The notes beneath the pieces were generated by a model that was given only the letters and a program-made list of their open reading frames with translations, was not told the origin of the DNA and made no database searches. From a virus, in the IMG/VR virus record IMGVR_UViG_3300043425_000101, positions 1 to 28,904 of that record: 28,904 nucleotides of DNA; one strand, written 5' to 3'. Shown piece after piece: positions 1 through 28,904 of the stretch. Every line of letters begins with the position of its first letter. Positions within the stretch are counted from its first letter, which is position 1. The position numbers and the translations under genes are program-made.

Positions 1-4
1 AACT

Positions 5-682
5 TCACTTTACTGGCGGATGCCATACTTGCTTCTCCTCTCTTAAAATCCATAATAAACGAGCATTTTCAAGCACTCTGGCTTCGTCGCCATCGTACGC
101 TTTCAATACAGCTTCGTACATCTCTACTTCGGTATTGCAGTCTGCTAACAACTTCTTGGACTTAACAGGACCGATGCCCTGCAGTCCAATAATGTTGTCA
201 ATCTTATCGCCGGTAAGAATCTGAAGATAGAAGTTACGGATAGCGTCTTCTTCGGTAACGAAGTATCTCTCTTCCTTAACAAAGTTGTAATGATTACCAC
301 GAATCATATTGAGGTCTTTGTCAATACTGACAATGATTGTCTCTTCTGGTTCGTGGCGATAGGCTTCAATGCCAATCGCATCATCTGCTTCCATACCATC
401 TACGACTTCAAATCCCCAAGCTCTTTCCATGTACTCACGAAGCAATTGATAATGATACGGCTTTGCGAGAACACGGTTGCCTTTATATGGCGCTGTTGTG
501 GCAAGTTCGTTTCTAAAGTTTCCCTTACCGGTCAAGTAGCCCCATGTTTCGGTGATGCCGTCTTGTAAGATGAGATTATCCAAGAATTCAGATAGACGAG
601 CTAACGCAAACTCTGCAGGGTCTCCTTCGGATGCGAACCCGAATCGATATACAAGAATATCGGCATCAACTAAGGCGATCAT
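5..682 (-). CDS. 5'-3' exonuclease (FEN / T7 gp6-like)
   Basis: A 225-residue nuclease of the 5'-nuclease (FEN, Pol I N-domain) superfamily. In T7-like replication this class removes RNA primers and degrades host DNA. Visible metal-binding clusters are D6/D8 near the N-terminus, the E98-A-D100-D101 motif, the D121-K-D123 motif and D159/D162. They are followed by a helix-hairpin-helix stretch (GLQGIGPVKSKKLL, residues 166-179) that binds DNA. The YKGNR motif (66-70) is also typical. The ATG overlaps the TGA of the upstream SSB gene (ATGA), so translation is probably coupled. It is the last gene of the leftward operon inside the window. The family call is firm. That it is the functional equivalent of T7 gp6 follows from context. 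Confidence 0.92.
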   Translation of the reverse strand: MIALVDADILVYRFGFASEGDPAEFALARLSEFLDNLILQDGITETWGYLTGKGNFRNELATTAPYKGNRVLAKPYHYQLLREYMERAWGFEVVDGMEADDAIGIEAYRHEPEETIIVSIDKDLNMIRGNHYNFVKEERYFVTEEDAIRNFYLQILTGDKIDNIIGLQGIGPVKSKKLLADCNTEVEMYEAVLKAYDGDEARVLENARLLWILREEKQVWHPPVK

Positions 683-1095
683 AATGGAATGTCATCCTCT
701 TCTTCAACGGCTTCCTCAGAGTTGTAGACTTTGAGATCGTTGATGATGATTTTGACCAAGGAAGGAGAAACCCCTTTCTTGTTCTTCCAACTCCACTCAT
801 AAGGCTTAATCAATGCAATTGCCTTTGAGCCATTGCCGACAATATCCGTAATCTCGTTACCGGACTTGTCAACAGGCTTAATTTCGTAATTACTCTTGGC
901 GGTAATAAACCAGCCCTTCTCAGGCTTGTCTTCACGATTGCGTGGCTCTAAACCAGCGTCTTTCAACGCTTGCACAGCATTGTCGCTTAGGTTTGTCAAG
1001 TCCACTTGAAACTTACCTGACATCTCGTTCTTCTTGTTAAAGAACGCCCATTGAACTTCTGCTTCTACTTTAATCGGCTTTTCAATATTTGCCAT
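679..1095 (-). CDS. single-stranded DNA-binding protein (gp2.5-like)
   Basis: A 138-residue protein whose N-terminal part is beta-rich (KVEAEVQWAFFNKKNE) and whose last residues form an acidic tail, EEEDDIPL. Such tails recruit replication partners in bacterial SSB and T7 gp2.5. Its place between the polymerase and exonuclease genes supports a role coating single strands at the fork. The start has an AAGGAG Shine-Dalgarno site about 5-6 bases upstream. The stop overlaps the exonuclease start. The fold assignment rests on length, tail and context rather than on a catalytic motif. Confidence 0.82.
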   Translation of the reverse strand: MANIEKPIKVEAEVQWAFFNKKNEMSGKFQVDLTNLSDNAVQALKDAGLEPRNREDKPEKGWFITAKSNYEIKPVDKSGNEITDIVGNGSKAIALIKPYEWSWKNKKGVSPSLVKIIINDLKVYNSEEAVEEEDDIPL

Positions 1096-1133
1096 AATAA
1101 CTCCTTGTTATACTGCGGTTGATAAGATACAGC

Positions 1134-1334
1134 TTAGTGATGCTTTCCGGAGAAAGCCTTCATTTCATCGATCCCGTCCATTGTTTCTTCGACTAGTCCG
1201 TCTGCGGCTGCGATTAAGCAGTCAAGGGTAGTCTCTAAATCAACAGAGGTTCCGATAGAAAATGTTCGATCGGTGTACAAAGTAATAATGACCTGACCTT
1301 CTACTTCTTTATCTTCTAGTGGGTTTGTTGCCAT
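1134..1334 (-). CDS. small hypothetical protein between DNA polymerase and SSB
   Basis: A 66-residue acidic protein of unknown function. The ATG at 1334 is preferred over a longer reading because an AGGTG ribosome site lies about six bases upstream. It overlaps the end of the polymerase gene by 19 bases, which suggests coupled translation. The centre looks like beta strands (QVIITLYTDRTFSIG), followed by a helix (LETTLDCLIAAADGLVEETMDGI). No motif was recognised. Its position suggests an accessory replication protein, but this is only inference. Confidence 0.7.
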   Translation of the reverse strand: MATNPLEDKEVEGQVIITLYTDRTFSIGTSVDLETTLDCLIAAADGLVEETMDGIDEMKAFSGKHH

Positions 1335-2974
1335 GTAGCACCTATCTTGTATTCCCCTGTTAAGGGGCAATTCATTTTAAATTCCAATCCAGCATTCTGT
1401 ATTGCTCGAACACCGGACTGACCTACTTCTTCTGCAAACTGCTCAGGCACTTCTACTTGCCATTCGTCGTGAACATTAGCTACGAATTTAAACGGTATTT
1501 TCCGTTTTGTCAAGTCTTTATTTAATAAAATCAATGCTTTTTTCATTACTATCGCACCAGCGCCTTGCAATAGCGTGTTGAGCGCCGAATGCTCCGACCG
1601 AACGAGTAACTTGCGTCCGTCAAGGGCGAGAAGGACACCCCTCGCAGCATACGCTTTAGCCACTTTTTCTCTGAGCCTTTCGAGCTTCGGCGTGTTGCGT
1701 AAAAAATTAGTAATGAGCTTTTGTCCCTCTTTCGCTGAGCCTCCAACAATCGACCCGATCTTGGCAGCTCCTGCGCCATACAGGAAGGCATAGATAAAAG
1801 TCTTAGCTTGATTCCTCGTTTCCAGTCCTGCCGCTGTTTGATTGGCTGTGTGTATGTCGCCGGATACAACTTCATTCGTATATTCATTGTCATTCATGTA
1901 ATGAGCCAACATCCGCAACTCTAAACCGCTTGCATCGATGCCGACTAGCTTACATCCTTTCTCAACTGTCCAAAGATTCCTACATTCTGCACCGTAAATA
2001 GCGCCTGTGTTAGGCACTTGCGCCATGTTAGGACTGTGATGAGTCATGCGTCCTGTGACAGCCCCATTGGTGATCACTTTGCCATGCACACGACCGTCTG
2101 CTTGGATGTGTTCGATCCAGCTTTCGATCTGTGCAATACGCTTTTGTAGCATCAAGTACTCGGCGATTGCTTTCGCTTCGGGGAAGTCGAGACCTTCGAG
2201 CGTGGTTTCGTCGACGATGACGCTGCCTTTTTCGGTGTACTTACTCGGCTTCCAGCCTTTTTCAATGAGCCTTTCTGCGATTTGCTGGCGGCTACCGGGG
2301 TTGAATGGCTCGATGATGTCTTTAAGCGGCTTGCCGGTTTTTTTGTGGGTGCGACCAGCAGTGATGCGGGGAGGAAAAATCCTTTGCATTTCAACCGTAA
2401 TAGCGTCCAACTTAGCTTTAAGTTCAGCCAGTAGTTGCATAGCAGCCGGTTCATCGAACTTGAAACCGTTTCGTTCTTGTACTGCGATGATTGCTTGAAC
2501 TTCATGTTCTAACTCCTGTGATTGTAGTGAAAAATCTTGTCGCTTTAACTCAGCTTCAAGGTAGTTGTAAATCCTGTGTAATACTTCCACATCTTGCTTG
2601 CAATACTGCACCATCTCGTCCAACGACTGCGTCTGTAAATCAAAGTCATTAAACTCACTCTTCTCGATTCCTAGCAACTTCCCTAGATTCGCTAGGCTGT
2701 GACCGCCTTCGAGACTTGGATTTAGTAAGCGGCTTAGAACGAGTGTATCTCTGACTCTCTTCAATGTAATCTGACATTTCCATAACTTGTTCAGTAAGTA
2801 GAAATCGAATGCGATCCCATTGTGAGCCACTATCAAACTCGCTGCCTTTATGTACTCCGACAAGTCTTTTGCTTCTTTCCATATCCGTACCTCTTGTGTA
2901 TCTAAATCCTTTGTAACAACGCACCAAATCTTGCTATGATCTAATGTGGTTTCGATGTCCAATAATAGTCGCAT
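1316..2974 (-). CDS. T7-like family A DNA polymerase
   Basis: A 552-residue replicative polymerase with an active-looking 3'-5' exonuclease domain: D6/E8 (Exo I), HNGIAFD at 51-57 (Exo II) and YCKQD at 124-128 (Exo III). The polymerase domain has motif A (GIDASGLELR, D347), a motif B O-helix with K391, Y395 and Y399 in KTFIYAFLYGAG, and motif C (VHDE, 501-504). Motif B closely matches T7 gp5, including tyrosine at the nucleotide-selecting position. T7 gp5 is 704 residues. Here the segment before FNPGSR is only about 24 residues (201-224), so the thioredoxin-binding insertion is missing. The upstream methyltransferase gene ends four bases before the ATG. The ribosome site (AAGAT) is weak, which fits translational coupling. 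Confidence 0.97.
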   Translation of the reverse strand: MRLLLDIETTLDHSKIWCVVTKDLDTQEVRIWKEAKDLSEYIKAASLIVAHNGIAFDFYLLNKLWKCQITLKRVRDTLVLSRLLNPSLEGGHSLANLGKLLGIEKSEFNDFDLQTQSLDEMVQYCKQDVEVLHRIYNYLEAELKRQDFSLQSQELEHEVQAIIAVQERNGFKFDEPAAMQLLAELKAKLDAITVEMQRIFPPRITAGRTHKKTGKPLKDIIEPFNPGSRQQIAERLIEKGWKPSKYTEKGSVIVDETTLEGLDFPEAKAIAEYLMLQKRIAQIESWIEHIQADGRVHGKVITNGAVTGRMTHHSPNMAQVPNTGAIYGAECRNLWTVEKGCKLVGIDASGLELRMLAHYMNDNEYTNEVVSGDIHTANQTAAGLETRNQAKTFIYAFLYGAGAAKIGSIVGGSAKEGQKLITNFLRNTPKLERLREKVAKAYAARGVLLALDGRKLLVRSEHSALNTLLQGAGAIVMKKALILLNKDLTKRKIPFKFVANVHDEWQVEVPEQFAEEVGQSGVRAIQNAGLEFKMNCPLTGEYKIGATWQQTH

Positions 2975-2978
2975 ACAG

Positions 2979-3632
2979 TTATCTTACTTTATGTGCTAGG
3001 TTTTTGTCAACAAATATTAAATTGGAACCGCATTTAATTATAGAATAATATCCTACATTGTGCATCAATGTGCGGATGTCCTCTTCGCTGTAGGGTTGAA
3101 TCTCAACACAGATCACCTTAAATGGATAGCGTCGAAAGTCAATGCTCTGTAACACCGCAAAATCCATGCCCTCGATGTCAATCGACAGAAAGTCCGGTAT
3201 TCGTCTGTGATGCAGGATTTGCTCTACGGTAAAGATCGGTAACTGCTTAACTTCGGTAATCGCAAACTCAGGATAATCCATCACAAAGCCTTCGGCAACC
3301 TCCTTAACGAAGCTATTTCGACCAGATTCACCATCAATCATGTAGAAATCTTGAAATCCTGACTTAATACCCACACCAACATTAAGGTTAATATCTTGCG
3401 GTCTCTGCTCTAGGAATAACCTATGAAGTTTAGGATTTGCCTCAACATTAATACCACGAGAACCAGTATCATAAAATAACTTAGTATTACTGATGGTTGT
3501 AGGATGGTGTGCTCCCAAGTCCAGATACGAAGGATTAGCAATACCGAGACCATGAAAGATAGCACGAATAATAATGTCGTCTCCGTGTTGTGCATAAGTT
3601 TTATCTCCAAATAATTGATCAGGATGAGCCAT
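2979..3632 (-). CDS. FkbM-family SAM-dependent methyltransferase
   Basis: A 217-residue methyltransferase. The N-terminal YAQHGDD (13-19) matches the family's Y-S-Q-x-G-E-D entry motif. DLGAHHP (38-44) is the glycine-containing SAM-binding loop, the acidic E64 in INVEANP should hold the ribose, and SIDIEGMD (150-157) is the characteristic FkbM D-x-E-G block. Known members O-methylate sugars or small molecules. The target here cannot be read from sequence and could be a surface glycan or a nucleotide-linked sugar. The gene sits inside the replication operon directly upstream of the polymerase. Its ATG shares one base with the preceding stop (TAATG). Confidence 0.88.
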   Translation of the reverse strand: MAHPDQLFGDKTYAQHGDDIIIRAIFHGLGIANPSYLDLGAHHPTTISNTKLFYDTGSRGINVEANPKLHRLFLEQRPQDINLNVGVGIKSGFQDFYMIDGESGRNSFVKEVAEGFVMDYPEFAITEVKQLPIFTVEQILHHRRIPDFLSIDIEGMDFAVLQSIDFRRYPFKVICVEIQPYSEEDIRTLMHNVGYYSIIKCGSNLIFVDKNLAHKVR

Positions 3633-3805
3633 TAATGTAATCCTCTTTCAGCACTATTCAGTTGGTAACGAAGTGCTTGTATCTCCGCCATCGCTATCGC
3701 TAATTCCGATAGATTCTTTATTTGCTGATCCTGTAGCTGTTTTATTTCGGCTTTCAGCTTTTCTACTTCGCACAACACTCGGTCTTCCGTTGTCCAAGTT
3801 GTCAT
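3632..3805 (-). CDS. small coiled-coil protein
   Basis: A 57-residue protein starting MTTWTTEDRV. It consists mostly of one heptad-patterned helix (VLCEVEKLKAEIKQLQDQQ followed by LSELAIAMAEIQALRYQL), so it probably forms a coiled coil. The start at 3805 is preferred over an upstream in-frame ATG because a strong GGAGG lies six bases before it. Its stop overlaps the FkbM start (TAATG). It overlaps another gene (3654-3983) out of frame for most of its length. Function unknown. Confidence 0.65.
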   Translation of the reverse strand: MTTWTTEDRVLCEVEKLKAEIKQLQDQQIKNLSELAIAMAEIQALRYQLNSAERGLH

Positions 3806-3983
3806 TTGATTCCTCCATTTCCATAGGTTGTTCCAGTTGAACAGATTCAGTGGTGGACACTTCCACACCATTTTCTAACTCCTCAATATACTCTTCTAAA
3901 TACTGTATATACTCCTTTTGCTTATACAGTTCCTCAATACATCCTTGTGCTAACTCAAATACTCTTTTTGTTACATCATCCAC
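3654..3983 (-). CDS. acidic hypothetical protein, overlapping gene
   Basis: A 109-residue reading frame with a probable GTG start at 3983. That start overlaps the end of the preceding membrane-protein gene (GTGGATGATGTAA). The N-terminal 40 residues look genuinely protein-like: helical and acidic, rich in Glu and Tyr (KQKEYIQYLEEYIEELENG). The C-terminal 55 residues are low-complexity Ser/Asn/Asp and lie over the neighbouring 57-residue gene in another frame. A GGGA ribosome site is about nine bases upstream. Without it a gap of about 165 bases would remain in an otherwise packed operon. Function unknown. Confidence 0.55.
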   Translation of the reverse strand: MDDVTKRVFELAQGCIEELYKQKEYIQYLEEYIEELENGVEVSTTESVQLEQPMEMEESNDNLDNGRPSVVRSRKAESRNKTATGSANKESIGISDSDGGDTSTSLPTE

Positions 3984-4183
3984 GAAATCATTCCCGATAA
4001 GTAAAAAACTACCGCCACCAATTCCACAATCAAAAGAGGGTTATCTCGCTGTTTCCATCCTGCCCAAGCCCACATCGCACTACCAACCGCACTGAGAACA
4101 ATGTTAATCGGGTAATAGTTAAAGCTGGTTAATGCAATACCGGCTAGGCAGAGGCAAGTCGCAACCCACTTAAAAACTAGCAT
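3971..4183 (-). CDS. small membrane protein with three hydrophobic segments
   Basis: A 70-residue, almost entirely hydrophobic protein. Segments at about residues 4-22, 27-44 and 51-68 are probable transmembrane helices, with a short charged loop (GWKQRDN) between the second and third. It probably inserts in the host inner membrane. The ATG overlaps the preceding gene by 14 bases. It resembles small three-helix proteins found among environmental phages, but I cannot name a function. A holin role is unlikely, because a better holin candidate lies in the late arm. Confidence 0.7.
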   Translation of the reverse strand: MLVFKWVATCLCLAGIALTSFNYYPINIVLSAVGSAMWAWAGWKQRDNPLLIVELVAVVFYLSGMISWMM

Positions 4184-4340
4184 ATTGTGTATCGACTAAT
4201 TCGACTTCCTCATCTACTAGTTCATAATCCGCTTCCTTAACATAGTCCAGATTGTCGTAGCATTCATCGTCAGAGTGACCGAATGAAGTGACTAAATAGG
4301 TCTTAGTTACTTTAAATGTTGCCATCAGTTCTTTACTCAT
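4170..4340 (-). CDS. small acidic hypothetical protein
   Basis: A 56-residue protein starting MSKELMATF. A GGAGG site lies about four bases before the ATG at 4340. The adjacent ATG one codon earlier is possible but too close to that site. The C-terminal half is strongly acidic (DEEVELVD). The start region overlaps the upstream stop (ATGATGAGTAA), so translation is probably coupled. No motif recognised. Confidence 0.65.
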   Translation of the reverse strand: MSKELMATFKVTKTYLVTSFGHSDDECYDNLDYVKEADYELVDEEVELVDTQYASF

Positions 4341-4656
4341 CATTCCTCCATTTATCAATAGTTAAGTCTAAAGCAGTGCCATCAAGCCATTCCCATGTTG
4401 CCATCTTGTTATCGCATATTACCACAATCGGCGCATAGGCATTCGGCGGAACATCCCACGCTGAGTTACGAAGCCAAAGATAGCGTTCAGCGTTATTAAA
4501 GATTTCTTTATTATCCTGAATCCTACTAAAGACATCTTTATTTAGCTCACGCAAACGCTCGATTTCGTTGCACAGATCGGTGATGATCTTACGGGTAACA
4601 TGATACTCGTCATGCGTTGCATACTTCCTTGCTTTATCTAAAAAATCCTCACTCAT
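4333..4656 (-). CDS. hypothetical phage protein with RYLWLRN-type motif
   Basis: A 107-residue protein starting MSEDFLDKARKYA. The first half is helical (TRKIITDLCNEIERLRELN). The second half contains AERYLWLRNSAW and ends with LDLTIDKWRN, the Y-x-W-L-R ... L-D-x-x-I-D arrangement seen in many small phage proteins of unknown role. The ATG at 4656 is chosen over an upstream TTG because it sits about ten bases after a GGAG site. It overlaps the end of the HNH gene by eight bases. Confidence 0.7.
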   Translation of the reverse strand: MSEDFLDKARKYATHDEYHVTRKIITDLCNEIERLRELNKDVFSRIQDNKEIFNNAERYLWLRNSAWDVPPNAYAPIVVICDNKMATWEWLDGTALDLTIDKWRNDE

Positions 4657-5143
4657 GTCGTGCAAACTCCTTATGTAATTCAGTCCGTTTTTGTTCAGCT
4701 ATTTTTGCCGCTTGTTCCATCGTATCATGAACTCCAAAATAATAAAACTTATTGTTGTATGAAAATTGTACTTTCCATTTTTTACTTTTCCTACACCAAC
4801 TAACATTCTTTATTCCGCTTGTGTTAGTTTTTCGCATTGGTTGATTTTGTACATTTTGTGCAAAAGTAGCTTCTCGTAAATTTTCAATACGATTATCTAA
4901 TTTATTTGCGTTTTTATGGTCTGTGCATTTTGGAAAATAGCCGTGGTGCATACAGAAAATAAGTCGATGAACCAAGTATTTTTCATTGTTAATCTGCACA
5001 ACTTTATAACCGTTGTTACTTATATAACCGGCTTCCTTTCCTTTAGAAGTGCTACCAGTCGCTACTTTCCAATATAGTTTTCCGTTATCGTATTCAAATA
5101 AATTATTTAATAAATCTGCCGTAATGTAATCATACTTGCTCAT
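4649..5143 (-). CDS. HNH homing endonuclease with AP2 DNA-binding domain
   Basis: A 164-residue protein with two domains. The first is an HNH nuclease: H59 in YLVHRLIF, D75-H76 in CTDHKNANKLDNR, and Asn residues continuing into RIENLREAT. The second is an AP2-type DNA-binding domain at about 108-155 (SGIKNVSWCRKSKKWKVQF, then a YYFGVHDTMEQAA helix). This is the layout of free-standing phage homing endonucleases, which cut a target site and spread by repair. The gene is visibly richer in A/T than the primase gene beside it, which suggests separate origin. It is placed neatly in the operon: its ATG overlaps the primase-helicase TGA and uses an AGGAG encoded in the last helicase codons. Confidence 0.93.
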   Translation of the reverse strand: MSKYDYITADLLNNLFEYDNGKLYWKVATGSTSKGKEAGYISNNGYKVVQINNEKYLVHRLIFCMHHGYFPKCTDHKNANKLDNRIENLREATFAQNVQNQPMRKTNTSGIKNVSWCRKSKKWKVQFSYNNKFYYFGVHDTMEQAAKIAEQKRTELHKEFARHE

Positions 5144-6732
5144 ATCGTCTCCTGTATCTCTAACATTCTTCCGGTTGATGGGTTATACAATAAATCACAA
5201 GCACCGCCAGTGTAACCGCTAAAGCGATTCTTTAAAACCCTAACATGAGTAGTGTTTCTCTCAACCATGTCAGTGGCTTGTCCGTTACGCTCAAGACCGA
5301 TCACGATGTCCGATAGCTGTGCAATCGAGCCTGAACCACGCAGCTGAGCCAGTGATGTTGCAGCGCCTTCCTCGTGTCCCTTGCTTTCGGGACGCTTCAA
5401 ATGCGACACACAAATAAGACTGATGCCGGTTTCCTGAACCAACATCCGTAAGCGGGTCATAATAGCATCAAGTGCCTTGCGTTCATCCCCAACATCGCCA
5501 CCACTAACAATGATACTAATGTGATCCAAAACCACATAACCACATCCAAGTCCTTTAGCCATATAGCGAACCCGATTGACAATATTGTCAAGAGTGCTAC
5601 TACCGAAATGATCAAAAAGATACAAGCGATCAGTTCCCAAGGTGCGAGTAAATCCATCTCTAAGTTCCTCCTCTGTTACATCCACATCTGGTAAGTGGAT
5701 TGGTTTGTTCAACGCTAGTGACATCAGCGATCGTGCAGTCTTACGCACTCCTTCTTCCAAGAACATCATGCCGATATTGTCCTCGGTCTTCGAGAGAATA
5801 TGCCATACGATCTCACGCAAGAACTGTGATTTGCCCAAACCTGATCCGGCAGTAATCATCACTAACTCGCCTTTGCGAATGCCATAGGTGAGTTTATTGA
5901 TACCGGCATAAGGATAATCGACTTCTGCCTTGTCAATCGGCTTAGATACCACATCCCACAGCGTAGAGCCTTGGATGATGCCGTCAGGCACATATTGCTC
6001 TGCCCTCCACCAATCGTCCACGAATTCCTTATCCGCCTTGATTTTGAGATAGTCTGATGCGTCTTTCAATCCTGTCCGCACCTTCATCATCTTGACTTTG
6101 CCACCGAAGAGTTCAGCAACAGACTGCATCGCCTTCTGACCGGCTTCGTCACCATCAAAGCACAGGACGATGTTCTCGAATGAATCAATGTATTCGTATT
6201 GTGCCTTACAGTCCTTCAGAGCCGCAGAAGCGCCGTTACGGATGGATACGACCGGATACTTCGCACCCATCATCTGAAACGCTGATAATGCGTCTAGTTC
6301 GCCCTCGCAAATCGTGAGGTAGCGACCTCCTTTCGGGAAACAGTTTTGACCAAATAGCATCGTAGAGTTAAAGTCACCAGCAATCGAAAATGATTTAGAA
6401 CTGACGACCCTAATCTTAATAGCAGATAACACACCGTCATTATCGAAGTAAGGATAATAATGTTTATTAACATCTTGTTTAACTCCGTATTTTAGGCAAA
6501 CAGCCGAAGAAATACCACGATCACTGATAGCAGAAGCAGTAGCATTGTCATAAAATTCTAAGTCCTTATTCATAGGTTTAATTTCTCGTTTAGTAGTTAC
6601 GGCATCGCCATCGGTATATGTTTCGCATACATGGCAGTAGGTATGCCCATCGTCATACAAACTATTGCCATCGCTTGATCCGCACCGATCACAGGCGATA
6701 TGTTTAATGAACTTACTTTTTTCCTTTAGCAT
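5140..6732 (-). CDS. bifunctional DNA primase-helicase (T7 gp4-like)
   Basis: A 530-residue fork protein. The N-terminal zinc-binding domain has C14/C17/C33/C36 in a CDRCGSSDGNSLYDDGHTYC context very close to T7 gp4 (566 residues). The TOPRIM primase domain has E144 (ICEGELDA) and D193/D195 (CFDGDEAG). The RecA-like ring helicase has Walker A AGSGLGKS (295-302), Walker B with VVLDH (D403), the SHLKR motif (443-447) and the GSGSIAQLSD block (466-475). It should unwind the fork as a hexamer and make primers for the polymerase encoded downstream. The start overlaps the preceding gene by 20 bases. No key residue appears to be missing. Confidence 0.97.
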   Translation of the reverse strand: MLKEKSKFIKHIACDRCGSSDGNSLYDDGHTYCHVCETYTDGDAVTTKREIKPMNKDLEFYDNATASAISDRGISSAVCLKYGVKQDVNKHYYPYFDNDGVLSAIKIRVVSSKSFSIAGDFNSTMLFGQNCFPKGGRYLTICEGELDALSAFQMMGAKYPVVSIRNGASAALKDCKAQYEYIDSFENIVLCFDGDEAGQKAMQSVAELFGGKVKMMKVRTGLKDASDYLKIKADKEFVDDWWRAEQYVPDGIIQGSTLWDVVSKPIDKAEVDYPYAGINKLTYGIRKGELVMITAGSGLGKSQFLREIVWHILSKTEDNIGMMFLEEGVRKTARSLMSLALNKPIHLPDVDVTEEELRDGFTRTLGTDRLYLFDHFGSSTLDNIVNRVRYMAKGLGCGYVVLDHISIIVSGGDVGDERKALDAIMTRLRMLVQETGISLICVSHLKRPESKGHEEGAATSLAQLRGSGSIAQLSDIVIGLERNGQATDMVERNTTHVRVLKNRFSGYTGGACDLLYNPSTGRMLEIQETI

Positions 6733-6961
6733 CTTTCTTATATCCTAATTCTGATTGATCACGATGAGCCATCATAGCCTCGGCAGAAATGCGAGATACT
6801 TCCTCTTTGTAGGTCTTCACAGTGTCATAGATGAACCACATAGTCCCGCTACTAAGGTCATCCTGATCCGATGCTGCCAAAGCCTCTAACACATTCATAA
6901 ACGATTCTAAACGATACTCTAAGGTATCTAGGTTATTGCTAATGTCGTAATACTTAGTCAT
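6713..6961 (-). CDS. hypothetical helical protein upstream of primase
   Basis: An 82-residue, mostly helical protein (LDTLEYRLESFMNVLEALA, then WFIYDTVKTYKEEVSRISAEAM) with a basic tail (GYKKDAKGKK). A TAGGAG ribosome site lies six bases before the ATG. It begins just after a 65-base gap holding repeated AAAGTAAC elements, so it may be the first gene of a replication transcript. Similar helical proteins are common in phage early regions, but no function is known to me. Confidence 0.75.
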   Translation of the reverse strand: MTKYYDISNNLDTLEYRLESFMNVLEALAASDQDDLSSGTMWFIYDTVKTYKEEVSRISAEAMMAHRDQSELGYKKDAKGKK

Positions 6962-6980
6962 ATATAACTCCTAGGTAATA

Positions 6981-7036
6981 AAAGTAACATAAATGTATCC
7001 TTATAGGTTATAAAGTAACGCTAATGTTACTTTATA
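6981..7036 (-). promoter_or_regulatory. AAAGTAAC repeats and 11-bp inverted repeat
   Basis: TATAAAGTAAC (7009-7019) and GTTACTTTATA (7026-7036) form a perfect 11-bp inverted repeat around a six-base loop. The same AAAGTAAC core recurs in direct orientation at 6981-6988, 31 bases away, and both copies continue into AATG. The hairpin includes the stop codon of the gene at 7027-7257. It has no U-tract, so it looks more like a protein-binding site or an RNA-processing or stability element than a terminator. It lies just ahead of the replication genes. Confidence 0.5.
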
Positions 7037-7257
7037 TCTATAACTCCTTGCATCTTAACCCGATGCGGGTATTCTCTCTCAATCCAAAAACAACGATAAG
7101 TTCCATTCTTAACGCTTAACCAAGCGTCATATCGCTGATAAATGCCTTGTGCATCATAGCATCCATCATGATCCCATTCCATACGACCGGCAATATAGCC
7201 TACTAAAATACCGAAAGCAAACGCACTAAGGATAAATGCTCTTACTAAAATAGACAT
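7027..7257 (-). CDS. small signal-anchored protein
   Basis: A 76-residue protein starting MSILVRAF. Residues 3-24 (ILVRAFILSAFAFGILVGYIAG) form one transmembrane or signal-anchor helix. The rest is soluble and contains two cysteines (DGCYDAQ and YRCFW) that could pair in the periplasm. The ATG at 7257 is chosen over an upstream TTG because an AAAGG site lies eight bases upstream. It overlaps the preceding small gene by 13 bases. Function unknown; an early envelope protein is possible. Confidence 0.65.
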   Translation of the reverse strand: MSILVRAFILSAFAFGILVGYIAGRMEWDHDGCYDAQGIYQRYDAWLSVKNGTYRCFWIEREYPHRVKMQGVIDIK

Positions 7258-7424
7258 TCTCCAAGCCTTTCCCAAGCAGTCCTAAACGGATTCGGTTTAG
7301 TAATCTTGTTTGTTTTAATCCAAAAACTAGGGTCTAACTTACAATGTGCCAATGCTTCTTGACGACTAGCAAAGCACCGCACAATTTCGTTATATTCATC
7401 CCTAACTTCATAGCGTAGCTTCAT
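7245..7424 (-). CDS. short hypothetical protein, MKLRYEVRDEYN...
   Basis: A 59-residue protein, MKLRYEVRDEYNEIVRCFAS onward, ending RTAWERLGECLF. The pattern is a K-x-R-Y-x-V start, a helix rich in Ala/Glu, then a K-P-N-P-F ... G-E-C-L ending. It resembles a small family common in phage early regions with no known role. The ATG overlaps the upstream TGA (ATGA) and the end overlaps the next gene by 13 bases, which strongly supports coding. Confidence 0.7.
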   Translation of the reverse strand: MKLRYEVRDEYNEIVRCFASRQEALAHCKLDPSFWIKTNKITKPNPFRTAWERLGECLF

Positions 7425-7849
7425 TTCTCACTCGCTTTCTTAAATGCTTCTTTCCAACGGATTAACTGTTCTTTCTTCCATTCATCACGCAGTTCATAAT
7501 TGAATCTCAATACACCTTCATCTGTTTCACAATAGTAATCAAACGCTTTATTAAGTTCCTCATCACTTAACTCTTTTATTTGTTTCACATCACTAGCGTG
7601 ATGCGGAGTGGTGTAGAGTGGAATGCCACGACCACTAACATTAAGGTCATATACATCGCTATGTTCTAAATAATCCATCCACGCTACTGGTTCAGCACTT
7701 TGTTGTTTAGTTAAATCAATACAAGCGTTTTGCATTTGAAATAGGCATTTTTCTAACTCCGCTATGCGGTCTGCTTGTTGTTTAATTATTTCTTCAAGCG
7801 TTGGTGCTGAATACGCTTGTTGTGCTTTTGCTAATTCGTATGCGTTCAT
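7421..7849 (-). CDS. hypothetical protein with EPVAWM...PLYTTP motif
   Basis: A 142-residue protein. A helical coiled segment (LEEIIKQQADRIAELEKCLFQMQN) precedes a central EPVAWMDYLEHS ... GIPLYTTPHH block. This P-V-A-W ... P-L-Y-T motif occurs in many phage and prophage proteins of unknown function. The C-terminal part is helical and charged. A GGGAGAA ribosome site lies about five bases upstream and the ATG overlaps the preceding stop (ATGA). Confidence 0.78.
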   Translation of the reverse strand: MNAYELAKAQQAYSAPTLEEIIKQQADRIAELEKCLFQMQNACIDLTKQQSAEPVAWMDYLEHSDVYDLNVSGRGIPLYTTPHHASDVKQIKELSDEELNKAFDYYCETDEGVLRFNYELRDEWKKEQLIRWKEAFKKASEK

Positions 7850-8256
7850 TTTTTCTCCCTGTGTTCTAGCGCCATCTGATAAGCGTGGTATAGCCGATGG
7901 GTAATGTTTTGTATGGTGTATGCCATAAACTCATCGCTTGGATTTTTTTCCCCTATTCCCTGACAAAACATCTGCCAAATATGCACGGCTTCATGCACTA
8001 ACAGCACTGCATTTTCAATCGGATCTTCATTCTCAACAAGCATTACGATGCAATCCGTTGCTTCTCCATTACACATAGCAAACTGACATTGTGCACCTTT
8101 ATCAGGAAAAGCGTAAGTTAAATGTTTACCTTCTTTAGCTAACTGCGCTAAAGCCTTGTTATAAGCCTTTTCATCGATACATAAACACCAATTAAACAAA
8201 CGGATACCTATATCATCACTAAGCCACATTGGCTCTGTTTTAGGATCAAATTTCAT
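7846..8256 (-). CDS. putative HExxH zinc metalloprotein
   Basis: A 136-residue protein with a clear HEAVH motif (H88-E89-x-x-H92) in a hydrophobic helix (AVLLVHEAVHIWQMF). A candidate third ligand, E109, lies in NPSDEFMAYTIQNI, as in zincin metallopeptidases. Four cysteines lie in the first half. If active it would cleave a protein, possibly a host factor early in infection, but the substrate cannot be told. There is no signal peptide, so it should act in the cytoplasm. It is coupled to both neighbours by ATGA overlaps. Confidence 0.75.
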   Translation of the reverse strand: MKFDPKTEPMWLSDDIGIRLFNWCLCIDEKAYNKALAQLAKEGKHLTYAFPDKGAQCQFAMCNGEATDCIVMLVENEDPIENAVLLVHEAVHIWQMFCQGIGEKNPSDEFMAYTIQNITHRLYHAYQMALEHREKK

Positions 8257-8420
8257 TCTTCAGCATCCTCCATCACAGCCCTCTGAACAAGTCTATTAAC
8301 CTTATCAGCGATAGCGACATCCAAATCCGCCATAACTGTATCGTAGCCATAATCCCCGATTAAATCGACCATATCCATCAATATGAAATGGTATCGTGCT
8401 TCTTCGTTGTGCGACATCAT
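8253..8420 (-). CDS. short acidic hypothetical protein
   Basis: A 55-residue protein, MMSHNEEARYHFILMDMVDL onward, ending VMEDAEE. It is mainly helical and acidic. A strong AGGAGG site lies seven bases before the first of two adjacent ATGs. The TGA overlaps the next start (ATGA). This signature supports translation despite the length. No motif recognised. Confidence 0.68.
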   Translation of the reverse strand: MMSHNEEARYHFILMDMVDLIGDYGYDTVMADLDVAIADKVNRLVQRAVMEDAEE

Positions 8421-8423
8421 TAT

Positions 8424-8645
8424 TTATCCTCCTGTTCTTTCAAAATGCAAAGGTGTCCAAATCATTCTATTCCGTATCGAAGAATATTGCCGAGTAAACT
8501 TAGTTAAAGAAATAGATCCGTCACTATGTTTGCGTATGACAAAATTATGTGTTCTATTTTTGTCAATAACTCCAAATATTTCTACTACATCAGATATTTT
8601 TTGAATTGGCTGCATAATTCGCTTGTTAGTTTTAATAAAATTCAT
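8424..8645 (-). CDS. hypothetical protein
   Basis: A 73-residue protein with an N-terminal helical part and a central beta-like stretch (HNFVIRKHSDGSISLTKFT). It is rich in Ile, Arg and Thr. The ATG overlaps the upstream TGA and the stop falls three bases before the next start, inside that gene's AGGAGGATAAATA leader. No family recognised. Confidence 0.65.
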   Translation of the reverse strand: MNFIKTNKRIMQPIQKISDVVEIFGVIDKNRTHNFVIRKHSDGSISLTKFTRQYSSIRNRMIWTPLHFERTGG

Positions 8646-8899
8646 AGCACTTTACCCGATAGTTTAGACAAAAAGATTCTTATTTCCTCTTTGAATCTTT
8701 CATCGTTAGCACGAAAAAGATAACATAACTTTTCTAATTGCTGATTAAATGATTCTTGATCAAATTCATGATAACTATTGACAACAATAAAACCATCTTC
8801 AATTAACATATCCATCAATTCATCTTTGTTAAAGTCATCTAAACTTATTTCCACTTCGACATCTACATCAGTTGATACAGTTTTATAAATGGTAGACAT
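8642..8899 (-). CDS. hypothetical protein, first gene after a regulatory gap
   Basis: An 85-residue acidic protein starting MSTIYKTVSTDVDVEVEIS. A beta-like start is followed by a helical C-terminus (QLEKLCYLFRANDERFKEEI). The ATG at 8899 is chosen over an upstream in-frame start because AGGAGA lies five bases before it. The 179 bases upstream carry no gene, so transcription may restart here. Function unknown. Confidence 0.68.
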   Translation of the reverse strand: MSTIYKTVSTDVDVEVEISLDDFNKDELMDMLIEDGFIVVNSYHEFDQESFNQQLEKLCYLFRANDERFKEEIRIFLSKLSGKVL

Positions 8900-8922
8900 A
8901 AACTCTCCTTGTAATAAATCCG

Positions 8923-8951
8923 ACAATATCACACATCAGTAATAAAAACAA
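8923..8951 (-). promoter_or_regulatory. candidate leftward promoter (TTGTTT-17-TATTGT)
   Basis: On the minus strand TTGTTT (8951-8946) and TATTGT (8928-8923) are 17 bases apart, and TGA before the -10 gives an extended -10. It faces the gene starting at 8899. Match to consensus is moderate (3 of 6 and 4 of 6). ATAAAAACAA is repeated directly at 8942-8951 and 8956-8965. The longer ATAAAAACAACAC (8956-8968) equals part of the dyad at 12362-12380. Confidence 0.3.
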
Positions 8952-9078
8952 TGACATAAAAACAACACATTACTATTGACAAAATTCTAAATTCATGCTA
9001 CTCTCATCTATATAGATAACTATATCGTAGCTTTTAACTATGTATATAACATAAGAATTATTACTAAGTTGTTATACA

Positions 9079-9309
9079 TCATAGGTCTTCATTGTCGTCA
9101 TAGTCTGTATAGTCGCCGTATTCGTCAAAGATTTGATCCATTGAGGGCATATCAGCTTCGTGTAGCAAATCCTTCCTATCGATTGTCGGAATCAATACAT
9201 CCAATCCGGTATAACAATCTTGACACATATCCAAATATTGACCGTCTAAGGTCTTCCTAGTGGATTCGTAATCGTTTAATAACTTATCACATATTGTGCA
9301 GTGCATCAT
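9079..9309 (-). CDS. small zinc-finger-like phage protein
   Basis: A 76-residue protein with two CxxC pairs (HCTICDKLL at the start and MCQDCY near residue 30) that could bind one zinc ion, followed by a very acidic tail (YGDYTDYDDNEDL). The CxxC-x-LxxYESTRKTLDGQYLDMC layout recurs in phage early proteins of unknown function. A GAGG site precedes two adjacent ATGs (9309 and 9306) and either may be used. It overlaps the upstream stop. Confidence 0.72.
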   Translation of the reverse strand: MMHCTICDKLLNDYESTRKTLDGQYLDMCQDCYTGLDVLIPTIDRKDLLHEADMPSMDQIFDEYGDYTDYDDNEDL

Positions 9310-9488
9310 TTCACCTCGTTAATTTGGTAGGTTTCTTCTTCGCCATAAACAACCTGAGAATGCTTGTAATCCACATTGGCAAACTTCTTATATGCCTTAT
9401 GCTCGGCTTCATCCGCATCTTTAGCGTTTACCTCGATTGTGTAAACCGTTGTTTCATTCCTAGCAATCAAAACTTCATACTTATTCAT
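9306..9488 (-). CDS. DpnD/PcfM-like small protein
   Basis: A 60-residue protein with the simple layout beta (KYEVLIARNETTVYTIEVNA), helix (DADEAEHKAYKKFAN), beta (VVYGEEETYQINEV). This resembles the DpnD/PcfM-like domain found in plasmid and phage proteins, whose role is unclear. A strong AGGAGG site lies about five bases upstream. The stop overlaps the next start. The family name is tentative. Confidence 0.68.
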   Translation of the reverse strand: MNKYEVLIARNETTVYTIEVNAKDADEAEHKAYKKFANVDYKHSQVVYGEEETYQINEVK

Positions 9489-9578
9489 AAAACCTCCTCT
9501 ATTCGATTAAAACATAGTAGATGATACCTACCCCTTACCTACTCTGAGAAAACCCCGTATACGCTGTTTTAGAGCGTT

Positions 9579-9680
9579 TTAGAGGTATTCGTAGGCATAG
9601 CATAGCATCACTCCTGTAAGATGATATACAACATAGGCTAAAATTAGGTAAAAACAAGCCCACCAATATAGTGTTTTCAT
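9579..9680 (-). CDS. micro-protein with one transmembrane helix
   Basis: A 33-residue reading frame starting MKTLYWWACFYLILAYVVY, almost all hydrophobic and probably a single membrane helix. The ATG overlaps the TGA of the secreted-peptide gene upstream (ATGA). The ribosome site is weak (GAG), so expression would rely on coupling. Short membrane peptides in phage early regions can block competing phages or alter the envelope, but nothing in this sequence shows that. Confidence 0.45.
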   Translation of the reverse strand: MKTLYWWACFYLILAYVVYHLTGVMLCYAYEYL

Positions 9681-9826
9681 AGTTTCTCGCAGTTTATGTA
9701 TTTTCCATCATGGCAAATAAAGCAAACCATTGATCCATTTGGGGTATCTATAAGGACACTTCGACAGGCATAAACCGACCCCATAAATGACATAAATGTC
9801 AATAAAATCAATATCTTAGTTTTCAT
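9677..9826 (-). CDS. small secreted cysteine-rich peptide
   Basis: A 49-residue protein with a clear signal peptide (MKTKILILLTFMSFMGSVYA). Likely cleavage before C21 leaves a 29-residue peptide with four cysteines, including a CFIC pair. This suggests a disulphide-bonded or metal-binding periplasmic peptide. A lipoprotein is less likely because the residue two before Cys is Tyr. The ATG overlaps the upstream gene's end by 11 bases. Function unknown. Confidence 0.6.
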   Translation of the reverse strand: MKTKILILLTFMSFMGSVYACRSVLIDTPNGSMVCFICHDGKYINCEKL

Positions 9827-9974
9827 AAGTATTTAGCCTCTCTTGTTCTTGTTCAAGCATCATATAAAAGTCTTGATACCAAATCTCAAACTCGTGAGCA
9901 TCGTATTGCTCTCGAAATACAGGATCGTCTAAGCGCATTTGGTGAAACTCAAAATAGTAATCGAATTTATTCAT
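9816..9974 (-). CDS. short acidic hypothetical protein
   Basis: A 52-residue protein, MNKFDYYFEFHQMRLDDPVF onward, rich in Glu, Tyr, Phe and Gln and mainly helical. Overlaps of 8 and 11 bases with the genes on either side support it as part of the packed early cluster. No motif recognised. Confidence 0.6.
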   Translation of the reverse strand: MNKFDYYFEFHQMRLDDPVFREQYDAHEFEIWYQDFYMMLEQEQERLNTYEN

Positions 9975-10128
9975 GATTAGCCCCGCTTTCTAATTCTATA
10001 ACCCGATACTTAATAATATCCTCTCCATTTTCAGGTTCTAGTAATTCATAAACGGCATCGGCAAGCCATTTATCAGGATAACTATCCTCTTGAATTTTTA
10101 CTATCAATTCTACTTTATATGTTTTCAT
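9967..10128 (-). CDS. short hypothetical phage protein
   Basis: A 53-residue protein starting MKTYKVELIVKIQEDSYPDK. A beta strand is followed by W-L-A-D-A-V-Y-E-L-L (helix) and E-N-G-E-D-I ... Y-R-V (beta). The layout resembles tiny phage proteins of the form MKTYKVxLxxxxxDxHPDKWLxDAVxExL, whose function is unknown. A GGAGA ribosome site lies eight to nine bases upstream, and the start overlaps the preceding TGA. Confidence 0.66.
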   Translation of the reverse strand: MKTYKVELIVKIQEDSYPDKWLADAVYELLEPENGEDIIKYRVIELESGANHE

Positions 10129-10304
10129 GATTGTAATTCTCCTTTACAGTTAAATGCCTCTCTCGCATTGTGAATATTAAGCCATAAATTAAATAATTCC
10201 CCATCAGATAAACGCCATAAATGTTTTTGGTATTCCGGATCAGTTTTGCCTTCTAAATACCCTAAATCGTGCCATATCTGATACTGTAATTCTGCTCTAG
10301 TCAT
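10125..10304 (-). CDS. short hypothetical protein
   Basis: A 59-residue helical protein, MTRAELQYQIWHDLGYLEGK onward, rich in aromatic and Leu residues (LWRLSDGELFNLWLNIHN). The TGA overlaps the next ATG (ATGA) and the start lies two bases after the preceding stop. The ribosome site (AAGG) is weak, which fits coupling. No family recognised. Confidence 0.63.
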   Translation of the reverse strand: MTRAELQYQIWHDLGYLEGKTDPEYQKHLWRLSDGELFNLWLNIHNAREAFNCKGELQS

Positions 10305-10306
10305 AA

Positions 10307-10501
10307 TTATGCCTTAATTAAATTATTAGTAATGAATAAATCCACCGTTGAATCGTCTTCCCATCCCCAAATCTCTAAATGACTGTAAAAAGTATCAAAA
10401 TCAGCGTCTTCTGGATTGTGATTATTGACAATGATGCGAATATCTGCATTTTCGTCAATCCCTCGATCTTTTAGTGCTTTCATAAAATCTTTAACTTTCA
10501 T
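10307..10501 (-). CDS. hypothetical protein
   Basis: A 64-residue protein with an N-terminal helix (MKVKDFMKALKDRGIDENAD), a beta strand (IRIIVNNHNP) and an acidic C-terminal part containing WGWEDD. AGGAG lies nine bases before the ATG, which directly follows the micro-gene at 10503-10598. Function unknown. Confidence 0.66.
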   Translation of the reverse strand: MKVKDFMKALKDRGIDENADIRIIVNNHNPEDADFDTFYSHLEIWGWEDDSTVDLFITNNLIKA

Positions 10502-10502
10502 T

Positions 10503-10598
10503 TTAAATCACTCCTATCGCAGTTAAGTGCCACATAATCTGGGCAAACACAAATAAGACTATACCTAAAATTATCATGTGCCAATTCTTTAATTGCAT
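10503..10598 (-). CDS. micro-protein with one transmembrane helix
   Basis: A 31-residue frame, MQLKNWHMIILGIVLFVFAQ onward. After a basic start it is one continuous hydrophobic helix (about residues 8-30), so it probably sits in the inner membrane. AGGGG lies about eight bases upstream and the start overlaps the preceding gene by ten bases. Without it the short spacer would be empty. Function unknown. Confidence 0.45.
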   Translation of the reverse strand: MQLKNWHMIILGIVLFVFAQIMWHLTAIGVI

Positions 10599-10828
10599 GA
10601 CTCAACCCCTTTCAAACTGTCTAATGTTGCCGTGCCGTAATGCGTCCCAATATAAGCAATAACTTCTTTACCATCAAAATTAGTTATGCAATAACCATAA
10701 CCACTATCAACGGCAGTCTTACAAGTAAACCCATCAACCCTGATTAAATAGCGTGGATTACCGTTTAAACTACTAGGCAAACGCTTTAAAACTTCGAGTT
10801 TGCCCTGATGCCTAGATACATTTTTCAT
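10589..10828 (-). CDS. hypothetical phage protein with ITNF-GTHYGTATLD motif
   Basis: A 79-residue, mainly beta-strand protein with the run LPSSLNGNPRYLIRVDGFTC, then GYCITNFDGKEV and IGTHYGTATLDSLKG. This pattern (L-P-S-S-x-N-G-N-P-R-Y ... I-T-N ... G-T-H-Y-G ... T-L-D) recurs in small early phage proteins without known function. GGAGG lies seven bases before the ATG. Confidence 0.72.
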   Translation of the reverse strand: MKNVSRHQGKLEVLKRLPSSLNGNPRYLIRVDGFTCKTAVDSGYGYCITNFDGKEVIAYIGTHYGTATLDSLKGVESCN

Positions 10829-10830
10829 AA

Positions 10831-10992
10831 TTAAGCCTCCGGATGATTGTTTTCAAAGCAAGATTGTGCTAAGTCAATAAGCATTTTAGCCTCGGATTTG
10901 GTTAAGCCTCTATGCTCGGCAAATACTTCAATGGTTAAGTAGTTGTTTACCCAATCCGTGTAATCCTTAAATAATTGCTCTCTTGTAATCAT
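10831..10992 (-). CDS. short helical hypothetical protein (HTH-like)
   Basis: A 53-residue protein, MITREQLFKDYTDWVNNYLT onward. The segment VFAEHRGLTKSEAKMLIDLA has the helix-turn-helix-like pattern of small DNA-binding proteins, but it lacks a clear second domain and may equally be a protein-protein helix pair. GGAGG lies seven bases upstream, in the same GGAGGCTT(A/G)ATT leader as the next gene. Confidence 0.63.
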   Translation of the reverse strand: MITREQLFKDYTDWVNNYLTIEVFAEHRGLTKSEAKMLIDLAQSCFENNHPEA

Positions 10993-11006
10993 AATCAAGC
11001 CTCCAA

Positions 11007-11285
11007 TTAAATTGCAACATTGTCTAAATAGGTGATGCCTTTGCGTGTAGCTACATTAACCCCTAAAGCCCGTAAGCGTGATTTAGTGGTATTTGTAGGA
11101 TAGCGTCTTAGGGTATCAACATTCGTCATTGTAAAGCCGTTATAAGTGTTTACAATCGCTATTTCGTGTCCGTGTAAATAAACGGCTACATTGGTATTAT
11201 CAATCGGCGATACGATCGTGTTTGTCATAGACCAACGCTTTTGACTGTGAATAGCCTTAATCATTTCGTTTTCAATTTTTCTCAT
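11007..11285 (-). CDS. hypothetical phage protein (YLHGHEIA type)
   Basis: A 92-residue basic protein starting MRKIENEMIKAIHSQKRWSM. It continues with a beta-rich core (NVAVYLHGHEIAIVNTYNGF) and ends with TKSRLRALGVNVATRKG. The W ... N-T-x-V ... V-Y-L-H-G-x-x-I-A ... T-x-S-R-L-x-A-L-G-V order matches an early phage protein type of unknown function. The ATG at 11285 is preferred over an upstream TTG because it follows GGAGG at about nine bases. Confidence 0.72.
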   Translation of the reverse strand: MRKIENEMIKAIHSQKRWSMTNTIVSPIDNTNVAVYLHGHEIAIVNTYNGFTMTNVDTLRRYPTNTTKSRLRALGVNVATRKGITYLDNVAI

Positions 11286-11336
11286 TTGTAATTCCTCCAA
11301 AGTTAGGATACTGCTAGGTTTAAGTTTACTACTAAT

Positions 11337-11558
11337 TTAAAGCGTTGAGTAAATTTCTACTGAGTTTCTAAAATCCCCTTTCATAATCTTAAAATGTGGA
11401 TATTTGGGTCTATGATAGCCGTTAAAGTTATGCCCGTCTTCAATCATAGTAGCTAGGTTATTTCTACCGTCTAAGACTATAACGGCACGATCCCCGCATG
11501 GTTCGTATAAATTGCCTGTAATTGGTGAATAGTCTAAATACTGAATATATGCTTTCAT
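11337..11558 (-). CDS. hypothetical protein
   Basis: A 73-residue protein starting MKAYIQYLDYSPITGNLYEP, with alternating short beta strands (DRAVIVLDGRN) and a C-terminal HFKIMKGDFRNSVEIY. AAAGGGATTACC before the ATG at 11558 is nearly the same leader as for the gene at 11841, which supports this start. No motif recognised. Confidence 0.65.
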   Translation of the reverse strand: MKAYIQYLDYSPITGNLYEPCGDRAVIVLDGRNNLATMIEDGHNFNGYHRPKYPHFKIMKGDFRNSVEIYSTL

Positions 11559-11594
11559 GGTAATCCCTTTCAAGTGTTAAGTGTTTACAGTCTA

Positions 11595-11623
11595 TCCCTA
11601 TCGCTAACGATCCGCAATAGGGA
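11595..11623 (-). promoter_or_regulatory. 10-bp stem-loop between two early genes
   Basis: In minus-strand RNA UCCCUAUUGC (11623-11614) pairs with GCGAUAGGGA (11604-11595) around a nine-base loop, with one G-U wobble. There is no U-tract after the stem, so it is probably a processing or stability hairpin rather than a terminator. It includes AGGGACAGA (11619-11627, plus strand), which recurs twice near 12501-12531. Confidence 0.5.
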
Positions 11624-11631
11624 CAGAATTA

Positions 11632-11841
11632 TTACTTAATTTTTTCGTTGTCTACTAATTGTTGTAAGTCTAATATTGCTTGTTTTGTATGATCTAAAAT
11701 ATGTTTGATATGACCGTATTGCACTTCGTTATTTGTGAGATGCTGAAATGCTTTAATGGTATCAATCATTAGATCTTGAAGGTAAAGAATGCGACCTTGT
11801 TCGTCCATTTTGGTAAGATCTATTAGTGTTAAGCGTTGCAT
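11632..11841 (-). CDS. hypothetical protein, first gene of the leftward arm
   Basis: A 69-residue helical protein starting MQRLTLIDLTKMDEQGRILY and ending in a Leu/Gln-rich helix (TKQAILDLQQLVDNEKIK). AAGGGAATACC precedes the ATG. As the gene nearest the divergent region it should be among the first made after infection, a position often used for host-takeover proteins, but no function can be assigned. Confidence 0.65.
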   Translation of the reverse strand: MQRLTLIDLTKMDEQGRILYLQDLMIDTIKAFQHLTNNEVQYGHIKHILDHTKQAILDLQQLVDNEKIK

Positions 11842-12017
11842 GGTATTCCCTTTCGTATCTACTGTTAATCAATACTGCTTACCCTCTATACTGAGGCTTT
11901 GCTACTAATTAGTCTAATTGTATTTTTTAATCGTCTTTGATTCTTAATAGTTTTTAGCTAATTTTCCTGAGCTGAACGATATTACTTTTAGTAATGTTTT
12001 GCTGTGTCTTTATACTT

Positions 12018-12132
12018 AGGGTTTACCCTCGAAAATCGAGATCTTTTCTCGGCAATACTAACCCCTCAACTCAGGCTAAATCGTCTCTAAAGCCTTCTAA
12101 TCGCTTCCTAGAGGCATCTCAGGGTTTACCCT
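12018..12132. repeat. two copies of AGGGTTTACCCT
   Basis: The 12-base element AGGGTTTACCCT (4-bp stem, TTTA loop) occurs at 12018-12029 and 12121-12132, 103 bases apart, in the divergent region. Identical copies at this spacing suggest a protein-binding site or small RNA hairpins, but the role is unknown. Confidence 0.5.
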
Positions 12133-12254
12133 AGTGTGTCGATAATGTTAGACTATCAAGTGCCAATGCTGATAGGTTTAGGCTATGATCCTAGTGTCAA
12201 TCTAGGTTTACAGTAATGCACTATATAGGTGCTTCATCGCCTCATACATTCCCG

Positions 12255-12294
12255 CTATTGACTATGAAGTCTCAATAGTTTTTACCTATGAAGT
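12255..12294 (+). repeat. CTATTGA hairpin and CTATGAAGT direct repeat
   Basis: CTATTGA (12255-12261) and TCAATAG (12272-12278) form a 7-bp inverted repeat followed by TTTTT, a weak terminator-like shape on the plus strand. Its loop contains CTATGAAGT (12262-12270), repeated directly at 12286-12294. The stem is A/T-rich, so termination would be inefficient. Confidence 0.4.
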
Positions 12295-12310
12295 GTCAAC
12301 TTAGCTTGAC

Positions 12311-12380
12311 TGTTGCATAAATACAACACTGATGATCTATACAGTGTTGCGTAGAAACAACTGTTGTATAAAAACAACAC
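12311..12380. promoter_or_regulatory. cluster of TGTTG-N8-CAAC dyads (candidate operator)
   Basis: Three dyads lie in 70 bases: TGTTG-CATAAATA-CAACAC (12311-12329), TGTTG-CGTAGAAA-CAAC (12345-12361) and TGTTG-TATAAAAA-CAACAC (12362-12380). Facing halves of the first two also form CAACACTG/CAGTGTTG (12324-12331, 12342-12349). A fourth dyad with the same spacing lies at the capsid promoter (16863-16881). The shared half-sites with variable A/T-rich centres look like a dimer-binding operator. RNA hairpins are the alternative. Confidence 0.55.
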
Positions 12381-12500
12381 CGGGGGGAGGGTTCTGTGAT
12401 GTCCAAGTAAATTGTTGCAGCCGCTATAGCATACAAAATAGTAAAAATGAAGTATATTGCACTGCAATGTAAGTCTTTGAAAGTAAAGGTAATAATAATT

Positions 12501-12531
12501 AGGGACAGAGTAGCCAATAAAGGGACAGAGT
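12501..12531. repeat. AGGGACAGAGT direct repeats with 20-base spacing
   Basis: AGGGACAGAGT occurs at 12501-12511 and 12521-12531, exactly 20 bases apart (about two helical turns), so bound proteins would sit on the same DNA face. A shorter copy, AGGGACAGA, lies at 11619-11627. The layout is iteron-like, but two copies are few for an origin. Confidence 0.5.
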
Positions 12532-12721
12532 CGTATACGGAATTATCGCTATAGTTTTACGGAATCGGCGCACACGAAGTGGTTTATACCGTAGGGTAAG
12601 CGGAGACCTATCAAGCCGATGGAGTCCCGCACCGTAAGGGTCAACATAGTAACTATTCTGTACAAAAACAGGCGATATTGTGTAATATATGATACATTAT
12701 TGTAAAAAAGTAAGAAACTAC

Positions 12722-12750
12722 TTGACAAAAACGAAAAAGTATGATATAGT
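12722..12750 (+). promoter_or_regulatory. main late promoter (TTGACA-17-TATAGT)
   Basis: A perfect -35 TTGACA (12722-12727), a 17-base spacer and -10 TATAGT (12745-12750, 5 of 6) form a near-consensus sigma70 promoter. It should start around 12757 and drive the terminase and portal genes after a leader of about 150 bases. GCACTATATAG (12753-12763) at the start point also occurs at 12218-12228. The promoter implies transcription by host RNA polymerase. Confidence 0.78.
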
Positions 12751-12772
12751 TCGCACTATATAGAACTTTGAC

Positions 12773-12800
12773 GATTCGTTAGGGATGATTCGTTAGCGAT
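12773..12800 (+). repeat. 14-bp tandem repeat in the late leader
   Basis: GATTCGTTAGGGAT (12773-12786) is followed at once by GATTCGTTAGCGAT (12787-12800), with one mismatch. It lies about 16-44 bases after the predicted transcription start. Further on are the palindrome TTCTATAGAA (12822-12831) and a TATAGGA/TCCTATA pair (12800-12806, 12837-12843). It may be a binding site for a regulator or part of a structured leader. Confidence 0.5.
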
Positions 12801-12908
12801 ATAGGATGATTAATATACTTCTTCTATAGAACCCTCTCCTATAGCGAAAAGCCCTATATAGTAGCAAAAGCTACATTTTAACAGTCTTCCCATTAAGGAT
12901 AAAAGACA

Positions 12909-13337
12909 ATGTCTGATTCTGTCGAAATAAATACTTCCGTTGTCGAAGTAAAAAAAGAGAGACCAAAGTTAGTTCGTCGTAAAGTAGGTCGTCCGCTAAA
13001 GAAGGACATTGAGGCGAAAAAGAAGGGAAACCGTGGCAAAGTCGGTAGACCCGCCGGAGACGCAGCAAGAATCAATGAGTTCAAAGCTCGCTTGCTTGGA
13101 ACCTCCGGAGATAAGATTATTGAGACTTTGATCCACAAAGCATTAGACCCAAACGATAAGGATCAAATCGCTGCATTGAAGATGTGTGTCGATCGTGTCT
13201 TACCGCTGTCGATGTTTGACGCAGCGAAGAATAGCGGTCAAACACCACAGATCAGTATCAACATAACAGGGCTAAATAGTCCTACCGTTGATGCCGGTGT
13301 CGTCGACATGGTGCAGGAAGAAGATGACGAGTCTTAA
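12909..13337 (+). CDS. putative small terminase subunit
   Basis: A 142-residue protein immediately before the large terminase. The N-terminal half is very basic, with two AT-hook-like VGRP motifs (VGRPLKK at about 36, VGRPAGD at about 55). The central helices (GDKIIETLIHKALDPNDKDQ, then AALKMCVDRVLPLS) resemble the repeat-count and cysteine pattern of small terminases or related DNA-binding packaging factors. The tail is acidic (QEEDDES). It would recognise phage DNA for packaging. An AAGGA site lies upstream, and the end overlaps the next start by 14 bases. The role rests mainly on position. Confidence 0.68.
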   Translation: MSDSVEINTSVVEVKKERPKLVRRKVGRPLKKDIEAKKKGNRGKVGRPAGDAARINEFKARLLGTSGDKIIETLIHKALDPNDKDQIAALKMCVDRVLPLSMFDAAKNSGQTPQISINITGLNSPTVDAGVVDMVQEEDDES

Positions 13338-14583
13338 CTTTCAGCTGCTAAAATGGCAGCAAGAGGTCTTCAAAGACAAGACTCGCTTCAAGGTGATCGC
13401 TGCTGGTCGTCGCTGCGGTAAAAGCCGTTTAGCAACGATGATGCTGATCATCAAAGCATTAGAAGCACCGGAGGGGAGCGCCGTACTTTATGTCTCCCCG
13501 ACGCTCGGTCAAAGTAGACAGATTATCTGGGATAGTCTGTTAGAGATTGGTAAGCCGGTGATTAAGTCGGCACACATCAACAATCTGGACATCACCTTAG
13601 TGAATGGTCGTAAGATTCATGTTCGTGGTGCAGATAACAGCGATACCCTTCGTGGTCTCAGTCTGTATTACGCAGTATTAGACGAGTGTGCGTTTATTAA
13701 GCAGGACACTTGGGAAAAGATTATCCGAGCATCGCTCTCGGACCGTAAAGGTGAAGCGATGTTTATTTCGACTCCGTCAGGGCGGAATTGGTTCTACGAG
13801 ATGTACAAACTCGGCGTAGAGCAGGAAGACCCTGAATGGAAAGCATGGCACTTTACGACAAAAGATAATGAGACGATTGACCCAAAGGAAGTGGATGCTG
13901 CTCGCAAAACGCTTTCGTCGTTTGCATTTAAGCAAGAATACGAGGCATCGTTTGACAATGCGGGTCAGGAGATCTTCAAGGAAGAGTGGCTTCGATATGG
14001 TGAAGACCCGCAGTACGGCGACTATGTTATTGCGATCGACCTCGCTGGATTTGAGGACGTTGCTAAAAATGCGGGCGCTTCAAAGAAACGCCTAGACGAA
14101 TCCGCAATCGCCATTGTAAAAGTAGAACCACAAGGCGACTGGTTTGTAGAAAAGATTCTACATGGACGCTGGGACATTAAAGAAACAGCGAACAAGATTT
14201 TAAGGGTTGTACATGAGTATCAGCCCTCTGCAGTTGGTATCGAGCGTGGAGCCTTAAAGAACGCTGTTGCTCCTTACCTCAACGATTTAATGCGTAAACA
14301 CAATGTGTACTTCCACATCACTGATTTGACGCATGGCAACAAAAAGAAAACCGAGCGAATCGCTTGGGCGCTACAAGGTAGATTCGAGCATGGCAGAATC
14401 ACTTTGAACGAGAACGAAGATTGGAGAGAGTTAGTAGATCAGTTGCTCCTCTTCCCAACCGCTAATGTGCATGACGACTTAGTTGACGCATTGGCATACG
14501 TTGATCAGCTTGCGGTATCGAACTATCAACAGGATTATGACGACGATGACTACGAAGTATTGGATGTAGTCTCAGGCTATTAA
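13324..14583 (+). CDS. terL: large terminase subunit (packaging ATPase-nuclease)
   Basis: A 419-residue packaging motor protein starting MTSLNFQLLKW. The ATPase domain has Walker A GRRCGKS (28-34), Walker B AVLDE (117-121, catalytic E121) and motif III STPSG (149-153). The RNase H-like nuclease domain has D239 (IAIDLAG), E307 (VGIERG) and the D384-D385-x-x-D388 cluster (VHDDLVDALAY). It translocates DNA into the prohead through the portal and cuts concatemers. The ATG at 13324 is chosen over an upstream in-frame start because AGGAAG lies directly before it. The C-terminal tail is acidic (DYDDDDYEVLD). Confidence 0.96.
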   Translation: MTSLNFQLLKWQQEVFKDKTRFKVIAAGRRCGKSRLATMMLIIKALEAPEGSAVLYVSPTLGQSRQIIWDSLLEIGKPVIKSAHINNLDITLVNGRKIHVRGADNSDTLRGLSLYYAVLDECAFIKQDTWEKIIRASLSDRKGEAMFISTPSGRNWFYEMYKLGVEQEDPEWKAWHFTTKDNETIDPKEVDAARKTLSSFAFKQEYEASFDNAGQEIFKEEWLRYGEDPQYGDYVIAIDLAGFEDVAKNAGASKKRLDESAIAIVKVEPQGDWFVEKILHGRWDIKETANKILRVVHEYQPSAVGIERGALKNAVAPYLNDLMRKHNVYFHITDLTHGNKKKTERIAWALQGRFEHGRITLNENEDWRELVDQLLLFPTANVHDDLVDALAYVDQLAVSNYQQDYDDDDYEVLDVVSGY

Positions 14584-14591
14584 GGAAAATC

Positions 14592-14837
14592 ATGTACGAA
14601 AAAGAAAATGAATTTGTTCCTTTAGACTTTGAAAACCTCAGCAAAAACCCTGAAGTTTGGAAAGTCATGAAAGAAGAGATGAACTATCTCAGCGGTGAGT
14701 GTTTGATGAAAATCATCACTGCTGCTAAAGAGCAAGGTCTAAAAGACGAAGAAATCTTTTTACCAGCGATGGAAGTAACTGAAGTGGAGTTTGAAGACCC
14801 ATTCGGCGATTCTACTGAAGACGAATCTGAAGATTAA
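14592..14837 (+). CDS. small acidic protein between terminase and portal
   Basis: An 81-residue protein with a helical centre (NPEVWKVMKEEMNYLSGECL) and a strongly acidic C-terminus (DPFGDSTEDESED). It begins eight bases after the terminase stop with the AAGGAAAATC leader and ends eight bases before the portal gene. No family recognised. Position suggests an accessory of packaging or head assembly. Confidence 0.72.
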   Translation: MYEKENEFVPLDFENLSKNPEVWKVMKEEMNYLSGECLMKIITAAKEQGLKDEEIFLPAMEVTEVEFEDPFGDSTEDESED

Positions 14838-14845
14838 GGATAATC

Positions 14846-16828
14846 ATGGCTGAGAATATGAACGATAACGTATTTGAAGAACCAACTGAATCCGATCGTG
14901 AGATCGTAGACTTCGTTGTATCGCATACTGATCGCTGGAGAGACTGGCGTGATAGCAACTTTTTAGAGGATTGGAAAGAATATGAACGCATTTTTCGAGG
15001 ACAATGGTCTGCCGAAGATAGAACTCGTGAATCTGAGCGCAGCCGTATTATCTCCCCAGCGACTCAACAAGCTGTGGAAACAAGACATGCGGAAGTTTGC
15101 GAAGCCATATTCGGCAATGGAGAGTGGTTTGACATTGCTGACGACTTGGGTGATGCTGACAAACTGGATGTTGAACTCCTTAAACGACAAATCAAAGAAG
15201 ATTTAGAAAAGGATAACGCCCGAAAAGCCATCTCGCAGATTGAGTTAATGGCTGAGATTTACGGTACTGGTATCGGTGAGATTCTGGTTCAGCGTAAGCC
15301 TGAGATGATTCCTACGATGATGCCAATGCCTGACGGCACTGCAGCCTACGGCGTTATGGAAAAAGAGTATACTTGTGTTAAGCTCAGTCCTGTTAATCCG
15401 AAGAACTTCCTAATCGATCCCAATGCAACAACAATTGACGATGCGATGGGCGTGGCAATCGAGAAGTATGTGTCGATCCACAAGGTTGTCGAAGGAATGG
15501 AAAAAGGTATTTATCGCAAGGCTGACGTACAGCCAGCACCAGAAGATACCGACCTAGAGCCTACTCAACAAGTTACTCAGTTCCAAGACGACAAGGTACT
15601 GCTCTTGACCTACTACGGTCTTGCTCCTCGTGAGTATATTGAGCAACTCGAAAATGGTGATGCTGAAGTTGTAGACTTGTTCCCCGAGGACAGCACCGCT
15701 GACAAGTACAGTGACCTAGTTGAGTGCATCGTGGTTATCGCTAATGGTAGCACCTTGCTCAAGGCAGAAAAGAATCCTTACATGATGAAGGATCGTCCTG
15801 TCGTCGCTTACCAAGACGATACCGTTCCCGGTCGCTTCTTCGGTCGTGGCACTGTTGAGAAAGCCTACAATATGCAAAAGGCTATCGACGCTCAACTTCG
15901 TGCGCACTTAGACAGCCTAGCATTGACTACGGCTCCGATGGTAGCGATGGATGCTACTCGTCTACCCCGTGGCGCTAAGTTTGAAGTTAAGCCCGGTAAA
16001 GCAATCCTCACAAACGGTAATCCAAATGAAATCATGGTTCCGTTTAAGTTTGGCAACACCGATCCTGCTAACCTGACAACCAGCTCTGTGTTTGAGCGTA
16101 TGTTGCTCCAAGCCACTGGTACTGTCGACGCAGCTGGACAGCCCTCACCGTCTACTCGTGATTATCCACAAACCTCAATGTCGGTTGCTGGAATCATCAA
16201 GAAGTATAAGCGGACGCTGATGAACTTCCAAGAGGACTTCTTGGTTCCATTTATCAAAAAAGCTGCGTATCGTTTCATGCAGTTTGACCCGGAGCGTTAT
16301 CCATCAACTGATCTTAAATTTATACCGACGGCTACTTTAGGCATCATTGCCCGTGAATACGAGCAACAACAGCTTATTGCGTTGCTACAGACTCTTGGAC
16401 CTAATACTCCTGTATTGCCGATGATTCTAAAAGGTATTATTTCTAGCTCTAGTTTACCAAATCGCCTCGAAATGGAAGCTACTTTGGATCAAATGATGCA
16501 GCCTAACCCACAACAACAGGAGCTACAAGCGGTTCAAACCCAGCTTGAAGTAGCTGCAGCACAGGCTCAAATCGCTAAACTACAGTCCGAAGCCGTAAAA
16601 AACAACGCTTCAGCTCAGAAAGATGTAGTTGAGACCCAATTGATGCCGGCAGAGACCCAAGCGAAGGTAATTAGTGGTTTAAGCCAGAATATTCGTGGTC
16701 AAAACACCAGCGGAGAGTTTGAGCAAAGAGCCAAGATTGCTGAATTAGCCCTCAAAGAAGAGGATATTAAGAGCAATGAGCGTATCGCTACGCTACAAAT
16801 GTTGCAAAAACAATCAAAAAGTGCTTGA
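14846..16828 (+). CDS. portal protein
   Basis: A 660-residue portal expected to form the twelve-subunit ring through which DNA enters and leaves. The N-terminal part has the podovirus-style run RSRIISPATQQAVETRHAEV, followed by CEAIFGNGEWFDI. Central segments (NPKNFLIDPNATTIDDAMG; PGRFFGRGTVEKAYNMQKAID) are typical of portals. From about residue 545 a long helical, Gln/Ala-rich tail (QQELQAVQTQLEVAAAQAQI) runs to the end, like the barrel helix of P22-type portals. At 660 residues it is longer than T7 gp8 (536) and nearer P22 gp1 (725). The AAGGATAATC leader precedes the ATG. The stop codon lies inside the next promoter's -35 box. Confidence 0.9.
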   Translation: MAENMNDNVFEEPTESDREIVDFVVSHTDRWRDWRDSNFLEDWKEYERIFRGQWSAEDRTRESERSRIISPATQQAVETRHAEVCEAIFGNGEWFDIADDLGDADKLDVELLKRQIKEDLEKDNARKAISQIELMAEIYGTGIGEILVQRKPEMIPTMMPMPDGTAAYGVMEKEYTCVKLSPVNPKNFLIDPNATTIDDAMGVAIEKYVSIHKVVEGMEKGIYRKADVQPAPEDTDLEPTQQVTQFQDDKVLLLTYYGLAPREYIEQLENGDAEVVDLFPEDSTADKYSDLVECIVVIANGSTLLKAEKNPYMMKDRPVVAYQDDTVPGRFFGRGTVEKAYNMQKAIDAQLRAHLDSLALTTAPMVAMDATRLPRGAKFEVKPGKAILTNGNPNEIMVPFKFGNTDPANLTTSSVFERMLLQATGTVDAAGQPSPSTRDYPQTSMSVAGIIKKYKRTLMNFQEDFLVPFIKKAAYRFMQFDPERYPSTDLKFIPTATLGIIAREYEQQQLIALLQTLGPNTPVLPMILKGIISSSSLPNRLEMEATLDQMMQPNPQQQELQAVQTQLEVAAAQAQIAKLQSEAVKNNASAQKDVVETQLMPAETQAKVISGLSQNIRGQNTSGEFEQRAKIAELALKEEDIKSNERIATLQMLQKQSKSA

Positions 16829-16853
16829 CATTTTAACAAAACTGTGGTAATAT
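16825..16853 (+). promoter_or_regulatory. capsid-cassette promoter (TTGACA-17-TAATAT)
   Basis: A perfect TTGACA (16825-16830) and TAATAT (16848-16853, 4 of 6) with a 17-base spacer. The -35 box contains the portal TGA. The -10 box lies in the loop of the inverted repeat ACTGTGG (16841-16847) / CCACAGT (16857-16863). It should begin a transcript near 16860 for the genes up to the terminator at 19207, boosting scaffold and capsid output. Confidence 0.8.
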
Positions 16854-16856
16854 CAG

Positions 16857-16881
16857 CCACAGTGTTGTAATTTAACAACAC
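16857..16881 (+). promoter_or_regulatory. dyad at the capsid transcript start
   Basis: GTGTTGT (16862-16868) and ACAACAC (16875-16881) form a perfect 7-bp inverted repeat with a six-base loop at about +2 to +21 of the predicted transcript. It has the TGTTG-N8-CAACAC form of the divergent-region cluster. It overlaps the right arm of the CCACAGT repeat around the -10 box. It may be an operator or a 5' stabilising hairpin. Confidence 0.55.
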
Positions 16882-16904
16882 AGTTCCCAATAAAGGAGAA
16901 AACT

Positions 16905-17162
16905 GTGGACAAAGAACTACAAAAGTATTATGACGACCGCTTTTCAATGATGGCAACGCAGGGTTGGTTAGACTTAGTCGCCGACCTCAAGGAAATGCAA
17001 AAAGCCGTTGACAACTTGATGAGCGTTCCAGATGAAAAAACGCTGTTTTTCCGTAAAGGACAATTAGACATCATTTTATGGGTGCTAACCTTACGAGATA
17101 CATCAGCAAAGGCTTACGAGCAACTTCAGAACTCGTCGGGAGACGCTTCAGATGCCTCGTAG
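16905..17162 (+). CDS. hypothetical phage protein in the capsid cassette
   Basis: An 85-residue helical protein (KYYDDRFSMMATQGWLDLVA ... FFRKGQLDIILWVLTL). The Y-Y-x-x-x-F ... G-W ... L-F-x-R-K-G-Q-L-D pattern recurs near head genes of other podoviruses, but its role is unknown. The start is GTG, supported by AAGGAG six bases upstream. It is the first gene after the internal promoter and overlaps the next gene by 11 bases. Confidence 0.75.
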   Translation: MDKELQKYYDDRFSMMATQGWLDLVADLKEMQKAVDNLMSVPDEKTLFFRKGQLDIILWVLTLRDTSAKAYEQLQNSSGDASDAS

Positions 17163-17400
17163 GTTGTTCGACTTCCGTTGTGAAGCCGGACACGAACAAG
17201 AAAAGCTAGTGGAGTTTGACACCGTTAGCGTTCCTTGTCCGGAGTGTGGCTTGACCGCACATCGCCAATTATCAACACCTCGTATCAACCTCGAACCGTT
17301 TACTGGGATCTTTCCTAGTGCAACGAGTAAGTGGGAGAAACGAAGAGCTGAGAAGTTGGCACAAGAGCGTAAGCTCAATAGAGACAAAGATACTGCGTAA
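17152..17400 (+). CDS. FmdB-like zinc-ribbon protein
   Basis: An 82-residue protein starting MPRRLFDFRCEAGHEQEKLV. C10 and H14 of RCEAGH and the later CPECG give a zinc ribbon of the FmdB type (M-P-x-Y-D-Y-x-C ... C-P-x-C-G). The C-terminal third is a basic helix (SKWEKRRAEKLAQERKLNRD). Phages often carry such a protein beside the scaffold and capsid genes. Its function is not established and could involve nucleic acid or protein binding. GGAG lies nine bases upstream. Confidence 0.78.
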   Translation: MPRRLFDFRCEAGHEQEKLVEFDTVSVPCPECGLTAHRQLSTPRINLEPFTGIFPSATSKWEKRRAEKLAQERKLNRDKDTA

Positions 17401-17453
17401 GCACCTTTGTTATTTTATAAATCCTACAATCACTTTGTGACAGGAGCATTATT

Positions 17454-18266
17454 ATGGCTGAATTTGTTGAAGAAAACGAACTGCAAGAAGGAAACTTTGA
17501 CCAGATTGACGAAGTAAAACAGGAACAACCTCAAGAGTCACGACAGACTCAAGAGACTCCAGTTGAAGAACCAAAACAGGAAGTCATTCCTGACAAGTAC
17601 AAGGGCAAGTCACTAGAAGACATCGTTAAGATGCACCAAGAAGCTGAAAAGCTCATTGGACGACAAGCACAAGAAGTACATGAGGTTCGTAGTCTAGCTG
17701 ATCAACTCCTCAAGCAACAACTCGATGCGAAGCAACAGAAACAACCTGAATCAGAACCAGAAGAAGATTTTTTTGTTGATCCAAAACAGGCTGTAAACAA
17801 AGCTGTCGATCAGCACCCTGCGGTTCTTGAAGCAAAACAAGCAGCACTCGAAATGAAGAAGATGAAGATTGCACAACAGTTGCAGTCTAAGCATCCTGAT
17901 TACATGGACATAGCGCAAAACACTGACTTCCATGAGTGGGTTAAAGCAAGCCCAGTGCGAATTGATTTGTTTACCAAGGCAGATACTGAATTTGACTTCC
18001 CTGCCGCTGATGAATTGCTAAGTACTTATAAAGAACTCAAGCAAATCAAAGCAGCGCAGCAGCAACAACTGTCAAATGCAGTCGAAACCAAGGCTCAAGA
18101 AACGGCATTACGTGCTGCAGCAGTCGATGTTGGCGGATCCGGTGAAGTGAGCAAAAAGATTTACAGACGGGCTGACCTTATCAAATTGAAAATGACTGAT
18201 CCTGATCGGTATATGGCGCTACAAGATGAAATTATGGCTGCCTATGCTGAAAACAGGGTTAAATAA
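17454..18266 (+). CDS. capsid scaffolding protein
   Basis: A 270-residue, highly charged, Gln/Glu/Lys-rich protein directly before the capsid gene. The N-terminus is disordered and acidic. IPDKYKGKSLEDIVKMHQEA at about 45-65 is a typical scaffold segment, followed by coiled-coil helices. The C-terminus (YRRADLIKLKMTDPDRYMAL) is a helical basic domain of the kind that binds capsid subunits. It directs prohead assembly and then leaves. CAGGAG lies eight to nine bases before the ATG. Confidence 0.88.
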   Translation: MAEFVEENELQEGNFDQIDEVKQEQPQESRQTQETPVEEPKQEVIPDKYKGKSLEDIVKMHQEAEKLIGRQAQEVHEVRSLADQLLKQQLDAKQQKQPESEPEEDFFVDPKQAVNKAVDQHPAVLEAKQAALEMKKMKIAQQLQSKHPDYMDIAQNTDFHEWVKASPVRIDLFTKADTEFDFPAADELLSTYKELKQIKAAQQQQLSNAVETKAQETALRAAAVDVGGSGEVSKKIYRRADLIKLKMTDPDRYMALQDEIMAAYAENRVK

Positions 18267-18289
18267 CTTAATCTTAGGAGATTTATAAA

Positions 18290-19195
18290 ATGGCATTAGG
18301 TACTAACCACGTAACCGCAGCTCGTGCGGCAACGTTCATTCCAGAAATCTGGTCTGACGAAATCGTAGCAGCTTACAAAAAGAATTTAGTTGCTGCTAAT
18401 TTGTTCAAAAAGATGTCCTTCAAGGGCAAGAAGGGTGACACCGTTCACATTCCAGCTCCTGTTCGTGGCTCTGCTAACTTGAAAGTTGCTGAAACTCAAG
18501 TTACTTTGAACGCAAACACCGAGTCTGAAGTACTCGTATACATCAACAAGCACTATGAATATAGCCGCTTGATCGAGGACATCGTCGAAGTTCAGGCATT
18601 GTCTTCGCTCCGCCAGTTCTACACTGATGACGCTGGTTATGCTCTCGCTAAGCAAGTTGACACCGACTTAGTTCGTTTAGGTCGTGGTGCTAACGGTGGC
18701 GACGGCACAGCTGCTTATGACAAGGCTTACAAAGGTGACGACGGTACGACTCTGTACACCGGCACTGCTGCTGCTTTGACTGCTGCTGCTATCCGCCGTA
18801 CCATTCAGCGCTTGGACGACAACGATGTTCCAATGGACGGTCGTTTCTTCATCATCCCCCCATCAAGCCGTAACACATTGCTTGGCTTAGACACTTTCAC
18901 CACCTTCAATAGCGTTGGTGAGGCTGCTTCTGCTAACAGCATCCGTAACGGTATGATCGGCGACATCTACGGTGTATCCGTATATGTAACCACCAATGCT
19001 GACGCTGCAACTGATGGCGACCGCATTGCTTTGATGGCACACAAGGACTTCGCTGTTCTCGCTGAGCAAGTAGCTGTTCGCAGCCAAACTCAGTACAAGC
19101 AAGAGTACTTGGGTACGCTCTTCACTGCTGACACCCTCTACGGTGTTGCAGAGTTGCGTGATACTTCCGCTATCGCTCTAGCTGTTCCAGCCTAA
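18290..19195 (+). CDS. major capsid protein (HK97-type fold)
   Basis: A 301-residue protein with the order expected of HK97-fold capsid proteins: an N-arm (FIPEIWSDEIVAAYKKNLVA), an E-loop region (GDTVHIPAPVRGSANLKVAE), a spine helix (SLRQFYTDDAGYALAKQVDT), P-domain strands (GRFFIIPPSSRNTLLGLDTF) and a final beta segment (YGVAELRDTSAIALAVPA). It lies directly after the scaffold gene, with TAGGAG nine bases upstream. A strong terminator follows, so it ends a highly expressed unit. No separate decoration gene is evident. Confidence 0.93.
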   Translation: MALGTNHVTAARAATFIPEIWSDEIVAAYKKNLVAANLFKKMSFKGKKGDTVHIPAPVRGSANLKVAETQVTLNANTESEVLVYINKHYEYSRLIEDIVEVQALSSLRQFYTDDAGYALAKQVDTDLVRLGRGANGGDGTAAYDKAYKGDDGTTLYTGTAAALTAAAIRRTIQRLDDNDVPMDGRFFIIPPSSRNTLLGLDTFTTFNSVGEAASANSIRNGMIGDIYGVSVYVTTNADAATDGDRIALMAHKDFAVLAEQVAVRSQTQYKQEYLGTLFTADTLYGVAELRDTSAIALAVPA

Positions 19196-19206
19196 TTATA
19201 GGCTTC

Positions 19207-19234
19207 AAGGTCCCTCTTCGGAGGGGCTTTGTTT
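19207..19234 (+). terminator. rho-independent terminator after the capsid gene
   Basis: AAGGTCCCTC (19207-19216) pairs with GAGGGGCTTT (19221-19230) around a stable UUCG loop (19217-19220), with two G-U wobbles, followed by GTTT. It starts 12 bases after the capsid stop. It closes the unit begun at the promoter at 16825. Partial read-through would serve the fibre genes. Confidence 0.82.
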
Positions 19235-19279
19235 AAGGGTATTCAATGAGTATCTTTAAACAAATAGAGGAACTACTAC

Positions 19280-20815
19280 ATGGCAATTTATAGAGGTTCT
19301 GGCGGTTCATTAGACGGACAAACCGAATCATTGAGCTTTCCGGTCTCCATATCGCAAGGCGGTACTGGACAGACAGACCCGAACAAAGCCTTCAATGCTT
19401 TAGCGCCTACACAACAATTTAACAGCGGTAAGTATCTCAAGACTAACGGTACGAATACCTCTTGGGACGATATCGTTGTAAGCACTGACGACATCAGTGG
19501 TGTTTTAGCTGTGTCTAACGGCGGTACTGGCGCATCTGATACAGAAACAGCCCGCACCAATTTAGGGCTTGCTATTGGAACTGATGTCCCTAGTCCTACA
19601 GGCACAGGCGCTTCTGGAACTTGGGCGATTGATGTTAGTGGAAACGCTACAACGGTTACTAACGGTGTTTACACTACCGGTAATCAGACAATTGCTGGTA
19701 TCAAAACATTCTCTTCTACGATTGTAGGAGACATTAACGGTAATGCAGGAACTGTAACCAATGGAGTCTATACTTCCGGTACATATTCCAATCCTAGCTG
19801 GATTACATCGTTAGACGGCAGTAAACTAACCGGAACAGTAGTAGCAACAAACGGAATTGTATCTACTGGATCGTATGCTGATCCTGCGTGGATTACTAGC
19901 ATCGCTGGTTCTAAAGTTAGTGGCGATATTAGCGGCAACGCAGCCAATGTTACAGGCACTGTAGCAGTCGCTAACGGTGGTACAGGCGCTACAACAGCAT
20001 CTAACGCTCGTGTAAACTTGCTTCCAAGCTACACCGGTAATGCTGGTAAAGTTTTAGGATTAAACGGAACTGCAACCGATGTTGAATGGGTTAGCAGTGC
20101 TGGATCTGGTTCTGTTACAAGTGTTGGTTTAAGCGCTCCTACAGGATTTACGGTAACTGGTTCTCCTATTACTTCTGCGGGAACCTTAGCATTAGCGTTT
20201 GACACTGGTTATTCGTTACCGACAACGGCAAAGCAGTCAGACTGGGACACAGCCTATACCGATCGCCTCAAGTGGGATGGCGGCTCTACAGGACTAAATG
20301 CTTCTACTGCAAGAACCAGCCTTGGCTTAGTCATTGGCACAGATGTTCAAGCCTATGACGCACAATTAGCAGATGTCGCTGGATTAACCCCTACAGATAA
20401 TGGGGTTATTATTGGCAATGGTTCTAATTTTGTGGTAGAATCCGGTAGTACACTGCGTAGTTCGATTGGTTTATCGATTGGTACAGATGTTCCCAGCCCA
20501 ACTGGAACTGGTGCAAGTGGTACTTGGGGTATCAGCATCACAGGCAATGCCGCTACAGTTACCAATGGCGTGTACACAAACGGAAGCTATGCAGACCCAA
20601 GTTGGATTACATCTTTAGCAGGATCAAAGATTAGCGGTAACATTAGTGGTAATGCAGCAAATGTCACAGGCACTGTGGCTGTTGCAAACGGTGGAACCGG
20701 TGCTACGACATTGACTGGTTATGTAAAAGGTAATGGAACGTCGGCGATGACAGCATCAGCCACGATTTCTGGTTCAGATATTAGTGGCGGTACAATTGAC
20801 GGAGGAACGTATTAA
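19280..20815 (+). CDS. repetitive tail-fibre-like structural protein
   Basis: A 511-residue Gly/Thr/Asn/Ser-rich protein built from repeated beta modules. IGTDVPSPTGTGASGTW occurs at residues 99-115 and 400-416. GNAANVTGTVAVANGGTGATT (two halves GNAANVTGTV and AVANGGTGATT) occurs at 219-239 and 457-477. SWITSLxGSK-type blocks occur at least three times. Such repeats form triple-stranded fibre shafts. It ends SGGTIDGGTY, the same ten residues that end the gene at 26747. No lectin or enzyme domain is visible. GAGGAA precedes the ATG. The stop and next start overlap (TAATG). Confidence 0.82.
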   Translation: MAIYRGSGGSLDGQTESLSFPVSISQGGTGQTDPNKAFNALAPTQQFNSGKYLKTNGTNTSWDDIVVSTDDISGVLAVSNGGTGASDTETARTNLGLAIGTDVPSPTGTGASGTWAIDVSGNATTVTNGVYTTGNQTIAGIKTFSSTIVGDINGNAGTVTNGVYTSGTYSNPSWITSLDGSKLTGTVVATNGIVSTGSYADPAWITSIAGSKVSGDISGNAANVTGTVAVANGGTGATTASNARVNLLPSYTGNAGKVLGLNGTATDVEWVSSAGSGSVTSVGLSAPTGFTVTGSPITSAGTLALAFDTGYSLPTTAKQSDWDTAYTDRLKWDGGSTGLNASTARTSLGLVIGTDVQAYDAQLADVAGLTPTDNGVIIGNGSNFVVESGSTLRSSIGLSIGTDVPSPTGTGASGTWGISITGNAATVTNGVYTNGSYADPSWITSLAGSKISGNISGNAANVTGTVAVANGGTGATTLTGYVKGNGTSAMTASATISGSDISGGTIDGGTY

Positions 20816-21132
20816 TGCCAACAACTATTGTAATTAAAAACAGCTCAACGGCTGGCGCAGTCCCAACAGCGGGGCAGCTAGTTCAGGGCGAGTTAGCAGT
20901 TAACGTAACAGATCGTAAGATTTTTACCGAGACTTCTACTGGCACTGTCGTTGAAATCGGCGGCGGCGCTCGTGGTAGCGGTGCAGACGATATTTTTTAC
21001 GAGAATAGCAAAACTGTTAATGGTAACTACACCATTAGCACAAACAAGAATGCAATGTCTACCGGTCCAATCACGATTGCATCAGGTGTTTCTGTAACTG
21101 TTCCTAGCGGTAGTCGCTGGGTTGTTCTATAA
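20815..21132 (+). CDS. fibre/virion surface protein
   Basis: A 105-residue protein. TIVIKNSSTAGAVPTAGQL and VQGELAVNVTDRKIFTE form the N-terminal anchor-like block seen in many phage fibres. The second half (VNGNYTISTNKNAMSTGPIT ... VTVPSGSRWVVL) is a short beta domain common at fibre C-termini in aquatic phages. The ATG overlaps the preceding stop, and its ribosome site GGAGG lies in the codons for the preceding gene's C-terminus. Confidence 0.72.
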   Translation: MPTTIVIKNSSTAGAVPTAGQLVQGELAVNVTDRKIFTETSTGTVVEIGGGARGSGADDIFYENSKTVNGNYTISTNKNAMSTGPITIASGVSVTVPSGSRWVVL

Positions 21133-21142
21133 AGGATAAATC

Positions 21143-21718
21143 ATGTCTAGTGTTGTAATTTCAGGGGATACAAGCGGTGCTATTACAATGGCTGCACCGG
21201 CTGTTGCTGGTTCTAATACCCAAACTTTAGTCGCAGCTACAGGCACTCTTGCTCCGTTGATTGCTGGAACTGCACAAACCGCATCAGGAAGCTCAGTAGA
21301 TTTTACTGGTATTCCATCTTGGGTAAAGCGTATTACTGTAATGATTAACGGATTGTCTTATGCTGCTGCTGGCGCTGGTGTAATTCAGATTGGAACTAGC
21401 TCAGGTCTTACAACAACTGGATATTCAACCCTAAATACTGGATTAAATACAACACCAACAATTAGTGTTACAGCTATAACTAATGGGTTTTCAACACTTG
21501 CAACTTCTGCAGCTGCAGCTGTTGTTGTGGGCAAATTTGAAATAGTAAATATAAATGGCAATACATGGCTTTGTACTGGTACTTCATCACGATTTACGGA
21601 TGCAGTTACTAATATTACAAACGGAGCTGTTGCATTATCAGGAACTCTTGACCGACTTTCATTAGTAGCTACCACTAGCACATTTGATGCTGGCACTATT
21701 AACATTTTGTATGAATAA
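21143..21718 (+). CDS. fibre-like protein, paralog A
   Basis: A 191-residue beta-rich protein. The N-terminal SVVISGDTSGAITMAAPAVA is a frequent phage fibre start. The rest is one domain from SSVDFTGIPSWVKRITVMI to GTLDRLSLV ... TFDAGTINILYE. The same domain makes up most of the protein at 21904, so the two are paralogs with different N-termini. It is likely part of the tail fibre or receptor-binding set. AAAGGATAAATC precedes the ATG. Confidence 0.72.
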   Translation: MSSVVISGDTSGAITMAAPAVAGSNTQTLVAATGTLAPLIAGTAQTASGSSVDFTGIPSWVKRITVMINGLSYAAAGAGVIQIGTSSGLTTTGYSTLNTGLNTTPTISVTAITNGFSTLATSAAAAVVVGKFEIVNINGNTWLCTGTSSRFTDAVTNITNGAVALSGTLDRLSLVATTSTFDAGTINILYE

Positions 21719-21728
21719 GGAATAAATC

Positions 21729-21902
21729 ATGGAACGGATTGAAGTAAATGTACAAACTGGTGAGCAAAAAGTGGTTCAATTGACTGCTGAAGAAATCGCT
21801 CAAGCACAAGCACAATACGCAGAATGGCTTGCTAATCAGCCCACCAAAGAAGACCGAATTGCTGAACTTCAAGCACAAATTGATGCCTTGAAAGGAAATT
21901 AA
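21729..21902 (+). CDS. small fibre-associated helical protein
   Basis: A 57-residue protein, MERIEVNVQTGEQKVVQLTA onward, with two charged helices (AEEIAQAQAQYAEWLANQ and KEDRIAELQAQIDALKG). The second looks like a short coiled coil. It is set between two paralogous fibre genes, with AAGGAATAAATC before the ATG. A chaperone or trimer-forming role for fibres is plausible from position only. Confidence 0.7.
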   Translation: MERIEVNVQTGEQKVVQLTAEEIAQAQAQYAEWLANQPTKEDRIAELQAQIDALKGN

Positions 21903-21903
21903 T

Positions 21904-22536
21904 ATGTCCGTAACCTTAAACGCATCCACATCAAGCGGTTTAGTACAAACTGCTGATACAAGTGGAACAATTGAACTACAAAGTAATGGCACTACTAAAC
22001 TGACTGTAGCTTCAGGCGGTGTTACTGCTAATAATTTGTCGTTAAACAGCACAGCTATTACTTCTTTTGGTGGCGGTGTAATTACTAGCGGAACTGTTGT
22101 ATCTGCAAGCAGTACATCGGTTGACTTTACTGGAATACCTAGCTGGGTAAAAAGAATTAGTGTTATATTTGCTGGAGTTTCAGGAAGCGGCACTAGTTCT
22201 GTTTTAGTTCAACTTGGAATTAGTACTGGCGTAGTTACTTCAGGTTATGTTTCTACATCTATTAGTAGCGGTGGTGGAACTACTGCTTCTACTACTGGAT
22301 TTGCTATGCAAAACGCAACGGCTTCTAATACTATGTCAGGAATAATGACAATTACATTGTTTGATACTAACGCATGGGTTTCAAGTCATAGTGCTAAAAA
22401 CTCTACAACAATAACTTGTAATGGTGGCGGTAATGTTACAAATATTGGTGGCACACTAGACCGCATCCGCATCACCACAGTAAACGGAACAGATACCTTT
22501 GACGCTGGCACAATCAACATTCTTTACGAGGGCTAA
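21904..22536 (+). CDS. fibre-like protein, paralog B
   Basis: A 210-residue beta-rich protein starting MSVTLNASTSSGLVQTADTS. An N-terminal segment (GTIELQSNGTTKLTVASGGV) of a type common in aquatic-phage fibres precedes the domain shared with paralog A: SVDFTGIPSWVKRISVIF, then GTLDRIRITT and TFDAGTINILYEG. The shared ends flank a diverged middle, as expected for a variable receptor-contacting region. It begins two bases after the small helical gene. Confidence 0.72.
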   Translation: MSVTLNASTSSGLVQTADTSGTIELQSNGTTKLTVASGGVTANNLSLNSTAITSFGGGVITSGTVVSASSTSVDFTGIPSWVKRISVIFAGVSGSGTSSVLVQLGISTGVVTSGYVSTSISSGGGTTASTTGFAMQNATASNTMSGIMTITLFDTNAWVSSHSAKNSTTITCNGGGNVTNIGGTLDRIRITTVNGTDTFDAGTINILYEG

Positions 22537-22539
22537 TAT

Positions 22540-22995
22540 ATGGCAATTATTTTAAATGGCGATACTGGTATTAGTAGTATCGGTGCTTTATCAGGAGTGA
22601 CCTCTATATCAGCGACAAACGCTGCATTAACTGGTATTACTTCTGTTGCCAGCAACGCTGCCGATACTCCGGTAATTCTACAAGATAGTTCATCAAATTC
22701 TGCTACTTGCCGAGCATGGGTCAATTTTGATGGAACAGGCACTGTAGCTATTCGTGCAGATTTTAATGTAAGTTCCATTACTGATGACGGAACGGGTCAA
22801 TATACAATTAATTTTACGAACGCTTTGCCTGATACAAGCTATGCTGCATCTGGTATCTGTCAAGGTAGTAGTAATGGATATGTGCAAGAGCCACAAACGC
22901 AATCAAAATCTACATCGGCTATTAAAATTAATACAATTACAAACGCAAATGTGGCTTTTGATGCAGCTAATGTGTATTTGATAACATTTCGTTAG
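22540..22995 (+). CDS. tail fibre / receptor-binding-type protein
   Basis: A 151-residue protein. The short N-terminal repeat region (ILNGDTGISSIGALSGVTSI) is followed by CRAWVNFDGTGTVAIRADFN and GTGQYTINFTNALPDTSYAA, a beta domain found at the C-terminus of many phage fibres. It probably forms a fibre tip. GAGG lies eight bases before the ATG. Confidence 0.78.
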   Translation: MAIILNGDTGISSIGALSGVTSISATNAALTGITSVASNAADTPVILQDSSSNSATCRAWVNFDGTGTVAIRADFNVSSITDDGTGQYTINFTNALPDTSYAASGICQGSSNGYVQEPQTQSKSTSAIKINTITNANVAFDAANVYLITFR

Positions 22996-23004
22996 GAGAA
23001 ATAA

Positions 23005-23196
23005 ATGAACCAAAGAATAATTTTCCCCAATGACGAAGGTGGTGTATCTATCCTAGTTCCTTCACACAATTGGCAAGGCACTATGGAAGAACTAGCCGCT
23101 AAAGATGTGCCTGCTGGAAAACCATACAAAATTGTGGATGTTGCTGACATTCCTACAGACCGCACATTCCGTAACGCATGGGAGTATCAAGAATGA
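23005..23196 (+). CDS. small protein following the fibre genes
   Basis: A 63-residue protein with IIFPNDEGGVSILVPS near the start and PYKIVDVADIPTDRTFRNAW near the end. The pattern F-P-N-D-x-G-G-V-x-V ... D-R-T-F-R-N-A-W is widespread in small genes after phage tail fibres. The function is not known to me; assembly help is likely. TAGGAGAAATAA precedes the ATG. Its TGA overlaps the next start (ATGA). Confidence 0.76.
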   Translation: MNQRIIFPNDEGGVSILVPSHNWQGTMEELAAKDVPAGKPYKIVDVADIPTDRTFRNAWEYQE

Positions 23197-23414
23197 TTAC
23201 GATTAACTTTGACAAAGCTAAAGAAATTACCAAAGACCGCTTAAGAGCAGAGCGTAAGCCTTTGCTAGAAGCCCAAGATGTAGCGTTTCAACGGGCTTTA
23301 GAAAGCGGTGCTGATACTTCTGCGATTGTTGCTGAAAAACAACGATTAAGGGATGTAACTCAGTTAGTAGATTCAGCTACTACGCTTGAAGAACTTAAGC
23401 AAATTTCCATCTAA
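23193..23414 (+). CDS. small helical protein paired with the preceding gene
   Basis: A 73-residue protein, MITINFDKAKEITKDRLRAE onward, with RALESGADTSAIVAEKQRLR and a terminal ATTLEELKQI. This K-A-K-x-I ... R-x-x-R ... R-A-L-E-x-G ... K-Q-x-L-R-D layout normally accompanies the D-R-T-F-R-N-A-W protein in phages and is thought to be structural or assembly-related. The ATG at 23193 is chosen because it gives the ATGA overlap. Confidence 0.76.
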   Translation: MITINFDKAKEITKDRLRAERKPLLEAQDVAFQRALESGADTSAIVAEKQRLRDVTQLVDSATTLEELKQISI

Positions 23415-23426
23415 TAAGAGAAAATT

Positions 23427-23627
23427 ATGGCTCACCACGTTGACGAGGGAGTTAAAGTAATCGGCGATGCAGTATCAATTGCTACCGTTCTTGGTACTTT
23501 AGCTCAGATACTACCCGCCATTGCAGCATTGTTCACAATCATCTGGACTGGATTTCGGATTTATGAAACAGAAACTGTCCAAGGTTGGTTAGGTAAAAAG
23601 AAAGGTAAAAACAGTGAAAAAGACTAA
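23427..23627 (+). CDS. holin
   Basis: A 66-residue membrane protein. SIATVLGTLAQILPAIAALF and the following TIIWTGFRIYE form one long or two short membrane helices (about 17-47), followed by a basic tail (GWLGKKKGKNSEKD). Length, single hydrophobic region and charged tail fit small phage holins that open the inner membrane at the end of infection. No endolysin is adjacent in this window. Confidence 0.8.
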   Translation: MAHHVDEGVKVIGDAVSIATVLGTLAQILPAIAALFTIIWTGFRIYETETVQGWLGKKKGKNSEKD

Positions 23628-23781
23628 AGCAGAAAAAAAGATTAGTAAAGTAATGCGTGAGTACAAAGCTGGTGAACTCAATATCGGTAAATCGCCAAAG
23701 AAAGTAACTTCTCGCAAGCAAGCAGTCGCTATCGCTTTAAGTCAAGCTGGTATGTCCAAGCCAGTGAAGAAAAAGAAATGA
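23614..23781 (+). CDS. small basic protein (DUF6496-like)
   Basis: A 55-residue Lys-rich protein with a GTG start, reading VKKTKAEKKISKVMREYKAG onward with SRKQAVAIALSQAGMSK near the end. The K-V-M-R-E-x-K-x-G-x-L ... R-K-Q-A-x-A-I-A-L-S-x-A pattern matches small phage proteins I associate with DUF6496, function unknown. AAAGG lies eight bases before GTG. It overlaps the holin gene by 14 bases and the next gene by four. Confidence 0.75.
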   Translation: MKKTKAEKKISKVMREYKAGELNIGKSPKKVTSRKQAVAIALSQAGMSKPVKKKK

Positions 23782-23927
23782 AGCAAGGACTTTACGCCAA
23801 TATCGCAGCAAAGCGTCGTCGTATCGCTGCAGGATCAGGCGAGAAGATGCGTAAGCCCGGAACTAAAGGCGCTCCTACTGCTAAAGACTTTAAAGATGCT
23901 GCTAAAACAGCTAAGAAGAAAAAATAA
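23778..23927 (+). CDS. small basic protein (SGEKMRKPGTKGAPT type)
   Basis: A 49-residue, very basic protein, MKQGLYANIAAKRRRIAAGS onward, with GEKMRKPGTKGAPTAKDF. This motif is repeatedly seen in tiny phage genes near structural genes. The charge suggests DNA or RNA binding or packaging inside the virion. ATGA and TAATG overlaps tie it to both neighbours. Confidence 0.75.
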   Translation: MKQGLYANIAAKRRRIAAGSGEKMRKPGTKGAPTAKDFKDAAKTAKKKK

Positions 23928-24196
23928 TGATTAAGAAGGGTAAAGAGACATTTTCTGGCTATAATAAGCCTAAAAGAACTCCAAACCATCCTACTAAGTC
24001 ACACGCTGTGTTGGCTAAGTCTGGAGACCAAGAAAAGCTGATTCGTTTCGGTCAGCAAGGCGTTAAAGGGGCAGGATCGAATCCTAAAACCTCATCTGAA
24101 AAGGCACGCCAAAAGAGTTTTAAAGCTCGTCATGCGTCGAATATCGCTAAAGGCAAGATGTCTGCAGCATATTGGGCGGATAAAGTTAAGTGGTAA
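23927..24196 (+). CDS. basic phage protein with KSFKARHASNIAKGKMSAAYW
   Basis: An 89-residue basic protein. The first half has PNHPTKSHAVLAKSGDQEKL and RFGQQGVKGAG. The second half has KARQKSFKARHASNIAKGKM and ends AAYWADKVKW. The F-G-x-x-G-V ... K-S-F-x-A-R-H ... Y-W-x-x-K-x-W arrangement is conserved in many phages, usually near structural genes, with no known activity. It is the third small basic gene in a row. Confidence 0.76.
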   Translation: MIKKGKETFSGYNKPKRTPNHPTKSHAVLAKSGDQEKLIRFGQQGVKGAGSNPKTSSEKARQKSFKARHASNIAKGKMSAAYWADKVKW

Positions 24197-24214
24197 AAAT
24201 TTTATAAAAAACAC

Positions 24215-24243
24215 TTGCTTTTTTCCTAAATTTGTGATAGGAT
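24215..24243 (+). promoter_or_regulatory. possible weak promoter for tail genes
   Basis: TTGCTT (24215-24220) and TAGGAT (24238-24243) lie 17 bases apart in the 56-base gap before the tail adaptor. Match is 3 of 6 and 4 of 6. If used, transcription would start almost at the ATG (24253), giving a leaderless message. The same AGGATAAC could instead serve as the ribosome site. Confidence 0.33.
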
Positions 24244-24252
24244 AACGATTAA

Positions 24253-24903
24253 ATGGCTACCTATGTTGATGTTGTAAATAATGTACTGACTCGCTTGCGT
24301 GAGCCTGTAGTCACGTCTGTAAACGATAGCACCTATGCAAAACTCATTGGTATCATGGTGAATGATGCTAAGCGTGAAGTAGAAGATGCCTATGATTGGA
24401 ATGCTTTAGGATCTACAGTAACGGTAACAACGACTGCAGGAACTTATAACTATACTTTAGTTGGTTCTAAGACTCGTTTTCGTGTTATCGATGTGTTAAA
24501 TGATACGTCGAACTATACACTGCAGTATGCTCCTACGCATTGGATGAACCAACAGTTTTTATTGACGACACAAGGAACGAACTCTCCTTACTACTATAAC
24601 TTTAACGGTGTAGACAGTAACGGAGACACACAGGTTGATTTATTCCCTGTTCCTAATTCAGTATTTACAATTCGATTTAACATGACTGTACCGCAGCCTG
24701 ATTTGACTTCAGACAGTACAGTTATCAAAGTACCTGATCATCTTGTTGTTCAATTAGCGTATGCTAAGGCTATTGCAGAGCGTGGAGAAGATTCCGGTAT
24801 TAGTTCCATTGAGGCTTATAGTTTATATAGAAGTTCTTTGGCAGATGCGATTGCAATTGAACGCAATCATTATCTCGAAGAAGTTGAGTGGATTAATCCA
24901 TAA
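24253..24903 (+). CDS. tail adaptor (T7 gp11 / tubular protein A-like)
   Basis: A 216-residue protein close in length to T7 gp11 (196). The N-terminal helices (YVDVVNNVLTRLREPVVTSV ... IGIMVNDAKREVEDAYDWNA) are typical of podovirus adaptors that sit under the portal. Beta strands (TVTVTTTAGTYNYTLVGSKT) follow. The C-terminal helix set is DHLVVQLAYAKAIAERGED. It joins the portal to the tail hub encoded next. AGGA lies about ten bases before the ATG. Confidence 0.85.
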   Translation: MATYVDVVNNVLTRLREPVVTSVNDSTYAKLIGIMVNDAKREVEDAYDWNALGSTVTVTTTAGTYNYTLVGSKTRFRVIDVLNDTSNYTLQYAPTHWMNQQFLLTTQGTNSPYYYNFNGVDSNGDTQVDLFPVPNSVFTIRFNMTVPQPDLTSDSTVIKVPDHLVVQLAYAKAIAERGEDSGISSIEAYSLYRSSLADAIAIERNHYLEEVEWINP

Positions 24904-26747
24904 TGGCTGAACAAATTGTTACCTCGTCGATTGTAGCGCCGGGGTTCAAAGGTGTTAACACTCAGGATTCGAGTGTAACCCTTGAATCAGGTTATGCGAC
25001 CATCGCAGAAAACTGCGTGATTGATAAATTTGGTCGTATCGGAGCTAGAAAGGGCTGGAGTCCTGTTAATGCTACTAGCGTTGCGTTAAGCACTGCGTCA
25101 ATACGCACAATCGTTGAGATGGTAAAAGAAGACGGTAATGTTGTATTAACGGCTGGTAACAATAAGTTATTTAGCGGTACGACAACACTGACACAATTAG
25201 CTGTTAGAAACAGTGCCAATACTGCTGATCTGTCGTATACGATTACGGATGATCACTGGAGTATCGGTGTACAGCCGTATAGTACAGGCAAGAATGCTTC
25301 TGCTCATGCGTATTTAGCTCAAGCAGGGCATCCAACATTAATATATCATAAATTGCCTTTAGTTGGAACTGGTGCAACGATTACGGTTACTAACGTAACT
25401 GGTGGTGGTAAGATTAGCACCTTTACAGTAACGACTGGCGGTTCTAACTGGTTTGTAGGCGATACCGTTACTGTGACAGGCGGTACAGGCTCTGGAGCTA
25501 CCTTTACTGTTGCGTCTGTTAGTGGAACTGCAGTTGCAACACTGACAATGACCAACGATGGTACTGGTTATACTGTCAACGATGTATTGACTTTAGTAGA
25601 TACACCCGGACAACATACTCATGAGGGAAGCTACGGATTACAACGATTAGGCGATGTCGGTAGCCTACCAGCGGGGTATACGACTGACACATTTACCCCT
25701 AACATTGCTCTAGCAGCTTACGGTCGTATTTGGTATGCTGACATTGTTAATGATAGACAGACAGTCTATTTTAGTGATCTGAATAGTGGATCTGCATTAA
25801 CTGGCGGATCATCAGGCTCGTTAAATATTGCTGATATTGTGCCTGACGGTGATCCGATTGTAGCACTGGCGGCACACAACGGTTATTTAGTGATATTCTG
25901 TAAACATCACATTGTTTTGTATAACAAAGCAGATGATGTTACAAATATTGCACTGCAGGACTTAATTAAAGGAATCGGTTGCATTGCACGAGATTCCGTA
26001 GCACTTGCAGGAACAGACTTAGTATTCTTGTCTAATGGCGGTGTACGGTCGTTATTACGTACGATTCAGGAGAAATCCTCACCGATTCGTGACATCAGTG
26101 CTAATGTTCGTGATGATTTGATGCGGTATATCGACGCTGAGACAGCAAAACAAGTCAAGAGCGTTTATTACGAAAAAGACGCATTCTATGCGATCTCTTT
26201 CCCAACATCGAATATCGTGTATTGCTTTGATGTTCGTGGTGTATTAGAGAACGGCGCATCGAAAACGACGACATGGTACACAAAGATTACAGCATTCTTT
26301 CCGACAGTTGGTCGTTTGTTGTATTTAGGTAAAGATGGTTACATTGGTAATTATACCGGATACACCGACAATGGTGCTTCCTATCGCATGAGCTACTATA
26401 CCAATTGGTTTGACTTTAATCAACCAACGGTAGAAAAGATTCTCAAGCGTATCGGCATTACCTTTATCGGCGGTCGTGGAGTCAATGTATCGCTAAAGTG
26501 GGCTTTTGATTACAGCGATTCATATCAAAGTCAGGTATACACTTTAGCAAACCCATCCGTAGCAGAATACGGCATCGCTGAGTACGGAATTGCTGAGTAT
26601 ACTGCTGGTGTTGTATTTGATAACACAACAACACAAGTAGGCGGCACAGGAAGAGTAATTCAGATTGGAATTGAAGCAATGATCGTTGGTTCAGAACTAT
26701 CAGTGCAAAAAATGGATTGCTATGTAAAACAAGGACGGATTAGATAA
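24903..26747 (+). CDS. tail hub / nozzle (tubular protein B-like)
   Basis: A 614-residue, mainly beta protein directly after the adaptor, in the position of T7 gp12 or P22 gp10. The start region (APGFKGVNTQDSSVTLESGY, then ENCVIDKFGRIGARKGW) is characteristic of this class. Strands such as NGYLVIFCKHHIVLYN and FYAISFPTSNIVYCFD fit a propeller. Residues about 156-236 form a Gly/Thr/Val-rich insertion (GGSNWFVGDTVTVTGGTGSG ... DGTGYTVNDVLTL) similar to modules found in other virion proteins. TAATG overlaps occur at both ends. Confidence 0.84.
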   Translation: MAEQIVTSSIVAPGFKGVNTQDSSVTLESGYATIAENCVIDKFGRIGARKGWSPVNATSVALSTASIRTIVEMVKEDGNVVLTAGNNKLFSGTTTLTQLAVRNSANTADLSYTITDDHWSIGVQPYSTGKNASAHAYLAQAGHPTLIYHKLPLVGTGATITVTNVTGGGKISTFTVTTGGSNWFVGDTVTVTGGTGSGATFTVASVSGTAVATLTMTNDGTGYTVNDVLTLVDTPGQHTHEGSYGLQRLGDVGSLPAGYTTDTFTPNIALAAYGRIWYADIVNDRQTVYFSDLNSGSALTGGSSGSLNIADIVPDGDPIVALAAHNGYLVIFCKHHIVLYNKADDVTNIALQDLIKGIGCIARDSVALAGTDLVFLSNGGVRSLLRTIQEKSSPIRDISANVRDDLMRYIDAETAKQVKSVYYEKDAFYAISFPTSNIVYCFDVRGVLENGASKTTTWYTKITAFFPTVGRLLYLGKDGYIGNYTGYTDNGASYRMSYYTNWFDFNQPTVEKILKRIGITFIGGRGVNVSLKWAFDYSDSYQSQVYTLANPSVAEYGIAEYGIAEYTAGVVFDNTTTQVGGTGRVIQIGIEAMIVGSELSVQKMDCYVKQGRIR

Positions 26748-26947
26748 TGGCAAACTACGTAAAAACTACTAATTTCGCAGTAAAAGATACTCTCTTAACT
26801 GGTAATCCAGCAAAGCTAGTAAAAGGAACTGAGATCAATACTGAGTTTGATAACATTGCTACCGCAGTGCAAACTAAGATTGATACAAACAATCCTACCT
26901 TTACTGGAACTATGTCAGGCGGAACTATTGACGGTGGAACATACTAA
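26747..26947 (+). CDS. short fibre-anchor-like protein ending SGGTIDGGTY
   Basis: A 66-residue protein. MANYVKTTNFAVKDTLLTGN ... VKGTEINTEFDNIATAVQTK resembles the N-terminal virion-binding part of phage tail fibres, but there is no fibre shaft or tip. It stops after PTFTGTMSGGTIDGGTY. The last ten residues are identical to those of the 511-residue fibre protein. It may be a trimmed fibre, or an anchor to which separately encoded parts attach. The ATG overlaps the hub stop (TAATG). Confidence 0.72.
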   Translation: MANYVKTTNFAVKDTLLTGNPAKLVKGTEINTEFDNIATAVQTKIDTNNPTFTGTMSGGTIDGGTY

Positions 26948-27230
26948 AGTACCGGTAGTTATTCGAGATAACTATGTAATGTATTTAGAGTTCTACGAAA
27001 ACTTACTCTGGTTTCATACCGATGTAAAAAAGTGGAATAGTAAAGTTAAAAAACAATTTTTAGAAGATTTAAATTTATTGCAGTATTTAGTAAATGTACC
27101 ATTAATGGCTTATATTGAAGATTCTAATACAAAACTAGCCAAGTTTGCTCAATTAATAAATTTTGAGAAAGATACAAATATTATGTTAGAAAACGGCGAA
27201 AAAGCTACAATTTTTATACGGAGTAAATAA
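26934..27230 (+). CDS. hypothetical protein before the internal virion genes
   Basis: A 98-residue protein if started at GTG 26934 (overlapping the previous gene by 14 bases). An ATG at 26979 would give 83 residues. It contains MYLEFYENLLWFHTDVKKWN, KKQFLEDLNLLQYLVNVPLM and a final ENGEKATIFIRSK. It is A/T-rich and Lys-rich compared with its neighbours. The order helix, strand, K-F, G-E, strand is loosely like the small GNAT-fold T7 gp13 at the same relative place, but this is tentative. Confidence 0.65.
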   Translation: MEHTKVPVVIRDNYVMYLEFYENLLWFHTDVKKWNSKVKKQFLEDLNLLQYLVNVPLMAYIEDSNTKLAKFAQLINFEKDTNIMLENGEKATIFIRSK

Positions 27231-27232
27231 TC

Positions 27233-28159
27233 ATGGGTCAGCTAGTTGGTAATGTTCTTGGAACTCTTGGAGGATTTATCTCCGGAGGTAAAGCCTCTGA
27301 CGCAGCGGCAAATACAGCTAGAAATTTAGAAGCAGCAGGAGCGAGAGCCGCAGAAATGGCTCGCTTTCGTCCTGTCGGAATTAGGACGAGATTCGGTACA
27401 TCTAATTTTGGTTTTGATAGTGCTGGTAATCTCAGCAGCGCTGGTTATACCTTATCTCCAGAAGCTCAAGCATTACAAGATTATTTCATGTCCCAGACTA
27501 CTGCGGGACAAGCAGACACAGCTAATCTACTGAGTCTTGGTCGTGGTTATATTTCCGAAACTCCAGCTGAAGCAACTCGTCGGTATTATCAACAACAACG
27601 AGAGTTAATCGCTCCCGGTGAAGATTTTGCTTATAATCGCATTAAATCTAATCTACAGAGAACTGGTCGTGGCGGTTTAGCTGTCGGTCAAGGCGGTGAT
27701 CTCGCAGCAGCTAATCCAGAACTTCAAGCATTTTATAATGCCATTGCTCAACGAGATAGAGAACTAGCACGACAGTCTGAACTAGCCGCTAGAGAGCAAA
27801 TTACATTTGGTCAAGGACTTTTGAGTTCTGCTTATAGCCCAATTGCAACTCCACTTGGCTATGCAACAACTATAGAAGAACTGGGTCAAACCCCATTGCG
27901 TTTAGGCTCAAGTTTAGGAACATCTTCCGCAAACGCTGGCGCTCAAGCCGGAAATCTGTTATTTAGCGGTGCTAGAGCCGCAGCGCCGTTCTCTTATCAG
28001 AATATGGCATATAGTCCATTAGGAACAGCATTAAGTGGTTTTGGTAGTACTTTCAGCGGCGGCGGTGGAAGTGGAGGAGGCTTATTTGGAAGTTTAGGAA
28101 ATTGGTTTACTAGACAATCAAATCAAGCTAGTCCAGATTTTGTCGGACCGATATACTAA
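27233..28159 (+). CDS. internal virion / DNA-ejection protein
   Basis: A 308-residue protein rich in Ala, Gly, Gln and Ser. An N-terminal Gly-rich hydrophobic stretch (GQLVGNVLGTLGGFISGGKA) could touch membrane. The helical centre (ATRRYYQQQRELIAPGEDFA, RDRELARQSELAAREQITFG) precedes a Gly/Ser-rich C-terminus (FGSTFSGGGGSGGGLFGS). Composition and place after the tail hub fit podovirus internal core proteins that are injected to build a channel for DNA. GGAG lies about nine bases before the ATG. Confidence 0.78.
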   Translation: MGQLVGNVLGTLGGFISGGKASDAAANTARNLEAAGARAAEMARFRPVGIRTRFGTSNFGFDSAGNLSSAGYTLSPEAQALQDYFMSQTTAGQADTANLLSLGRGYISETPAEATRRYYQQQRELIAPGEDFAYNRIKSNLQRTGRGGLAVGQGGDLAAANPELQAFYNAIAQRDRELARQSELAAREQITFGQGLLSSAYSPIATPLGYATTIEELGQTPLRLGSSLGTSSANAGAQAGNLLFSGARAAAPFSYQNMAYSPLGTALSGFGSTFSGGGGSGGGLFGSLGNWFTRQSNQASPDFVGPIY

Positions 28160-28171
28160 TAAGGATTTTAT

Positions 28172-28904
28172 ATGGCACAAATAGTAAACAGTTTATTTGG
28201 TATTGATCCGGCAGCGTTACAAGCTCAGCAAGAAAAACAAGATGTTGATGTAGCTTATCGTTTTGCTCAGCTTGACCCAATGCAGCAAGCTCAATTCGCC
28301 ATTTATCGTGGCGGGGCTGGACTTGGTCGTAATGTTAGTGGATTTTTAGGCGGTGACGAGCAAATGCAACGAGCAACCCAGATTCGTCAACTAGCTTCAC
28401 AGTTTGACATTACCAGCGAAGAAGGTCTGCGTCAGTTTGCTCAGGCTGCTGCTAATATTTCACCTGAAGTTGCGCAAGCAGCAATTAAGCGTGCTGATGA
28501 GATTAAAACTACTGGATTAAAACAAGCTGAGTTGCAAACACAAGCAATTCGTAATATTTCTGCAACCACTGCCGAAAAAATTAAACAAGTCGGACAAACT
28601 CCTGATGGTCGTCAAGTTTATCAAGCCGGCGATGAACAATATATGCTAGCTGAAGGAGGAAAAAGAGTTCCTTATTACGGATCGTTGCAAGGTAAAACGG
28701 CAAAAACTGAAGTTAATCTTGGCGGTTTAACTGATTTATTTGCAAAGAAAGAAGCTGCAGCTGGCGGCAAAGCTGTTCCTGAACAGATTACTAAAGCACA
28801 AGATGCGTTGTCAGCTAATTCTAAAGTATCTCGTGATATTGCTGAAGTTGAGCGTATTTTACCAAATGCCTTTACTGGTCAGTTTGCTAACTTTTCTAAG
28901 ACTG
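28172..28904 (+). CDS. internal virion protein, partial (cut by window edge)
   Basis: An open frame of 244 codons without a stop, starting MAQIVNSLFGIDPAALQAQQ, with AAGGATTTTAT before the ATG. Gln/Ala-rich helices (FAQLDPMQQAQFAIYRGGAG; QIRQLASQFDITSEEGLRQF) and QVGQTPDGRQVYQAGDEQYM resemble the large internal core proteins of aquatic podoviruses. The full gene probably continues well beyond the window. It follows the first internal protein by 12 bases, so the two are co-expressed. Confidence 0.78.
   Translation, partial: MAQIVNSLFGIDPAALQAQQEKQDVDVAYRFAQLDPMQQAQFAIYRGGAGLGRNVSGFLGGDEQMQRATQIRQLASQFDITSEEGLRQFAQAAANISPEVAQAAIKRADEIKTTGLKQAELQTQAIRNISATTAEKIKQVGQTPDGRQVYQAGDEQYMLAEGGKRVPYYGSLQGKTAKTEVNLGGLTDLFAKKEAAAGGKAVPEQITKAQDALSANSKVSRDIAEVERILPNAFTGQFANFSKT

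Follow-up and report, generated by a model that had tools for sequence, protein, structure and literature searches.

Two places in a freshwater bacterial virus of a podovirus family, the control region and the capsid-operon promoter, carry the same short inverted repeat, which raises the question of what recognizes it and which genome encodes the recognizing factor. The window, meaning the whole stretch of DNA analyzed here, is an IMG/VR virus contig of 28,904 bases. Its left part carries a T7-like replication module (exonuclease, single-strand binding protein, DNA polymerase, HNH endonuclease, and primase/helicase), and its right part carries terminase, portal, scaffold-like, and capsid genes, the scaffold label being based on gene position. 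The central 10 kb had no megablast match and no close record among phages, the named relatives of the portal and capsid are all distant, and the window gave no hits to Rfam families or in a tRNA scan. For comparison, 148 related viral loci were gathered by terminase and portal searches. A sequence-pattern search of 84,980 cellular genomes, which distant relatives can escape, found neither terminase relatives nor prophage relatives, and no integrase or repressor gene was recognized in the podovirus family.

Dyad A in the control region and at the capsid promoter

An earlier note on this DNA had described three copies of TGTTG-N8-CAACA with a constant eight-base spacing at 12311-12380 and a fourth copy at the capsid promoter. 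Both were confirmed: the cluster consists of two exact copies and one copy with a single mismatch, ending in CAACT, and the capsid copy is exact (16863-16880). The refined motif, called dyad A here, is TGTTGT-N6-ACAACA, with an A/T-rich center in most copies and a C directly after each exact dyad (12311-12328, 12362-12379, and 16863-16880). The window has three exact matches to TGTTG-N8-CAACA, where dinucleotide shuffles gave 0.02 on average and none of the 100 shuffles reached three. When two mismatches were allowed, the window gave 26 matches against a background of 17.8, so only near-exact copies were counted.

Copy 1 (12311-12328, TGTTGCATAAATACAACA) lies 11 nt upstream of a leftward -35 element on the minus strand, TTGACA at 12299-12294, which is followed by a weak -10 (TATTGA at 16 bp). 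Copy 2 (12345-12362, TGTTGCGTAGAAACAACT) carries the mismatch and shares base 12362 with copy 3; in many relatives it is intact and reads TGTTGCGTAGAAACAACA. Copy 3 (12362-12379, TGTTGTATAAAAACAACA) adjoins a G-tract, and its 18-mer recurs in unrelated phages and upstream of host outer-membrane genes. No strand is assigned to these three copies. Most control-region copies have no recognizable promoter alongside in a consensus promoter scan, which here and below reports consensus matches rather than mapped transcription starts, and a decoy or titration role is therefore possible.

The 13-base half-site ATAAAAACAACAC, which had been placed in front of a leftward gene, was found as an exact match at 8956-8968, upstream of the leftward gene at 8642-8932. 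This is not its only context, however, as a rightward TTGACA also follows it closely, at about 8978-8983. It belongs to a degenerate dyad on the plus strand (8950-8968) with one intact half (ACAACA), and in the relatives L054/G007 a full dyad stands at the orthologous position, with 8 nt between it and the -35 downstream. The interval 8962-8983 of the window, in which the half-site precedes promoter-like rightward sequence, lies within the leftward early region; G006 and G007 carry full dyads there.

The capsid-operon promoter (16825-16853, plus strand) consists of TTGACA (16825-16830), a 17-bp spacer, and TAATAT (16848-16853), and is kept in relatives. The capsid-operon copy of dyad A (16863-16880, plus strand, TGTTGTAATTTAACAACA) lies 25 bp before the gene at 16905 and spans about +3 to +20 of the predicted transcript. 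Among relatives, the dyad usually starts 8-10 nt past the -10 of a conserved TTGAC(A/T)-N17-TGTGGTAATAT-like promoter, and in L110, L113, and L126 it is centered on the -10 of the capsid promoter. A protein bound at +3 to +20 or on the -10 would obstruct RNA polymerase. The sixth base pair at capsid sites is T-A in 12, T-G in 9, and C-A in none, and at other sites T-A in 67, C-A in 13, T-G in 1, and T-C in 1. This pair varies on only one side at capsid sites and chiefly on the other side elsewhere, so the two halves are not equivalent, as would be expected of an oriented site or, in the capsid copies, of RNA wobble pairing. Four relatives (L007, L036, L112, and L123) have extra sequence between the portal and the next gene; the L007 insert (genome G001, 16226-16615) encodes an endonuclease-like protein.

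Conservation and replacement in related phages

The spacing of the dyad was scanned in 151 loci (1.41 Mb), comprising the 148 related loci and three pieces of the window. The motif TGTTG-N8-CAACA is kept in these phages: spacing 8 gave 134 matches and each of the other spacings from 0 to 24 gave 0-20, these counts coming from homologous, non-independent loci. The half-sites and spacing are fixed and the center is freer. Most dyad A sites fall into one of two places. One lies ahead of the small terminase gene, at a distance of about 190-880 nt and mostly 430-630 nt, and often holds several copies; the other lies 25 bp ahead of the first gene past the portal.

In sister phages, both of these places are occupied by another palindrome, dyad B (AAGTRAG-N2-CTYACTT; AGTNA-N4-TNACT), and some genomes carry dyads A and B together. 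The spacing of dyad B is as sharp as that of dyad A: gaps of 2 and 6 gave 36 and 40 matches, respectively, and other gaps gave 0-10. The exchange of palindromes at both places argues for trans-acting proteins. In unrelated phages (L303-L379), a B-like dyad was found within 90 nt of dyad A in 6 of the 70 contexts listed, where 0.34 would be expected. The strict form of dyad B was absent from 60 Methylophilaceae genomes and its relaxed form fell below a reversed control; in the order, the strict motif occurred in 3 of 200 genomes, in all cases within ORFs, and no host regulon for B was found. The binding sequence of the nucleoid-occlusion protein SlmA is GTGAGTACTCAC (PMC3116907). Dyad B, written as AAGTRAG-YR-CTYACTT with the core GTRAGYRCTYAC, includes variants of this sequence, although the match is degenerate and the phage B sites lie in control regions and leaders; dyad A is unrelated to it. 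In the control regions of L015, L016, L017, L018, and L085, GATAG-N7-CTATC stands beside the G-tract instead of dyad A.

Dyad A in unrelated phages and in bacteria

The exact 18-mer TGTTGTATAAAAACAACA was found in more than 120 viral stretches among the matches listed, most of them not of the podovirus family. Most of the listed stretches have no relatives of the window proteins, and some of the contigs exceed 100 kb. Of the listed viral copies, 73 of 82 are intergenic. The listed matches gave 77 distinct viral contexts, a few of which belong to the podovirus family, and in 48 of these a consensus-like promoter lies within 80 nt of the dyad. Clustering of the dyad at promoters far beyond chance, for which the earlier note had proposed a test, was seen in its fixed place at the capsid promoter and in these other phages, where the promoter starts 0-9 nt after the dyad in 35 of the 48 contexts and 10-19 nt after it in 9 more (about 1 per 10-nt bin expected). 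Thus, 44 of the 77 listed contexts have the dyad 0-19 nt upstream of a consensus -35. The distances in the listed contexts group at 3-9, 13-16, and 20-23 nt, with a periodicity of about 10 bp, and the dyad center in unrelated phages is near -51 or -61. Neither random positions nor absence from relatives, which had been named as findings that would speak against a regulatory site, was seen. The downstream genes in other phages include a CobS-like ATPase and a peptidase of the kind found in T4-like cyanophages.

The same exact 18-mer was searched in the 84,980 cellular genomes and found in 61 cellular stretches, about ten of them from Methylophilaceae and close relatives. Nearly all of these ten or so copies lie upstream of outer-membrane protein genes, such as porins, mlaA (preceded by a photolyase gene), and ompW (preceded by rlmD). 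The phage 18-mer was the query for these host matches, which include homologous, non-independent loci. The general form TGTTGT-N6-ACAACA is present in 36 of 60 Methylophilaceae genomes, and copies with a fully A/T center number 29, in 23 of the 60 genomes (counted from the match table); in the wider order, 5 of 150 genomes have an A/T-centered copy. The Methylophilaceae copies for which DNA was fetched lie mostly before porins, mlaA, OmpA-like proteins, and TonB receptors, and copies with G/C-rich centers tend to fall within genes. Pfam assigned representative downstream proteins to the MlaA, OmpW, Porin_O_P, OmpA, and TonB-receptor families but left two porin-like proteins unmatched, so that some of these labels rest on signal-peptide-like starts and position. 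Upstream placement was likewise found in alphaproteobacterial single cells and in Woeseiaceae. At many host sites, in several unrelated gene families, the best promoter starts 34-37 nt past the dyad, and the commonest host arrangement has the dyad center near -81. The recurrence of the dyad sequence ahead of outer-membrane genes in bacteria and at promoters in unrelated phages goes beyond the earlier note.

Candidate regulator and competing explanations

Pfam and PHROG scans of the early proteins showed no family-wide helix-turn-helix (HTH) regulator, only sporadic HTH proteins. No DNA-binding domain was found in the early proteins of the window and of G001, although an unrecognized phage DNA-binding protein may escape such a small number of Pfam scans. 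One sporadic HTH protein of 66 aa (G006 21404-21604; L157:1404-1604, minus strand) resembles sigma-70 region 4 and KorA and has homologues in L049, L096, L044, L097, and L019. No accessory gene tracked the type of site among 19 genomes, and a literature search found no matching operator for TGTTGT/ACAACA.

The operators of the CRP/FNR family, for example TGTGA-N6-TCACA and TTGAT-N4-ATCAA, are, like dyad A, even-length palindromes. The inner half of dyad A, TTGT-N6-ACAA, resembles the FNR form TTGA-N6-TCAA in sequence and helical phasing, and both share same-face locations at promoters, such as -61.5 and -81.5. However, the outer TG/CA of dyad A is invariant, its fourth core base is T, and CRP is not usually found near -51, where dyad A is common in phages. 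The LexA/SOS box, CTGT-N8-ACAG, has a similar half-site distance, but the half-site of dyad A is TGTTGT, the flanking C is dispensable, and the host sites stand before outer-membrane genes; the LexA box and NadR/TyrR-type boxes were considered and set aside. A reading of the dyad as a terminator was also set aside, there being no T-run. As with lambda OR/OL and the mycobacteriophage L5 stoperators, several copies of dyad A occur per genome, some over promoters. Unlike those operators, dyad A comes without a recognized phage repressor or integrase and without prophage relatives found, and its sequence occurs as well at host genes and in unrelated phages.

We consider it fairly probable that TGTTGT-N6-ACAACA is the operator of a dimeric, host-encoded transcription regulator. 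The identical operator in bacterial outer-membrane upstream regions and in unrelated phages indicates that the putative protein is probably encoded by the host, and the common operator is the sole basis on which we infer the host group. The candidate regulator would bind dyad A upstream of outer-membrane promoters, with the center near -81, and in unrelated phages just upstream of the -35, with the center near -51 or -61; such same-face positions suggest an activator touching RNA polymerase. The control region of the podovirus would hold several copies, one of them adjoining the leftward early promoter. Protein bound within the promoter of the capsid operon, at +3 to +20 or on the -10, would block transcription. 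Replication of the phage DNA could then let the several copies per genome titrate the protein, by which the capsid promoter would be released. The capsid position fits a repressor and the positions in other phages fit an activator, so either one protein does both or the roles differ. The earlier note's idea that one regulator ties an early/late switch to capsid expression would be a further putative step. The motif, its conservation and positions, and its distribution in hosts and across phages are observed; protein binding, host origin, activation, repression, and titration are all steps that we infer from sequence.

Three other explanations were weighed against this host-encoded regulator. 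The regulator might instead be a phage-encoded repressor or activator that falls outside the domain libraries, with the host and other-phage copies serving a different protein of the same specificity. The sites recur within each genome and are swapped for dyad B in sisters, as in a joint change of repressor and operator, and many of the small early proteins lack an assigned function. However, a phage protein is made unlikely by the recurrence of the identical 18-mer in unrelated phages and ahead of outer-membrane genes in bacteria, by the lack of any accessory gene tracking the sites in the 19 genomes, and by the lack of a common HTH protein. A different use of a host protein is that the copies act as a decoy, soaking up an outer-membrane regulator, lowering porins and possible receptors, and thereby blocking superinfection, with control of phage promoters being secondary. 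This is consistent with the host copies upstream of porins, MlaA, OmpW, OmpA-like proteins, and TonB receptors, with the several copies per phage genome, and with the scarcity of promoters near control-region copies. We regard it as distinctly unlikely, because the copy number per genome is small and the exact placement at the capsid promoter and upstream of -35 elements points to local promoter control.

The last explanation needs no DNA-binding protein: an RNA 5' stem-loop might stabilize the capsid mRNA or mark transcript ends. The capsid leaders do have folding energies of about -7 to -11.5 kcal/mol, with a 5'-terminal stem; the sixth pair at capsid sites varies only to T-G, which can wobble, and not to C-A; and other hairpins stand at the capsid place in some sister phages. 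Most capsid copies would be transcribed, but the dyads of L110, L113, and L126 are centered on the -10, and in hosts and most other phages the dyad lies upstream of the -35, outside the transcript. Compensatory changes were looked for and none was found; C-G at the sixth pair was never seen, and degenerate copies are uncompensated. Because sites upstream of the -35 are untranscribed, an RNA hairpin is very unlikely as the general function, and a dimeric DNA-binding regulator, the reading that the earlier note had preferred, appears likely.

Extending the host-encoded reading, we tentatively suggest, as a possibility rather than an expectation, an undescribed outer-membrane regulator of aquatic proteobacteria whose operator was taken up separately by unrelated phages. 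In the podovirus family, it would act on early transcription and hold back the capsid promoter until titrated by replication, which amounts to a copy-number clock. If the host-encoded reading is right, this one short sequence would give access to an outer-membrane protein regulon of abundant, uncultured aquatic bacteria, to the predicted hosts of many phages seen only in metagenomes, and to a way in which a lytic phage with no recognized RNA polymerase of its own might use a host protein to time capsid production. Shared operators might also be used to link phages with their hosts.

The conserved G-tract region and the terminase-gene promoter

The G-tract next to copy 3 (GGGGGGAGGG, 12382-12391, plus strand) and a block further on (TTGTTGCAGCCGCTATAGCATACAAAATAGTAAAAA, 12412-12447, plus strand) are conserved in the family. 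In the control region, the centers of dyads A and B keep an almost constant distance from both elements: the center of dyad A lies 40-43 nt before the conserved block in most relatives that carry it, and most dyad B centers lie 43-47 nt before the block. The stretch 12382-12447, with GGGGGGAGGG and then TTGTTGCAGCC...CATACAAAATAGTAAAAA, is found family-wide, even in relatives without any dyad, and is possibly an origin or a weak promoter; readings of the G-tract as KOPS or as mitochondrial CSB II were considered and set aside. Further downstream, the terminase-gene promoter (12722-12763) has TTGACA at 12722-12727 and TATAGT at 12745-12750, with an extra dyad, ATATAGT-TCGC-ACTATAT, across -10/+1.
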